Shown: positions 1-64,000 of the stretch, in pieces
How positions within the stretch are numbered: the stretch's first letter is position 1
Layout of the letters: each line of letters opens with the position of its first letter
From: Deltaproteobacteria bacterium
GTDB taxonomy: Bacteria; Myxococcota; B64-G9
Assembly (NCBI GenBank): GCA_019307065.1
Contig: JAFDKH010000020.1
Coordinates: 44,226 to 108,225 of the forward strand
Length of the DNA stretch: 64,000 bases
Direction of reading: 5' to 3'
Program-made: the position numbers and the translations under genes
Notes under the pieces: generated by a model
What the model was told of the DNA's origin: nothing
The model's input: the letters and a program-made list of their open reading frames with translations, nothing else
Database searches by the model: none

Positions 1-1711
1 AGCGGCTCTTTTCGAGCTTTTCAATCAGCTGGTCCGGGATCGGCTCGTTGGTCTGGTAGTGCTTAGCATACATTTTCAACACTTCGGGCTCAGAGGCCCA
101 GTTTTCCATGATCTGCGAGGGCAGCTCAACGAAATCAACCTTGATGTTGTCCGAACTGCCCGCGTAAGTGGTGTCGGCCAGCAGCGCATGCAATGCGTGA
201 CCGAACTCATGGAAAAGCGTCTCAACTTCTTCGAAGCTCAAGAGCGCCGGCTTGTCCCCGGTAGGCATGGAGAAGTTACCCACGTTGACGATCAGCGGAG
301 TGATCTTCTTCCCTTCTCGGCGGGACTGTTCCCGGTAGCCTCCGCACCAGGCACCGCCACGCTTGCTGGCCCGCGGGAAGTAGTCCACATAGAAAATACC
401 GATATGGCTGCCGTCCTTTTCCTGGACCTCGAAGGTGCGCACGTCCTTGTGGTACTTGGGGATGTCGTCTCTTTCCTTGAATTGGATCCCGTATAACTTC
501 GTGGCGACCTCAAAAGCGCCGTTCAAGACATTTTCGAGCTTGAAGTAGGGCCGCAGCTCGTTTTCGTCCAGGTCGTACTTGGCTTTCCTGAGCTTCTCGG
601 CGTAGTACCACCAGTCCCAGGGCTGCAGTTTGAAATCCTGGCCTTCCTTCTTGATCAGAGCCTGTAGTTCCTCGGCCTCGCGTTTTGCCACCGGCAGGGC
701 CGCCTTCCAGACCTGGTCGAGCAGTTTGTAGACGTTCTTGGGGTTCTTAGCCATTCTTCTCACCAACTGGAAATCGGCGTAGGTTTTGTATCCAAGTAGT
801 TTGGCTTTCTCTACCCTGAGCGCGATGATCTTTTTCAGGTTCTCCTTGTTGTCCAGTTCGTCGCCGTTGTTGCCCCGCGAGATGTAGCCTGAAAACATCT
901 TCTCGCGCAGCTCGCGTCTGCTAGAAAATTGCAGGAAGGGAATCAAGCTGGGCTTGTGGAGGGTGAAGACCCACTTGCCCTCGTGACCGCGCTCTTTGGC
1001 AGCTTTCGTAGCAGCCGCGACGACCCGCTCGGGAAGGCCGGCCAGGTCCTCCTTTTTCTCCAGCACAATCTCGAACTTGTTGTTTTCTTTAAGAATGTTC
1101 TCCCTAAATTTCAGGTTCAGCAGTGAAAGCTGCTTGTTGATCTCCCGCAGCCTGACCTTGCTCTGATCGTCTAAGTCTGCGCCACCGCGGACGAAGTCCA
1201 GATAGAGCTCTTGCAACAGGGTGCTTTGTTCCACATTAAGCTTCAGTTCGTCTTTCTTTTCATAGATGACCTTGACCCGCTTGAACAGATCCTGATTGAG
1301 CAAGATGTCGTCTTTGTGCTTCGACAGCCTGGGGACCAACTTCTGGGCGATTTTCTGCATTTCGTCGTTGGTGTCGGCGCTCATCAGGCCGAAGAATGTT
1401 CGGGCAACCCGGGTGAGCGGCTCACCGGCCCGGTCGAGGGCTTCCACTGTATTTTCGAAGGTGGGGGCCTCCGATCTGCCGACGATCTCGGCAACTTGCC
1501 GGCTGTGAAGCTCCATGGCCTTTTCAAACGCCGGCAGATAATGCTCGTTCTTTATGCGATCGAAGGGCGGCGCGTCGAACGGGGTAGCGTACTCTTCGAA
1601 GAAGGGATTCGCAGCCATTTTCTCCTCAGGCGGTGGCGTCGTTTTCACCTGCTGGGTGCAGGCAGTAAAAGTAAGCACGAAGACAGCACACACAAGGCTG
1701 TAAACTTTCAT
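1..1711 (-). CDS. M3-family zinc oligopeptidase (peptidyl-dipeptidase Dcp-like) lipoprotein, 3' end cut by the window edge
   Basis: Open minus-strand frame absent from the ORF track because it runs off the window; translation starts MKVYSLVCAVFVLTFTACTQQ (lipoprotein signal) and contains LFHEFGHALHALL (HExxH) and M3-like sequence. Confidence 0.9.
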   Translation of the reverse strand, partial: MKVYSLVCAVFVLTFTACTQQVKTTPPPEEKMAANPFFEEYATPFDAPPFDRIKNEHYLPAFEKAMELHSRQVAEIVGRSEAPTFENTVEALDRAGEPLTRVARTFFGLMSADTNDEMQKIAQKLVPRLSKHKDDILLNQDLFKRVKVIYEKKDELKLNVEQSTLLQELYLDFVRGGADLDDQSKVRLREINKQLSLLNLKFRENILKENNKFEIVLEKKEDLAGLPERVVAAATKAAKERGHEGKWVFTLHKPSLIPFLQFSSRRELREKMFSGYISRGNNGDELDNKENLKKIIALRVEKAKLLGYKTYADFQLVRRMAKNPKNVYKLLDQVWKAALPVAKREAEELQALIKKEGQDFKLQPWDWWYYAEKLRKAKYDLDENELRPYFKLENVLNGAFEVATKLYGIQFKERDDIPKYHKDVRTFEVQEKDGSHIGIFYVDYFPRASKRGGAWCGGYREQSRREGKKITPLIVNVGNFSMPTGDKPALLSFEEVETLFHEFGHALHALLADTTYAGSSDNIKVDFVELPSQIMENWASEPEVLKMYAKHYQTNEPIPDQLIEKLEKSR

Positions 1712-1911
1712 TTTCGCTCCTTTTTTCTTGGTGAACGCTGATGCGCCGTTTGAATTTCCCAGACACGGGCCGATAGTATCCCGGCGAGATTTACGTGTAA
1801 AGAGTGCTGGACTGCCGATTGACTAGATTCGAATCATATATAATTAAAGTTCTTGCGAAAGCTATAATCCTTCGGTCTAATTCTGTCTCCCTAAGCACCT
1901 TAGGAGGTTAC

Positions 1912-2826
1912 ATGAAGGCTGTCCTGTCTACCCTCAAATTCATCGTTGTTTTTCTATTTGTCAGTCTACTCTCCAACTGCACCCACAGCCCAAAAGGCTT
2001 TAATCCGATTCATGGGTTCACTCCGCAAGCAAATTCACAGCTGGAAGCATTTTTTATAAAAACCCAGGTAGAAACCGGAAGAAAAGTTGCGGTTTTCGAC
2101 GGCGATGGGACCGTTCTCGGGCAAACCCCCCACTATCTGGCTGATGAGTGCATGTATATGTATGCCAAAAAGAAACCCGAGAAGAAACCGGAACTACTGG
2201 TCGAAATGGGAAAGATACGCAACGTATCTATGCGCTATGTTCAGGGAAGAGTGGAATACTTAGCCGGAGAAAGTGTGACTTTCCTGCGCGATATGGGCGA
2301 AAAGTGTTTCAACCAGCACTACTCAAAAAAGATCTTCGAGCCGAGCCGCCGTTTGATTCAGGTCCTGAAACAGCACGGTTTTGAAGTCTGGGTCGTGACC
2401 GGCTCACCCCAGGTGCTCTACCAACAATTTCTGGCCAAGCAACTCGATATCCCGATTATCAACGTCGTCGGAGTAAAATCGGTAGTCCGCGGCGGAATCG
2501 TAACCGGTGAGATGGTACCCCCAATACCTCAAGACCACGGCAAGAAAGAAGCCATCGAGACATTCATTCAAGAACAGCCGCTCTTCGTGGCCGGCAACAG
2601 CCGCGGAGACAAGGAGATGATCGAATACAGTCGCGGCCTGAGGATGATTGTGAATCCGGATGAACATGTCGCGCCCGACCAGAAACAAAGCATCGCCGAC
2701 TACGCCAAATCCGAAAACTGGCTGATTGTCAGGATTCGCGACGTACCCGAGCCTGGGTTTCCGTCCATTTCATCGAAGGCTTTCGGGATCAGAATCAATA
2801 AAACCCGGGATGTAAAAAGCGACTGA
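1912..2826 (+). CDS. HAD-family (phosphoserine phosphatase-like) hydrolase lipoprotein
   Basis: VAVFDGDGTVLG HAD motif I, VVTGSP motif II, AGNSRGDKEM motif IV; ATG at 1912 preceded by AGGAGG; lipobox LLSNC. Confidence 0.8.
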   Translation: MKAVLSTLKFIVVFLFVSLLSNCTHSPKGFNPIHGFTPQANSQLEAFFIKTQVETGRKVAVFDGDGTVLGQTPHYLADECMYMYAKKKPEKKPELLVEMGKIRNVSMRYVQGRVEYLAGESVTFLRDMGEKCFNQHYSKKIFEPSRRLIQVLKQHGFEVWVVTGSPQVLYQQFLAKQLDIPIINVVGVKSVVRGGIVTGEMVPPIPQDHGKKEAIETFIQEQPLFVAGNSRGDKEMIEYSRGLRMIVNPDEHVAPDQKQSIADYAKSENWLIVRIRDVPEPGFPSISSKAFGIRINKTRDVKSD

Positions 2827-2829
2827 CAA

Positions 2830-4320
2830 TCACGAGAAATCGCGCCTGAGCGAAATACCGCGCTTTTTCAGCAGCCGGTAAATAGTGACCACATTCACGC
2901 CGGCCCGGCGAGCAACCGCCTTGATATCCCCACGACATTCGCTGAGTAGATCTTCTAAGTATTGTCGTTCGAGGGGTTCCAACCAATGCTCGCGCATCTG
3001 CACAAGTGTCTTGTAGGCGAACTTCAACTGGGTGGACGCGGGAGTTACCGAGCGAATCGAACCGGGCAGATGCTCAGGCAGAATTTCTTCACTAGTAGTC
3101 ATGATTACGGCATGTTCGACTACGTTTTTCAGTTCGCGCATGTTGCCGGGAAAGTCATAGTTATACATCATCGCCATTGCTTGCGGAGATGTTCGTTTTA
3201 CTTCTTTTTTCATTTTCCTGGCTGCTTGTAATAGAAACACTTCGGTAAGCAACTCGAGGTTGGTCTTATAGCTACGTAGCGGAGGCAGTTGCAGGGTGAC
3301 CACGCTCAAGCGGTAGTAAAGGTCGTCGCGAAAGGTACGCTGGCGAACCATGTCCGCCAGATTGTGGTGGGTCGCACAAATCAGTCGTACGTCGACTCGC
3401 GCCGGAGGGACGTTGGAACCAAGCGGCTGAATCTCGCCGTCTTCGACTGCCCGCAAGAGTTTTGCCTGCAAAGACATAGGCATGTCACCGATCTCGTCGA
3501 GGAAAAGAGTGCCCTTGTGGGCCTTGGTGAATTCTCCGGTCTTGGCATAAGTGGCACCGGTAAAAGCCCCCTTGGCATGCCCAAACAGGGTGCTTTCCAG
3601 CAAGGCTTCCGGGATAGCCGCACAGTTGACCGTAATCATCGGCTGGCCCATACGGGTACTGTTGAAATGGATCGCATTGGCAACCAGCTCTTTGCCGGTC
3701 CCGCTTTCTCCATGAATCAATACCGGAGCGTCAGTCGGAGCTACTTGTTCGAGTTGGCGTTCCACTTCGAGCCATTCGGTCGACAGACCCTTGATTAGAA
3801 AAGGCCTGCCCTGCCCCGGTCCCTTCGACCAATATAGCTGGGCGCGGCGTAAAAACTTGGCTGACGACTCAGCCAGGCTCTGAAGTTCCTCGATGTGCTC
3901 GGTCCCGAAAGCATCCGGCTCTCGCGCCGAAACAGTGATTACTCCCATGGCCCGCTTTTGATAAGGGATTGGCACGGCCACGACCGATCGGACATCCTGA
4001 AAATATCTGGCATAATGAGGGTCGTTATTGGTGTCATTACACAGATAGGCTTGATTGTTGTCGTATACCCATAAGGCGATACCGTTCGGCCGATCATCTT
4101 GGCGATGGCGCAGCAACACTCCGGGCAGGTTGATAATCAAGTCATCGACCAGATGGAAATGGATCGCCAGACCTTTGGCTTTTCGATCCCATAAAAAGAT
4201 CGCCCCGTTGTGGGCATTGGTGCGTTCGAGGGCCAACTCCATGACCCGCCGCTCGAGCGACTCGGCTTCGGCCGAATGCAGGGCCTCGTCTGTCGGCGAG
4301 ATTAGTTTACTTTCACGCAT
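2830..4320 (-). CDS. GAF - sigma54 AAA+ - Fis HTH transcriptional activator
   Basis: GESGTGKE Walker A, GAFTGA loop, FLDEIGDM Walker B, C-terminal Fis-like HTH. Confidence 0.95.
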   Translation of the reverse strand: MRESKLISPTDEALHSAEAESLERRVMELALERTNAHNGAIFLWDRKAKGLAIHFHLVDDLIINLPGVLLRHRQDDRPNGIALWVYDNNQAYLCNDTNNDPHYARYFQDVRSVVAVPIPYQKRAMGVITVSAREPDAFGTEHIEELQSLAESSAKFLRRAQLYWSKGPGQGRPFLIKGLSTEWLEVERQLEQVAPTDAPVLIHGESGTGKELVANAIHFNSTRMGQPMITVNCAAIPEALLESTLFGHAKGAFTGATYAKTGEFTKAHKGTLFLDEIGDMPMSLQAKLLRAVEDGEIQPLGSNVPPARVDVRLICATHHNLADMVRQRTFRDDLYYRLSVVTLQLPPLRSYKTNLELLTEVFLLQAARKMKKEVKRTSPQAMAMMYNYDFPGNMRELKNVVEHAVIMTTSEEILPEHLPGSIRSVTPASTQLKFAYKTLVQMREHWLEPLERQYLEDLLSECRGDIKAVARRAGVNVVTIYRLLKKRGISLRRDFS

Positions 4321-4325
4321 AATAG

Positions 4326-4339
4326 TTGCATTATTGCAA
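4326..4339. promoter_or_regulatory. Palindrome TTGCA-TTAT-TGCAA, candidate upstream activating site
   Basis: Perfect 5-bp arms between the divergent sigma54 activator and the sigma54 promoter at 4424. Confidence 0.4.
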
Positions 4340-4423
4340 ATTTTTTACATGATATCAAGCAATATTTTCTCTCCTCGTGACACACTACTTTGTATTCATT
4401 GAACTTCATATTTTCAAACCTTT

Positions 4424-4438
4424 TGGCATGGCCATTGC
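4424..4438 (+). promoter_or_regulatory. sigma54 (-24/-12) promoter TGGCAT-N5-TTGC
   Basis: TGGCATGGCCATTGC, 46 bp before the ATG at 4485. Confidence 0.65.
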
Positions 4439-4484
4439 TAATGAACAAGTAACATATGTCATCACAATTTCAAGGAGCAGCGCC

Positions 4485-5132
4485 ATGAAGAAATTCAACC
4501 AAACCCTTTTCGTAGCAATTGCAGTTATAACCCTGTCCGCCTGTGGTGGAACAGATAATCGAGTCGTGGACCTATCTGAATCTGATCAACCGATCGAGCT
4601 AATCGACGATACCGGATTGCTGGCCTTTTTGAACGATCAAGTACATACGACTCGTACTTATCTGGATATTGGCTGCGACATCCGCAAAGATTCAGCAAAG
4701 TACATCATCGGCCATCGCGACGGCCTGGACGGCACACCCGGCACAGCCGATGACAATCTGTTCAACGACCTCGAAGAAGTCGGCAGTGTTTACAAAGTTG
4801 GACCTTCCACGTTGGAGAAATTATATATATGTGCTGCCGCCAGCGGTTATCTTTTCTCAAAAGAGGCCGGCCTGATCGCATTCATGAACGATCAAGCCGA
4901 AACAACTGTTGCGCGACTAGATGCCGACTGTGCCATCCGAAGCGACTCGGCTGAGTATCTAATCGGCCATCGTGACGGCCTTGACCTCATACCCGGCTCA
5001 CAAGACGACAACTTGTTCGACAACATCGAAGAGATCGACAATGTCTATATGGTGGGCCTGTGGACGATTAATCGTCTGTACGCCTGCGCAGAAGGATTCG
5101 GCTATTTCACACAAGATCCTGGTGCTTTATAA
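4485..5132 (+). CDS. Lipoprotein with two tandem ~83-aa helix-hairpin-helix-like repeats
   Basis: MKKFNQTLF...LSACGG lipobox; repeated IGHRDGLD..PG..DDNLF..(L/I)EE...VY.VG....(L/I)..LYACA units. Confidence 0.75.
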   Translation: MKKFNQTLFVAIAVITLSACGGTDNRVVDLSESDQPIELIDDTGLLAFLNDQVHTTRTYLDIGCDIRKDSAKYIIGHRDGLDGTPGTADDNLFNDLEEVGSVYKVGPSTLEKLYICAAASGYLFSKEAGLIAFMNDQAETTVARLDADCAIRSDSAEYLIGHRDGLDLIPGSQDDNLFDNIEEIDNVYMVGLWTINRLYACAEGFGYFTQDPGAL

Positions 5133-5133
5133 A

Positions 5134-6138
5134 TCAGACCTCATAGAGTATCGAGCGTATCTCTCTAAGTTGATGAATCATGGTGAGTGGGCTCTGGGTA
5201 GCTCCGGCCAGGCATCCGCAATTCGCACAGTCTGCATTTGGCGCAAAACATCTTCTCTTGTTCCAGGAAACATCATAATGGAGGGCTTCATCTCCCCAGT
5301 AACACGGGCCGCGGTGGTCGGCAATCGAGTACCATTTAATCATGGTCTCGCTGACCAATAGATCTTCTGGAAAGAGCTGTTTGACACGAATCAATTCCCG
5401 AATTATTGCCTGGCGAGCCTCGCTACCCAACTCCCAAGGATTGTAGCCGTCGTTCCTGGGCGTGTAGATGTTACACACAACTCCCGTGAAACCAGAGTCC
5501 CGGGCAAGCCGAACCACATGCTCGAGTTCGGTGTAGTTTTGCTCGGCCAGAACCATATTGATAACGACCCGATCGTCACCGGTAAAGTTTTTCAACACCC
5601 GGTCATAGACACCTTGTCCGCGAATGCTGTCGTTTATTTTACGCGAACCATCAATTGATACAAATAACCTGTGTTTGAACTCACTTGGAATCTTTATGGT
5701 TCCGTTTGTGATCACAAAAATGAAAGGAAAGATCTTGTGAGCCAACATTAAAATATCAATCCTGAGAGCAGGCTCACCGCCTACCAGGAGAATAAAGCGT
5801 ACGCCGTCTTCGTAAAGCTGCCTGAATCTCTTTTCCCAGACATCAAGCGGTTGATCCTGTTTGTTTAACTTGTCCCTTCCATAGAAATGATAGCAATGCT
5901 TGCAGTGCAGGTTGCAATTGTCGGTGATGTCTACCTCGGCACTGTGCTTAACACCGAGTACGATTCGCCTGAACTCGAGCCACGGAAAATAAAGCACTGC
6001 TTGCATACGCTTCATGATTTTCCCTACCAGTCGTGGTTGAAGAGTAGCAATGAATGCGGCCGGTTTCCACAAGGAATATGACTGAATTCGATTGTCTTGT
6101 TCCAAAAAGCAAGAGTGATATAGTCGGGCCGGACACAA
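5134..6138 (-). CDS. Radical SAM protein with Cys-rich C-terminus (SPASM-like)
   Basis: CNLHCKHCYHF (CxxxCxxC) and LLVGGEPALR; C-terminal CFAPNADCANCGC; true start may be an internal Met near 6015. Confidence 0.8.
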   Translation of the reverse strand: MCPARLYHSCFLEQDNRIQSYSLWKPAAFIATLQPRLVGKIMKRMQAVLYFPWLEFRRIVLGVKHSAEVDITDNCNLHCKHCYHFYGRDKLNKQDQPLDVWEKRFRQLYEDGVRFILLVGGEPALRIDILMLAHKIFPFIFVITNGTIKIPSEFKHRLFVSIDGSRKINDSIRGQGVYDRVLKNFTGDDRVVINMVLAEQNYTELEHVVRLARDSGFTGVVCNIYTPRNDGYNPWELGSEARQAIIRELIRVKQLFPEDLLVSETMIKWYSIADHRGPCYWGDEALHYDVSWNKRRCFAPNADCANCGCLAGATQSPLTMIHQLREIRSILYEV

Positions 6139-6162
6139 CCATTTGACTCCAAGGATCGGCAG

Positions 6163-7128
6163 ATGAACAGTAGTTCCAGCAATTCCAGCGACCGCCTACT
6201 AGACAAGTTAACGGCGCCCGATCGGGCCGGCGAGTTTGTCGGCCTGCTATTTGATTTCGGAATGAATCAGGAATTGAAACTCTACCTCTCGGCCAAGCGA
6301 GTTCTGGACCGACTTATTCGAATGGCCCAAAGCCCGTTTCTAAAACATGTAATCACCAAGCATTTCAGGCCTTTTCTCGATCGCGAAGCAGCCCGGGCAG
6401 AGCAACAGGGCGAATGTGTTTCTGCCTACCTCACCCCGCAGGCCAACCAGGTTTTCGACGATTTGTCCAGCCGACCGGTTCATCTCGAGCAACAGTTTCT
6501 CGAGAAGTTAATCAAACAGGATGCAGTCCGCCATCTAATAAAAATGATCGTTATCGAAACCATCAACCGCTTTATAAAAAGCATCAAGGGAGACGGTGAC
6601 GGGCTACTAGGCAAGGTCGGCAAGCTGGGAATTGGAAGCGGGCTATTTTCTAAAGTAGGCAAGCAAATCGAGGCGCACCTGCAATCCGCGGCGGCATCAT
6701 TTGTACAAGGCTCACTCGATCGGGTCATGAAAACCGTAGTCGCTACGGTCAGCTCACCGGAAATGGCCGTCCACCTCGGCAAACTGAACAAGGCGGGTTA
6801 CCGGGCCGTACTGGCGCTCGAAACCACCATCGTCTGGCAAGCCCTGTTGCGCCAGCCGCTCGACGATCTCCTGGCCGTTGTTCCGGGCCTATTGAGCTTC
6901 AACATTGATCGCGCGGTCGTTCAAGAAGCCGTCACCGCCGAAGTGAAGGCCGTCTTGGATGCCGAAGAATCAAAAACAATTCGTCAAATCGTCAATGACG
7001 ACCAGCTCACGGCCCAGTGGCGGGCCGAGTGCGTTGAAATCGGCAGTGAGCTCTTGTCCAACTTCGCAAGATCCCCGGAATTTCAAAGCTGGCTGGCAGC
7101 GGCCGATAAAGATAAATCAGAAGACTAG
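6163..7128 (+). CDS. Hypothetical protein (321 aa)
   Basis: Long ORF; no family recognised. Confidence 0.6.
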   Translation: MNSSSSNSSDRLLDKLTAPDRAGEFVGLLFDFGMNQELKLYLSAKRVLDRLIRMAQSPFLKHVITKHFRPFLDREAARAEQQGECVSAYLTPQANQVFDDLSSRPVHLEQQFLEKLIKQDAVRHLIKMIVIETINRFIKSIKGDGDGLLGKVGKLGIGSGLFSKVGKQIEAHLQSAAASFVQGSLDRVMKTVVATVSSPEMAVHLGKLNKAGYRAVLALETTIVWQALLRQPLDDLLAVVPGLLSFNIDRAVVQEAVTAEVKAVLDAEESKTIRQIVNDDQLTAQWRAECVEIGSELLSNFARSPEFQSWLAAADKDKSED

Positions 7129-7161
7129 CCTTCCGATCGATCCGCTACTTATGAACAGCAG

Positions 7162-7950
7162 CTATTCGGCAGTCACAACCATATAATCTTCTACAACGTT
7201 GAGTTTGACATCGTCGGTGCCTATATCGTCGTAGGGATCTTCGATATCTTCCTGGACGTTGTCCAGGGTCACCAGCACCAGGCTATAGAGAACCGCGACC
7301 AGGTAACCGACCAGCGGAAACAATTCCGACTTGTAGCACAGCGCCGCGAAATAGGGCCCGAATGCAATCGGGAAAAAGTTTAGAAACACTCTCGAGTAAG
7401 CTCTCAGCGACACCGGTGTCCGATAAGTGGCGATGTTGCGCATGCGCTCGTAGTCAATCATCATCTTGCTGACGTATTGGCTGGCGCGGGAAATCTCGCT
7501 ACCGGTCACCTTGGCCTCGCGCAGGGCCTCGTTCGAAGCGGAAAAGCGCGAGAAAACAGACATGACTTTGCTGAAACTGGCCTGCGAGCGGCCTTTCTCC
7601 ATGAGATCTTCCCGAATGGCTATGATCAAGTCTTCGATGATCAGCCTGACGCGTTTACAATGCTCAGATTCTTTATTGGCTTCACCGGGAACCCAATCAC
7701 GATGGGCGTAATAGAGAGCCACTCCATGGGCTTTGACTCCGGCAAAGAACTTGAGAGCCTCTTCACGGCGTTTGTAGGCAGCATTGATCGAAAAAACAAT
7801 CGGGAAAACGACCGCCAAGCCGATCAAACCAGTCGGAATCTCGGCCCGGATGTTGAAATATAAGCAGGCATAGGTCGACCCCACGGCCAGTAAGGAGACA
7901 ATGAATGTCTGCCAATCAACTACTGAGATGAAGTCCTTGAGTGTTTTCAT
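7162..7950 (-). CDS. Bestrophin-like membrane protein
   Basis: N-terminal TM helices and LDNVQEDIEDPYDDIGTDDVKLN bestrophin-like C-terminal motif. Confidence 0.6.
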   Translation of the reverse strand: MKTLKDFISVVDWQTFIVSLLAVGSTYACLYFNIRAEIPTGLIGLAVVFPIVFSINAAYKRREEALKFFAGVKAHGVALYYAHRDWVPGEANKESEHCKRVRLIIEDLIIAIREDLMEKGRSQASFSKVMSVFSRFSASNEALREAKVTGSEISRASQYVSKMMIDYERMRNIATYRTPVSLRAYSRVFLNFFPIAFGPYFAALCYKSELFPLVGYLVAVLYSLVLVTLDNVQEDIEDPYDDIGTDDVKLNVVEDYMVVTAE

Positions 7951-8143
7951 TTTTTTTCCTCGTCTATAAGAATATTTTAAGAAGAACAGTCACTGTTTCT
8001 GCATACGGAGAATATCTTAGTTTATCCGGCCAGACTCAAGAGTTATTTATTCTTTTTGCTATTTAAGATGTTTCAAAAATTTCACCTACCATAGCACCAT
8101 TGGTACATGTTATATCAACTCCAGAAATATTTCGGGGAGACCA

Positions 8144-8767
8144 ATGATGAAACCAGAAAAAACTTTGGACATGCGCGGTCGTACCTGTCCCGAGCCGGTA
8201 GTCGAAACCGGCAAGGCACTCAGCGATAATGATATTGTGAAACTCATAATCATAGTTGACAACGATGCAGCGGTCGAAAACGTTCAGCGGATGGTAACCA
8301 GTAAAGGCTGGTCGTCGACTGTCGAAAAGAAAAGTGACGACGAATTCATTGTGAAAGCGCTCAGAGGAGCATCGCAACTGTCAACTGCATCTGAAGATGA
8401 ATGTATCGTTTGTCAGGCACCTGAATCTCGACCCTGGGTGGCAATCCTGATTGCTTCATCCTGCTTCGGCCGGGGAGACGATGAACTTGGCCGCAAACTG
8501 ATGGGCGGATTCGTCAAGACGATCAAGCAACTGGATCCTGTCCCCGAGTGTATTATCTTCATCAACAGCGGCGTAAAATTGGTAATTCAGGGTTCAGAAG
8601 TAGTCGATGTTTTAAAAGAGCTTTCTGAATCCGGCGTGCAAATACTAGCCTGCGGCACTTGCCTCGAACATTTCAAGATCATGGATGAAATTGCCGTTGG
8701 CAACGTATCCAACATGCTCGAAATCGCTTCGACTCTTGTCTCGGCCGACCGCATAGTGCGACCGTAA
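8144..8767 (+). CDS. yedF: TusA-DsrE fusion, selenium-metabolism protein YedF-like
   Basis: LDMRGRTCPEPVVETGKAL (TusA CPxP) followed by a DsrE-like domain with LIASSCFGRGDDELGRKLM. Confidence 0.8.
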   Translation: MMKPEKTLDMRGRTCPEPVVETGKALSDNDIVKLIIIVDNDAAVENVQRMVTSKGWSSTVEKKSDDEFIVKALRGASQLSTASEDECIVCQAPESRPWVAILIASSCFGRGDDELGRKLMGGFVKTIKQLDPVPECIIFINSGVKLVIQGSEVVDVLKELSESGVQILACGTCLEHFKIMDEIAVGNVSNMLEIASTLVSADRIVRP

Positions 8768-8781
8768 CTATTGAGACCTGC

Positions 8782-10161
8782 TCAGGGCGGAAACACAAAT
8801 TCATCGCGAGATCTATACTTGAGACATTTGAAAACCGGGTTTTGAGAACCCTCCGACTGCAGCCGGGCTTGTTCAAGCAGATCGGCCTTTAACTGTTCGA
8901 GTCGCAGGCCTTTGGTTTCAGGCGCCGATGAAAAACCGCGCAGCTTGGCGGCGATTGACTGAGCAAAAAGCGAACCACCCAGCTTCTCATGCCGAATATT
9001 TGTCTCGCCCTTTTTCGAGGCTGCCAAAATACATACCGGCTGTCTGGCCTTCAAGACTGGCATACCAGCCCCGGTGCCGTCTGCCTGGATTCCATCAATC
9101 AGCAGCAGCAGCCTGGGTATGCTTTGCGACTGATTGACCATGTCAACAATGGACTGAAGGTTGAGCGGTAAACCTTTTCGACCAAACGAACCCTTGAACG
9201 GCAAAGCAAAAACGTCTGCATTTTTGGCTGCCTTGACCGGCCCCGTATAGGCAAAGATCATCAGATCGTTGTAGTCGGCATTCACTAACAGATGCTGCCA
9301 TTCGTCCAATATCTTTTTCACGGACACGTTCTTGGGCAACAACACTCGGACATTGCCGATTGAACGTAAACTCTTGTGCTCGAGTGCTGCGCCCAGCGCC
9401 TTGGCATCGTCTTTAACAAATTTGTAAGATTTATCCGCCGGCGATTTCTTCTTAGGCGACCCTAAGGCTACTATCAGAGCATGTACTCGGCCTCCCTTGG
9501 CCGAACAATTGTCACCCTGACAGCGACCGAGACATTTCTTGACGACTGGACCCTTTTTAGGCTTGGCCATAAAACAGACTTCTTTTTCGTCCGGCTTGAG
9601 TTCAACCTGGGTCACAAACTCGTGACTGCGATGGCTGGGAATCAAGCCGCCTTCGAGTAGATATGGTTTCTGCATGGCGGATGTCTGGACGAAGAGTTTC
9701 TCCAGTCCGTAACCAAGCACCATGCCGCGAACAAATTCCATAACCGAAAAACGGTACTTCTTGAAAAAACAAATAAGTGCTGGTCGCCCGCGTTTGGGAA
9801 CTCGCATGATCAGCAACCGAAAGGTATCAATCCGCCCCTTACTGGAGAATGTCCGTACGCTGACCAAATTGGCGCCTTCGGCCAGCTTCACCCGGGCAGT
9901 TTTGACCTGATAACCCTTCTTGGGGCTTGTCTGGATGATAACTGAAGAAAATTTGTCGGCCAGATGTACAGCCCGTATTCCCCTACCCCCAATGCCAAAA
10001 CGCAGTTTCATAGACCCTGCTTCGGTCAGAACAACTGACTTTCGGGCGACTCCCGACATGGTTTTCTTGACCCCCAGAAAGCGTACATAGACATCCGGAG
10101 CACCCAGGGCCGGCGGCGTAAAAATGCTTGCAAATAAAAGGCTAAATATGATCGTTCGCAT
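8782..10161 (-). CDS. Secreted caspase-like (C14-fold) protein lacking the catalytic dyad
   Basis: Signal peptide MRTIIFSLLFASIFTPPALGA; VHALIVALG..KFVKDDAKALGAAL...LMIFAYTGP...LLLLIDGIQADGTG pattern of caspase-like domains. Confidence 0.6.
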   Translation of the reverse strand: MRTIIFSLLFASIFTPPALGAPDVYVRFLGVKKTMSGVARKSVVLTEAGSMKLRFGIGGRGIRAVHLADKFSSVIIQTSPKKGYQVKTARVKLAEGANLVSVRTFSSKGRIDTFRLLIMRVPKRGRPALICFFKKYRFSVMEFVRGMVLGYGLEKLFVQTSAMQKPYLLEGGLIPSHRSHEFVTQVELKPDEKEVCFMAKPKKGPVVKKCLGRCQGDNCSAKGGRVHALIVALGSPKKKSPADKSYKFVKDDAKALGAALEHKSLRSIGNVRVLLPKNVSVKKILDEWQHLLVNADYNDLMIFAYTGPVKAAKNADVFALPFKGSFGRKGLPLNLQSIVDMVNQSQSIPRLLLLIDGIQADGTGAGMPVLKARQPVCILAASKKGETNIRHEKLGGSLFAQSIAAKLRGFSSAPETKGLRLEQLKADLLEQARLQSEGSQNPVFKCLKYRSRDEFVFPP

Positions 10162-10227
10162 AACGTATCTTGACGTTTCTGTTTTCGAAAAGGTCTGTAA
10201 ACGGGCCAACACTTCCAGGGCCGGCCC

Positions 10228-11274
10228 TTATAAAGCAATCTTGCTCTCGGCCATACGTGGAAACGGGTAGACCTCATGGACATCCTTGAGGCCTAGAATG
10301 GCATAGGTGAGTCGCTCAATTCCAAAACCAGCTCCAGCACAAGAAATTTCGCCAGCCGCGATGTCCATCACGGAGAAGAGCTCGAAAAACGGAGCAAAAT
10401 ATTCCATCGGATAGTTCAGGTCACGCATGCGCTGTTCCAGGTCGGTGATCGAACGGGTTCGCTCGGCCCCTGAAAGGCACTCGACTGGATGGGGATTATC
10501 ACCACAAGGCGGTAAAATGACGTCGTAGTTTAAGTACTTGCCCGAAGATTCGTCTAGACAGTCATAGGCCTCGCGAGCCAGGTTGACCAGCATGAAAGGC
10601 TTGTCTTGAGCTGGCTTGGATAAAAAACGCTCGACAGCGTCGTCATCAGGTAAGTTGTTCTTCTTTTTCACTTCTTGAATGTCGAATATTGGCAAGGGCT
10701 CAGCCAATTCGGGTAATGCTTTCCCCCTGATTTCGGAAACTACCTCGCCATACTGATCGGCCAGAAATTTATAAAGTCGTTGGAACAGGCTGGATATGAA
10801 TTTTAACATATCGTCGTAAGTGCCATTACGCTTTTCGAAATCGACTTGCATGAATTCAGATACGTACTTGTACTCCTTGCGCGCTATCCTCATTTCCATT
10901 CGAATGTTTGGCGAGGCCCAAAAAACTTTATCGACCGGCGACAACATGACCATCAAGATTTTCTGCAAAATCAGAGATTGGGTAATCGAAACCTCTTCAC
11001 CGTAGTAGTTGACCCGGGCCGGATAGGTCCAGTGGTTGAGCGGGTCGGTACAGCCGGCCAGCATATATACCGGCGGATGAACATAACCGACCGCAATCAA
11101 CTCATTACTCAAAAACTGCTGAATCGCCGTGCGGATCTCAAGTATCTTTTGCAGTCGGGGGTTGGCCAGTGAGATACGGGCCTGCTCCAGCGCGGAAAGA
11201 ACCAAAGGATCGTCGAGATTTACCGGCTCGATTCGGTGAATACCGAGAGTAAGAGAGTTTTTTCGCCTGGTCAT
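10228..11274 (-). CDS. Class II aaRS-like archaeal-type asparagine synthetase A paralogue (AsnRS-like, no anticodon-binding domain)
   Basis: Class II motif 3 AGFGIERLTYAILGLKDVHEVYPFPR; AsnRS-like core without an N-terminal OB fold. Confidence 0.75.
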   Translation of the reverse strand: MTRRKNSLTLGIHRIEPVNLDDPLVLSALEQARISLANPRLQKILEIRTAIQQFLSNELIAVGYVHPPVYMLAGCTDPLNHWTYPARVNYYGEEVSITQSLILQKILMVMLSPVDKVFWASPNIRMEMRIARKEYKYVSEFMQVDFEKRNGTYDDMLKFISSLFQRLYKFLADQYGEVVSEIRGKALPELAEPLPIFDIQEVKKKNNLPDDDAVERFLSKPAQDKPFMLVNLAREAYDCLDESSGKYLNYDVILPPCGDNPHPVECLSGAERTRSITDLEQRMRDLNYPMEYFAPFFELFSVMDIAAGEISCAGAGFGIERLTYAILGLKDVHEVYPFPRMAESKIAL

Positions 11275-11357
11275 TTCTTGTGCCTGCCTTTCAGTGAGAC
11301 TGATTATTAGCCAATGACAGGCACTACCGCAAGCTGATTCACTCTTGAGATTCTAGC

Positions 11358-12344
11358 CTAGATACCAGCCCCCTCGTCGAAGCGCTCTTGCCTGACCTCG
11401 GCTTGGGTCACCCGGCTGCCGGGCGGTACATTATGGGTCAACCAGATATTGCCGCCGATGGTCGACCCGCGTCCGATTGTTATCCGGCCCAGGATGGTGG
11501 CGCCCCCGTAGATGATGACATCGTCTTCAACAACCGGGTGCCTGGCTATACCTTTTATCGGGTTACCGTCTTTATCCAGAGGAAAGCTCTTGGCCCCCAG
11601 TGTCACACCTTGATAAAGACGTACTCGTTTTCCGATTACACTGGTTTCTCCGATGACTACCCCAGTGCCGTGATCAATGAAAAAATATTCGCTGATAGAA
11701 GCTCCCGGATGAATATCGATTCCAGTCAGGCTGTGGGCATACTCAGTAATAATTCGAGGCAAGAGCGGAATATCGAGTTTGTGAAGTTCATGTGCCAGGC
11801 GAAAGTTAGTTATCGCCAGAATTCCCGGATAGCACAAGATCGCCTCGTCCGGAGTATTTGCCGCTGGATCTCCCTCATAAGCCGCCTGGACATCAGTAGC
11901 CAGGACTCGGCGTACTTCTGGGAGGCTCGATAAAAACTCACCGGTTATCGACTTGGCCTTCTCTTCGCACTGCGGACAATCGGGCTCTTCTCTGTCACAA
12001 ACAAAACACATGCCCCGTTTTACCTGAATGCGCAGAGACCTAAGCACTCGGTCGAGAGTTGCTCCGACGTAGAAGCGTTCACTTTCGTCGTTTAGTTCCG
12101 AGGTCCCGAAGTAGCCTGGAAACAATACCGACCGCAAGGATTCAGTGATTTCAACCAGGGCTTCGCGTGAAGGCAGAATGTGTCTACCCTGCGGAGTAGT
12201 CCGCTGGCGGGCCAGGCCGTTGCTAGCCGCACAAATGATGTCGACAACCCGCGGAAGATCATTTTCTTCCGGTTTCACATTTTTCGCGACCGGTTTACAG
12301 GTTTTGCATTCGTCAAACATTGTTGCGTCAGCCTCACTCTTCAA
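11358..12344 (-). CDS. cysE: Serine O-acetyltransferase (EpsC/CysE type)
   Basis: Left-handed beta-helix hexapeptides; [36 protein letters not shown]. Confidence 0.9.
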
Positions 12345-13257
12345 AAAGCCAGGTGCTCAAATATCGTTCGCCGGTGTCCGGTAGAACCACGACAATCATT
12401 TTACCATCGTTTTCTGGCCGCATGGCAACCTCGGCTGCCGCCCAGGTATTGGCGCCCGAAGAAATACCCGCCAGGATCCCTTCTTCACGCGCTAGTTTTC
12501 TGGCCATGATTCCGGCATCCCGGTTGCGCACTTTGACCACTTCGGAAACCAGGTCCATGCGCATGACATCCGGAACAAATCCGGCCCCGATCCCCTGTAT
12601 TTTATGTTGACCGGGCTTGCCGCCCGAAAGCACCGCAGAATCGGCGGGCTCGACTGCAATGCTCTTGAACGATTGCTTGCGCTTTGAAAGCGCTTCGGAG
12701 ACACCTGTAATCGTGCCGCCGGTTCCCACTCCGGCAACCAGGATATCAACCTTGCCGTCGGTGTCATTCCAGATTTCTTCGGCGGTTGTCAGGCGATGAA
12801 TCTCGGGGTTGGCTGGGTTCTTGAATTGCTGCAACAGTAAATAGCGCGAATCAGAATCAACCAACTCCTGGGCTTTATTGATTGCAGCGGGCATCCCTCC
12901 AGAACCAGGCGTGAGCACCAGTTCGGCGCCAAATGCAGCCAGGAGCTTGCGGCGTTCAATTGACATTGTGTCGGGCATGATCAATGTCAACTTGTAGCCT
13001 CTGGCAGCCGCTACAAAGGCCAAACCGATTCCAGTGTTGCCACTGGTAGGTTCTACAAGAATCGTGTCAGTCTTGATATCCCCTGCTTTCTCGGCCGCCT
13101 CAATCATGTTCAAGCCAATCCGATCTTTGACACTCGAACAAGGGTTGAAACTTTCAAGTTTGGCCACCAGCCGACCCGGCATGTTTTTACCAATTTTATC
13201 GAGTTTGACTAAAGGTGTATTGCCCACCAATTGAGTAATATTATCAAAGACAGTCAT
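12334..13257 (-). CDS. cysK: Cysteine synthase
   Basis: [18 protein letters not shown]-Lys motif, [25 protein letters not shown]. Confidence 0.95.
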
Positions 13258-13281
13258 GTCAGCCTCCCGTCGTAAATATCT

Positions 13282-13722
13282 CTAGATGTGAAACATGTTT
13301 GCTTGTTTTTCCATTGCCTTTTGCTTGGCGGCGATCTGTTCAATTGTGTAAGAAGCCAGAACATTCCTGACTGCATCTCCAACTTCATGCCATATTTCTC
13401 GAGCCACGCATTGATTAGTATTTTCACACAAGCTGACGTCCAGCAGACAATCGACCGGCAGGAATGGTCCTTCCAGCGCCTGAACAATCTCGCTGGCCAG
13501 AATATCCGAGGGCGGCTTGGCCAAGACATAGCCGCCCCCGGCACCTCTAATCGATCTGACCAGCCCAACCTTTTTCAGGTTGACTAGCATACTATGCAGG
13601 TACTTGCGGGAAATCTTTTGACACTCAGCGATCTCACTCATCATCGTGGGACCATTCCCATAGCGATTAGCCAGCTCAAGCATTACTCTCAAGCCATAGC
13701 GTCCTTTGGTGGAGATTTTCAT
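13282..13722 (-). CDS. Rrf2-family transcriptional regulator
   Basis: MKISTKGRYGLRVMLELA start; C-terminal CLLDVSLCENTNQC cysteines; directly upstream of cysK-cysE. Confidence 0.9.
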   Translation of the reverse strand: MKISTKGRYGLRVMLELANRYGNGPTMMSEIAECQKISRKYLHSMLVNLKKVGLVRSIRGAGGGYVLAKPPSDILASEIVQALEGPFLPVDCLLDVSLCENTNQCVAREIWHEVGDAVRNVLASYTIEQIAAKQKAMEKQANMFHI

Positions 13723-13857
13723 TTGGTGTCCCTCGGTTATAATCCATAAAGTCACTAGACAATAACCAGAAGCAATCTAAATGTCAATGGATTTGTAATT
13801 GTATACTAAATATGTCGACTTTGTAGATTTAAATATTGACTTCTCAACATTGTTTCT

Positions 13858-13879
13858 GGTATTCCGGTACCGTAATACC
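13858..13879. promoter_or_regulatory. 22-bp near-perfect palindrome GGTATTCCGGTACCGTAATACC, candidate operator
   Basis: One mismatched pair in an 11+11 dyad located just upstream of the Rieske operon. Confidence 0.55.
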
Positions 13880-13901
13880 CCAATAGGTTTTTTCTATTCG
13901 C

Positions 13902-14426
13902 ATGGAGATAATCATGGGCAATGAGAAACCGGGAGTCAATTCTACTCAAAGCACAATAAAGCAGACCAATGAATCATCGAGCACGGGCAAGAGTCGACGA
14001 GACTTCCTGGCCAATACTCTGATGGGCACCGGCCTGGTTGTCAGCCATCTATTTGCCGGCGGCCTCGGTCTTCGCTACCTCTACCCCGCAAAGAAAGATC
14101 GCCGCCAGAGATTGTTCGTCGGCCTCAAGTCTGAGATTCCACTAGGAACTGCACAGCCTTTCAAAACGCCCCAGGGCACAACCGTTAATGTAGTTCATTC
14201 GACCAACGGGTTCATAGCGCTGTCCGACGTCTGTCCCCATCTCGGATGTCGAGTTCATTGGGAGTCGCAAACCAATGAGTTCATTTGCCCATGTCACAAC
14301 GGCCATTTTGATGCCAGCGGAGCACCAACTGCCGGTCCTCCGGCTGAAATGGGAGTCGGTCTGTCCAAGTACAAGGTTGTTGTCGACTCAGATGTGGTCT
14401 TCATCGAAATGAGGGTAACCACATGA
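13902..14426 (+). CDS. Rieske iron-sulfur protein
   Basis: CPHLGCRVHW ... CPCHNGHFD Rieske boxes; Tat-like SRRDFLAN leader. Confidence 0.95.
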   Translation: MEIIMGNEKPGVNSTQSTIKQTNESSSTGKSRRDFLANTLMGTGLVVSHLFAGGLGLRYLYPAKKDRRQRLFVGLKSEIPLGTAQPFKTPQGTTVNVVHSTNGFIALSDVCPHLGCRVHWESQTNEFICPCHNGHFDASGAPTAGPPAEMGVGLSKYKVVVDSDVVFIEMRVTT

Positions 14427-15478
14427 AGAGTCTAAGCCTGACCATCACTGATTGGTTTAGATCGAGGTTCCCGGTCGACCGCGATAGCATTCTACTTAGC
14501 TTACAAGAACCGGTTCCCAACCATCTCAAGAAGTGGTGGTGGTGTCTGGGCGGCATGCCGGCCTATCTATTCGTTGTTCAAGTAGTGACCGGCATCATGC
14601 TGGCCTTTTACTACGTTCCGGATCCCTCCCAGGCCTATGAAAGTGTCTGGCGCATATCTCACGAGATACCTTTCGGCTGGTGGGTTCGCAGCTTGCATAA
14701 ATGGTCGGCCAACCTGATGATAGTCACGGTCATTCTGCACGTCATGCGAGTCTACTTCACGGCCGCCTATCGAAAACCACGTGAATTGAACTGGATATTC
14801 GGCGCTGTCCTGTTAATTGTTACTCTAGTTTTCGGGTTCACCGGCTACACTCTTGTTTACGAGCAGCTGTCCTATTGGGGAGCTACCGTCGCGACCAACC
14901 TGGCCGAAGCAGTTCCGGTTATCGGCGATTTCTTGGCCCGCTTTATCCGCGGTGGAGATGTCGTCGGGGCCAGCACCATCACTCGCTTCTATATTCTTCA
15001 TATCATAATACTACCAACTGCGATCGCGATTTTTCTTGTGCTCCACATTATGATGGTCCGTAAACACGGCGTAACCGAGTTGCACTTCAAAGACGAAAAA
15101 CCTGGTGCAGAAAAAACTTTTCGCTTCTTCCCTGATCATATTTTGACTGAGTTGATGATTGGAATAGGCTTGCTGATAGCCATCTCGGCAATCGCGGTTA
15201 TTTTTCCTCCTGAACTTCAAGAAAAAGCCAATCCGCTGGTAACACCTGCTCATATAAAACCGGAATGGTACTTCTATTTCACGTTCCGCTGGCTGAAACT
15301 CACCGGTCTTACTATGGCGATGGTTACTCTTGGGCTGGCCGGAGCAATCTTCGTGTTCTGGCCGTTAGTTGAACCATTAATTAATCGTCTTTTTAAACGA
15401 GATGTCTCAATACCGATTGGCATCATTGCCGTTATTGGAATTCTGGCCCTGACTATTTGGGAAGCAATCGCATACTAA
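14423..15478 (+). CDS. Cytochrome b of a bc-type complex
   Basis: HKWSANLMIVTVILHVMRVYFTAAY, PEWYFYFTFRWLK; ATG overlaps the Rieske stop. Confidence 0.95.
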   Translation: MKSLSLTITDWFRSRFPVDRDSILLSLQEPVPNHLKKWWWCLGGMPAYLFVVQVVTGIMLAFYYVPDPSQAYESVWRISHEIPFGWWVRSLHKWSANLMIVTVILHVMRVYFTAAYRKPRELNWIFGAVLLIVTLVFGFTGYTLVYEQLSYWGATVATNLAEAVPVIGDFLARFIRGGDVVGASTITRFYILHIIILPTAIAIFLVLHIMMVRKHGVTELHFKDEKPGAEKTFRFFPDHILTELMIGIGLLIAISAIAVIFPPELQEKANPLVTPAHIKPEWYFYFTFRWLKLTGLTMAMVTLGLAGAIFVFWPLVEPLINRLFKRDVSIPIGIIAVIGILALTIWEAIAY

Positions 15479-15506
15479 CGCGATTCTTTTTGCAAGGAGA
15501 TTGCGG

Positions 15507-16910
15507 ATGAGTCTAAACGCCAAACGCATCATTGTCGCGGTACTGTCATTCCTTTTTCTGATAACACTCGTAATCGTTGCCTGGGTTGAAGGCCTGAAGG
15601 AGCGGGTCCAGGCGGAACCAGATCCCGTTCTCTCGGGTGACAACCAGCCATGCTACAACTGCCACAAAGAAAAAACTCCCGGCGTTACTGCCCAGTGGAA
15701 CGACAGTAAGCATTCCAAGGTTGGAGTCGGCTGCTACGATTGTCACGAGGCCAAGGAAGGCGACGTTGATGCCTGGCACCACGAAGGTAGACTGATTGCC
15801 ACTCTAGTGACTCCCAAGGATTGCGGCCGCTGCCACCAGGATATCGCGGCAGAGTTCCAGGACAGCCATCACGCCAAGGCCGGGCAAATTCTGGGCTCGT
15901 TAGACAACATCCTCGGAGAAATTATTGAAGGTCCACCAGCCGCCAATTCCGGTTGTCAACAGTGTCATGGATCGAAGATAGCCTTTCAGACTGACCCTAA
16001 GGGAAACATCCTCAAGGATAAAAGCGGCAAGCCACTCCTTGACGACGCAACCTGGCCCAACTCGGGAATCGGACGAATCAATCTAGATGGCACTATAGGA
16101 ACATGCTCGGCATGCCACTCGCGCCATCGTTTCTCGCTGGAGATGTCGAGACGACCTGACAACTGCGGCAAATGCCACCTCGGTCCGGATCATCCCCAGA
16201 AGGAAATCTACGATGAGTCCAAACATGGCATCGCCTTTGTGACTGCAGATCATCAGGGGAAAATGCATCTGGATGATGAACACTGGGTGGTCGGTGAGAC
16301 ATATAGTGCCGCCCCGACTTGTGCTACCTGTCATCTGAGCGCCACTCGCCGGCAAAAGGCAACTCATAATCCCGGCAAACGTATTTCCTGGACATTGCGA
16401 CCGGCCATATCCAAAAAGATGGATAACTGGGAAGATAAGAGACGCAACATGCAGGATGTTTGCTCCAGTTGTCATGCCCCGGACTGGATCAATGGCTTCT
16501 ATAGCCAATACGATCGGGCAGTAACACTCTACAATGAAAAATTCGGCAAACCTGCGACAAAAGTGATGGCTGCCCTGCGTAAAGCCAAGCTAGTAAACGC
16601 TACTCCCTTTGATGAGGAGATTGAGTGGATCTACTTCTTCCTCTGGCACCACGAGGGACGCCGGGCCCGAATGGGCGCTTCGATGATGGCACCGGACTAT
16701 ACCCAATGGCACGGTTTCTTCGAGGTTGCCGAACGCTTCTATATGAAACTGATTCCGAAGGCTGAGGAACTGGCCGAAGGTCACCCTGAGGCGAAAGAGG
16801 TTATCGACTCTGTGATGGATATGGAAATGCATCGCTGGAAAAAAGGAATGAGCAAAGAACAGGCCGAAAAGATCAGGTCTTTCTACAAGAAACGCTATGG
16901 CCAGGAGTAA
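15507..16910 (+). CDS. Octaheme cytochrome c, hydroxylamine oxidoreductase-like
   Basis: Eight CxxCH motifs (CYNCH, CYDCH, CGRCH, CQQCH, CSACH, CGKCH, CATCH, CSSCH); N-terminal membrane anchor; HAO-like C-terminus. Confidence 0.85.
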   Translation: MSLNAKRIIVAVLSFLFLITLVIVAWVEGLKERVQAEPDPVLSGDNQPCYNCHKEKTPGVTAQWNDSKHSKVGVGCYDCHEAKEGDVDAWHHEGRLIATLVTPKDCGRCHQDIAAEFQDSHHAKAGQILGSLDNILGEIIEGPPAANSGCQQCHGSKIAFQTDPKGNILKDKSGKPLLDDATWPNSGIGRINLDGTIGTCSACHSRHRFSLEMSRRPDNCGKCHLGPDHPQKEIYDESKHGIAFVTADHQGKMHLDDEHWVVGETYSAAPTCATCHLSATRRQKATHNPGKRISWTLRPAISKKMDNWEDKRRNMQDVCSSCHAPDWINGFYSQYDRAVTLYNEKFGKPATKVMAALRKAKLVNATPFDEEIEWIYFFLWHHEGRRARMGASMMAPDYTQWHGFFEVAERFYMKLIPKAEELAEGHPEAKEVIDSVMDMEMHRWKKGMSKEQAEKIRSFYKKRYGQE

Positions 16911-16912
16911 CG

Positions 16913-17533
16913 ATGAACTCGACCCCGGCAAAAATCGACCTGAACGATTCGGCTCTGGCAGGTCGTCTACTCGATAGTCTCGAACATCTTAAACTGGCGG
17001 CTTCTGATGATCCCGTCGAGGCTGCTTTGGCAATTGCCCTGGCGATAAGAATAGCCCAGCTCTTTTGCTATCAGCGCCTGAAAAGAATCGCCGGGCAATT
17101 CCCAGCCACAATCCAAACACTGCTGAGGACGCCAAAGATACTCCAGAACTCAGCCTTAACCGACCCACAGGAATTCATCGAGTTTTTGGACCTTATAGAT
17201 TTAATGTCAGAAACAGATTTAAAATGTATTGCTCCGCGACTTCATCGCGGCTGGCAGGACAAAGTCCAAAGCTGTCAAAGTGCCCGGCAACTGACTCAAG
17301 CTGAACTTAAATACACAATTGATGCTGATATGCGTAAGTCTCTGTTGCTGGCCCTTGAAATATACAATCGCACATATTTGCTTCCACCGCCGATAACTTT
17401 TGAGTCGCAAGCTGTCAAACAAGCCTTGGCAAGTTTGCTGGTCCTAATCGAGAAGCTGGTGCCCGAGGTTGACCGTGAGAAGCTGTTACCAATAATTGCC
17501 AAATTGCGCTCTTCGAATGGAACTCAAGAGTAG
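16913..17533 (+). CDS. Hypothetical protein in the HAO-like operon
   Basis: ORF 2 bp after the octaheme gene; no recognised motif. Confidence 0.6.
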   Translation: MNSTPAKIDLNDSALAGRLLDSLEHLKLAASDDPVEAALAIALAIRIAQLFCYQRLKRIAGQFPATIQTLLRTPKILQNSALTDPQEFIEFLDLIDLMSETDLKCIAPRLHRGWQDKVQSCQSARQLTQAELKYTIDADMRKSLLLALEIYNRTYLLPPPITFESQAVKQALASLLVLIEKLVPEVDREKLLPIIAKLRSSNGTQE

Positions 17534-17540
17534 GAACTGA

Positions 17541-17957
17541 ATGACAAGATTGATTCAGCTATCAGAAGCCGCCAACCTGGCTCTGCACGCCCTGGCCTAC
17601 CTGGGATTCCAGGATAGAAACAGGCTTGTTTCATCTTCTTCAATCGCCAATACCTTGGGAGCGTCTGAGGCGCATTTAAGTAAAGTTCTCAGAATGGCTG
17701 CGCGTTACGGGCTGGTTAGATCAACCCGGGGTGCCAAGGGCGGTTTCAGTTTGATACGAGATCCCGAACAGGTGACTTTACTCGAGATTGTCGAAATGAT
17801 TGACGGCCCGATCGTCAAGGAATCTTGCCTTATGCCATCACAGATTTGCGTAGAAAATAAATGCATCCTTGGAAACTTGTTCGATTCACTCCACAAACTT
17901 GCCAGGCAACATCTATCGCAAGCTCACTTGAGTGATTTTCGGTTCAAATCTCTCTAA
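17541..17957 (+). CDS. Rrf2-family regulator (NsrR-like)
   Basis: Rrf2 HTH; ESCLMPSQICVENKC three-cysteine cluster. Confidence 0.85.
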   Translation: MTRLIQLSEAANLALHALAYLGFQDRNRLVSSSSIANTLGASEAHLSKVLRMAARYGLVRSTRGAKGGFSLIRDPEQVTLLEIVEMIDGPIVKESCLMPSQICVENKCILGNLFDSLHKLARQHLSQAHLSDFRFKSL

Positions 17958-17977
17958 TCGCAAACCGCTCAAATAGA

Positions 17978-19003
17978 TCAGGCCAGGTGGTACTTCTCGC
18001 GCAGCCGCGTCGAGAGCAGGCTGGTTGCCGAAAAGGCCTTTTCTACGGTCTTTTCGCCGTCCGGATTCACCAGACAACAGGTCGCCGGCGACAGCATGCT
18101 GCGCGACAATAGGAATTCCCGGTCAATCCCCCGGCTGGTGAGTTCCTGCCAAATCTCTTCCAGGCGTTCTTCGAGTGAATTCAGGTTCTCGCTTTCAAAC
18201 GGCTCGAAATTGGCCGGTACGATTCCCCAAACCAGCACGCCGCCCCTGTCCAGGAATCGCTTAATCGAGGCTGAGTATTTTGAAAAAATCTCGCCGTTGG
18301 AATAGACATCGAGCGACAGGATATCGAGGTCTTGTCCCAGCAGGAAATCCCAGTCGGGATTGCCGCACAGATGCACTCCGCGCGGCCTTTCAATCATTGA
18401 AAAAAAGTTCTCCATATCGGGTCTGGCCGCCTGGTCTGAGTAACCCGACAGCGCGCTGAAAATGAATTGCAGCCCGGGCTCGTCGACGAACATGAAAGCA
18501 TCGGGGTGCAGTTGTTTGAGTCGGGATAATTGAGAGTTGACTCGCTTGGCCATGAATTCGAGCAAAAAAGGCCGAACCGTATCGTCAAATATGATTGGGC
18601 GATCGTCCTGGTCGAGAACATTGAACCCGAAACTTATCGGTCCTTCCATTTGGCCGCGGATAGATTTGCGATCAGAAAAATCGTGCTCGAGGAAACGATG
18701 ATAGACTGACGAATAGGTCCGGCTGATATCGAAATACTCGAGTTCTTCAAAATGGGCCAGGCAATCTTCCAATTCGGCGATAAATTTATCCATCGAAAAC
18801 CGCAGGGTCCTCTTTTCGAAGTCGACAACCGCGCCGGGAAAGTGCTCGGAAGCCTGGACATACATGTCCTCGTAATAACTGTAATGGGGCAACTGCGGCC
18901 AGAAAGGAACGTCCAGCCCAAGCGCCATTTCTAAAGCCCGATCGACATTCTTATGAGGCATGACCGCCATGGCCGTGGTCAGCAAATCTCCAGGTATCGG
19001 CAT
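17978..19003 (-). CDS. MetE/UroD-superfamily (cobalamin-independent methionine synthase-like) protein
   Basis: EGPISFGFNVLD, VHLCGNPDWDFLL, LSPATCCLVNP zinc-site-like Cys. Confidence 0.65.
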   Translation of the reverse strand: MPIPGDLLTTAMAVMPHKNVDRALEMALGLDVPFWPQLPHYSYYEDMYVQASEHFPGAVVDFEKRTLRFSMDKFIAELEDCLAHFEELEYFDISRTYSSVYHRFLEHDFSDRKSIRGQMEGPISFGFNVLDQDDRPIIFDDTVRPFLLEFMAKRVNSQLSRLKQLHPDAFMFVDEPGLQFIFSALSGYSDQAARPDMENFFSMIERPRGVHLCGNPDWDFLLGQDLDILSLDVYSNGEIFSKYSASIKRFLDRGGVLVWGIVPANFEPFESENLNSLEERLEEIWQELTSRGIDREFLLSRSMLSPATCCLVNPDGEKTVEKAFSATSLLSTRLREKYHLA

Positions 19004-19133
19004 TGGGCTGCCTTTCTGTATGATGACTGCGAACTTGATCATAACATAACACTGATTTTGTCAGCATAAGTTGCTGTAATAAACCAGATTACGGTTTCAA
19101 ACAGCAACTAATGCCAGGTATCATTCGGTCAAG

Positions 19134-20153
19134 ATGGGCGCACCGAACAAGGATGATATAATTACCGACAATCCTGGCAGGAATCAGCTGGTAGTATCCC
19201 TTGCTGCAGCTTCCTTGACTGCCGGTTTACTATCGGCCGTGCAGCTTGCCGTCGAGCAACCACGCCTGCTTCTACTGGATAGATTCTATTCGGGGGCTGG
19301 TTGGGCCGAAGTCTTGCTTTTGACGCTCTACTCAGGCTTTCTTGCCAAAAAATTCTGCGACCCGCAACAGGCCCGCATCTGGCGCCCCAGGATCTGGCGA
19401 ATTTTCTCGGTTGTCTTTTTCGCTCAGTTGATTATCGGCCTTTGCGGCGTTGATCACTTCTTGATGACCGGCAACCTGCACCTGCCGATTCCGGCTATGA
19501 TTGCCGCAGGCCCCTTATATCGCGGCAGCGGATTTTTCATGCCGATCCTGTTCCTGTCCACAATCATACTAGTTGGGCCGGCCTGGTGCAGCCACCTGTG
19601 TTATATCGGCGCCTGGGACGATCTGGCCGCTCGGGCCCGCAAGAGGCCCCAAGCGCCCTGGCGTTGGCAAACAGCTGTGCGTATATCCCTACTGCTGCTG
19701 GTCGTGGCTGCGGCGATCTTGCTGAGAATGCTCGGCGCGACACCCGGCCTGGCAGCTTCAATTGCGATCGCCTTCGGACTAGGAGGGGTAGCCGTTATGC
19801 TATTGTTGACCCGTCGGGTTGGTGTAATGGTCCACTGCACAATATATTGCCCGATTGGACTGTTGGCCAACTTGCTGGGGAAGATTTCGCTTTTCAGACT
19901 TCGCATTGGAAGCAAGTGCAACGATTGTGGAATCTGCACACGCCATTGCCGCTATGCCGCCCTTTCTAAAGAAGACATTTCACGTAGACGCCCGGCAATC
20001 AGCTGTACTCTATGCGGAGATTGTATAGCCAGCTGTAAATCCGCTCAGATAGAATATGGTCTTTTACGGTTTAGTTCGGCAACTGCTCGGGCCGTTTTCA
20101 TCGTAATGATCGTCTCATTACATGCAGTCTTTTTGGGCGTGGCTCGCTTGTAA
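19134..20153 (+). CDS. Membrane 4Fe-4S protein (NapH/NosR-C-like)
   Basis: Multiple TM segments; HCTIYCPIG, CNDCGICTRHCRYAAL, CTLCGDCIASCKSAQ. Confidence 0.8.
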   Translation: MGAPNKDDIITDNPGRNQLVVSLAAASLTAGLLSAVQLAVEQPRLLLLDRFYSGAGWAEVLLLTLYSGFLAKKFCDPQQARIWRPRIWRIFSVVFFAQLIIGLCGVDHFLMTGNLHLPIPAMIAAGPLYRGSGFFMPILFLSTIILVGPAWCSHLCYIGAWDDLAARARKRPQAPWRWQTAVRISLLLLVVAAAILLRMLGATPGLAASIAIAFGLGGVAVMLLLTRRVGVMVHCTIYCPIGLLANLLGKISLFRLRIGSKCNDCGICTRHCRYAALSKEDISRRRPAISCTLCGDCIASCKSAQIEYGLLRFSSATARAVFIVMIVSLHAVFLGVARL

Positions 20154-20165
20154 ACCGGCTCATTG

Positions 20166-20411
20166 TTATTCTTCTTGGTCTTCTTTCATGGCTCCTATGA
20201 GTCGGTCGTACATTTCCGGTCCCAGGCAATCTCTGGCGGCTTTACACCACTGGATGCACGAAGGCGCCTGTTCTTTATGGACCATGGTCTTGCAATGCGG
20301 ACAGCGTATTCGCATTTCATCCGAAAAGAACTCAACCGGTTTTTTGCATTTCGGACAAGGGTGGTAGCTAACCGTCAGTCTGCGTGTGTCTTGTCCAGGA
20401 CAAAGACCCAT
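20166..20411 (-). CDS. Small zinc-ribbon protein
   Basis: CPKCKKPVEFFSDEMRIRCPHCKTMV. Confidence 0.65.
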   Translation of the reverse strand: MGLCPGQDTRRLTVSYHPCPKCKKPVEFFSDEMRIRCPHCKTMVHKEQAPSCIQWCKAARDCLGPEMYDRLIGAMKEDQEE

Positions 20412-20420
20412 GGGGACCTC

Positions 20421-21158
20421 CTAGGCCGATTTGGCCGCAGAGACTTCCCTCTGTGACCCGAAGTTTATTCCGTGGTTATGGATTACAACCGGCATATTCG
20501 GCAGAACCTCGTTACGGGCCTCGATTACAGCCTGGCCGATTCCGCCACAACAGGGGACCTCCATCCGCAAGACCGTAATGCTGGTTGGCTGAGCCTCGGC
20601 AAAAATTTGTTTGAGTTTTTCTTTGTAGAAATCAAGATTGTCCAGCTTGGGACAACCAACCACAACGGCGCGGCCGGCCAGATAACGTGAGTGAAAATCA
20701 GGCACACAGAAAGGTACGCAGTCGGCACAAATCAGCAGGTCGGCTTGTTTCAAAAACGGTGCCCCCGGTGGAACCAACATCAGTTGAACCGGCCAATGAC
20801 TCAGCGCTGATTGACCTGACACCGGTGCAGGGCCGGGCCCAGCCTGGGGGCCAAACGATTGCAGGGCCGAACCAGGACAACCGCAAGGAATTTCCACTGG
20901 CGGGCGCGTCTCATTTTTCTCGGCCAGATACTTCTCGACCGCCGCTTCGTCAAAGTTATCGGCCTCACGCTCCTCTAAGCTGATAGCGCCCTGCGGACAC
21001 TCCCCAAGGCAAGCTCCCAACCCGTCACAGTATACTTCACTGACAAGTTTTGCTTTGCCATCAATCACCTGGATGGCCCCTTCGGCACAAGACGGCACGC
21101 ACTCTCCACAGCCATCACACAGGTCTTCATCAATCTTCACTATTTTCCTAAGTGTCAT
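20421..21158 (-). CDS. 4Fe-4S ferredoxin-domain iron-sulfur protein
   Basis: CDGCGECVPSCAEGAIQ and CDGLGACLGECPQGAIS plus Cys-rich C-terminal domain. Confidence 0.8.
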   Translation of the reverse strand: MTLRKIVKIDEDLCDGCGECVPSCAEGAIQVIDGKAKLVSEVYCDGLGACLGECPQGAISLEEREADNFDEAAVEKYLAEKNETRPPVEIPCGCPGSALQSFGPQAGPGPAPVSGQSALSHWPVQLMLVPPGAPFLKQADLLICADCVPFCVPDFHSRYLAGRAVVVGCPKLDNLDFYKEKLKQIFAEAQPTSITVLRMEVPCCGGIGQAVIEARNEVLPNMPVVIHNHGINFGSQREVSAAKSA

Positions 21159-21191
21159 CAGACTCCTCCTGACTCAATTGTTCGGTAATAT

Positions 21192-21638
21192 TCAGGCCGA
21201 CGGCTCAAACCAGGTCTGGATAGTTTCATACAACCTGTCACGCACGGCCCTGAATACGGTCGTTTCATTCTGGTGATTACCGGCCGGGTCTTCAAGCGCT
21301 AGGTGGTATTTCTGAGCTTGGGTTGATATGACCGGACAAGACTCTTCGGCACACAAGGTCACGGCGATATCGATATCTTCCAATGGAACTGCATCAAGTC
21401 CTTTTGAGGTCTGGGACGAGATATCAATACCGATCTCAGCCATCACCTCAACCGCCAGGGGGTGAACACTTCCCGAGGGCTGGCTGCCAGCAGAAAACAC
21501 GCTGACAGACTCAGGCGCCAGCCGGCGAGCGATGCCCTCGGCCATCTGGCTGCGGGCCGAGTTCTCGACGCATACAAATAAGAGCTTTGAGCTGGCATTT
21601 GCTAGAGTAAAATCGATATGTGTTTTTTTCGATTCCAT
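21192..21638 (-). CDS. arsC: Arsenate reductase / LMW protein tyrosine phosphatase-family protein
   Basis: LLFVCVENSARSQMAEGIAR P-loop CX5R; VTLCAEESCPV. Confidence 0.85.
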   Translation of the reverse strand: MESKKTHIDFTLANASSKLLFVCVENSARSQMAEGIARRLAPESVSVFSAGSQPSGSVHPLAVEVMAEIGIDISSQTSKGLDAVPLEDIDIAVTLCAEESCPVISTQAQKYHLALEDPAGNHQNETTVFRAVRDRLYETIQTWFEPSA

Positions 21639-21770
21639 TTGCCAAATATAGCTGCAAGGAGCGTGCCTATAAAATCCACAAGCTTGTGCTAACCAACATA
21701 CTGATTTATGGCGACAATATTGTGATCAGGATTTGTTGTTCTGATGAGCCGGAAATTATTGATGCAAATA

Positions 21771-21804
21771 TGTCTCAAATAGATATTTTTGAGACACTGA
21801 GACG
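21771..21804. promoter_or_regulatory. TGTCTCA-N12-TGAGACA-C-TGAGACG element cluster
   Basis: Three copies of the heptamer recurring upstream of sigma54 promoters elsewhere in the window. Confidence 0.45.
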
Positions 21805-21847
21805 ATCGGCTAACTGTGTTTGTCTTTTTATTTCAGCAAGATACGAA

Positions 21848-21862
21848 TGGAATGTTTATTGC
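21848..21862 (+). promoter_or_regulatory. Weak sigma54-like promoter TGGAAT-N5-TTGC
   Basis: GG/GC dinucleotides at correct spacing; downstream of the TGTCTCA cluster. Confidence 0.3.
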
Positions 21863-21912
21863 ATTTGACTCGCTAGGTGGACTAGATAAATAAAAATATT
21901 GAGGAAACTCAA

Positions 21913-22731
21913 TTGGAACTGACCGGCTACGCCCGCGAAGAAGTTGTCGGTTCTCGCTGCTCAGACAACATATTGGTGCACGTCGATCACCAGGGCAACA
22001 GCCTGTGTGCAAGCGGCTGCCCATTAGCTGCCACCATGTCAGATGGAAAAAACCGCGAAACACAAGTCTTCATGAGTCACAAAGATGGACATCGCGTTTT
22101 GGTTTCTGTCCGCACAACCCCGCTTCACGATTCAGAAGGTCGTATAATTGGTGCTGTTGAAATTTTCAGAGATTTATCGCATCAGGAGGCTATGTACAAA
22201 AAGATGAAGCAACTTGAAAATTTGGCCTTGCTGGACCCTCTGACTCGCTTGGCCAATCGGCGCCATATCGAAACCAGCTTGCAATCCAGGCTCGAAGAGT
22301 TGACAAGGTACGGCTGGCCGTTCGGTGTTCTATTCATCGATATTGATCATTTCAAAGAGATCAACGACAGCAATGGTCATAATGTCGGCGACAAAGTCTT
22401 GAAACTTGTGTCTTTAACATTATTGAACAGCCTCAGGCCTTTTGACTTCCTGGGCCGCTGGGGCGGTGAGGAGTTCGTAGCGATTGTAGTCAACGTAGAC
22501 AAAAGAAAACTAACCTACATTGCAGACCGGGCTCGCAGCCTGATTGAGCAATCTACTCTCAAGCTTGGTGATTTATCGATACCGGTTACGGTCTCGATTG
22601 GCGCTACCCTGGCAAAAGCAGGCGACACGACCGAAAGCCTTCTGAACCGGGCTGACGCGTTGATGTATCGCGCCAAGGCACACGGGCGCAACCAGGTAAC
22701 TGCAGATTATCATCCAATAAAAAGTCACTAG
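21913..22731 (+). CDS. PAS-GGDEF diguanylate cyclase (PAS N-terminus appears truncated)
   Basis: RCSDNILVHVD...CASGCPLA PAS; GRWGGEEF GGDEF motif; TTG start with GAGGA 7 nt upstream. Confidence 0.85.
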   Translation: MELTGYAREEVVGSRCSDNILVHVDHQGNSLCASGCPLAATMSDGKNRETQVFMSHKDGHRVLVSVRTTPLHDSEGRIIGAVEIFRDLSHQEAMYKKMKQLENLALLDPLTRLANRRHIETSLQSRLEELTRYGWPFGVLFIDIDHFKEINDSNGHNVGDKVLKLVSLTLLNSLRPFDFLGRWGGEEFVAIVVNVDKRKLTYIADRARSLIEQSTLKLGDLSIPVTVSIGATLAKAGDTTESLLNRADALMYRAKAHGRNQVTADYHPIKSH

Positions 22732-22741
22732 CAACTTCGAC

Positions 22742-22790
22742 TTGACATAGCATTCTCACTATGTAGTAATATCACTATATCTACATAAGT
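22742..22790 (+). promoter_or_regulatory. sigma70-like promoter (TTGACA) overlapping inverted repeat ACTATGTAG...CTACATAAGT
   Basis: TTGACA at 22742; inverted arms 22758-22766 and 22781-22790 just before the arsR-type gene. Confidence 0.55.
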
Positions 22791-22804
22791 GGAGATTGGT
22801 GAGA

Positions 22805-23143
22805 ATGAGCAAGCTCAATAAAAATCAAAAAAACTGTAATGAAGCGGCCGAACTGCTCAAGGCAATCGCACACCCGCTACGCCTGCGCATCGTCGCCATT
22901 CTTTGCGAACATGACGAACACGTCAACGGATTAGCCAAGCGGCTAGGCACCAACCAGTCTATCGTATCCCAACAGTTGCGCATCCTGCGTATGCGTGGCC
23001 TGGTGGCCGCTACGCGCCGGAATGGTTTCTCAAACTACAAATTGACCGAGCCGCATTTGAGAAAAATGGTCAGCTGTTTAGAGGACTGTTTGGCTAACCG
23101 AGCCAAAAACGAGCCTGAAGCAAATGGAGATACTCACAAATGA
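22805..23143 (+). CDS. ArsR-family winged-helix regulator
   Basis: AIAHPLRLRIVAILCEHDEHVNGLAKRLGTNQSIVSQQLRILRMRGLV. Confidence 0.9.
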   Translation: MSKLNKNQKNCNEAAELLKAIAHPLRLRIVAILCEHDEHVNGLAKRLGTNQSIVSQQLRILRMRGLVAATRRNGFSNYKLTEPHLRKMVSCLEDCLANRAKNEPEANGDTHK

Positions 23144-24600
23144 TAGGGCGCAAAACAATCATTATGGTCGCTGTCATTATTATATTTTTTGCAGTGCCTG
23201 TAGTTTTCTGGGCGCAGACAAGATCTGAACCAAGAGATGATCCCTGGTCCAAAGTTGAAAAGAAACCGAGTAAAACGAATCATTCGAACTTGTTTGAAGC
23301 TACCGAGTTCAAGGACGGCCCCGCAGTTACCAAAGCTTGTCTGAAGTGTCACCCCGGGAGTGCTAAGGAAATAATGCAGACTTCCCACTGGACCTAGTTG
23401 GGTGACGAAGTCGTCGTACCCGGCCATGCCAAACCTCAACGGCTAGGCAAGAAGAACCTGATCAACAACTTTTGTATAAGCATCGAAAGTAATTGGCCCC
23501 AGTGCACATCATGTCACGCCGGTTACGGATGGAAAGATGCCAGTTTCGATTTCAACAAGGAAGAAAATGTAGATTGCCTCACCTGTCACGACCAGTCAGG
23601 TGGCTACTCAAAATCACTCAACGGTCTTCCGGCCAAAGGAGTCGATCTTTTAGCAGCCGCCAAAAGCGTTGGGCTGCCAACCAGAGACAACTGTGGCTGG
23701 TGTCATTTCAATGGAGGCGGAGGCGATGCCGTCAAGCACGGCGACCTGGATGGATCGTTGGCCAAACCCGCAGAACGAATCGATGTTCACATGGGCCGCC
23801 ACGATTTTCAGTGCATCGACTGTCATCGGACCAAGCAACACGTCATTAGCGGCAAGATGATGTCGGTCAGTATCGACAATCTTGATGAAATCAAATGTAG
23901 CGACTGCCATTCGATCGCGCCTCACACCAGTACCCGCCTCAACACTCATGTAGATTCATTGGCTTGCCAGAGCTGTCATTTACCGTTGATGGCCAAGAAA
24001 GAAGCGACAAAAATGGCCTGGGACTGGTCTACCGCCGGCCAGGACATCGACATAAAAGATCCACACAAATACCTAAAAATAAAAGGCAGCTTCATCTATG
24101 CCAAGAATGTCGTTCCCGAATATTACTGGTTCAATGGCAAATCCAAGCGATACCTAAAAGGCGATAAAATCGACCCTGATTCGGTTACGCACATCAACTA
24201 CCCCATGGGCGACGTCACCGATCCGGCCGCACGGATTTGGCCCTTCAAAATACACCGCGCCAAACAGCCCTACGATCAAAAGCACAAATACCTGATCATT
24301 CCCAAGACAGTCGGACCGGGCGGCTACTGGACTGAGTTCGACTGGGACTTAGCAGCCAAACTCGGAGCAAAAGAATCCGGCTTGGCTTTCAGCTCAGAAC
24401 TCGGTTTCGCCGAAACCGATATGTTCTGGATGCTGACCCACATGATCTCGCCCAAAGAGAAAGCCCTGCAGTGCGTTGATTGTCATCGGCCCAACGGCCG
24501 CCTGGATTGGAGTTCTTTAGGATATGAAGGCGACCCGGCGATTATCGGAGGGCGCTGGACCAGGCGCCTGGCCAGTAAGCGTGAGGGGGCTGTCCAATGA
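23140..24600 (+). pseudogene. Tetrathionate reductase-family octaheme c-type cytochrome interrupted by in-frame TAG at 23395-23397 (or recoded)
   Basis: ORFs 23140-23397 and 23398-24600 are contiguous in one frame; 1 + 7 CxxCH motifs = 8; HWT*LGDEVVVPGHAKPQRLGKKNLINNFCI. Confidence 0.85.
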
Positions 24601-26729
24601 AAACTCAGCGCTTACTAGCAGTATTTTGCTCAATAGTCCTTTTGTCATTTGGCTGGTCTGATGTATCGGCCGACGAATCGCCGACAGGTTCAGCATTCCC
24701 CAAACTGACTCTCAGACAACTCGAACAAAAACCCAGGCAGGATGAAAAAAGTATCCACCCGCCTATTCGCTTTCTCGACGCAACCGGCCAGACAGTTTTA
24801 CAAAACGACTCTCCGGTTTCGTTGACCAAGACTTGTGGGGTCTGCCACGACACTAACTACATTGCTCAACACAATTATCACTCGATGGTCGGGTTCGATG
24901 AAACCGATCAACCTGGCAACACTCCCAGCGGCCGGGCCTGGGATACAAGCCCCGGCATGTTCGGCCGGTTCAATCCGTTGATATATAGATATCTGTCTCC
25001 AAAAGGCGATCAAAAACTAGACTTGGGCACGGCCGATTGGATCAAGGTCATGGGACCGCGCCATGTCGGCGGGGGTCCGGCGACCACAAGCCGCTACTCT
25101 GACCAACCGCTTGCCAATCGTGAAGAGTCCAACAGCGTCGATCCGGAAACGCATGTCAGCGATCCGGTAACCGGCAAGCCGGTGCTCTGGGACTGGACCA
25201 AATCAGGAACTGTCGAGTTGAACTGCCTGCTGTGTCATATAATCAATCCCAACAACCGTGCCAGGATCGAAGAGATTAAAAAGGGGAATTTTAGCTGGGC
25301 TTCGACCGCCAGCCTGCTTGGCACGGGCATAGTGGAGAGGTCAGCCGAGGATGGCTGGCAATGGAACAAGACAGCCTTCGACGAGGATGGCTGCCCCAAA
25401 CCGGCCACCCTCAGAGTCACCAGCCCTCAAAACGCTAATTGCCGCTTGTGTCATGGCCGAGCCTGTCGTTGTACCGATCGAGTTCTGTTCGAAAACTCGC
25501 TGGATAATTGGGCGGTCGAAACAACCGGCGAAATATTTTCTGCTGAACAAGTATCAGAATCGGCCATGAATTTTGAAAACAAAGAGAACCTTACGACACC
25601 CTGGGATGTGCATGCCGGCCGAATGCTCAAATGTTCCAATTGCCATTACTCGATGAACAATCCAAACTACAAATCCGCCGAAACTGTCGTCACCAAGCCG
25701 CGCCACTTGCGCTTTGATGCCCGGACACTTTCCACTAACGACTATCTGCTCAAACCGGATCACAACCTGGCCAAGGGCCACAGCACTCAGGGAACAGTTG
25801 CCAGTCGCTTCGACGGCAACATGCGTAATTGCATAGATTGCCACGCTGCCGAGGCCATCCACGAATTCTTGCCATATAAGAAAGTTCACTTCGCCAAGCT
25901 GAGTTGTCAAGCTTGTCATATACCCAGATCTTACGCACCCAGCCGCAGGGCAACTGATTGGACGGTCATAACACCTGAAGGCAATCCGCTGATCGAGCAC
26001 CGCGGGGTTAGCGGCGCAATCAACGATCCGGCATCCATCATCAAGGGCTTCAAGCCGGTTTTGTTGATGCAAAAGCGAGGCAGTCTAGGGACCAAACTCA
26101 GCCCGCACAACCTGATAACTTCCTGGTTCTGGGTTGAGGGTCAACCCGAACATCCTGTTCGCTTGTTTGATTTGAAAAAGGCCTACCTGACCGAAGACGG
26201 AACCTATCACCCGGATGTAATCGCAGCCCTCGATCGCAACAATGATGGAAAACTGACGGTTGACGAGCTTCGGCTCGACAATCCGGCTAAAGTTGCTGCA
26301 ATTGCCAAACGTCTCAGAAGTGTCTTAGTCGATAATCCCAGAATCACAGGAGAGATTCAGCCCTATACACTCAGCCATGGAATAGTTAGCGGCAAAAACG
26401 CTTTAAAGGATTGCTTGAGCTGTCATAGCTTTCAATCTCGAGTAATCGCTGATATCGAACTCGCCAGTTATATCCCGGGCGGGGTTATGCCTAAACTTGT
26501 CAGTGATTCGCGAACATTTCTGCATGGCAATCTCTTCCAGAATACAGCCAGCCAGGCACTTGTTTATCACCCGACAATCGATCCTGAAGAAGTCTACATC
26601 CACGGTACCAGCCATTTGCAGTGGCTGGACATTATCGGGATCCTCCTTTTGGGCGGCACGCTCTTGTTCATTTTTGCCCATGCCAGCCTGAGAATCATCA
26701 CCTCTCGCAGAAGAAAAAAGGTGAGCTGA
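24597..26729 (+). CDS. Heptaheme c-type cytochrome with C-terminal membrane anchor
   Basis: Seven CxxCH motifs (CGVCH, CLLCH, CRLCH, CSNCH, CIDCH, CQACH, CLSCH); N-terminal signal and C-terminal TM. Confidence 0.85.
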   Translation: MKTQRLLAVFCSIVLLSFGWSDVSADESPTGSAFPKLTLRQLEQKPRQDEKSIHPPIRFLDATGQTVLQNDSPVSLTKTCGVCHDTNYIAQHNYHSMVGFDETDQPGNTPSGRAWDTSPGMFGRFNPLIYRYLSPKGDQKLDLGTADWIKVMGPRHVGGGPATTSRYSDQPLANREESNSVDPETHVSDPVTGKPVLWDWTKSGTVELNCLLCHIINPNNRARIEEIKKGNFSWASTASLLGTGIVERSAEDGWQWNKTAFDEDGCPKPATLRVTSPQNANCRLCHGRACRCTDRVLFENSLDNWAVETTGEIFSAEQVSESAMNFENKENLTTPWDVHAGRMLKCSNCHYSMNNPNYKSAETVVTKPRHLRFDARTLSTNDYLLKPDHNLAKGHSTQGTVASRFDGNMRNCIDCHAAEAIHEFLPYKKVHFAKLSCQACHIPRSYAPSRRATDWTVITPEGNPLIEHRGVSGAINDPASIIKGFKPVLLMQKRGSLGTKLSPHNLITSWFWVEGQPEHPVRLFDLKKAYLTEDGTYHPDVIAALDRNNDGKLTVDELRLDNPAKVAAIAKRLRSVLVDNPRITGEIQPYTLSHGIVSGKNALKDCLSCHSFQSRVIADIELASYIPGGVMPKLVSDSRTFLHGNLFQNTASQALVYHPTIDPEEVYIHGTSHLQWLDIIGILLLGGTLLFIFAHASLRIITSRRRKKVS

Positions 26730-26730
26730 A

Positions 26731-27366
26731 ATGAAAAAGAAAGTCCTCTTTTACTCGCTCTACGAACGAATTTGGCATTGGCTGCAGGCACTCTTGGTTA
26801 TAGTCTTACTGATTACCGGCTTCGAAATCAGTTATGCCTCTTATTTCTCTGTTTCCGGTTTCAAGACAGCCGTGCTGGTTCACAATATTGTCGGGATCTT
26901 TCTCGTCTTGAACGCTTTTCTCGCGCTTTTTTACAATATTGCCGGCGGGCTGATCCACAGGTACATTCCCGCCATCGAGGAAATCTTTTCACTCGGGTTC
27001 AAGCATGTAAGCTATTACATCTTCGGCATCTTCAAGGGCCTGCCCCACCCCTTCGACAAGACTCCCGAGAAGAGACTCCTGCCGCTCCAGAAAATCACCT
27101 ATTTCGTGATCCTGAATCTGATTTTACCGGTGATGATCGTAACCGGCCTGCTCAAATACAGTGCCGATATTTTTCCTCAACTGGTCGAAATGTTTGGCGG
27201 ACTCAGTGTGCTGGGCCCGATTCACAGGTTCGGGGCTTGGTTATTTGCCGCATTTCTTGTTTTGCACGTGTACATGATCACGACCGGACATACTCCCCTG
27301 GCAAACCTGATTTCTATGATCACCGGCTACGACTATGTCAGCTCCCCAAGCGAGGAGGACAATTAA
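26731..27366 (+). CDS. Cytochrome b561/thiosulfate-reductase-type di-heme membrane subunit
   Basis: RIWHWLQALLVIVLLITGFEI; four TM helices with conserved His. Confidence 0.85.
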   Translation: MKKKVLFYSLYERIWHWLQALLVIVLLITGFEISYASYFSVSGFKTAVLVHNIVGIFLVLNAFLALFYNIAGGLIHRYIPAIEEIFSLGFKHVSYYIFGIFKGLPHPFDKTPEKRLLPLQKITYFVILNLILPVMIVTGLLKYSADIFPQLVEMFGGLSVLGPIHRFGAWLFAAFLVLHVYMITTGHTPLANLISMITGYDYVSSPSEEDN

Positions 27367-27367
27367 C

Positions 27368-27886
27368 ATGGAAAAAACAAGGAAACCGTACATGAACCCA
27401 TATGGCGCAGGCATCTTCCTGGGTGTGGTTCTGTTCGCCTCCTTCATTTTGTTTGGACACGGCCTGGGCGCTTCAGGCGGGGTCGCCAAACTGACCAGTG
27501 CGGCGGTTGATCTTGTAGCTCCGGGCCACACCGAGCGCAACGCCTATCTGGTCGGCTTGTTGCGTAATAGCGACAACCCGTTGGATAACTGGCTCGTTTT
27601 TGAGATCCTGGGAATCCTGCTCGGTGGGTTTGTATCGGGACTATTTGCCGGCCGGGTCCGTCTTGAAACCTTCAAAGGGCCGCAGATAGGCAAGCACAAG
27701 CGTTGGTTGTTGGCTGTGATCGGCGGAACAATCGCTGGGTACGGCGTGCGCCTGGCTCGCGGGTGTACTTCCAGCCAGGCTCTTTCGGGCGGCGCAGTCC
27801 TTTCCGCCGGAAGCTGGGCTTTCATGTTCGCTGTATTCGGCGGGGCTTACATGGCTGCATATTTCGTAAGAAAGCAATGGAACTAA
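27368..27886 (+). CDS. YeeE/YedE family (thiosulfate/sulfur transport) half-protein
   Basis: GYGVRLARGCTSSQALSGGAVLSAGSW. Confidence 0.85.
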   Translation: MEKTRKPYMNPYGAGIFLGVVLFASFILFGHGLGASGGVAKLTSAAVDLVAPGHTERNAYLVGLLRNSDNPLDNWLVFEILGILLGGFVSGLFAGRVRLETFKGPQIGKHKRWLLAVIGGTIAGYGVRLARGCTSSQALSGGAVLSAGSWAFMFAVFGGAYMAAYFVRKQWN

Positions 27887-27896
27887 GGAGGTAAAC

Positions 27897-28505
27897 GTGG
27901 CACCTATCGATATCGGCGGCTCGCTGGGTCATTTCTGGTTGAACATATTCTATGTCATAACCGGGTTCGGGTTCGGGTTCGCCCTGGAACGAGCCGGTTT
28001 CGGCGACTCCCGCAAATTGGCAGCCCAATTCTACTTAAAAGACATGCGTGTGATGAAAGTCATGTTCACTGCCATTCTGACTGCCATGCTGCTTATTTTC
28101 TGGGCTGGAGCTCTGGGATTCATGGACTACAGCGCAATCTTCATCAATCCGACTCACTTATGGCCCGGGATCATCGGCGGCTTAATTTTTGGTGTGGGTT
28201 TCGTCGTCGGAGGGTATTGCCCAGGAACAGCCCTGGTCTCCGTATCCACTTTGAAAATCGACGGCCTGTTTTTTGTGGTCGGCCTGGGTATCGGGATGTT
28301 CGTCTTTGGCGAGACGATCGATCCTCTCAGGGTTTTCTGGGAAACATCCGGATACTATGGAGAAGTAACCCTTCAGGATGTTCTCGGGATCGGAGCCGGG
28401 CTAGTCGTATTTGCGGTTGTCTTGATGGCCCTGGGTATGTTTTGGGGCGCAGAGAAAACAGAAGCCTATTTCAAATCAAAAGACAAGAAAGAGGTCATCC
28501 AATGA
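27897..28505 (+). CDS. YeeE/YedE family half-protein
   Basis: GFGFGFALERAGFGDSRKLAAQFYLKDMRVMKVMFTAI; GYCPGTAL. Confidence 0.85.
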   Translation: MAPIDIGGSLGHFWLNIFYVITGFGFGFALERAGFGDSRKLAAQFYLKDMRVMKVMFTAILTAMLLIFWAGALGFMDYSAIFINPTHLWPGIIGGLIFGVGFVVGGYCPGTALVSVSTLKIDGLFFVVGLGIGMFVFGETIDPLRVFWETSGYYGEVTLQDVLGIGAGLVVFAVVLMALGMFWGAEKTEAYFKSKDKKEVIQ

Positions 28506-29122
28506 CTTTCAAGCTGGCCGGGGCCTTGACCGCCGTAATTGCCGGGGTCGGTCTTCTGTTTTTCAGTCAACCGAGCTTAGACGACCGGCTCGAACGAGAC
28601 CTTGAGCGCCTAAACGCAAAACTGAATGCTCGTCAAGTTCAAATCGATCCGGCTGAGCTGTTGGATATAATCAATGACAACAACATTGCCGTAAGAGTTC
28701 TGGATGTCAGGGATGAAGCCGATTTCAATCTCTTTCACATAATCGATTCCACGCGTATTACTATCGGCCAGATATACGATCCCGTTTGGGTTAAATCTTT
28801 GCCTCAAAGTTCGGTTATTGTGCTCGTCTCCAACGACGAGACCAGGGCCGGCCAGGCTTGGAAACTGTTGACAGTTCAAAAAGTACCCAACCTTTATCTG
28901 CTGGCCGGCGGAACCAACGCCTGGATCGACATCTTCGACAGCAATGCAAAACCGTCAACCGACCCGGTCGCAGAAGATGCCATCCGTTACATATTTTCTG
29001 CAGCCCTGGGCGACAGGCACCCGGCCGCAAACCCTGATCCACATAAAGCCGCCCGGCGAAAGTACAAAAAAATTGTCAAGAACATCGGTGGCAAAGTCAG
29101 AAAAGGCGGTGGCTGCGGTTGA
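28502..29122 (+). CDS. Rhodanese-domain protein lacking the catalytic Cys
   Basis: VLDVRDEADFNLFHI; active-site loop reads IVLVSNDETRAGQAWKLL; overlaps the previous stop (ATGA). Confidence 0.75.
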   Translation: MTFKLAGALTAVIAGVGLLFFSQPSLDDRLERDLERLNAKLNARQVQIDPAELLDIINDNNIAVRVLDVRDEADFNLFHIIDSTRITIGQIYDPVWVKSLPQSSVIVLVSNDETRAGQAWKLLTVQKVPNLYLLAGGTNAWIDIFDSNAKPSTDPVAEDAIRYIFSAALGDRHPAANPDPHKAARRKYKKIVKNIGGKVRKGGGCG

Positions 29123-29184
29123 ACCCTTTCTGCCAATCGTGAGGAAAAACGATTACACCTTAAAAGCGTATCGGAGGATCGGAA

Positions 29185-29685
29185 ATGACTGCTTCTAAAT
29201 CAGAAGAGAACTTGAAAACAGCATTCATCGGTGAATCTAAAGCCTGCCTGCGGCTTTTAGGCTACGCCGAGAAGGCAGAGCAAGAGGGCTATAGCCAGAT
29301 GGCGCGGCTATTCAGGGCCATTAGCGCGGCCGAGAAAGTGCATGCTTTGAAGCACCTGAGACTGCTCAAAGTTATCAAGTCGACAGAAGAGAACCTGAAG
29401 ACAAGCTTCGAATCGGAGATATCAGTCAGCGAAAATATCTACCCCGGTTTCATCCAGGTGGCCGAGGAGGAAGGCAACAAGGCCGCGCTAATCAGCTTCA
29501 GCCACGCACGCGACGCCGAGGAGGTCCACGCTAAACTATACAAGAACGCCATCGATCACATGATCGAGGAGCGCGAAACCTCCTACCACGTCTGCCAGGT
29601 TTGTGGCTATGTAGTCGATGGCCAGCCGCCCGATAACTGTCCGGTCTGCAACGCCCCGCGTGACAAATTCATACAAGTCGATTAG
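29185..29685 (+). CDS. Rubrerythrin
   Basis: Ferritin-like diiron motifs and C-terminal CQVCGYVVDGQPPDNCPVCNAPRDKF rubredoxin domain. Confidence 0.95.
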   Translation: MTASKSEENLKTAFIGESKACLRLLGYAEKAEQEGYSQMARLFRAISAAEKVHALKHLRLLKVIKSTEENLKTSFESEISVSENIYPGFIQVAEEEGNKAALISFSHARDAEEVHAKLYKNAIDHMIEERETSYHVCQVCGYVVDGQPPDNCPVCNAPRDKFIQVD

Positions 29686-29718
29686 TCAAAATCTTCGACA
29701 AACCAGATCAACTTCTCC
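29680..29718. repeat. 39-bp direct repeat, copy 1
   Basis: GATTAGTCAAAATCTTCGACAAACCAGATCAACTTCTCC, identical to 31580-31618. Confidence 0.95.
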
Positions 29719-29809
29719 GCTGATTCATCGCGGCAAGAGCAACTATACAATCGTGTAGCGGCATGATAGATCTGGCCGTGTTTTGAAAAACCGACCGGGA
29801 GGAATCGTC

Positions 29810-31561
29810 ATGACCCGACTGTTCTTGCGATGTTTCTGCTTGTGCCTGTCTCTGACCCTGCTTCCATTGAATTCCGGATGCGATAAGAAGCCCAAACCGC
29901 CGCCCGGCGGGGACGCGGGAGCGGTGGTGCCGGACACCCAGGTGCCCAACGGGGAAAGAGTGGACGACTGGACCTATAATCCCTCCGAACATAGAGGTGG
30001 GAAGAGGAAGAGATCCAAGGGCATGGCGCCTCCCTCCCCGATGAGCGTCGCCTCAAGCGCCAAGATCGGTCTGTCGGCCGGAGGGGCCAAGGATGTCGGC
30101 AACTTCCGCGAAAACATCAAGAACGATTTCCTTCCGCTTCCCACCGATCTCACCTACGAGGGGCTTTTCTACGACTACAGGTTCGACACCGGCAAGGAAG
30201 AAGAGTGCAAGAAGCTGTTCTGTCCCTCCTACACGTTTGCGCTGAGCAAGGATCCCCTCTCGAAAAAGCAAGAGCACTTCCTTTCGGTAGGGCTGAACTC
30301 AGGCATCGAGGAGAAGGACTTCGGCCGCAAAAAGCTCAACCTGGTGGTAGTGCTGGACATCTCCGGCTCGATGAGTTCCAGGTTCAACCAGTACTACTAC
30401 GACCAGTTCGGCCAGCGCCGGGAGATGGCCAAGGAGGACATGACCGACGACAGCAAGATGGTGGTGGCCAACAGATCCATCGTGGCCATGCTGGATCACT
30501 TGAAACCCGACGACAAGCTGGGGGTAGTGCTGTTCGACGACCGCTCCTATCTGGCCAAGCCGCTCACCCTGGTGGGAAAGACCGACATGGGCAAGATCAA
30601 GGAACATGTCCTGGCTCTTCGGCAGCAGGGTGGCACCAACATGGAAGCGGGAATGAGAGAGGGCACAAAGTTGATGGAGGTGGTCAAGGACACCGACCGC
30701 AACGTATACGAGAACCGGATCATCTTTCTCACCGACGCCATGCCCAACACCGGCGACACCAGCGAGACCGGCCTGATGGGGATGGCCCGCACAAACGCCG
30801 ACAACGGAATCTTCACAACCTTCATCGGCATCGGGGTGGATTTCAACACCACCCTGATCGAGGCCATCACCAAGATCCGCGGCGCCAATTATTACTCGGT
30901 CCACTCGGACTCCCAGTTCAAGAAGCGTCTCGACGAGGAGTTCGAGTTCATGGTAACTCCGCTGGTGTTCGACCTGACCCTGGCCCTGGATGCCAAGGGC
31001 TACAAGATTCTCAAGGTGTACGGTTCCCCGGAAGCCGACGAGGCCACCGGGGAGATCATGAAGGTCAACACCTTGTTTCCCTCCAAGGTGGAAGAGGAGG
31101 AGACTCGCGGGGGAGTGATCCTGCTGAAGTTGCAAAAGGTCACCGACGATGCGCAACTGGCCCTGCGCACTTCCTATGCCGATCGTACCGGCAAACAGGA
31201 CGGCGACCGGGCCGAGATTGAGTTTCCGGCAAAGAACGAGGACTTCTATCAGAACTCCGGGGTGCGCAAAGCGATATTGCTCTCCCGGTACGCCGACCTG
31301 ATGATCAACTGGATGGTGGACGAACGCCGGGGTTGGGTGGACAAGAAGTCCATGCCCACCCTTACCCGGGCCAGCGGCATAGTGGTTCCCGATATCAAGC
31401 ACACCAGGTGGGAACGCAAATCGCTTTCCTTGCAGATCTCGATGCACTACAAGGAGTTGTTCGGGCTCTTCAAGGCCCATCTGAACGCGGAGATGGCCGA
31501 ACTGGGTGACGAAACCCTCCGCAAGGAACTCGACATCCTGTCAAAGTTGGCGAAACCATAG
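29810..31561 (+). CDS. von Willebrand factor A (YfbK-like) lipoprotein
   Basis: LPLNSGCDKK lipobox; VVLDISGSMSS MIDAS; ATG at 29810 preceded by GGGAGGA. Confidence 0.85.
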   Translation: MTRLFLRCFCLCLSLTLLPLNSGCDKKPKPPPGGDAGAVVPDTQVPNGERVDDWTYNPSEHRGGKRKRSKGMAPPSPMSVASSAKIGLSAGGAKDVGNFRENIKNDFLPLPTDLTYEGLFYDYRFDTGKEEECKKLFCPSYTFALSKDPLSKKQEHFLSVGLNSGIEEKDFGRKKLNLVVVLDISGSMSSRFNQYYYDQFGQRREMAKEDMTDDSKMVVANRSIVAMLDHLKPDDKLGVVLFDDRSYLAKPLTLVGKTDMGKIKEHVLALRQQGGTNMEAGMREGTKLMEVVKDTDRNVYENRIIFLTDAMPNTGDTSETGLMGMARTNADNGIFTTFIGIGVDFNTTLIEAITKIRGANYYSVHSDSQFKKRLDEEFEFMVTPLVFDLTLALDAKGYKILKVYGSPEADEATGEIMKVNTLFPSKVEEEETRGGVILLKLQKVTDDAQLALRTSYADRTGKQDGDRAEIEFPAKNEDFYQNSGVRKAILLSRYADLMINWMVDERRGWVDKKSMPTLTRASGIVVPDIKHTRWERKSLSLQISMHYKELFGLFKAHLNAEMAELGDETLRKELDILSKLAKP

Positions 31562-31579
31562 AATCCGTCCACGAATTGG

Positions 31580-31618
31580 GATTAGTCAAAATCTTCGACA
31601 AACCAGATCAACTTCTCC
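31580..31618. repeat. 39-bp direct repeat, copy 2
   Basis: Identical to 29680-29718; lies in the 3' end of the minus-strand pgl gene. Confidence 0.95.
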
Positions 31619-32304
31619 CTGGGTTCGACGAGGGCGGCCGGATAAGTCGGTCCAGCCCGATCTGCCCGACCGATAATCGCTTTGAAGACTGCATGCTTGT
31701 CTTTTCCTGAGACCAAAAACATGGCGCAGGCGGCCCGGTTGATGGCGGGAAAGGTGATCGTGATTCTGGGCACAGCAACTGAAGCAGCTGTAGGGTATAC
31801 GGCTGCTACATTCTTGACTTGCTCGAGCAATACCGAATCTTTGGGAAACAACGAAGCTGTGTGACCATCTTTACCCATTCCGAGTAGAACGAGATCAAAG
31901 TTTGGCGAACCACCACCGAAAAATCGCTTGAGCACCTGTTCGTAAGCCCGGGCGACCTCGTCCGGAGGGCCGGTTTCCACCGCAATGCGGTGTACGTTAT
32001 CCTGGGGCAGCGCCACCTTTGAAATCAGGAGTTCATTAGCCATTTTGAAGTTACTATCCGGGTGGTCCTGCGCTACACAACGCTCATCCCCCCAAAACAG
32101 GTGAACCCGCGACCAGGGAACCCGATCTGCTAGAGGAGCTGCTGCCAGAATTTCGTATAGACGGCGCGGGGTGTTGCCTCCGGACAGAACCAACGAGAAG
32201 AAATCCTTGTCTTCAAGAGTCGTATTGATCAAATTAGTGATGAATTCTGCTGCAGCCTTGCTCAATTCGGACAAATCTGGAAACCTGCGAACTTCAGTCT
32301 TCAT
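31582..32304 (-). CDS. pgl: 6-phosphogluconolactonase
   Basis: LVLSGGNTPRRLYE, VHLFWGDERCVAQDHPDSN, LLGMGKDGHTASLFP. Confidence 0.95.
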   Translation of the reverse strand: MKTEVRRFPDLSELSKAAAEFITNLINTTLEDKDFFSLVLSGGNTPRRLYEILAAAPLADRVPWSRVHLFWGDERCVAQDHPDSNFKMANELLISKVALPQDNVHRIAVETGPPDEVARAYEQVLKRFFGGGSPNFDLVLLGMGKDGHTASLFPKDSVLLEQVKNVAAVYPTAASVAVPRITITFPAINRAACAMFLVSGKDKHAVFKAIIGRADRAGPTYPAALVEPREKLIWFVEDFD

Positions 32305-32315
32305 TCACTTTGGCC

Positions 32316-33842
32316 TCAGAGCAAAACATCCGGGCCGGCACTTGCAGAAGGATAGATCTGCAGCCTGTCGGCCCGGTCAGGGCAGGTTTCGCAGCCCTCC
32401 AGGATCGGGGTCAGAAAAGACCAGCTTTGCTCCACACCGTCCTGTCTCCAAAAAAGCAATTGATCGCCTAAGAGGCAGTCCAACAACACTTTGGCGTAAG
32501 CATCCAGCTTGGGCGTTTGGGCAAAATCCGACTTGTAGTCAAAATACATGGATACCGGCTGAAGCTGAAACCCGACTCCGGGACTCTTGGTCTGAAATGT
32601 AAGCGAGATGCTCTGATCGGGTTGGATGCCGATTACGAGTCGATTTGCCGTGGAATGCTCGCCGAGAAAATTGTTGAAAACCGAATGCGGAACTTCTTTG
32701 AACTGTACAACGATCTCAGTCTTTTTCCTTGTCATTCGTTTTCCAGAGGTCAGATAGAAAGGAACGCCCCGCCAGCGCCAATTGTCGATAAATAGCTGCA
32801 TGCGGGCATAGGTCGCGGTGAGTGAGTCGGGAGCCACTCCCGGCTCTTGACGATAGCCGGCCAAGGTTTTTCCTTCCAGATTACCCGGCCCGTATTGTCC
32901 CAGCACCAGGTGATCGTGAAGCTTATCCTTAGGCAATGGCCTGAGTGAACGCAGCACCTTGACCTTTTCGTCTCGTACCCGCTCTGCTTCAAAAAGCGTA
33001 GGTGGCTCCATGGCAGTCAGGGCCAAAAGTTGAAGCATGTGATTCTGGAACATATCGCGAATCACACCGGCTTGTTCGTAGTACCCTGCCCGCTGCTCGA
33101 CTCCCAGGGTCTCCGAAGCAGTGATGCTGACGTGTTCGATGAAATGGCGGTTCCAAATCGGCTCGAAAATGGCATTGGCCAGTCGAAACACAAGAACGTT
33201 CTGGACCGTATCCTTTGCAAGATAGTGATCGATCCTGAATATCTGATCTTCATCGAAATGCTCATGCACGGCTCGATCGAGGTACAGCGCACTGTTCAGA
33301 TCGCTTCCAAAAGGTTTTTCGATAATTATGCGCCGCCAGCCAATGCCCTTGTCGCCTTGCTCGGCCAGACCGGATTTTCCCAGGTTTTCAACTATCGACG
33401 TGTACAGCGTTGGTGGGACCGCCAGATAGTAGACTCTATTGCCGCCTATGCCCTTTGTCTTCTCGAGACTGGCCAGTTTGCCGGCGAGTGTGTCGTAGGA
33501 CGATCGGGAGTCATATTTGATAGCTTGATAGTAAAGTCGGTCGCAGAACTCATCCAATCTGCTAAGGTCACGGTCGCTGTCAGCCTGGAGACCTTGTTCG
33601 GCAGCCCGTCTGAAATGCTCATCGCTTAGTTGGGTTCTTGCGGCGCCGAGAACGCAAAAAGTCTCCGGTAGGCGCCCACAGATAAAGAGGTCATATAGAG
33701 CGGGCATCAACTTCCTGGTAGCCAGGTCGCCCGAGGCACCAAAAACCACGAAGACGACTGGTTCTGCCTGGGGCTCACTCGCTAAAGACCGATTTTCCTG
33801 CCGGTCACAGGTTGACCTGACGACTCTAATGTCACTCGACAT
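32316..33842 (-). CDS. zwf: Glucose-6-phosphate 1-dehydrogenase
   Basis: VVFGASGDLATRKLMPALYDL; RIDHYLAKDTVQN; IIEKPFGSDL. Confidence 0.95.
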   Translation of the reverse strand: MSSDIRVVRSTCDRQENRSLASEPQAEPVVFVVFGASGDLATRKLMPALYDLFICGRLPETFCVLGAARTQLSDEHFRRAAEQGLQADSDRDLSRLDEFCDRLYYQAIKYDSRSSYDTLAGKLASLEKTKGIGGNRVYYLAVPPTLYTSIVENLGKSGLAEQGDKGIGWRRIIIEKPFGSDLNSALYLDRAVHEHFDEDQIFRIDHYLAKDTVQNVLVFRLANAIFEPIWNRHFIEHVSITASETLGVEQRAGYYEQAGVIRDMFQNHMLQLLALTAMEPPTLFEAERVRDEKVKVLRSLRPLPKDKLHDHLVLGQYGPGNLEGKTLAGYRQEPGVAPDSLTATYARMQLFIDNWRWRGVPFYLTSGKRMTRKKTEIVVQFKEVPHSVFNNFLGEHSTANRLVIGIQPDQSISLTFQTKSPGVGFQLQPVSMYFDYKSDFAQTPKLDAYAKVLLDCLLGDQLLFWRQDGVEQSWSFLTPILEGCETCPDRADRLQIYPSASAGPDVLL

Positions 33843-33870
33843 GGTTCGCGTCCTTCTAGCTTACAGATAT

Positions 33871-33974
33871 TGAGACAACTGTTATAAGCACATTGCAAGA
33901 TACAGGCCAGTTCTTATCTGGTTGTCTCCCGATATTTTTCCAATTGTATCAGTGTATCAGCACAGCTTGTCTCA
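33871..33974. promoter_or_regulatory. TGTCTCA-type elements upstream of arsS (TGAGACA 33871, TGTCTCC 33923, TGTCTCA 33968)
   Basis: Same heptamer as in five other sigma54 upstream regions in the window. Confidence 0.55.
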
Positions 33975-34044
33975 CCAAGCCTGATCAGATAAGTATTTCC
34001 AAATTACCGCCGTTAAACCCGGCATAAATATAAAGTATTTTCCC

Positions 34045-34059
34045 TGGCATAGCCCTTGC
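34045..34059 (+). promoter_or_regulatory. sigma54 promoter TGGCAT-N5-TTGC
   Basis: TGGCATAGCCCTTGC 36 bp before the arsS ATG. Confidence 0.7.
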
Positions 34060-34095
34060 AAAGTCGAAAGACAGAGCAAGGGAAGGGAGGGGTTC

Positions 34096-35100
34096 ATGGC
34101 AACCCTGCATTTAAAAAAAGACAACCCGCAACCATTTTCTAAGAAACCGACAAGCTTCGGCCTGACTTTACAAAAGCACGCTGCCGAACTTGTTAGGGGG
34201 AAAACCAACACACTGCAGATTAACGTTGGCTTGCTCTGCAATCAAGCCTGCCGGCATTGCCACTTGGAAGCCGGTCCTTTACGAACTGAGGTCATGAGCT
34301 CTGAGACCGTGCGGCAGGTGGCCGACTACGCGGGCAGGAACCACTTCGAGACCATAGACATTACCGGCGGTGCACCTGAGCTCAATCCCGAAATCAATGA
34401 CATGCTCGTGCAACTCTCCCGATTGGCCCCCAGGGTCATACTGCGTTCCAATCTGACCGCCCTGGACGACGAAAAGCGCGACGATCTGATAGCCCTGTGC
34501 AAGCAACGAAGCGTTGTAATCGTTGCCTCATTTCCGTCTCTAGACGAAGCCCAGGCGGATTCGCAACGGGGCAAGGGCATCTTTCAAAAGTCTGTGGCTG
34601 CATTGGTGAAGCTGAACTCGCAGGGCTACGGTCAGGCAGGCTCAGGGCTCGTGCTCAACCTCGTATCCAACCCAACCGGAGCGTTTCTGCCCACATCCCA
34701 GAGCCAGGCCGAGAAAAGGTTCCGGGAAGTTTTAGGCCGCAAGTGGGGAATTACTTTCAACAACGTCTTCGGCTTCGCCAACGTTCCCCTGGGGAGATAC
34801 CGTAGCTGGCTCGAGCGTTCCGGCAACCTGGATGCCTATCTGAAAAAGCTGGCAGACAGCTTCAACCCTTGTGCCGTTCCCGGGCTAATGTGCCGCAACA
34901 TGGTCTCGGTTGACTGGCAAGGCTATCTCTACGACTGCGATTTCAACCTTGCCAAGGGCCTCCACCTCGGGGAGCAAAAGACACACATCACGGAAATGGA
35001 CGGGCCACCCCTACCCGGCTCAGCAATCGCTATAGCCGACCATTGCTACGCATGCACTGCTGGCTCGGGATTCACCTGAGGCGGTGAAATCGCTGCCTGA
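34096..35100 (+). CDS. arsS: Arsenosugar biosynthesis radical SAM (seleno)protein ArsS, predicted Sec at UGA 35077-35079
   Basis: CNQACRHCHLEAGPLRTE radical SAM core; C-terminus CYACTAGSGFT-U-GGEIAA with the frame continuing to TGA at 35098-35100. Confidence 0.8.
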
Positions 35101-35108
35101 GTTCAGGC
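35095..35108 (+). promoter_or_regulatory. Candidate bacterial SECIS hairpin GCCUG-AGUU-CAGGC
   Basis: 5-bp perfect stem, loop ~21 nt after the UGA with G in its second position; an alternative hairpin GGCGGUG-AAAU-CGCUGCC lies at 35080-35097. Confidence 0.45.
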
Positions 35109-35126
35109 CTAAAAAGGAGCTAGAAG

Positions 35127-35819
35127 CTGAAGAAAGGTCTAATAAAGAAGCTTGTTCTGGCAGCGATCCTGGCGACCATGGTTGCTTTGTTCTTCATCCT
35201 CGGCCTGCATCGCCACCTGAGCCTGGCGGAATTGAAAGAGCAGCGCGAGGTGCTGCGTGCCTGGTATCAGGATCACGCCTTTGTGCTGATCGCTGCCTTC
35301 GTCCTGGTTTACATCCTGCAGTCGGCCTTATCGCTGCCAGGCGCAGGAATGCTTTCTCTCGCGGCCGGGGCCATATTCGGAACGATTGCCGGTGCGGCGA
35401 TAGTCAACCTGGGCGCAACCCTGGGGGCCACAGCGGCCCTGATCTTCACCCGCTACCTGTTTAGAGACGCCATCGAGCGCAAGCTCGGCGAAAAGGCGAA
35501 GCGCTTGAGTGCTGGCTTCGCCAGGGACGGTTTGAATTACCTGCTTTTTCTACGGTTGGTACCGTTGTTTCCTTTCTGGCTGATCAACCTGACCGCGGGT
35601 CTGACGCATCTGCGGGTACGCACCTTTATCATTGGAACAGCTGTGGGGATCATCCCGGGCACATTCGTGTTTTGCTACGCCGGGAGCCGGCTGGTCAGGC
35701 TGGAGAAGCTTTCCGACGTATCCTCGCCGGGGATGCTTCTGGCTTTCGGATTGTTGGGCCTGCTGGCACTGGTGCCGGTGATCTATCGTAGGCTGCGCAA
35801 GCCCGCGGAGGCGGCATGA
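35127..35819 (+). CDS. TVP38/TMEM64 (DedA-like) membrane protein
   Basis: SLPGAGMLSLAAGAIFGTIAGAAIVNLGATLGATAAL; CTG at 35127 with AAGGAG 7 nt upstream is the best start, otherwise ATG 35178. Confidence 0.8.
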   Translation: MKKGLIKKLVLAAILATMVALFFILGLHRHLSLAELKEQREVLRAWYQDHAFVLIAAFVLVYILQSALSLPGAGMLSLAAGAIFGTIAGAAIVNLGATLGATAALIFTRYLFRDAIERKLGEKAKRLSAGFARDGLNYLLFLRLVPLFPFWLINLTAGLTHLRVRTFIIGTAVGIIPGTFVFCYAGSRLVRLEKLSDVSSPGMLLAFGLLGLLALVPVIYRRLRKPAEAA

Positions 35820-37354
35820 ATGACATTCTTCAGATACATCCCGAAGACGAGTACAACCGGAGGCTGATTTCCAATGTCCATCCGGCCCAATGGAAAAATC
35901 CCGAACCGATCGGGTGCTACAACCTGGTGGTCGTCGGTGCCGGTTCGGCAGGACTGGTGACCGCTGCCGGCGCGGCAGGACTGGGCGCCCGAGTAGCCCT
36001 GGTGGAGAGACACCTGATGGGCGGAGACTGTCTCAGTTATGGCTGTGTACCCTCCAAGTGCCTCATTCGCTCCGCGCAAGCAGCGGCAGATGCACGCGAC
36101 ATTGAAAAGTTTGGAGTCAAGATCTCGGGACCGGTCGAAGTGGACTTTCCAGCAGTGATGGCACGCATGCGTCGCCTGAGATCCGAACTAAGCCACAATG
36201 ATTCGGTCGAAAGGTTCGCAAATGAACTGGGTATCGATGTGTTCCTGGGCCAGGGTCGCTTCACAGGATCAAGAACACTTCAAGTGGCCGGTAAGAGTCT
36301 TCGTTTCAAGAAAGCCGTTATTGCCACCGGCGCGAGGGCATTTCAGCTGCCGATCGAGGGATTGGCCGAGGCCGGTTTTCTGACCAACGAGAGCGTATTC
36401 TCGCTGGACGATCGCCCCGAGCGCATGGCGGTGATCGGCTCCGGCCCGCTGGGCTGCGAGCTGGCCCAGGCCTTTGCACGGCTGGGCTGCCAGGTGACTG
36501 TCTTAGAGAAGGGCCCTCAGATCCTGCCGCGAGAAGACCGCGACGCCGCACAGCTAGTCGAGAAGGCTATGCTCGAAGACGGAATCGAGTTTGTGTTCGA
36601 CTGCCGGATCATCCGGGTGTCGACCAGTGGGGGAGAAAAAAAGATCGAGTTGGAGTGCCAGGCTAAGCAACAGGAGCTGCTGGTTGATGAGATTTTGGTA
36701 GGTGTAGGTCGGGTCCCGAACGTCGACGGGCTGGGTCTCGAGACTGCCGGGGTCACCTATGACAAGCGCAAGGGAGTTCTGGTCAACGACAGGCTTCAAA
36801 CAAGCAATCGCCGCGTGTTCGCCGCTGGTGACATCTGCCTGGCCTACAAGTTCACCCACACTGCTGACGCTACTGCCCGAATGGTGATTCAGAATGCTCT
36901 ATTCTGGGGGCGCAAGAAGCTCAGCGCTCTGACCATTCCCTGGTGTACCTACACAGATCCTGAGGTAGCCCACGTGGGCATGTATGAGAAACAGGCCATA
37001 GAAAAGGGGATTCCAGTCGAAACATTTTCCGTTTCACTGGGCGATGTTGACCGTGCAATTGCCGATGGGGAGGAAAAAGGACTGGTCAAGATTCACGTAA
37101 AAAAGGGTACTGACAAAATACTCGGGGCTACCATCGTGGCTCGGCATGCCGGTGAGATGATCAGCGAAATTAGCGTGGCCATGCATGCCAAGATGGGGCT
37201 CGGCGCCATCTCCGCGGTCATCCATCCCTACCCCACTCAAGCCGAAGCCATTCGAAAAGTCGCTGACACATACAATCGCACCCGATTGACTCCAAGGGTA
37301 AAGAGACTATTTGACCGTCTGTTTTCTTTCTTGCGTGGTGGTAAAAACCGATGA
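35816..37354 (+). CDS. Pyridine nucleotide-disulfide oxidoreductase (mercuric reductase/Lpd-like)
   Basis: VVVGAGSAGLVTAAGAAGLGARVALVERHLMGGDCLSYGCVPSKCLIR. Confidence 0.9.
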   Translation: MNDILQIHPEDEYNRRLISNVHPAQWKNPEPIGCYNLVVVGAGSAGLVTAAGAAGLGARVALVERHLMGGDCLSYGCVPSKCLIRSAQAAADARDIEKFGVKISGPVEVDFPAVMARMRRLRSELSHNDSVERFANELGIDVFLGQGRFTGSRTLQVAGKSLRFKKAVIATGARAFQLPIEGLAEAGFLTNESVFSLDDRPERMAVIGSGPLGCELAQAFARLGCQVTVLEKGPQILPREDRDAAQLVEKAMLEDGIEFVFDCRIIRVSTSGGEKKIELECQAKQQELLVDEILVGVGRVPNVDGLGLETAGVTYDKRKGVLVNDRLQTSNRRVFAAGDICLAYKFTHTADATARMVIQNALFWGRKKLSALTIPWCTYTDPEVAHVGMYEKQAIEKGIPVETFSVSLGDVDRAIADGEEKGLVKIHVKKGTDKILGATIVARHAGEMISEISVAMHAKMGLGAISAVIHPYPTQAEAIRKVADTYNRTRLTPRVKRLFDRLFSFLRGGKNR

Positions 37355-38034
37355 AGATCTCGGTGATCATTCCAACTCTTGACGAGGAAAAAGCCATTGC
37401 CGACTGCCTGGCCCAGTTTGACTCGGATGCAGAGGTGGAAGTCCTGGTCAGCGACGGCGGCAGCCGGGACAGGACCCTCCAGATTGTGGCAGAACACACG
37501 GCTGTAAAAACAATCTCGACCAGGCGCGGACGGGGGCCGCAACTAAACGAGGGGGCCCGACAGTCGGGCGGCGACGTTTTACTGTTTTTGCATTGTGACT
37601 GTCAGTTACCACTCACCTGGAAACAGGCAATCTTATCGGCAATGAGTGATCCCGGGGTAGTCGGTGGCTATTTCCACCTGCGCACCAGCGCCCCGGACAG
37701 CGGACCTTTCTATAACTTGGTGCTTCGAGCGGCCGACTTGCGTTCGAGATTTCTCAATCATCCGTATGGTGACAGCGGTATCTTCGTCCGGCGCGAAGTT
37801 TTCGAGCGTCTGGGCGGATACCTGGATATCCCTATTATGGAGGACTATGAATTCTCCAAGCGTCTGGTTGGTGAAGGCAGAATAATCCGTTTGCCGGACG
37901 AGATACGTACCTCCGCCCGGCGCTTTAGGGCGGGCATGCTAAAGGCCACTCTGCTGATGCGCCTTTTTCCTCTGCTCTACCGGCTAGGAGTACCGCCTGA
38001 CTGGTTGGATCGTTTATACGGAGCAGAACGATGA
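37351..38034 (+). CDS. TIGR04283-type (arsenosugar-cluster) family 2 glycosyltransferase
   Basis: SVIIPTLDEEKAI..VLVSDGGSRDRT..RRGRGPQLNEGARQSGGDVLLFLHCD. Confidence 0.85.
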   Translation: MKISVIIPTLDEEKAIADCLAQFDSDAEVEVLVSDGGSRDRTLQIVAEHTAVKTISTRRGRGPQLNEGARQSGGDVLLFLHCDCQLPLTWKQAILSAMSDPGVVGGYFHLRTSAPDSGPFYNLVLRAADLRSRFLNHPYGDSGIFVRREVFERLGGYLDIPIMEDYEFSKRLVGEGRIIRLPDEIRTSARRFRAGMLKATLLMRLFPLLYRLGVPPDWLDRLYGAER

Positions 38035-38621
38035 AAAGCGATGCACTGGTTGTATTCGGTCGCGAACCGCGCCCCGGTAAGGTGAAGACTCGTTTAGCTA
38101 AACAAATAGGCGCAGGCCCTGCATGTGACCTGTACAAAGACCTGCTGAACTCGACGATTGAAGTCTGCCTGAAAGTTGATGCCAACAGATTTCTCTACCT
38201 GCCCGAAGGCGACCTGTTGGCGGTGCCGGACGGGTCTTTTTCTCTTCGTGTCCAGAGCGGCGACGACCTGGGCCCCAGGATGGATCATGCCTTTTGTGAA
38301 TGCTTCGAGAACGGTTACGCGCGTGTCGTACTGGTGGGAAGTGACTGTCCTTATCTGAGTCCCAGCATTCTGCGCGATGCATTCTCCGCACTGGACGGCT
38401 GCGAGACGGTCTTCGGGCCGGCGGTTGACGGTGGCTACTATCTTGTCGGCCAGAGGGCACCTGCCCGTGACTTGTTTTCAAACATTGCCTTCAGCTGTGC
38501 CACAGTCTTTCGACAGACAATGTCGCGCCTTGAGGAAAACGGCTGGTCGTATTCTGTTCTGCCGATCCTGGAGGACATCGACGACCTGGCCTCTTTCGAA
38601 CGCTACATAAAAAGGAGTTAG
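38031..38621 (+). CDS. TIGR04282-type glycosyltransferase
   Basis: ALVVFGREPRPGKVKTRLAKQIG...VLVGSDCPYLSPSIL..VFGPAVDGGYYLVG. Confidence 0.85.
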   Translation: MKSDALVVFGREPRPGKVKTRLAKQIGAGPACDLYKDLLNSTIEVCLKVDANRFLYLPEGDLLAVPDGSFSLRVQSGDDLGPRMDHAFCECFENGYARVVLVGSDCPYLSPSILRDAFSALDGCETVFGPAVDGGYYLVGQRAPARDLFSNIAFSCATVFRQTMSRLEENGWSYSVLPILEDIDDLASFERYIKRS

Positions 38622-38682
38622 TGGTGGACAACACTGGGGCGGTAGGATACGACCAGGATCGCTTACGGGAGGTGCCGGGACC

Positions 38683-39180
38683 ATGAGCTCATCAGAAGCT
38701 AAAAAGCTCTACGAGAAGTTGAAAAATGAGGCAGAGGCCGGGGGCTACTTGCTTAATCCCGACACGGAGTTTGTGCTTGACCTGATGGAGGGATTGATCA
38801 CCAACGCAGGGCGTTATGGCTACATGGCTTGCCCCTGCAGGCTTGCAGACGGAGTCCGCGAAAAAGACCTGGATATCATCTGTCCCTGTGACTACCGCGA
38901 TCCCGATCTTGGAGAATTTGGCACTTGCTACTGTGCTCTATACGTTTCTGCCCAGGTCGCCACGGGTAAGAAAAAGATAAAACCCGTGCCCGAGCGAAGA
39001 GGTGCAGAACCTGCTCCTGGGTCGCAGGTAAAACCAAGAGAAAACAAAGCAACATTTTTTGAAGGCTCCATCCCGGTTTGGCGCTGCAAAGTCTGTGGCT
39101 ACCTTTGCGCCCGGCCGGAGCCTCCTCTGAAGTGTCCCATTTGTAAGGCCGACAAGGATCGCTTCGAAAAGTTCGCCTAA
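38683..39180 (+). CDS. Ferredoxin:thioredoxin reductase catalytic-chain-like domain fused to rubredoxin
   Basis: ACPCR...CPCDYRDPDLGEFGTCYCALYV plus CKVCGYLC...CPICKADKDRFE. Confidence 0.85.
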   Translation: MSSSEAKKLYEKLKNEAEAGGYLLNPDTEFVLDLMEGLITNAGRYGYMACPCRLADGVREKDLDIICPCDYRDPDLGEFGTCYCALYVSAQVATGKKKIKPVPERRGAEPAPGSQVKPRENKATFFEGSIPVWRCKVCGYLCARPEPPLKCPICKADKDRFEKFA

Positions 39181-39201
39181 GCGACCGTCAGGGAGGACTG
39201 A

Positions 39202-39267
39202 GTGGAATTAAAAATCCGTATCGCCGGGGCAGCCGGTCAGGCATCCCCCATCTGCGAAGAAGGATAG
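39202..39267 (+). pseudogene. Remnant 5' end of a 2-oxoacid:acceptor oxidoreductase gene
   Basis: GTG start after GGGAGG; VELKIRIAGAAGQASPICEEG*; the first 13 residues match the typical KorA/VorA-type N-terminus. Confidence 0.45.
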
Positions 39268-39280
39268 GAACACAAGCCTT

Positions 39281-40324
39281 ATGAAATCCGGTTCAAGCAT
39301 TTTGCCCGATCATGAAAAGCTCAGAAATGTTATCGCCAGTGGAAAACGTCTGGTAATTTTTCTGCACGACAATCCCGACCCGGATGCACTTGCCGCCGGA
39401 TGGATCTTGCAACATATCGGCCAGCATCTGGGAATACGTTCCCAGATAGTGTACTCGGGACGACTGGGGCGGGCAGAAAACCGCACCATGGTTAAACTTC
39501 TAAAAATACCTGTTCGTTGCCTACACGAAAAACATATCCGTTACCTGAAAAACGATCGCTATGCGCTGGTCGACACTCAACCCGGCACCGGTAACAATAT
39601 CTTTCCCCACCGCGATCTGAATTGCCACATCGTAATAGATCATCACCCGCGTCAGCCTGCCCTGAAAGCCAACTATTGCGATATCCGACCGGATGTCGGA
39701 AGTTGCACGACAATGCTCCTGGACTACCAACAACATTTTGGGATTCCAATGAATTCCAATCTAGCAACGGCGGCTGCCTACGCGATTGTCTCAGAAACTC
39801 AAGATCTAGACCGCGAGAACACCAAGGCAGACCGCAAGGCATACGTACGTCTGTTTCCGCATGTCCACTTACGTGCCCTGGGTCGGATTCGTCATCCAGT
39901 CCACGAACGCGACTACTACCGCACAATCGCGCGTGCCATGCGTCATGTAATGGTATCGAAAAACACCTGTGTATGTCATGTCGGCCAGGTACACACCCCC
40001 GAGGTCGTGGCTGAGTTCGCCGACTTTCTGGTAGCCATGGAGCGAATCAATTGGTGTCTGGTCAGCGGGTTCCATCAGGGCAACATGGTGATATCGATTC
40101 GCACCACCAATGCTCGGGCAGATGCAGAGCGAGTAATGAAACGAATTTTACTAAAACTCGGCCAGGGCGGCGGTCATGGCATGATCGGTGGCGGAGCTAT
40201 TCTGTGCAAAGATCTCAACCGCTACGATTTGCTTGCCGAGCAAATTACAAAACGCTTCCTGAAACACCTATCCCGTAGTCAGACCACACACCTGCGGCCA
40301 CTTATCGAAAACGATCGAAATTAA
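39281..40324 (+). CDS. DHH/DHHA1 phosphoesterase (NrnA/RecJ-like)
   Basis: LHDNPDPDALAAGWIL, VDTQPG, IVIDHHPRQP, GGGHGMIGGG. Confidence 0.9.
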   Translation: MKSGSSILPDHEKLRNVIASGKRLVIFLHDNPDPDALAAGWILQHIGQHLGIRSQIVYSGRLGRAENRTMVKLLKIPVRCLHEKHIRYLKNDRYALVDTQPGTGNNIFPHRDLNCHIVIDHHPRQPALKANYCDIRPDVGSCTTMLLDYQQHFGIPMNSNLATAAAYAIVSETQDLDRENTKADRKAYVRLFPHVHLRALGRIRHPVHERDYYRTIARAMRHVMVSKNTCVCHVGQVHTPEVVAEFADFLVAMERINWCLVSGFHQGNMVISIRTTNARADAERVMKRILLKLGQGGGHGMIGGGAILCKDLNRYDLLAEQITKRFLKHLSRSQTTHLRPLIENDRN

Positions 40325-40347
40325 GAACTAAGAAGTGAATCCGCCGT

Positions 40348-40884
40348 TCAGATCTTGCTTGGCTGGATCGCGAGTTTGATGTCGGCCGGTAAATTGAAGA
40401 CTCTCAGACCCAACTCGCGATCAATCATGAACATTCCGCTGCCTTGCGGCCCGGCTAACTTGATCCTTTGCACGATCCCATCGGCAGTCGCCTCTTCCTC
40501 CACCTGCTCCGATATGAACCATTGCAGAAAACTGTTCGAAGCATGGTCCTTTAACTCGATTGCCAGATTCAGCAGATCGCTGATCAAACCGGTTACTTTC
40601 TGCTCGTGCTGATAGACAGCCTCGAAGGCAGCCAGGGGAGAATCCCAATCGCTAGCCGGTTTATCAATTGCTTCGGCAATAAAACGGCCTCCCCTTTCTT
40701 CCAGATAGCCATGAATCTTCATGCCATGATACATTTCTTCGAGTGCCTGAATCTTCATCCAGTTTGCAGCGCCTTCTAAGTTGATCGATTGAAAATAAGA
40801 CGCCATCGACAGATATAAATAAGAAGAATACATTTCGGCATTGACCTGCTTATTCAAGGCTGCTTCTATTTTTTCGTTTATCAT
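40348..40884 (-). CDS. Ferritin
   Basis: LNKQVNAEMYSSYLYLSMA, EEMYHGMKI, FISEQVEEE. Confidence 0.95.
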   Translation of the reverse strand: MINEKIEAALNKQVNAEMYSSYLYLSMASYFQSINLEGAANWMKIQALEEMYHGMKIHGYLEERGGRFIAEAIDKPASDWDSPLAAFEAVYQHEQKVTGLISDLLNLAIELKDHASNSFLQWFISEQVEEEATADGIVQRIKLAGPQGSGMFMIDRELGLRVFNLPADIKLAIQPSKI

Positions 40885-40988
40885 TGTGGTCCTCCTGATT
40901 GGTTTTTTTTGTTCTTACCTAGCTATTGTGTTTACTGATCCGAGACTGTCAACCGGCAACCAGAAAAAAAACCATGAATGACTCAATA

Positions 40989-41031
40989 TGTCTCACCGAT
41001 CAAGCCTGTCTCAAAAGGATCTCGTGAGACA
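40989..41031. promoter_or_regulatory. Three TGTCTCA/TGAGACA elements at exact 18-bp spacing (40989, 41007, 41025)
   Basis: Direct reading; located between divergent ferritin and DUF255 genes. Confidence 0.65.
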
Positions 41032-41116
41032 CATCATCCGGCTCAATTTGCCGGCTTTCTTTGATAACTCATCTAAATAACTGATCATTTTCTGCGGGAT
41101 GATGGCAACTTGGAAC

Positions 41117-41131
41117 TGGCACCAACCTTGC
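41117..41131 (+). promoter_or_regulatory. sigma54 promoter TGGCAC-N5-TTGC
   Basis: TGGCACCAACCTTGC; exact consensus elements. Confidence 0.75.
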
Positions 41132-41173
41132 GTGGTCCAGTTATCGACCATGAAGGAGAAGAAATTGTTCAGA

Positions 41174-43372
41174 ATGAAATTAATAGTGACAACTTTTTTC
41201 GTCTCCGTATTTATTTCAGGAGGTGTCAGCATGACCTTCCAAGCATGTAAATCTAGCGTTACCACTAAGGTCCCAATTCAGCCGGCCGCCCCAGCAGATG
41301 TCAGGCGCACAACTGATGATATCAGGCGCAATGGCAACCAGCTTATAAACGAAAAGTCTCTCTATCTTCGACAACACGCTCATAATCCAGTCGACTGGCA
41401 TCCCTGGGGAACTCAGGCCCTCGATCGGGCACGCAACGAAGACAAACCGATATTTCTTTCAATCGGCTATTCCGCCTGCCATTGGTGCCATGTGATGGAG
41501 GCTGAAGTCTTCGAAAACGATGAAATCGCGGCTTTCCTCAATGCAAATTTCATTTCTATCAAAGTCGATCGTGAAGAACGCCCCGACCTCGACAAGGCCT
41601 ACATGGAAGCCGTGGTTGCCATAACCGGCAGCGGCGGCTGGCCGATGTCGGTTTTTTTGACCCCTGAACAAAAACCGTTTTTCGGCGGCACCTATTTTCC
41701 GCGGGATCAGTTCATCCAGCTGACCGCCAGCCTTTTGGAGGCCTACAATAGTGAGCGCAAATTAGTGGTTTCGCAGGCTGAAAGACTCTACCAGCATGTT
41801 TCGGCCCAATTGCAGATTGAACCGGATTCAATCAAAGATGAATTGTTCGGGCAGGTTGTTTCACTTGCAAAAAAACGTATAGATCACAAATGGGGAGGAT
41901 TCACCTCCCAAATGAAATTCCCTATGCCGGTCAATTGGCAATTCTTGCTCAGGTACTTGCGCAAGCAAGCTGATCCCGAACTCGAAAAAATCATCCGCTT
42001 GACGCTCGACCAGATGGCCTCGGGCGGTCTGCAAGACCATTTGGCTGGTGGGTTCTACCGCTATTGTACCGAACCAACCTGGCTGATTCCTCACTTCGAG
42101 AAAATGCTTTACGACAACGCACTCCTGGCGAACTTATACCTGGAAGCCGCAGTCGTTTTTGAAGATAAAAGCTATGCCGAAACCGGCCGAGCCACGCTTG
42201 ATTTCTTACTCAAAGAGATGAGCGATCAAGCCGGCGGGTTCTATTCAAGTTTCGATGCCGACAGTGGTGGAGAAGAAGGCGCATTCTATTTATGGACTCC
42301 GGCTGAGATCGTGGAGGTGGCCGGCAAGCAAGACGGCCCGCCTCTGTCAGCGCTTTTCGGTGTTACGCCCCAAGGCAATTTCGAGAGCAAGAGCATACTC
42401 ACCTTGAGAAGCAATCCCGCGGAACTGGCCAGACAATTTAATAGCGATGAAAAGCAAGTGGCTGGCCTTGTCGCCCGACACAAGCAAGCAATGCTTAAGT
42501 TCCGCCAAAAACGTATTGCGCCAGGTCTCGACCGCAAGATAATCACTTCCTGGAACGGTCTGGCAATTACCGCCTTGGCCCAGGCTTACCGTACACTCGG
42601 CGACGAACGCTACCTCAAGGCGGGCGAGAAAGCCGCGGCATTTCTATTGAGCGTGCATCGTAGACCGGACGGCGGGCTATTTCGGTCATCGAACAACAAC
42701 GTCGCCGAGCACAATGCGATTCTAGACGACTATGCCTTTTTGTCTCGCGGCTTACTGGCCCTTTATCAGGCCACCGGCAAACAAGACTATTTGAAAAACT
42801 CTCTCGGGTTGATCGACTACACTATAAAAAACTTCAGCAACCCCAAAGGAGGCTTCTACCTGACAGCCGCCGATCAAAAAAACCCCCTTGGCCGGCAGTT
42901 CGAAGTCATTGATGGAGTTCGGCCATCCGGCAACTCGGCCATGCTCGAAGCTTTACTGATAGCCGGCACAATCACCGGTCGCGAACAATACAGACAGCTT
43001 CTTCAGACCTCACTCGAAGCATACGCCAGGGCGTTGCAAGCTGCGGGGTTGGAAATGGCTGGCTGGCTCGATGTCGCTCTACGCCTGAAAGGACCATTTT
43101 ATAATGTGATCATTGCCGGCGATCTCGAGACGACCGCTACCCAAACACTGATAGGCGGACTACAACGCCTAAACCCTGCAGGCGTTGCTCTGGCCTTTGG
43201 ACCGGCCGCTAACCCGTCTGCAGAAATGCTGGATCTGATACCTGCGCTTGCCGGAAAAAAAGCATTGCAAGGCAAGCCAACTGCCTTCGTCTGCAAACAC
43301 GGTGTCTGCAAACAGCCGACTCATGATGCCGAAGTCCTCGAACGACAAGTTCTAACCGGTTGGAACAAATAG
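41174..43372 (+). CDS. DUF255/SSP411-type thioredoxin-like + six-hairpin glycosidase-like protein with export signal
   Basis: [39 protein letters not shown]-terminal hydrophobic signal [25 protein letters not shown]. Confidence 0.9.
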
Positions 43373-43390
43373 GCTAAAAGGAGAATAACA

Positions 43391-43552
43391 ATGAAAACAG
43401 TCGTGATCAGCCTGACAGAAAAAGAGATTCAGTGGCTGGATTTGATCTTGATAGACAAAGACAAAGAAGATGCGCTGAAGTTTGCAGCCGAAGTCATTAA
43501 ACAAAAAGTCAAGGCCCAGGAACCGGTCCACTGTGGAGACCACGCAGTCTAG
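43391..43552 (+). CDS. Small protein (53 aa)
   Basis: MKTVVISLTEKEIQWLDLILIDKDKEDALKFAAEVIKQKVKAQEPVHCGDHAV after AAGGAGAATAACA; too short for the supplied ORF track. Confidence 0.6.
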   Translation: MKTVVISLTEKEIQWLDLILIDKDKEDALKFAAEVIKQKVKAQEPVHCGDHAV

Positions 43553-43682
43553 CAGAGCTGAAAAGGTAGCCGCCAGCCTCGGTAAATACTCGACATCGAG
43601 TCGATTATGTGACTATCGAAAAGGGTATGCGAGTCCCTGTGTGAATAACCGTCGTTGATTAACAACCGTCTTGGAGAAGATC

Positions 43683-44240
43683 ATGACAGACATGGTACGT
43701 TGTAGGGCCTGTGGTTACATAGCCAAAGAATCCAGTATAAAAAAGGTTTGTCCGGCTTGCGGCCTGCCGGAAACAGTCTTTGAGCCATACCAGGATAAAA
43801 TCTCAAAAAACAGGCAGCTAATCCTGGGGCTGAATCTCCATCCAATTTCGGTTCATTTCCCGCAGGCCTTGGCAATTCTTATTCCAATCATGCTGGCCGC
43901 CAGTTGGTTGCCTATCGAAAACCTGAGTTTTCAATTGTTGATATCAGCCCGGCTTTTGATCGTTATTCTGCCATTCAGCGTTGTCGGCGCGCTATTAGCC
44001 GGCCTAATCGACGGTAAAACACGTTTCAAAAAACTGACAACCCCATACTTGTTGAAGAAGATTATTGTCGGGTCCGTATTTCTGATTCTATCGACAGTCA
44101 TGGCGATCTTGATGTTTGTCGAAGATTTCGAGCCAGACAGTTTTTACTTGGTATTCGCCATGTCGGTAGGCTGCGCAATTTGTGCCGTCATACTCGGTAA
44201 AATCGGCGGGAAGATTGTGTCAGCCAAGGTAAATGGCTAG
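43683..44240 (+). CDS. Rubredoxin-like zinc/iron ribbon fused to a membrane domain
   Basis: CRACGYIAKESSIKKVCPACGLPETVFEPY then TM segments. Confidence 0.75.
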   Translation: MTDMVRCRACGYIAKESSIKKVCPACGLPETVFEPYQDKISKNRQLILGLNLHPISVHFPQALAILIPIMLAASWLPIENLSFQLLISARLLIVILPFSVVGALLAGLIDGKTRFKKLTTPYLLKKIIVGSVFLILSTVMAILMFVEDFEPDSFYLVFAMSVGCAICAVILGKIGGKIVSAKVNG

Positions 44241-44377
44241 CGACATCGTCAAGCCAAGCACTATTCTTTTTTGTTTTTCATAAAGAAATCTTGTACATGG
44301 TGCGCCAATATGCCAAATGGTTATGTTTGAGATGAGCGGGGAATGACTCGTGCTGTAACCAATTGTTTGGAGTGGGA

Positions 44378-46339
44378 ATGGGACAAGTTGAATCCGAAGA
44401 AGATGTTGCAATACGCAAGCCGCGTCAGCGTTTCTGGCTTGCGCTAAAAATTCTGTCTGTTGGCTACCTGGCAGGAACGGTTGTACAACATGGACTTTCA
44501 AAGAGCTTAGCGAACAATCCAGATCTATCCCAAACACTCGGAGTCGTAATAGGTCTGACGAGTTTTTTGGGTGTGCTTATATTTGGCTTCAACCGACGCT
44601 GGTCGCTGTTTTTTGCCAGCAACCGATTTTCTACACCTGTGATTCTAGCAATAACTCATTTTTCTATCTTGGGAACATTTATCGTACAAGGCAAGTCTGG
44701 GAACACGTTAGTGGAAATGTTTTTCCTGCAAGACGTCTTTCATTCTTTTGGTTTTATCTTTTTGATGGGTTTGGGAGCTGGTGGGCTGGCACTAGTTTGT
44801 TGCCGTAAACGCAAATGGACCATCCGGTATGCAGGTGCCTTTTCTGCCCACATTGGTTTGTTGTTGATTTTACTTGGAGCGGCAATCGGAAATTTGTGGA
44901 GCACGAAGGGACGATTGAATATGCATGTGGGAGATGAGTCCAAAAACATTCTCATCCCAAAAACTGACGGTCAGGTTTATCAGATGGAACTGCCTTTTTC
45001 GGTCAGGTTCGACAAATTTGAGCTCAAACACTACGAGCCCGCGATAAGGTTGATGGTTTTCGGATTCAATGGAAAAAAAGAGAAGCGGCTTTTATCGGTA
45101 GATCCTAAAGAGACAAAAGACATCGAAATATTGAAAGAGAAATTTGGCGTCACTTTTATCTCCTACTGGTCAGACTATCATCGTAAGGAAGTGGTCACTC
45201 CGGTTGAGGTACCGGCAGACAAGCTCATTGCGCCATCCAAAAAACAGCCGGCCGCCATTCAGATTAGCATGCCCGCTGCGAAAGGTTCCCAGACTGTATG
45301 GGTCTACGATGAGGGATTGTCTGAAGGTGGACGCATCAAGGGTCAAGAGCATCAACTCGCTTTCTTTTGGCAGCCAGTGCGAGCTAAAGCCTATCTGGAA
45401 TCTTTGGAGGCAGGCCCAAAAAGTTCAGAGCACCTACTGGTATTTGGCGAGAATCGTATACCAGTCAAGGTCGGCGAAAGCTATGCCTTGCCTGGACGCA
45501 ATGAGACAGTGAAAGTCTTACAAGCCTTTCGCGACCTGGTCATGGACGCCCAAACACGTAAGCCTTCCGAACGATCCAATAAACCCCATAACCCGGCCAT
45601 TGAAATTTCGGTATTGGATTCCAACGACAAGCAAATCAGCAAGACCTGGTTGTTTGCCAAATTTCCTGGATTTCATCACCAGGGTAAAGGCGCTAATTCA
45701 GCCTTAGCACACATGCAGTATGAATTTAGCGCGGCTTCTTTTGAACCGCCTCTGATGGTAATCGTTGGCGAAACCCAACAGGTATTCAAACGCGACAAAG
45801 ACGGCGCCCTGACCCCCGGGAAGCTTGTGCGCGACCAGAGTTTCAAAATTGGCGAGCATGATTTTCGGGTGCTGTCTTTGCACGCACAGGTTCAACGAAG
45901 ATACATTGATACCAACAAAAGCGACAAGGTCAAAAACCCGGTCGCGCAGATCCGCTATAAAGAACGCGCGCAATTCCTGGCACCTGGGAAACCGCTCCAA
46001 CTATCCGAACGGCGGATATTAGTGCTGGCCGACAAAAACGGCGACAACGTTAAGGATTATCTCAGCAGCATGTCAGTTATTGAAAACGGCAAGAAGGTCA
46101 AAACCCATATCATCGAGGTCAACTATCCCTTGGAGTACCAGGGCTGGGTTTTTTACCAATCTGATTACAGAAAGGATGATCTAACCTTTTCAGGCTTTAT
46201 GGTTGTCCGTGATCCCGGCCTGTGGGTGGTGTATTTGGGCCTGCTGATCAACTTTTGCGGAGTGGCCCTCGCTATGTTTTTACCGGTGTTTTCCCGAAGA
46301 CAAAAAGTTCGGTTAGCTGCAAAAGGAAGCGTCACATGA
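44378..46339 (+). CDS. resB: Cytochrome c biogenesis protein ResB
   Basis: TM segments, large periplasmic domain, YPLEYQGWVFYQSDYRKD; followed by CcsA. Confidence 0.85.
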   Translation: MGQVESEEDVAIRKPRQRFWLALKILSVGYLAGTVVQHGLSKSLANNPDLSQTLGVVIGLTSFLGVLIFGFNRRWSLFFASNRFSTPVILAITHFSILGTFIVQGKSGNTLVEMFFLQDVFHSFGFIFLMGLGAGGLALVCCRKRKWTIRYAGAFSAHIGLLLILLGAAIGNLWSTKGRLNMHVGDESKNILIPKTDGQVYQMELPFSVRFDKFELKHYEPAIRLMVFGFNGKKEKRLLSVDPKETKDIEILKEKFGVTFISYWSDYHRKEVVTPVEVPADKLIAPSKKQPAAIQISMPAAKGSQTVWVYDEGLSEGGRIKGQEHQLAFFWQPVRAKAYLESLEAGPKSSEHLLVFGENRIPVKVGESYALPGRNETVKVLQAFRDLVMDAQTRKPSERSNKPHNPAIEISVLDSNDKQISKTWLFAKFPGFHHQGKGANSALAHMQYEFSAASFEPPLMVIVGETQQVFKRDKDGALTPGKLVRDQSFKIGEHDFRVLSLHAQVQRRYIDTNKSDKVKNPVAQIRYKERAQFLAPGKPLQLSERRILVLADKNGDNVKDYLSSMSVIENGKKVKTHIIEVNYPLEYQGWVFYQSDYRKDDLTFSGFMVVRDPGLWVVYLGLLINFCGVALAMFLPVFSRRQKVRLAAKGSVT

Positions 46340-47217
46340 CACAAACAGCTGAAATCCTTACAACCTGGTGTATTGGCGTTTATGTCCTGGCAGCATTGAT
46401 ATATGCCTTAATGTGGCTCAAGGATGCCAAAATCCTGCGCTGGTCGGCTCCGGCTGTACTGGCCTGTGGACTGGGCTTGAATTTGTTTCAGCTCTTTTCT
46501 CGCTGGCTGGAGACTAATCAACCTCCCTTTAAAACCTTGTTCGAGTCACTGGTATTGTTTGCGGCCTGTGTGACCATCTTGTATCTGGCCGTTGAGTTCA
46601 TTTACCGGGCACGTATCCTGGGCAGTTTTTCCGGACTTATGGCGGCCGCAATCCTGCTATATGGCTTGCTGGGACACGACAAAGAAGCGGTGAACTTGCC
46701 GCCGGCTCTGCAGAGTGGCTGGTTTATTCCGCACGTGGTTGTGTATTTTTTCGGATACGGGGCCATGGTTATTGCCTTTATCATCGCCATTGTGTTTTTG
46801 GTTCAAGGTGCCCAGTCAGCCCAAAGTGTGGCACAGAAACAAGCCACAAAAATGGAATCTGCCAGCGTTTTCCAACTCCGATTTGCGCATTTGCTGCCGT
46901 TGGAACTGCGTAACATGGAGTGGTTGCTGGATCTAACTGTACGTTTTGGTTTTGCCTTATTGACCTTTGGATTGCTGATTGGGGCGGTATGGGCCAAAGA
47001 AGCCTGGGGAGACTACTGGACGTGGGATCCCAAAGAAACCTGGTCATTGGTGACCTGGCTGGTGTTCGCTGCCTATCTCCACTTGCATTACCTTAGCGGC
47101 TGGCGGGGAAAGAAACTGGCCTTTTTGGTGATAGCTGGATTCGCCGCAGTTTTATTCACCTACCTGGGCATGCACTTGCTGCCGAATGCGGATCAAAGTG
47201 CACATGTGTATCAATAG
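46336..47217 (+). CDS. ccsA: Cytochrome c biogenesis protein CcsA/ResC
   Basis: WAKEAWGDYWTWDPKETWSLVTWLVFAAYLHL WWD-type motif. Confidence 0.95.
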   Translation: MTQTAEILTTWCIGVYVLAALIYALMWLKDAKILRWSAPAVLACGLGLNLFQLFSRWLETNQPPFKTLFESLVLFAACVTILYLAVEFIYRARILGSFSGLMAAAILLYGLLGHDKEAVNLPPALQSGWFIPHVVVYFFGYGAMVIAFIIAIVFLVQGAQSAQSVAQKQATKMESASVFQLRFAHLLPLELRNMEWLLDLTVRFGFALLTFGLLIGAVWAKEAWGDYWTWDPKETWSLVTWLVFAAYLHLHYLSGWRGKKLAFLVIAGFAAVLFTYLGMHLLPNADQSAHVYQ

Positions 47218-47268
47218 CCTCACATAGGAAGTGTTGGGTCATAAATAGGCCCTCTTGACCTATGAAAG

Positions 47269-47275
47269 TGTCTCA
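47269..47275. promoter_or_regulatory. TGTCTCA element
   Basis: 72 bp upstream of the sigma54 promoter at 47347. Confidence 0.5.
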
Positions 47276-47346
47276 TTTAGATTGCCGGACATAGTTACAT
47301 TTTTTCTAATACACTGTAACCACTTCAGTTATTGACATATTGCATT

Positions 47347-47361
47347 TGGCACACCACTTGC
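47347..47361 (+). promoter_or_regulatory. sigma54 promoter TGGCAC-N5-TTGC
   Basis: TGGCACACCACTTGC. Confidence 0.8.
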
Positions 47362-47409
47362 TTTGAACATTTCAAACAGTAACTTAGAAAACCTCAAAAG
47401 GAGAATGAA

Positions 47410-47850
47410 ATGTCCACTAAAGAACTTCAGGAAAAATTAGTCGATCAAATGAAAACCTGGCAAAAGATCGAAGACTCGGCGGTAGCCTCGACCAGCAAGA
47501 TAATAAAAGAATCTCAAAATCCGTTGATTCAGTTGGTAATGGAAATCATCAAAGCCGATTCGCAGATGCATCATCGAGTCCAGGAATTCATCGTCAGTAT
47601 GTATGAGAAGCAGGCAGTTTCTTTGACGCCGGAAGAGATGGGTGAAGTCTGGGATAGTATCGAAAAGCACATAGCGATTGAAAAGAAAATGGTCGCCTAT
47701 GTCGATGATGCCCTTGAATCTCTGAAGGGCAAAAAGATGCTGGTACCTGAGTATCTCTTGACCTATCTGCGGTCTGACGAACAAAAGCACGACGATTTAC
47801 TGGCCGGTCTCGAATACATCAAACGCGGGATGTACCCCTACTCATCCTGA
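47410..47850 (+). CDS. Predicted four-helix ferritin-like protein
   Basis: Helical; DSQMHHRVQEF, IEKHIAIEKKM, RSDEQKHDDLL spaced Glu/His. Confidence 0.55.
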   Translation: MSTKELQEKLVDQMKTWQKIEDSAVASTSKIIKESQNPLIQLVMEIIKADSQMHHRVQEFIVSMYEKQAVSLTPEEMGEVWDSIEKHIAIEKKMVAYVDDALESLKGKKMLVPEYLLTYLRSDEQKHDDLLAGLEYIKRGMYPYSS

Positions 47851-47889
47851 CATGATTGAGAAGCCTGGCAGAGGAGGTATGAACAAAAC

Positions 47890-48396
47890 ATGGAACTAGA
47901 AAATGCAATCAAAACCGCCATAAGCTACGAAATCAAGATCCGCGACCTTTACCTCAAGAGCGTCGAAACCTGCCAGGATGATACCGGCTGTAAAGTCCTT
48001 CAGATCATGGCAGGCGAAGAACAAGATCATATTGATTACCTTGCGCTGATGCTCGAAGAATGGAAAGAGTCGGGCAAAATTACACCCAAAAAACTGAAAT
48101 CAGCGATCCCATCAAAAACCAAGATTGCAAAAAGCGTTGCCAAGTTGAAAAAGAAATCGGCAGCCGAGCAACTGTCCAGCGACCTCGATTTGTTGAAGCT
48201 TGCTCTTGAAATCGAAAAAGAAACCAGTGATTTCTATCGCCAAATGGTGAATTCTCTCAATGCCGCCGGACAAGAGCTGTTCGAGCCGTTTGTCGAGATT
48301 GAAGACGGGCACGTAGCGATTGTCCAGGCCGAAATAGATAATCTCAGTGGCCTCGGCTTCTGGTTCGATTTCCAGGAGTTCGATCTCGAGGGATAA
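47890..48396 (+). CDS. Ferritin-like/rubrerythrin-type diiron protein
   Basis: AGEEQDHIDYLALMLEEW; EIEKETSDFYRQM. Confidence 0.75.
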   Translation: MELENAIKTAISYEIKIRDLYLKSVETCQDDTGCKVLQIMAGEEQDHIDYLALMLEEWKESGKITPKKLKSAIPSKTKIAKSVAKLKKKSAAEQLSSDLDLLKLALEIEKETSDFYRQMVNSLNAAGQELFEPFVEIEDGHVAIVQAEIDNLSGLGFWFDFQEFDLEG

Positions 48397-48419
48397 TGAT
48401 AACTTTCAAGGAGACCGGT

Positions 48420-48932
48420 ATGGGCACGAATAATCAGGATATTATTAATGGCCTGCAACAGGCGATACAAACCGAATCGTATGGCCACTATTTCTACAGT
48501 ATGGCAGCCGCAACCATCGAAGACCAAAAAGGCAAAGAGATTTTTAAAACCCTGGCACAAGAAGAGCTGGCCCATATGCGCTTTTTGCAGGATCAGCATC
48601 AGTCTTTTGTTGAACAGGGCAAAGCCGACGACGCAGCCAGGTTAGGACCGCAGGCAGACCTGTCCGGTAGTAGTCCGATCTTCTCGACAGCTATCAAGAA
48701 TCGAATTTCGACCGCTCACTTCGAGATGACTGCTTTGTCCGTCGCAATCAACTTAGAGTTGTCATCAGAACAGTTTTATCGAAAACAATCCCAGGCAGCC
48801 TCCGACCCGACTGTGGCTAAATTTTTTATCGACTTAGCCGATTGGGAGTCGGGACATTATCATGCTCTGCTTCGTCAGCAGGAAGAGCTGAAGCAAGACT
48901 ATTGGGCAGAGGCCGGTTTTGCACCCTCATGA
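48420..48932 (+). CDS. Rubrerythrin-type ferritin-like protein
   Basis: QTESYGHYFYSMAA, AQEELAHMRFL, DWESGHYHALL. Confidence 0.8.
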   Translation: MGTNNQDIINGLQQAIQTESYGHYFYSMAAATIEDQKGKEIFKTLAQEELAHMRFLQDQHQSFVEQGKADDAARLGPQADLSGSSPIFSTAIKNRISTAHFEMTALSVAINLELSSEQFYRKQSQAASDPTVAKFFIDLADWESGHYHALLRQQEELKQDYWAEAGFAPS

Positions 48933-48949
48933 TTGTGGCCCCCATTACG

Positions 48950-48964
48950 CGAGACAGTGAGACA
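48950..48964. promoter_or_regulatory. Tandem CGAGACA-G-TGAGACA elements
   Basis: 56 bp upstream of the -24 element at 49020. Confidence 0.55.
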
Positions 48965-49019
48965 TTCTGGACTTCCGCCTGTTTGGCTAATTTCCCGTAA
49001 AAACAAAAACTTATATTTA

Positions 49020-49034
49020 TGGCACGAAGTTTGA
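49020..49034 (+). promoter_or_regulatory. sigma54 promoter TGGCAC-N5-TTGA
   Basis: TGGCACGAAGTTTGA upstream of ccdA. Confidence 0.65.
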
Positions 49035-49074
49035 ACCCTAGTATCGCGATTTGATACTTAGCGGAGGAATCTTC

Positions 49075-50256
49075 ATGTCGATAGACGTTTTCGGAATATT
49101 TGGGGCCGGACTACTGACCTTTGCCACTCCGTGTATATTACCGATGATCCCAATTTACCTTTCGGCCTTGATCGGTGCGGATATTCGCAAGATCGACTCA
49201 GCTGCGCGGGGACAGCTTATTTTTCGAGCTCTGCTGTTTTCCGCCGGATTCATACTGGTTTTCACCTTGCTCGGTCTGGCGGTTTCCTCGGTGGGTGCCT
49301 TCTTGATTGCCAACAAAACAGTCATCCAGGCAATCGGTGCCCTCATAATTCTGTTGTTCGGATTGAAGTTCGTTGGCTTGATAAACATCACCTGGCTGGA
49401 CCGATTGATCCGCGCGGACGACAGAAAACTGCAGACTCGTTTCGGGGGAATCAATGCCTTCTTCATGGGTATTGTGTTCGCGGCCGGCTGGTCGCCCTGT
49501 GCCGGCCCGGTTCTGGGCTCGGTCCTGACTTACACTGCCTCGGCCACATCCGATCCTCTGACCGGCGCATTTTACTTGAGTGTCTACGGATTTGGCTTCG
49601 CCCTGCCGCTGCTTTTAGTGGCCGCCTTCGCAGAGGCCGGCTCGCGTCTGCTGAAACGGATGGGTCCCAGCCTGGGTAAGGTCGAGCGCGTGATCGGCAT
49701 CCTGATGATAATTGTGGCCGGGTCGCTAGCCGCCGATGTGATCAGCCAACAGTCGGTTAGTGCACCTGACTCGGTCGGGACCACCGAGAAAAATGTAGAC
49801 GCAGGAGTTTTGGCAAAACCGACCATGCTAGTGCTAACTTCTAGTGAATGTTCGATCTGTCGACAAATGGAGCCGATCGTCAAGGGCATAACCAGCCTGT
49901 GCGACGGCCAGGGCGTAATTATCAAAGAATATGATCTGGCCCAGCCAGCCAACCGTCCGCTGATTACGAAATATAAACTGGTGGCAACTCCCACTTTCGT
50001 GTTCCTGGATGCGAAAAGAAACGAAGTAGCTCGATTGGTGGGCCAACAAACCGATAACACGCTCAAACAAGCACTATCGGCACTGCGGGGCGTCCCCTGT
50101 CCCGGTCTGAAGCTACTCCAAAAAGATCAAGCCGGAGAGGATGCTAGCGGTGATATCTCGTGCCAAATGACTACTTTTGTCAGTAGAACCCAAAAATCTA
50201 CAGTCTCAGGAGTCGAGACCGTCGGCAGCTGCCAGACAGAAAAGAGGACCCCATGA
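49075..50256 (+). CDS. ccdA: CcdA/DsbD-type membrane protein with C-terminal thioredoxin-like domain
   Basis: LLTFATPCILPMIPIYLSALIGA; AAGWSPCAGPVLGSVL; SECSICRQMEPIV. Confidence 0.9.
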   Translation: MSIDVFGIFGAGLLTFATPCILPMIPIYLSALIGADIRKIDSAARGQLIFRALLFSAGFILVFTLLGLAVSSVGAFLIANKTVIQAIGALIILLFGLKFVGLINITWLDRLIRADDRKLQTRFGGINAFFMGIVFAAGWSPCAGPVLGSVLTYTASATSDPLTGAFYLSVYGFGFALPLLLVAAFAEAGSRLLKRMGPSLGKVERVIGILMIIVAGSLAADVISQQSVSAPDSVGTTEKNVDAGVLAKPTMLVLTSSECSICRQMEPIVKGITSLCDGQGVIIKEYDLAQPANRPLITKYKLVATPTFVFLDAKRNEVARLVGQQTDNTLKQALSALRGVPCPGLKLLQKDQAGEDASGDISCQMTTFVSRTQKSTVSGVETVGSCQTEKRTP

Positions 50257-50483
50257 AAGAATTTGAATATGAAATAACTCAACATACTAGTAATGAGTTT
50301 CAGACCCTGGCCTTTGTCTGTTCCAACTCGGGAGAATGTCGCCAAGAGCAGATTACCGGCAGCGAACTAGAAATCCTGACTGAAAAATTGAATAGTCGTG
50401 GAAAACAAGGCTGGGAATTGATACAAATCAGCTTTCGGGAAGAGATAGTTGTTGCCTTTTGGAAACGTGAACGTTCTTCGTAG
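50253..50483 (+). CDS. Small hypothetical protein (76 aa, DUF4177-like)
   Basis: ATG overlaps the ccdA stop; EYEIT...LNSRGKQGWELIQIS...VAFWKRE pattern. Confidence 0.55.
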   Translation: MKEFEYEITQHTSNEFQTLAFVCSNSGECRQEQITGSELEILTEKLNSRGKQGWELIQISFREEIVVAFWKRERSS

Positions 50484-50526
50484 GCTGTAGGCTATGCGAT
50501 AATAGATAGCCCAAAGGAGGCAGAAG

Positions 50527-51042
50527 ATGGACTACCTAGAGTCAATAGAGTTGGCAATGCGAAACGAAAAGAGCGAGATGGAGTTCTACCTCAATGAGGC
50601 CTCGCGATCCAAAAATGAATTAGCGAAAAAGATGTTCACCACGTTGGCCAATGACGAAAAGGAACACATGCAGCGAATCAAGAAATTGCATGACAGACTC
50701 GTGGCTGAAGGCAGCTGGCCCGCAGATGTGCCGATCCATGTCGCTGGCACCGACATCAAGCAGGTTCTAGACAACCTGGCGACAAATGTCGGCTCGCAGG
50801 CTAACCATGACGATGACGACATTCGTGCACTCAAGAAAGCAGCCGAGTTCGAAAGCAAAGGCGCCGCCTTTTACAAAGACATAGCCCAGGCATGTGACAA
50901 CCAAATGGAAAAGAATTTCTTCGAATTTCTGGCTGGAATAGAAAGAGAGCACCAGCTGTCGATCATGGATTCGCTGGCCTTTTTGGAGGATCCAGAAACC
51001 TGGATGATGCAGCACGAACGCTCGGGCCTCGACGGAGCCTGA
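50527..51042 (+). CDS. Rubrerythrin-type ferritin-like protein
   Basis: NDEKEHMQRIKKL; FEFLAGIEREHQLSIM. Confidence 0.85.
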   Translation: MDYLESIELAMRNEKSEMEFYLNEASRSKNELAKKMFTTLANDEKEHMQRIKKLHDRLVAEGSWPADVPIHVAGTDIKQVLDNLATNVGSQANHDDDDIRALKKAAEFESKGAAFYKDIAQACDNQMEKNFFEFLAGIEREHQLSIMDSLAFLEDPETWMMQHERSGLDGA

Positions 51043-51057
51043 GGAAAGAAAAATCGC

Positions 51058-51309
51058 ATGTCAAAACAAGTTAAATTGTTTGCCATCAGCACCTGTGGCT
51101 GGTGCAAAAAAGTAAAACGATTTCTCAAAGACAATGATATCGAATATGAATGCTGTGATGTCGATCTTCTCGGTGATGCTGAAAAGAACCAGGTTCGTGA
51201 AGAAGTTGCAAAACTGAACCCCAGAAAAACCTATCCAACCCTGGTAGTCGACGATATCGTTATAGTCGGCTACGACGAAGATCGTATGCGCGAGGTTCTG
51301 GATAGCTGA
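51058..51309 (+). CDS. Glutaredoxin-family protein
   Basis: KLFAISTCGWCKKVKRFLKDNDIEYE. Confidence 0.9.
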   Translation: MSKQVKLFAISTCGWCKKVKRFLKDNDIEYECCDVDLLGDAEKNQVREEVAKLNPRKTYPTLVVDDIVIVGYDEDRMREVLDS

Positions 51310-51347
51310 CCAAGCCGCTTATAAGAAAATCCCTGCCAAAGAACCCG

Positions 51348-51386
51348 CGAGACACATGAGACAGTTAGCTTGTCATAAATGAGACA
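51348..51386. promoter_or_regulatory. CGAGACA / TGAGACA / TGAGACA cluster (51348, 51357, 51380)
   Basis: Immediately upstream of the ArsC-sigma54 activator gene. Confidence 0.6.
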
Positions 51387-51425
51387 ACATGCTATTTCTG
51401 CAGCTCATTTGGGAGGATTTGCATA

Positions 51426-53267
51426 TTGGGATCTAAACAGAAAGTGTTGTTCTTATGCGGCGGAAATGCGTGTCGCAGCCAAATGGCTGAGGGATTCTTG
51501 CGGTCGAAAAAAACCAAAGATTTGAGCGTGTTTAGCGCAGGAATTCGAGCTGATGGGCTTCACCCTCTGGCAGTCAAGGTTATGCACGAAGTCAATATTG
51601 ACATTTCAGGCCATACATCCAAATCAGTCGCCGACTTGGGACCCCAGAGTTTTGACCTGATAATCACGCTCTGCAACGAAGCTTCCGCCTACTGTAAAAA
51701 TTATGAGCCCGACAGTAAAGCCTCCGAAACGACGAGCCGCAGCACGGAAAAAATGCCGATCTTTGTCGGTATGCCAACTCATCTACACTGGGCGGTGCCA
51801 GATCCGGCCGAAGTTCAGGGCAACGACCAGGAAATTATTGAATCATTCCGCTCAACCCGTGACCAAATAAAAAACAAACTGGATAGCATGCTGGACCTCG
51901 AATATCTATCCAGCTTGACAAATCAACGCGCGCTGACAGAAAAGATATTGGACACCCTTGAGGACGGCCTGCTTCTGCACGACGAACATAGAAACATATT
52001 CCTCTTCAATTTCGCCGCCGAGAAAATCACGGGGTACAGCCGAGATGAGGTACTGGGCGCCAATTGTCATGAGATTTTTCAACCAGGTGGTTTGTGCGGT
52101 TCAAAGTGTCCGCTGATACATGGTGACTTTGAAAGCTATACCGGCTGTCAGTATGAAGTACCCTTCAGAACTAAAGACGGTGAGGATCGCCGTCTGATGA
52201 TCCGCTCAAATCCTGTGCAATTGCTTCAAGACGGTACTCGTGGTATTGCCGCCACTATCCGGGATGTCACCGAAGTAAATAAGCTACGCTTTCGAATGAA
52301 CGAAAAGCACAGTTTTCATGGCATGGTGGGCCATTCAAAAGCCATGCAGGACGTATTTCGGATTATCCGCCAGATCACCACCTCCGATTACCCTGTACTG
52401 ATCACCGGTGATAGCGGCACCGGCAAAGAACTGGTCGCTCACGCCATTCACAACGAAAGCCGCCGAAGCCAGGGGCCTTTCGTGCCGATCAACTGCGGGG
52501 CTTTGCCGGAGAACATCTTAGAAAGCGAACTCTTCGGACATGTCAGGGGGGCCTTTACCGGCGCTATTCGAGACAAGAAAGGCCGCTTCGAATTGGCCCA
52601 TAAAGGCACCATAATGCTGGACGAATTGGGAGAACTAAGCCTGGCCTTCCAGGTCAAGCTCCTGAGAGTACTCGAACAAAAAAGTTTCGAGCCGGTCGGC
52701 GGTGAGCGTACCATAAAAGTCGATGTTCGCGTGATCAGCGCCACAAACCAAGACTTGAAAAAAATGATATCCGCCGGAAAATTCCGCGACGATTTGTTTT
52801 ACAGGCTAAGTGTTGTGCCGATCCACTTGCCTCCCTTGAGAGAACGCAAGGAGGATCTGCCGCCGTTGGTCGAACTGATACTTAAGAACATTCGCAAAGA
52901 AAGCGCTAAAGAAATCAATAATGTATCAGGTGAGGTGCTTGACATGTTCCTGACCTATAATTGGCCGGGTAACATCCGCGAGCTGATCAACATCCTGCAG
53001 TTTGCATCGGTCAGATGCGACTCGAAACAGATTTCAGCCGAACATTTGCCGCCCGAAATCCGAAATCAAAAGTCGTTAACATCTGGTGCGCGTATATCTC
53101 AACCCGACGTCAGTGAATATAGGCCTCAACGACGAAAAAGACTCAGTCGCGAAATGGTCGCCCAGGCGCTAGAAGAGGCAGGCGGCAACAAAGTCAAGGC
53201 AGCCAAACTCTTAGGAGTTGGTCGGGCAACTTTGTATCGTTTCCTCGACAAACAGCCTGTCTCATAG
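51426..53267 (+). CDS. ArsC(LMW-PTP)-PAS-sigma54 AAA+-Fis activator
   Basis: N-term FLCGGNACRSQMAEGF (CX5R), ITLCNEASAYC, VPDPAEVQG; PAS; GDSGTGKE, GAFTGA, Walker B; C-term NKVKAAKLLGVGRATLYRFL; TTG start after GGGAGG. Confidence 0.95.
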   Translation: MGSKQKVLFLCGGNACRSQMAEGFLRSKKTKDLSVFSAGIRADGLHPLAVKVMHEVNIDISGHTSKSVADLGPQSFDLIITLCNEASAYCKNYEPDSKASETTSRSTEKMPIFVGMPTHLHWAVPDPAEVQGNDQEIIESFRSTRDQIKNKLDSMLDLEYLSSLTNQRALTEKILDTLEDGLLLHDEHRNIFLFNFAAEKITGYSRDEVLGANCHEIFQPGGLCGSKCPLIHGDFESYTGCQYEVPFRTKDGEDRRLMIRSNPVQLLQDGTRGIAATIRDVTEVNKLRFRMNEKHSFHGMVGHSKAMQDVFRIIRQITTSDYPVLITGDSGTGKELVAHAIHNESRRSQGPFVPINCGALPENILESELFGHVRGAFTGAIRDKKGRFELAHKGTIMLDELGELSLAFQVKLLRVLEQKSFEPVGGERTIKVDVRVISATNQDLKKMISAGKFRDDLFYRLSVVPIHLPPLRERKEDLPPLVELILKNIRKESAKEINNVSGEVLDMFLTYNWPGNIRELINILQFASVRCDSKQISAEHLPPEIRNQKSLTSGARISQPDVSEYRPQRRKRLSREMVAQALEEAGGNKVKAAKLLGVGRATLYRFLDKQPVS

Positions 53268-53274
53268 TGTCTCG
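53258..53274. promoter_or_regulatory. Tandem TGTCTCA-TAG-TGTCTCG elements
   Basis: 10-bp phased pair, 83 bp upstream of the -24 element at 53357. Confidence 0.65.
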
Positions 53275-53356
53275 TCTGCGCCAATTTGTGTAGCTGGTAA
53301 TTTTCTATTTGTTCTCTAATCGTTGAAAACACTACATTTCTTATCGACTTCCTGAA

Positions 53357-53371
53357 TGGCACGCTCTTTGC
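53357..53371 (+). promoter_or_regulatory. sigma54 promoter TGGCAC-N5-TTGC
   Basis: TGGCACGCTCTTTGC. Confidence 0.85.
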
Positions 53372-53418
53372 GAAGTTACAAATAAAATATGCTTGACTTG
53401 CCAAGAAAAGGTAATAGT

Positions 53419-53619
53419 TTGAAAGCTCTTAATGATAATTTAGTCAGAATTTTGAAGCTTACGCGAGAGATGTTGGCATTGTCGGATGAGGGGGATAGGG
53501 ATCGGGATGATTCGTCGTGTGGGATAATTTACGGCATCCTGAGAGACACCGGCTACAAGCTTCGAAAACTGGCCGAAGAGGAGTGCGACAAACACAAGAA
53601 ATTGGGCAAATGGAACTAG
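53419..53619 (+). CDS. Small hypothetical protein (TTG start, or ATG at 53389)
   Basis: First gene after the sigma54 promoter; AAAAGG 7-8 nt before TTG; MKALNDNLVRILKLTREMLALSDEGDRDRDDSSCG. Confidence 0.6.
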   Translation: MKALNDNLVRILKLTREMLALSDEGDRDRDDSSCGIIYGILRDTGYKLRKLAEEECDKHKKLGKWN

Positions 53620-53656
53620 TGACATACATACAAACCAGAAAAAGGGAGACCTCAAA

Positions 53657-54232
53657 ATGCCAAGTGTAAAAGGAACTCAAACAGAAAAAAACCTGCTGAC
53701 TGCTTTTTCGGGTGAGTCTCAGGCCCGAAATCGATACACCTATTTCGCCAGTAAGGCAAAAAAAGACGGTTTTGTTCAAATTTCCAAGATCTTCGAAGAA
53801 ACCGCCAACCAGGAAAAAGAGCATGCCAAACGGCTTTTTAAGTATCTAGAGGGTGGTGAGTTAGAGATTACCGGTAGTTTTCCGGCCGGAGTAATCGGTC
53901 CTACTGTTGATAACTTAAAAGGATCGGCCGCCGGCGAGCATTACGAGCACACCGAGATGTATCCTCAGTTCGCCAAAGTAGCCCGTGATGAAGGTTTTGG
54001 CGAAATTGCCACAGTCTTCGAGTCCATCGCCGTAGCAGAGAAACAGCATGAAAAGCGCTACCTGGACCTGGCCGCCAACATTGAGGCCGATAGGGTGTTC
54101 AAGCGCCCAGAAAAAGTCGTTTGGCGCTGCCAAAACTGTGGTTACATCCTTGAAAGCAACTCTGCTCCCGAGAAATGTCCGGCCTGCGATCATCCCCAGG
54201 CTCATTTCGAATTGTTGGCAGAGAATTATTAG
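53657..54232 (+). CDS. rbr: Rubrerythrin
   Basis: GTQTEKNLLTAFSGESQARNRYTYFAS; C-terminal CQNCGYILESNSAPEKCPACDHPQAHF. Confidence 0.97.
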   Translation: MPSVKGTQTEKNLLTAFSGESQARNRYTYFASKAKKDGFVQISKIFEETANQEKEHAKRLFKYLEGGELEITGSFPAGVIGPTVDNLKGSAAGEHYEHTEMYPQFAKVARDEGFGEIATVFESIAVAEKQHEKRYLDLAANIEADRVFKRPEKVVWRCQNCGYILESNSAPEKCPACDHPQAHFELLAENY

Positions 54233-54258
54233 TCAAACAGAGACAAGGGAGCCCCGTC

Positions 54259-54714
54259 ATGGAAAATTTCAAATCTTTAGACGCATTGTACGACTTCGCA
54301 ATCGGTGAAGAGGAAGCAGCCGCAAAATTTTATCGCGAAATCGCCGGCAAATTGGATCGGGCCTGGATGCGCGAGACCTTCGAGCAGTTTGCCCGTGAAG
54401 AGGATGGACATAAGGCCAAGTTGCTCAAAATGAAGAGCGGCGACATTCCAGCCCTATCGCAAGAAAAAATCCTCGATCTTAAAATCGGCGATTACCTGGT
54501 CGATATCGAAACAAACGCCGATATGGACTACCAGGACGCCCTGATTGTGGCCATGAAGAAAGAAAAGGCCGCCTTCAAGATGTACACAACTCTGGCAGGC
54601 CTGGCTGATAATGAGCAAGCTAAGGAATTGCTCCTGTCATTGGCTCAGGAAGAAGCCAAGCACAAACTGCGCTTTGAGATCGAGTACGATGATGTAATTC
54701 TGAAAGAGAATTGA
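54259..54714 (+). CDS. Rubrerythrin-type ferritin-like protein
   Basis: FAIGEEEAAAKFYREIA; FAREEDGHKAKLL; AQEEAKHKLRFE. Confidence 0.85.
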   Translation: MENFKSLDALYDFAIGEEEAAAKFYREIAGKLDRAWMRETFEQFAREEDGHKAKLLKMKSGDIPALSQEKILDLKIGDYLVDIETNADMDYQDALIVAMKKEKAAFKMYTTLAGLADNEQAKELLLSLAQEEAKHKLRFEIEYDDVILKEN

Positions 54715-54744
54715 GAATAGTTCCATAAGGTACAGGAGAACAAG

Positions 54745-55119
54745 ATGACTGAAAAACTACAAATCTATAAATGTGAAATCTGTGGGAACATCGTCGAAAT
54801 GCTGCATGCCGGCCAGGGTGAACTGGTCTGCTGTGGTCAACCGATGAAGCTGTATACCGAGAACACAGTCGATGCAGCCAAAGAAAAACACGTGCCGCTC
54901 GTTGAAAAAACCGCCTCGGGCTACAAGGTAACCGTGGGCAGCGTCGAGCACCCCATGGAAGACAAACACTGGATCGAGTGGATCGAATTGATCGCCGGCG
55001 GCAAAGCCTATCGCCAGTTCCTGAATCCCGGGGACAAACCGCAGGCGGCTTTCGACGTCCAGGCGGACCAGATCACCGTTCGCGAGTACTGCAATCTGCA
55101 TGGATTGTGGAAAACCTGA
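54745..55119 (+). CDS. dfx: Desulfoferrodoxin (superoxide reductase)
   Basis: [52 protein letters not shown]. Confidence 0.97.
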
Positions 55120-55149
55120 TCTGGGCTTTCTTTAAAAGGAGAAACTGTC

Positions 55150-55311
55150 ATGAAAAAATATGTCTGCGATGTTTGCGGTTATGTCTACGATCCCGATGCT
55201 GGCGATCCCGATAATGGCGTAGCTGCCGGCACAGCCTTCGAAGACATTCCCAACGACTGGGTATGCCCAATGTGCGGTGCCGACAAGGATTCTTTTTCAC
55301 CCCAAGACTAA
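55150..55311 (+). CDS. rub: Rubredoxin (53 aa)
   Basis: [53 protein letters not shown]; absent from the ORF track because of length. Confidence 0.97.
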
Positions 55312-55347
55312 GTTACCTATTCTGTATCGTTCAACCGATAGCCAACC

Positions 55348-55364
55348 TGTCTCATAGTGTCTCA
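55348..55364. promoter_or_regulatory. Tandem TGTCTCA-TAG-TGTCTCA elements
   Basis: Shares the 18-nt string CCTGTCTCATAGTGTCTC with 53256-53273; 83 bp upstream of the -24 element at 55447. Confidence 0.7.
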
Positions 55365-55446
55365 TCCTGGTTGAATGGCATATCCGAAACATTCCAATCC
55401 ACTCTTACCTGACTGAAAACACGTCCCTTTTCTCCCATCTTCTATA

Positions 55447-55461
55447 TGGCACACTCTTTGC
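55447..55461 (+). promoter_or_regulatory. sigma54 promoter TGGCAC-N5-TTGC
   Basis: TGGCACACTCTTTGC. Confidence 0.85.
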
Positions 55462-55514
55462 TCTTTGTATGCTTAGCACTAGATTTCGTGAACACCTTGT
55501 ATATGGAGAAACCA

Positions 55515-55712
55515 ATGAAGGAAGTGCTCAAGCAGGAAATGCTAACCCGCATCGCCACGGCAATAGATCCCACCAAGATATCTATGATCCATGCTAGCAG
55601 ACTGCATAATCCCCATCCAAAGAGGCCTAGAGCCTCATCTAATCTCGCCAGGGCGATGCGGGAGCATTTCCACTTGAACAGTTGCTACAGGTTCAAGAGA
55701 ATAACGGACTAA
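55515..55712 (+). CDS. Small basic hypothetical protein
   Basis: First gene after the sigma54 promoter; GGAG before ATG 55515; MKEVLKQEMLTRIATAIDPTKISMIHASRLHN. Confidence 0.5.
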   Translation: MKEVLKQEMLTRIATAIDPTKISMIHASRLHNPHPKRPRASSNLARAMREHFHLNSCYRFKRITD

Positions 55713-55716
55713 CCCG

Positions 55717-56361
55717 ATGGGTACCAGCCGAAAAAAAGCCTTACAGATACTGCATGATCGCGACTTAGCCGCATTGCTGTCCTGGACCAGCAACACGCGC
55801 AGCTCACTGCGAACACTATTTTCGCTAAGCTATTCAGAAGATGATTTGATAGGCTGGCGGGCCATTGAAGGCATCGGCATAGCTGCCATGCAAATCGCAA
55901 AAAGCGATCTCGAGATGGTCAAGGACTTCTTGCGCCGGCTTTTCTGGCTGATGAACGACGAGTCCGGCGGTCTGAGCCGGCGAGCCCCCGAGGTCATCGG
56001 CGAGATTCTCTTCGGGCTGCCTTCTCTGATAAGTGAGTTTGGAATTCTTTTGTTTCACTTCACCAGGGAGGAACCCTTCGAGAGAGGGTCGTTTTCCGCC
56101 CTGGCCAGAATCTCATCCAGGGCACCGGAGCTGATCGAGGAAAACCGTGAAATCTTTCTTTCTGCTCTGGATGACCCCGATCCAGCCATCCGTGTTTATG
56201 CGCTGACGGCTCTCTCAACAGTCGAGACCGGTCTTGTTGCCCAACAAGTTGAAAAGTTGTTAAATGACCACGCGCTCGTAGCCACCTATGACTTCCCAAC
56301 TGGCAAGATAATTGAGACAACAGTCGCAGGGTTTGCCAAGCAACTGGCAACTATCAAATGA
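55717..56361 (+). CDS. HEAT-like repeat protein (DVU0298-like)
   Basis: GWRAIEGIGIAA...LRRLFWLMNDESGGLSRRAPEVIGEIL. Confidence 0.7.
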   Translation: MGTSRKKALQILHDRDLAALLSWTSNTRSSLRTLFSLSYSEDDLIGWRAIEGIGIAAMQIAKSDLEMVKDFLRRLFWLMNDESGGLSRRAPEVIGEILFGLPSLISEFGILLFHFTREEPFERGSFSALARISSRAPELIEENREIFLSALDDPDPAIRVYALTALSTVETGLVAQQVEKLLNDHALVATYDFPTGKIIETTVAGFAKQLATIK

Positions 56362-56370
56362 GGAACAGAC

Positions 56371-57177
56371 ATGCCCGAGCTACCTGAAGTCGAGACAACC
56401 GTGAGGACCTTCCGCCCCCTGGTCAAGGGTCGCCGCTTCGTTGGTTTCACCTCAAGCTGGCCCCGCCAGGTTATCCCATCGGCCCCCAAGGTAGACCGGG
56501 CTATAAGCGGTCGAAAAATCGTCAAACTCGAACGACGCGCCAAACAGATAATCTTTCACCTGGACGACGACAGCGGCCTGTTGATTCACTTGAAAATGAG
56601 CGGACGCCTGGACTGGCTGGCTAGCTCAGGTGATCGAGCCCGCCATGTCCGGGCTCGATTCCGTTTATCGGGCGGCGATACCCTGCTCTTTTGTGACGCA
56701 CGAAAGTTCGGGCGTATCAGACATGTCGCCGATCCTCAGGCTGCTCTGGCTCATTTGGGGCCCGAGCCGCTCGATCCGGCCTTCGACTCAAAGATCCTGG
56801 CTGAAATCCTGCACAGTCGAAAAAGGCGGATCAAACCCTTGCTGCTCGATCAAACCGTGATCGCCGGACTGGGCAACATTTACAGCGACGAGTCTCTTCA
56901 CCGGGCGAACATTCATCCCTTGAGTCTGTCAAACCGGCTGTGCTGGGACGAAATCAAACGCTTGCATCGTTCCATTCGCCAGGTGCTGCGTGAGGGCATC
57001 AAACGTTGTGGCACCTCATTCGACTGGGCCTATTTAGGCGGCCGCATGCAACATTATCTGAGAGTCTATCAGCGCGGCGGCAAAGCCTGCCTGGCTTGTG
57101 GTCGCCCAATAGAGGTCATTCGGGTTGGCCAGCGCTCGACTCATTTTTGCCCCAAGTGCCAGAAAATCTGCAAATAA
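56371..57177 (+). CDS. mutM: Formamidopyrimidine-DNA glycosylase
   Basis: PELPEVETTVRTFRPL; LLLDQTVIAGLGNIYSDESL; C-terminal zinc finger CLACGRPIEVIRVGQRSTHFCPKCQ. Confidence 0.95.
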   Translation: MPELPEVETTVRTFRPLVKGRRFVGFTSSWPRQVIPSAPKVDRAISGRKIVKLERRAKQIIFHLDDDSGLLIHLKMSGRLDWLASSGDRARHVRARFRLSGGDTLLFCDARKFGRIRHVADPQAALAHLGPEPLDPAFDSKILAEILHSRKRRIKPLLLDQTVIAGLGNIYSDESLHRANIHPLSLSNRLCWDEIKRLHRSIRQVLREGIKRCGTSFDWAYLGGRMQHYLRVYQRGGKACLACGRPIEVIRVGQRSTHFCPKCQKICK

Positions 57178-57234
57178 GCGAGTAGTCTCTGATACTATGC
57201 CTTTGATGTGGTCAATATAGGGGAACAGAATATT

Positions 57235-57906
57235 ATGAACATCCAGGCTGATGATCCTAAAGGTGCGATTCTTCAAAGAGACAAAAAAACCTACGCCATT
57301 GTTCCGCGAATTCCGGTGGGCCTGGTAAGCCCGGACGATCTGGAGAGAATTGCCCAGGTTGCGCGGAAGTACGATATTCCGATTATCAAGATCGTTTCCG
57401 GGCTGAGGTTCGCCCTGGTAGGCATCAAGAAGGCGGACATCGATGCCGTCTGGAAAGATCTCGGCCTGGACGTCGGCAGGGCCAAAACCACCGAGCTCTG
57501 TTTGCACTACGTCCAAGCTTGCCCGGGTACGGCCGTTTGCAAATTCGGCGTCCAGGATTCTCTGGGGCTGGGCCTGCAGCTGGAAAAGATATTTGCGGAA
57601 ATGGAATTTACCGCCAAAGTCAAGATCGGCGTATCTGGCTGCCCGCTTTGCTGCAGCGAGAGCTTTGTCCGCGACATCGGCATGTTTGCCAAGAAAGCCG
57701 GTTGGACACTGATTGTCGGTGGAAGCTCCGCTCGGCGGCCCCGGATTGGCAACGTGCTGGCCGAGAACTTGTCCTCCGAAGAGGTCATCGGTCTGACCCG
57801 CAAAGTCTTAGACTACTACCAGAAAGAGGCCAAGAAAAAGGAACGCATGGCCCGCTTTGTCGACCGGATCGGAATTGACAATCTGAAAGAACTTATTCTC
57901 GCTTGA
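57235..57906 (+). CDS. Small siroheme nitrite/sulfite reductase-type protein
   Basis: VQACPGTAVCKFGVQDS and KIGVSGCPLCCSESFVRDIG 4Fe-4S/siroheme Cys. Confidence 0.8.
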   Translation: MNIQADDPKGAILQRDKKTYAIVPRIPVGLVSPDDLERIAQVARKYDIPIIKIVSGLRFALVGIKKADIDAVWKDLGLDVGRAKTTELCLHYVQACPGTAVCKFGVQDSLGLGLQLEKIFAEMEFTAKVKIGVSGCPLCCSESFVRDIGMFAKKAGWTLIVGGSSARRPRIGNVLAENLSSEEVIGLTRKVLDYYQKEAKKKERMARFVDRIGIDNLKELILA

Positions 57907-57938
57907 TTTAATATTTCAGTTGTTTGAAGGAGGGAAAA

Positions 57939-58412
57939 ATGAGTGAAACAGATATCGCTAAAGTCTTGAAGAAGATCCCTTACCCGGTCTCGGTAGTTAC
58001 CGTGGGAACAGGTGGTGCGGAAAACGGGCTGACTATTTCCTGGCTGAGCCAGGTCTCGTTCGATCCGCCCTTGATAATGTTCGCGATCGACAAAAACCAT
58101 TACAGCAATCTTCCACTGGGCTCACAGAGCTTCGTGGTGAACTTGCTAAAGGATGACCAGAGTCACATTGCCGGTCATTTTGCCGGTCAGAGCATGGAGG
58201 GTGAAAACAAGATCGACAAGTTCCCTACCCGCGAAGCCGGTAGCGGCAGCCTGATTCTTACCGAAGCCCTGGCTTTTCTCGACTGCGAAGTTGAAAAAAC
58301 CATCGAGGCGGGAGGCCACACGTTGGTTATCGGTAAGATCATCGATGCCGGGGTGCTCAACGACGGTCAACCACTGACTAGCGCTTCCGGCATGCGTTAT
58401 CAGAAGAGCTAG
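57939..58412 (+). CDS. Flavin reductase-like FMN-binding protein
   Basis: YPVSVVTVGTGGAENGLTISWLSQVSFDPPLIMFAI. Confidence 0.85.
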   Translation: MSETDIAKVLKKIPYPVSVVTVGTGGAENGLTISWLSQVSFDPPLIMFAIDKNHYSNLPLGSQSFVVNLLKDDQSHIAGHFAGQSMEGENKIDKFPTREAGSGSLILTEALAFLDCEVEKTIEAGGHTLVIGKIIDAGVLNDGQPLTSASGMRYQKS

Positions 58413-58423
58413 CGGAGGAAGAT

Positions 58424-59608
58424 GTGAACCCTAGAAAAATAACGGACAAGATTCACTGGTTGGGGGCAATTGATTGGGACCGCCGATTGTTCGATTCATT
58501 GATCCCGCTGCCCGACGGCACGAGTTACAACGCTTACTTGATAGAGGGCGAGGACAAGACAGTCCTGATCGATAGCGTTGATCCCGCGATGAAACACATC
58601 TTGCTTACTCAACTCGAGAAAGTCTCCAAGATCGACTACGTCATCTCGCAGCATGCCGAGCAAGACCATTCCGGGACGATCCCGGCCGTCTTGGAGAAGT
58701 ACCCCCAGGCGCAGGTCATTGTTTCCGACAAAGCTAAAAACATGCTCCTAGACCTGCTGACTATCTCTGAGGATTGCCTCAAGGTAGTCAAGGACGGTGA
58801 AACTCTCTCTCTGGGCGGCAAGACCCTGGAATTCATCTACACTCCCTGGGTGCACTGGCCCGAGACCATGACGACCTATCTTAGAGAGGACAAGATTCTC
58901 TTCAGCTGCGATTTCTTCGGTTCCCACATCGCAACCAGCGATCTGTTCGTTCGCGACGAAGGTCGCGTGTTTGAAGCTGCCAAGCGCTACTTCGCCGAGA
59001 TCATGCTGCCCTTCCGCAAGATTATCGCCAAGAACCTCGAGAAACTCTCAGCCTACGAGATCTCGATGATCGCCCCGAGCCACGGCCAGATCTACGACCG
59101 GCCGGCATTCATCCTGGATGCCTACCGCGACTGGGTTCTCGGTGAACCCAAGAACCTGGTAGTCCTGCCGTATGTGTCAATGCACGCAAGTACCAAAAAG
59201 ATGGTCGACTACCTGACAAATGCCTTGATCGAGTTGGGGGTCGCTGTCGAACTGTACGACTTGACGGTGACCGACATCGGCAAATTGGCAATCAGCCTGA
59301 TTGACGCCGGCACGCTTGTAATCGGCACCCCGACGGTCTTGGCCGGCCCGCACCCGGCTGCCGCCTATGCAGCCTTTTTAGCCAACGCGCTGCGGCCCAA
59401 GGCCAAGTTTCTTTCGATCATCGGCTCATATGGCTGGGGCGGCAAGACTGTCGAGACCCTGGCCGGTATGATCCCCAATCTCAAGGTCGAAGTGCTCGAG
59501 CCTGTCTTGTGCAAAGGTGTACCAGGCAACGAAGCCCTGCAACGTCTCGACAGCCTGGCAAAAGCCATCGCGGCCAAGCACAAGGAAAACGACTTTCAAA
59601 ATCGCTGA
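58424..59608 (+). CDS. FprA-type A flavoprotein (rubredoxin:oxygen oxidoreductase)
   Basis: QHAEQDHSG diiron beta-lactamase motif; APSHGQIYD; C-terminal flavodoxin domain. Confidence 0.92.
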   Translation: MNPRKITDKIHWLGAIDWDRRLFDSLIPLPDGTSYNAYLIEGEDKTVLIDSVDPAMKHILLTQLEKVSKIDYVISQHAEQDHSGTIPAVLEKYPQAQVIVSDKAKNMLLDLLTISEDCLKVVKDGETLSLGGKTLEFIYTPWVHWPETMTTYLREDKILFSCDFFGSHIATSDLFVRDEGRVFEAAKRYFAEIMLPFRKIIAKNLEKLSAYEISMIAPSHGQIYDRPAFILDAYRDWVLGEPKNLVVLPYVSMHASTKKMVDYLTNALIELGVAVELYDLTVTDIGKLAISLIDAGTLVIGTPTVLAGPHPAAAYAAFLANALRPKAKFLSIIGSYGWGGKTVETLAGMIPNLKVEVLEPVLCKGVPGNEALQRLDSLAKAIAAKHKENDFQNR

Positions 59609-59647
59609 AGTTAGAGACGTTAAATAGTTCCCCCAAAAAAAAGCCGT

Positions 59648-60913
59648 TCAAAAGGCCGAAAAAGCGGCCGCCAGGCTCAGGACGGTTGCATCAGCATTTC
59701 TCTTGCCAATCAATTGAAGACCTACCGGCAAACCGTCGACTGATCCCATGGGAACCGATATCGCCGGTTGACCGGTCAGATTGAACGGACAGGTGAAGAC
59801 CAAATATGTGTGCGGGTTAGGCGAGCCAATCGGGCGAGCGGGGTGCGCGGTGGTCGGGCTGACGAGTAGATCCACATCCCGGGCGGCCTGATCGATCTCG
59901 GCCGCCAGGGCTTTACCTGCCTCGATGGCTTTTTTGTATTTGCGTGGATCCATATCGAGGCCGCGCTGAAGATCGGCCCGGATCTCCCGGCTGAAATCTT
60001 GGGGTCGCTTCTGCAACTGGATTTTATGGTACCCGGCAGCCTCGGGAGCGTAGATGTTCGCAAGCAGGCCAAGCCCCTTAGCAAGCCCGGGAATCTTGAC
60101 CGGCTCGAGCTTACAATTCATTTTCTCCAACACTTGCAGGGCATCTGCGAAGATGTCGCTTACTGGCGGGTCAGGATCGAGGCCGAACCCGTCCAGCACT
60201 CCGATTTTCAGGCCGCTCGGGTTCTGACCAGCGGCAGTAAGGAAATCTTCACTCGGCTTTCCAACCATGACTGAAAGCACTTTGGCTGCCTGCGCAACCG
60301 TTTGAGCCAGGGGACCGACATGATCAAGGCTGGTCGAAAGAGGAACTACACCTTTTAGCGAAACCAAACCTTGGCTGGGCTTGAACCCGACTACTCCGCA
60401 CAGCGAGGCAGGTATCCGCACGGATCCTCCGGTGTCGGTTCCCAGCGCAAACGGCACGCAGCCGGTGGCCACGGCAACCGCTGAACCACCACTCGAGCCA
60501 CCCGGGTGATATCCGGCCCGATGCGGATTGACGACCGGGCCGAAATGCTGATTTTCAGAAGTGACTCCATCAGCCAACTCATGCATGTTGGTGCGACCGA
60601 CAATGATGGCACCGGCTTGCTTCAGTTTTTGCACTACCTCGGCATCACGATCGGGTTTACGATCGAGGTAAGCGGCACAGCCGGCCGAACAGGGCAAACC
60701 CTGTTGATCGATATTGTCTTTGAGAGCTAGTGGCAACCCCTGCAATAGCCCCGGCTGTTGACCTGCTTGCGCAGCACTATCCGCCCTGTCAGCCTGCTCA
60801 AGGGCAGTCTCCCGATGTACCGCCACAAAGGCATTCAACGATTTATACTGCTCGATCATATCGAGCGTCTTGACGATTCTGTTGCTGACGGTATGTTCAC
60901 CGATCTTAGCCAT
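59648..60913 (-). CDS. Amidase signature protein (GatA-like)
   Basis: GGSSGGSAVAVATGCVPFALGTDTGGSVRIPASLCGVVGFKPS. Confidence 0.92.
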   Translation of the reverse strand: MAKIGEHTVSNRIVKTLDMIEQYKSLNAFVAVHRETALEQADRADSAAQAGQQPGLLQGLPLALKDNIDQQGLPCSAGCAAYLDRKPDRDAEVVQKLKQAGAIIVGRTNMHELADGVTSENQHFGPVVNPHRAGYHPGGSSGGSAVAVATGCVPFALGTDTGGSVRIPASLCGVVGFKPSQGLVSLKGVVPLSTSLDHVGPLAQTVAQAAKVLSVMVGKPSEDFLTAAGQNPSGLKIGVLDGFGLDPDPPVSDIFADALQVLEKMNCKLEPVKIPGLAKGLGLLANIYAPEAAGYHKIQLQKRPQDFSREIRADLQRGLDMDPRKYKKAIEAGKALAAEIDQAARDVDLLVSPTTAHPARPIGSPNPHTYLVFTCPFNLTGQPAISVPMGSVDGLPVGLQLIGKRNADATVLSLAAAFSAF

Positions 60914-61006
60914 GCTGCGATTGTATCTCGACGAAATTACCGGGGCAATTGCTTTTTGTATTCAGGCTCGTATACAATTCTGGCTCTTTGCCAAAGGAGG
61001 CCGAAA

Positions 61007-61864
61007 ATGAGTCTGCCCAAGCTCGAATACTGTCAGGCCCGCACTATCGAAGAAGCCCTCAATATGTGGGCAGAAAAGACTGCGGCCCGCTATATTGCCG
61101 GCGGGACCGATCTATTGCCTCAATTACGGGCTGGAAGTCGTGCTCCGCTGAGGGTTGTCGATCTCAAGTATATTGAGAACCTTGCAAAGATTCGTCAAGT
61201 TGAAGACGGCTCAGTGTCGATCGGGGCCGCAGCCTCGGTTGCCCAAGTCGCAGCCGATGCTTCAGTTCGTCAGCACTACCCTATCCTGGTCGACTGTTGC
61301 CTGTCCCTGGGATCTTATCCTTTGCGTAATCGGGCTACGGTTGTCGGCAATATTTGTAACGCTTCGCCTTGTGCAGACACCTCGGCCGCCCTGTTGGCCT
61401 TAGAAGCCGTCGTTGTGACGGCCGGCCCGAAAGCCAAGCGCCGGATCCCGATTGGTGATTTCTTCAAGGGCCCGGGCGAATCCTGCCTCCAGGCCGGAGA
61501 ACTGGTTGTCGAAATTATCCTGCCCAAAGCAACGTCCGGAGGCCGCGGGCATTACGGACGAATCGCCCGGCGCAAGTCGGTCGATATTTCGACTGTGGCT
61601 GTTTTGGTAAGCGTGCTGCCAAAAGGCCAGCCGCGACACCGGCTGTCGCTCCTTTCAGTAGCTCCGACTCCCCTGCGGGTTTTTGAAGCCGAGGCAGTCC
61701 TGGATGAACGTGGCCCCGAAGGTGCATCTCAAGCTGCCGAGATTGCCCGGGCCAGCTGTACTCCAATCAACGATGTACGCGGTTCAGCCGAATACCGGTG
61801 GGATATGGTAGGCGTACTGACCGAGCGGGGTGTTATGACTTTAGCTGAATCGATTGGCAGGTGA
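61007..61864 (+). CDS. Xanthine dehydrogenase-family FAD-binding subunit
   Basis: ARYIAGGTDLLPQLRAG; LRNRATVVGNICNASPCADT; ATG at 61007 after AAAGGAGG. Confidence 0.92.
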   Translation: MSLPKLEYCQARTIEEALNMWAEKTAARYIAGGTDLLPQLRAGSRAPLRVVDLKYIENLAKIRQVEDGSVSIGAAASVAQVAADASVRQHYPILVDCCLSLGSYPLRNRATVVGNICNASPCADTSAALLALEAVVVTAGPKAKRRIPIGDFFKGPGESCLQAGELVVEIILPKATSGGRGHYGRIARRKSVDISTVAVLVSVLPKGQPRHRLSLLSVAPTPLRVFEAEAVLDERGPEGASQAAEIARASCTPINDVRGSAEYRWDMVGVLTERGVMTLAESIGR

Positions 61865-61867
61865 GCA

Positions 61868-62350
61868 ATGCAAAAAACTATAACTGTTACGGTTAACGAA
61901 ATCAAAGAAACCCACCGGGTTCAAAGCAATCAGACGTTGCTTAGTTTCTTGCGCGAAACTCTCGATCTGACCGGCGCCAAGGAGGGCTGCAATGAGGGCG
62001 AGTGCGGCGCTTGTGTTGTTCTGCTCGACGGCAAGGCAATCAACAGCTGTATGACCCTGGCCGTTGAGGTAGACGGACACGAAGTCACCACAATCGAAGG
62101 CATTGGTAACCCAGACAGCCCACATCCACTTCAGCAAGCATTTCTTAAAAACCAGGCTATCCAATGCGGCTTTTGCACACCGGGGACAATCCTGACCGCC
62201 CTGTGCCTACTGGCCGAAAATCCCAACCCCACCGAACAAGATGTTCGTGAGGCTCTGGCCGGCAACTTGTGTCGCTGTACCGGCTATCGGCAAATCATCG
62301 ATTCCGTCTTAGAGGCTGCCTCAATTTTACAAAAGGGGGTCGCCCGATGA
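61868..62350 (+). CDS. Xanthine dehydrogenase-family 2Fe-2S subunit
   Basis: CNEGECGACVVLLDGKAINSC; CGFCTPG; CRCTGY. Confidence 0.95.
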   Translation: MQKTITVTVNEIKETHRVQSNQTLLSFLRETLDLTGAKEGCNEGECGACVVLLDGKAINSCMTLAVEVDGHEVTTIEGIGNPDSPHPLQQAFLKNQAIQCGFCTPGTILTALCLLAENPNPTEQDVREALAGNLCRCTGYRQIIDSVLEAASILQKGVAR

Positions 62351-64000
62351 AAAATGACCGCTCAACCGAACGACAGTTAGCAACCCGCGATGAATTTAAG
62401 GACAAGCAAACCGATCTTAAAGCCGTCGGCCATGATGTTCCCCGAGTTGAAGGCCTGCCGAAAGTCACCGGGGCAGCCAAATATACTGGTGATTACAAAT
62501 TTCCGCGGATGCTTTATGCCAAAGTAGTCCGCTCGCCTCTGCCCCACGCCCGGGTGGCAAGTGTAAATCTCGAAAAGGCAGCTTGCGTACCCGGAGTACG
62601 GGCCGTGGCCAGTGGACGCGACTTCCCTTTTCATGTCGGAATTTATCTGAAAGACCAGACTGTTTTCGCGACCGATCGTGTCCGTTACGTTGGTGATCCG
62701 GTTGCGGCGGTCGCGGCCGAGACGCCCGAGGCGGCTCAAGAGGCAGCCGAATTGGTCGAGATCGATTACGAACCTCTCGATCCAATCTTCGATGCAACCC
62801 AGGGAGCCGAGCCTGGCGCTCCCCTGGTGCACCCCGACCTGGGAAACTACGAATGCGTGCCCTGGATAACTCCGAAAGCTCGCACCAATATCTGCAACCA
62901 TCTCAAGATTCGCAAAGGTGACTACCATCAGGCCCTGAAATCTTGCGCCCATGTTGTCGAGAATACTTTCGAGGTCCCCCAGGTACAGCACGTGCCCATG
63001 GAACCGCATATCTCTATCGCCCGGGTTGACCTGTCCGGCAAGGTCGAAGTCCATACTTCGGCCCAAAGCCCGTTCACTGTCCGGCACCTGTTGTGCTCTT
63101 GTTTCAATCTCTCGCATGGCGATGTGCGCGTAATAGTACCGACAGTCGGCGGCGGTTTCGGAGGCAAGGCCGGCATTAATCTCGAACCAATCGCAGTCGC
63201 TTTAGCAAAACAAGCTCCAGGACGCTGGGTTAAAGTGGACGTTGACCGGGCCGAAGAATTCTACGCCGTGGTAGTCCGCCAGGGCCTGACAGCCACGCTG
63301 GTCACCGGAGTGGACAAAGCCGGCAAGGTTCAGGCCCAGAAGATGCACTATCTCTGGAACTGCGGTGCCTATGGCGGCTACGGCGTCAATGTAGTCCGTG
63401 CGGCCGGTTACACTTGCGGTGGGGCCTATGAATTTCCAAATGTCTGGGGTGATAGTATCGGCGTATATACTAACCGCCCAATCGGCAGCGCCTATCGCGG
63501 CTTTGGCATGCAGGAAATCCACTGGGCCCTCGAACGCCAGATGGATATGGTCGCTGAGAAGATCGGCATGGACCCGATCGAGTTTCGACTGAAGAATTGC
63601 CTGGGACCGGGTAAGGCGACGGTGACCGGTCAGATACTGAATGAATTCTCCGGCCGGGTGGACAAGTGCATTAAAAAAGTTGCCGAGCGCCTGGGTCCAA
63701 GACCAGAAAAAACGGATCTGTGCCAGGGCCGCGGAGTTGCCTGCGCGGTCAAAGCTCCGGCCATGCCCAACGACGCAGCTTCTTCGGTCGTGTTGAAGTT
63801 CTGTGAGGACGCCACTCTCGAGGTACTCATCTCCGGGATCGACATTGGCCAGGGCCTGATGACTGTCTCGGCCCAGTTCGCCGCCGAAGCCCTCAATCTC
63901 CCGGTCGATTCCATCAGGGTGCGCGGAAATCCCGACACCGATCTGTCGCCCTATGACTGGCAGACGGTTGCCTCGCGTCAAACCTGGGCCACCGGGAATG
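62347..64000 (+). CDS. Xanthine dehydrogenase-family molybdenum-binding subunit, truncated by the window edge
   Basis: Open frame to the window end, not in the ORF track; VEGLPKVTGAAKYTGDY, VGGGFGGKAG, AYRGFGMQE; ATGA overlap with the previous stop. Confidence 0.93.
   Translation, partial: MKNDRSTERQLATRDEFKDKQTDLKAVGHDVPRVEGLPKVTGAAKYTGDYKFPRMLYAKVVRSPLPHARVASVNLEKAACVPGVRAVASGRDFPFHVGIYLKDQTVFATDRVRYVGDPVAAVAAETPEAAQEAAELVEIDYEPLDPIFDATQGAEPGAPLVHPDLGNYECVPWITPKARTNICNHLKIRKGDYHQALKSCAHVVENTFEVPQVQHVPMEPHISIARVDLSGKVEVHTSAQSPFTVRHLLCSCFNLSHGDVRVIVPTVGGGFGGKAGINLEPIAVALAKQAPGRWVKVDVDRAEEFYAVVVRQGLTATLVTGVDKAGKVQAQKMHYLWNCGAYGGYGVNVVRAAGYTCGGAYEFPNVWGDSIGVYTNRPIGSAYRGFGMQEIHWALERQMDMVAEKIGMDPIEFRLKNCLGPGKATVTGQILNEFSGRVDKCIKKVAERLGPRPEKTDLCQGRGVACAVKAPAMPNDAASSVVLKFCEDATLEVLISGIDIGQGLMTVSAQFAAEALNLPVDSIRVRGNPDTDLSPYDWQTVASRQTWATGN

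Follow-up and report, generated by a model that had tools for sequence, protein, structure and literature searches.

Modules in which a Rieske/cytochrome b pair is joined to an octaheme cytochrome that would reduce nitrite (or hydroxylamine/NO) are already known from Caldithrix, Nitrospira and anammox bacteria. The Caldithrix abyssi locus (Cabys_2564-2556) has the organization nap-Rieske-cytochrome b-epsilonHao, with the Rieske/cytochrome b genes beside the octaheme gene, and an electron route from quinol to nitrite has been proposed for it, the nitrite being supplied by Nap (PMC5317091). The "octaheme nitrite reductase" and associated cytochrome bc complex of Nitrospira (N. moscoviensis and strain NJ1) have the same three-gene core; its assigned role, in this nitrite oxidizer, is nitrite assimilation (PMC5767232, PMC8407350). 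In anammox bacteria, Kuste4569-4574 combine a b6f-like Rieske/cytochrome b pair with an HAO-like octaheme protein for proposed nitrite reduction, and the subunits co-migrate as one complex (PMC12954380). The regulation of such enzymes is a separate matter. NsrR, an Rrf2 protein, and HcpR direct the nitrosative-stress control of hcp and nitrite reductases, and HcpR controls both hcp and the ferredoxin gene frdX (PMC1274295). Our literature search found no paper linking an Rrf2 protein with an octaheme nitrite reductase operon.

We analysed a 64,000-nucleotide stretch of DNA from a myxococcotal genome (the window), which contains a five-gene operon at positions 13914-17957. The genes are all co-directional, and successive genes are separated by -4, +28, +2 and +7 bp. 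A preliminary description had listed a Rieske protein, a cytochrome b, an anchored octaheme protein, an unknown protein and an Rrf2 regulator, with a 22-bp dyad just upstream. All five reading frames are present, the last ending at 17957, and the dyad (13858-13879) is near-perfect, 10 of its 11 base pairs being matched. On the other side of the intergenic region that holds the dyad is a divergent CymR-like Rrf2 gene (13282-13755, minus strand), which that description did not mention and which heads cysK/cysE-like genes.

The first two genes encode a b6f-like pair. The Rieske [2Fe-2S] protein (13914-14426, plus strand; PF00355, 41.3 bits) has a TAT-type RRDFL signal/anchor and the cluster motifs CPHLGC and CPCHNGH; its start is probably the ATG at 13914, which is preceded by GGAG, rather than the ATG at 13902 that opens the reading frame. 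The cytochrome b (14423-15478, plus strand; PF00033, 200 bits) is a single chain of the b6-plus-subunit-IV type, with cytochrome b6 as its best PDB matches (E 1e-60). Its His pairs are spaced by 13 and 14 residues, the PEWY motif of the Qo site is kept, and Cys41 occupies the position of cytochrome b6 Cys35, the haem c_i cysteine. The operon has no gene for a cytochrome f/c1 subunit, whose place is taken by the anchored octaheme protein. In N. moscoviensis (locus L039), whose octaheme protein is 46% identical to that of the window, our motif scan found no CxHxxC in the "Rieske" protein and no PEWY in the cytochrome b, and no Rrf2 homologue was found in the locus. The anammox system has two proteins, b6 and a subunit-IV-like one, instead of a single cytochrome b chain, and further includes a second multihaem cytochrome and an NAD(P) oxidoreductase (PMC12954380).

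The third gene (15507-16910, plus strand) encodes an N-terminally anchored octaheme cytochrome c, placed by alignment and tree in the reductive HAO/epsilon-Hao type. Its start, ATG 15507 (MSLNAKR), is conserved among related loci. The protein has eight CxxCH motifs and matches PF13447 (HAO-type multihaem) with 80.7 bits (cut-off 21.9); PF02335 (cytochrome c552, NrfA type) gave no match. PDB matches are HAO, HDH and 4qo5, the best being 4qo5 (E 1e-71 with a profile), the archaeal octaheme protein of Ignicoccus hospitalis and the closest solved structure by sequence. The active-site pair of 4qo5 is Asp followed by Val, whereas the window protein has D228-H229, equivalent to the Asp-His pair D267-H268 of Nitrosomonas HAO. 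The pair is retained in 85 of 89 octaheme family members, and the motifs flanking it are, like the pair itself, near-invariant across the family. The tyrosine that forms the crosslink in HAO (Tyr467 in PDB 1fgj) aligns to position 400/401, which is Q400/W401 here and mostly H/W in the family; this alignment was bridged through a relative (L018), since the C-terminus of the octaheme protein, searched by itself against the PDB, fell short of Tyr467. Two to three residues before the aligned site, and not at it, is a conserved Tyr398. The missing crosslinking Tyr marks reductive HAOs (PMC12758564), and a Trp with a Met eight residues earlier, as in W401 and M393, is the signature reported for reductive Hao (PMC8940962). 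With no tyrosine crosslink, W401 plus M393, and D228-H229, the protein is by sequence a reductive Hao of the epsilonHao/HAOr type. The oxidative HAO/HDH class was also considered for it and rejected, since Q400/W401 occupy the site of the P460-crosslinking tyrosine.

The fourth gene (16913-17533, plus strand) encodes a 206-aa, all-helical protein without a signal. It has no match in Pfam or NCBIfam, and its AlphaFold model (pLDDT 83) has no fold match in the PDB at E<=0.001. A TorD/NapD-like chaperone role was considered and is unsupported, there being neither a family match nor a fold match. Conserved GWQD followed by a Cys is found in the alignment, and in related loci the gene follows either that of the octaheme protein or napA together with a tetraheme cytochrome gene.

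Rieske-cytochrome b-octaheme sets occur in about 20 loci/genomes from several phyla. In the closest relatives (L020-L023) the set continues with napA, and in L021-L023 napA plus a tetraheme cytochrome gene directly follow; the NapA of L022 is above its model cut-off (972 versus 904 bits). In the window's own genome no NapA orthologue, NarG or NrfA was found, and the octaheme enzyme has therefore been kept without Nap, its catalytic residues intact. The locus differs in this respect from that of C. abyssi, for which NapM and NapGH are present and, in the available text, no Rrf2 protein or operator is described (PMC5317091).

The less expected part of the operon is its regulation, which appears to use the DNA site that relatives use for the nitrosative-stress enzyme Hcp. 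The dyad, GGTATTCCGGTACCGTAATACC (13858-13879; arms GTATTC-N8-TAATAC), overlaps the promoter: a -10-like TATTCC (13860-13865) falls inside it, and a putative -35 element, TTGACT (13836-13841, plus strand), which a generic promoter scan did not pick, lies 18 nt before that. TTGAC is at the same place in L021 and L022 (17 nt), and 8 of 14 promoters of Rrf2 homologues have it at 16-18 nt. In the window the dyad is the sole site with up to three mismatches (0 expected). The genome-wide search proposed for it in the preliminary description revealed no other site at that threshold in 6.6 Mb, and the dyad is the single genomic site with at most one mismatch to GGTATTC-N8-GAATACC; sites with two mismatches are near chance (22, the true site counted; the reversed pattern gives 11). 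GGTAWTCMGGTAC was found three times in about 1.1 Mb of compared sequence, always just upstream of a Rieske gene, and the dyad recurs before the same operon in L021 and L022. The right half is weak in both, and the strict 12-position arm test (GTATTC-N8-GAATAC) is not significant for them or for several Rrf2 homologues. What is conserved is the left half plus GGTAC. This motif is enriched in the upstream regions of Rrf2 homologues (Fisher p = 7.5e-12, versus 0.85 for weaker Rrf2 homologues as controls), among upstream sequences partly related by descent. L023 has no site before its Rieske gene and a partial one before its Rrf2 gene instead, L147 matches in the arms only (11/12) with the GGTAC core unmatched, and no such site is present in the Rieske promoters of L024-L046, which are more distant loci.

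The presumed repressor of the operon, and of itself, is the product of the last gene (17541-17957, plus strand; PF02082, 93.5 bits), so that control is presumably both autogenous and dedicated. The label "NsrR-like", given to it previously, finds no support in that wording: the protein scores 41.1 bits against a cut-off of 182 with the NCBIfam NsrR equivalog model, its cysteines are spaced C-x6-C-x4-C, and its operator, of the GTATTC-N8-GAATAC type, is unlike both the NsrR consensus gATGyAT-N5-ATrCATc and CRP-like boxes (PMC1274295). It fits no named subgroup, and three cysteines are also found in IscR-, RirA- and CymR-type sensors. A signal of the NO type is supported indirectly, because the same motif stands upstream of Rrf2-(ferredoxin)-Hcp operons elsewhere, whose Rrf2 proteins are homologues of the one here. 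Five motif-bearing homologues are in operons with Hcp and/or its ferredoxin, and in L023 an Rrf2 encoded divergently from the operon groups as sister (100/100) to one that heads hcp. In the window's genome the octaheme operon alone has a close operator site, and no Hcp is above cut-off.

There is perhaps one chance in several that the signal or the site has been misassigned, the regulator responding to Fe-S status, O2 or cysteine, or the dyad being the operator of the divergent CymR-like protein. The regulator does score about equally low with the NsrR, IscR, RirA and CymR models, and the CymR-like gene, with cysK/cysE-type genes behind it, lies across the same intergenic region. In L021 and L022, neither of which has a CymR neighbour, the motif nevertheless precedes the Rieske gene, and it marks not weaker Rrf2 homologues but homologues of the operon's own regulator. 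Several of these head hcp, which encodes a nitrosative-stress enzyme.

Taken as a whole, we read the operon, with a probability of about two in three, as a compact quinol:nitrite oxidoreductase with the octaheme protein as terminal reductase and its own Rrf2 control by a nitrosative signal. Gene content, motifs and synteny are observed, and on them we infer the electron route and product. The b6-like pair would oxidize quinol, presumably by a Q-cycle, and high-potential electrons would pass directly to the octaheme protein in the stead of cytochrome c1/f. The N-terminal hydrophobic segment is stronger in octaheme proteins that travel with Rieske/cytochrome b (mean 2.95) than in others (about 2.1-2.2). 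The octaheme cytochrome would itself be the enzyme that reduces nitrite (and hydroxylamine/NO), with ammonium as the most likely product. In related loci, NapA and the tetraheme cytochrome would make the nitrite from nitrate, a half that is absent from the window's genome. Operator conservation is likewise observed; the Fe-S-type Rrf2 repressor is proposed to sit over the -10 and to leave when NO or a species derived from nitrite gives a nitrosative signal. The preliminary proposal of a bc-type module feeding an HAO-like reductase is thus supported by the missing tyrosine, the retained Asp-His pair, the b6-like cytochrome b with PEWY and the nap neighbours of related loci.

It is possible, if rather unlikely, that the product is NO, as for the anammox HAOr/kuste4574, and that the Rrf2 protein senses the operon's own product. 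HAOr has no tyrosine crosslink and makes NO from nitrite (PMC12758564), and the Kuenenia Rieske/b complex with its HAO-like octaheme protein is proposed to do the same (PMC12954380). Against this, ammonium is the product assigned to the homologues of Caldithrix and Nitrospira, likewise by inference only (PMC5317091, PMC5767232), and no NO-consuming partner is seen within the operon. A doubtful alternative is that the octaheme protein is an electron relay, substituting for NapC/NapB between Rieske/cytochrome b and NapA. The napA and tetraheme genes that follow in L021-L023 would fit such a relay, but the window's genome retains the operon without NapA, the Asp-His pair and its surroundings are near-invariant, and the octaheme family occurs in other contexts without Rieske/cytochrome b and mostly without nap. 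Oxidation of hydroxylamine or hydrazine to feed the quinone pool is highly improbable: although an octaheme cytochrome from orange Beggiatoaceae oxidized both compounds in vitro and also reduced nitrite (PMC6449678), the crosslinking tyrosine is missing here, electrons in bc-type complexes normally pass from quinol to cytochrome, and related loci have a nap partner.

Finally, we suggest tentatively, as an idea that may well need revision, that the regulator represents an undescribed Rrf2 subfamily (C-x6-C-x4-C, with GGTATTC-N8-GAATACC over the -10) of nitrosative-stress repressors, each acting on either FrdX-Hcp or, in its place, an electrogenic octaheme nitrite reductase with Rieske/cytochrome b, the latter standing alone and without nap in the present genome. 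If true, the operon would encode a Q-cycle-coupled complex for nitrite ammonification with a dedicated NO switch. Ammonification by NrfHA is generally regarded as building no proton-motive force at the reductase itself, whereas an octaheme reductase coupled to Rieske/cytochrome b could conserve energy. The operon would be a compact and widespread version of such a system, and surveys based on nrfA would miss operons of this kind. The shared operator would define a testable regulon joining octaheme nitrite reductases to Hcp, and may be used as a motif with which to search for nitrosative regulation in those uncultured anaerobes that have no recognised NsrR or HcpR.

The five genes of the operon (13914-17957, +) and the 22-bp dyad ahead of them (13858-13879) lie exactly where the preliminary description had placed them, and the genes are closely packed along their whole length. 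Rieske protein, cytochrome b, octaheme cytochrome and Rrf2 regulator were each assigned by curated models; the fourth protein matched none of the curated family models. The enzyme module is of a known type, because earlier proposals precede it: Rieske/cytochrome b feeding an epsilonHao-type nitrite reductase in Caldithrix, together with Nap (PMC5317091), and in Nitrospira (PMC5767232, PMC8407350), and, in anammox bacteria, Rieske/cytochrome b with an octaheme protein that would form NO (PMC12954380). Moreover, nitrite reductase, hydroxylamine oxidase and hydrazine oxidase activities are reported for an octaheme cytochrome of orange Beggiatoaceae, whose gene has napA upstream (PMC6449678). For a dedicated Rrf2/operator pair common to octaheme and Hcp operons, we found no report among the open-access papers searched.

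Among 80 related loci, the Rieske-cytochrome b-octaheme set was found again in about 20 genomes, labeled as Myxococcota, Planctomycetota, Bacteroidota, Acidobacteria-type lineages, Nitrospira and others. Octaheme members of Verrucomicrobia/Planctomycetes mostly have other neighbors, a gene set (clusters 4, 5 and 8) read as a putative NrfCD-like module, and gammaproteobacterial members are mostly accompanied by a TPR-like protein (cluster 16). In a quick-method octaheme tree, the window clusters with loci L020-L023 (SH-aLRT 98). The gene order in L021-L023 is octaheme-napA-tetraheme-unknown protein. Rrf2 comes next after the unknown-protein gene in L022, and in L023 it lies upstream in divergent orientation; in L020, napA immediately follows the octaheme gene. 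The NapA of L022 exceeds its curated cut-off. The window operon is the L021-L023 set minus napA and the tetraheme gene, and neither a NapA orthologue nor NarG nor NrfA was found in its own genome, a 6.6-Mb draft assembly of 471 contigs with 5.7% contamination, where Hcp gave only a partial, sub-cut-off match. The genome's best NapA-like matches are L102/L103 (G000 C332), with an in-frame TGA, possibly a selenocysteine-type formate dehydrogenase, and L104 (G000 C430), with TAG.

The operon's cytochrome b is a single chain nearest to cytochrome b6; its His spacings are 13 and 14, it carries PEWY, and a Cys occupies the haem c_i position. The operon has no cytochrome c1/f gene. In octaheme proteins accompanying Rieske/cytochrome b, the N-terminal hydrophobic segment is stronger and charged residues ahead of the first haem are more numerous than in others, features consistent with an uncleaved anchor that would put the octaheme protein where c1/f would be. 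By analogy, the three proteins may form one complex, an idea supported by subunit co-migration in the Kuenenia analogue (PMC12954380). At two Nitrospira loci with this gene set, electron entry may be altered, because CxHxxC was not found in the 'Rieske' genes (L038 6279-6722 and L039 6358-6801) and cytochrome b is without PEWY. In a same-family genome (L013; G004 C99), a second octaheme gene, 53% identical, stands immediately before a gene for a membrane cytochrome with five CxxCH motifs, which may serve this enzyme type as another electron donor.

The octaheme cytochrome is an HAO-family protein, nearest by sequence to PDB 4qo5, with ordinary CxxCH at all eight haems and with D228-H229 as the counterpart of the Asp-His pair D267-H268 of Nitrosomonas HAO. 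The crosslinking Tyr, which the preliminary description had singled out for checking, was placed through a relative, L018, whose alignment with 1fgj spans GGWTY(467)TEGWG; the window stretch PDYTQWHG aligns here, and the Tyr467 site falls on Q400 or W401, according to the placement of one gap, so that Tyr is absent from the aligned site. M393 lies eight residues ahead of W401, and a Met eight residues ahead of a Trp is a reductive Hao signature (PMC8940962); the key site is His in reductive members and Tyr in oxidative ones (PMC12758564). That the protein has been retained, with its catalytic residues intact, in the absence of Nap argues that it would itself act as a terminal reductase. The window encodes one more octaheme cytochrome, distinct from that of the operon and belonging to the tetrathionate-reductase (OTR) family, 5.4 kb downstream of the operon (23398-24600, +; TIGR04315 522 bits, cut-off 375).

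In the dyad, 10 of 11 pairs match, and the genome-wide search that had been proposed found it to be the only site with up to three mismatches in the assembly. Across the window and 1.05 Mb of loci, the 13-mer GGTAWTCMGGTAC has just three occurrences (window, L021, L022), all of them a short distance upstream of a Rieske gene. A TTGAC box precedes TAWTCM by 17-18 nt at all three, so the site would cover the -10. The dyad could instead belong to the divergent CymR-like Rrf2 gene (13282-13755, -), which shares the intergenic region with the operon; however, L021 and L022 have the putative site and no CymR-like neighbor, which speaks against that gene as the owner. The CymR-like gene lies with cysK- and cysE-like genes (11358-13755, -).

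The operon's own Rrf2 is the favored candidate for binding the dyad. The promoters of Rrf2 genes homologous to it, from other genomes, also contain the motif, e.g., L146 (GTATTCTGGTACTGGAATAC; arms 12/12; 0/2000 shuffles), L174, L175, L176, L177, L178 and others. The combined p is 7.5e-12 (Fisher), versus 0.85 for 17 weaker Rrf2 homologues. The Fisher value overstates independence because the promoters are partly related by descent; the safer figure is a Mann-Whitney p of 1.2e-4 from comparison against the control Rrf2 promoters. Four homologues (L147, L173, L174, L176) head hybrid cluster protein operons, the Hcp scoring 736-764 bits with TIGR01703 (cut-off 361). A ferredoxin gene lies between Rrf2 and hcp in two of the four (L174, L176), and at the contig end in L146. 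In an Rrf2 tree poorly resolved outside a few pairs, the operon-adjacent Rrf2 of L023 is sister to the Hcp-linked Rrf2 of L147 (support 100/100).

Downstream of the operon, the window encodes a protein without a family match (17978-19042, -), a NapH-like polyferredoxin membrane protein (19134-20153, +; 44.8 bits, cut-off 213) and a FrdX-like ferredoxin-domain protein (20421-21158, -) of the type that separates Rrf2 from hcp in L174 and L176, apparently orphaned because its genome has no over-cut-off Hcp match.

The label 'NsrR-like' given earlier to the operon Rrf2 is not upheld by the NsrR model (41 bits, cut-off 182); its Cys spacing, C-x6-C-x4-C, is common to most of its subfamily. Hcp is a nitrosative-stress enzyme controlled elsewhere by NsrR or HcpR, and the HcpR regulon includes frdX, plus nrfHA in Geobacter and Desulfuromonas (PMC1274295). 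Because four homologues of the operon Rrf2 head Hcp operons, the regulon content suggests that this regulator likely responds to an NO-type signal.
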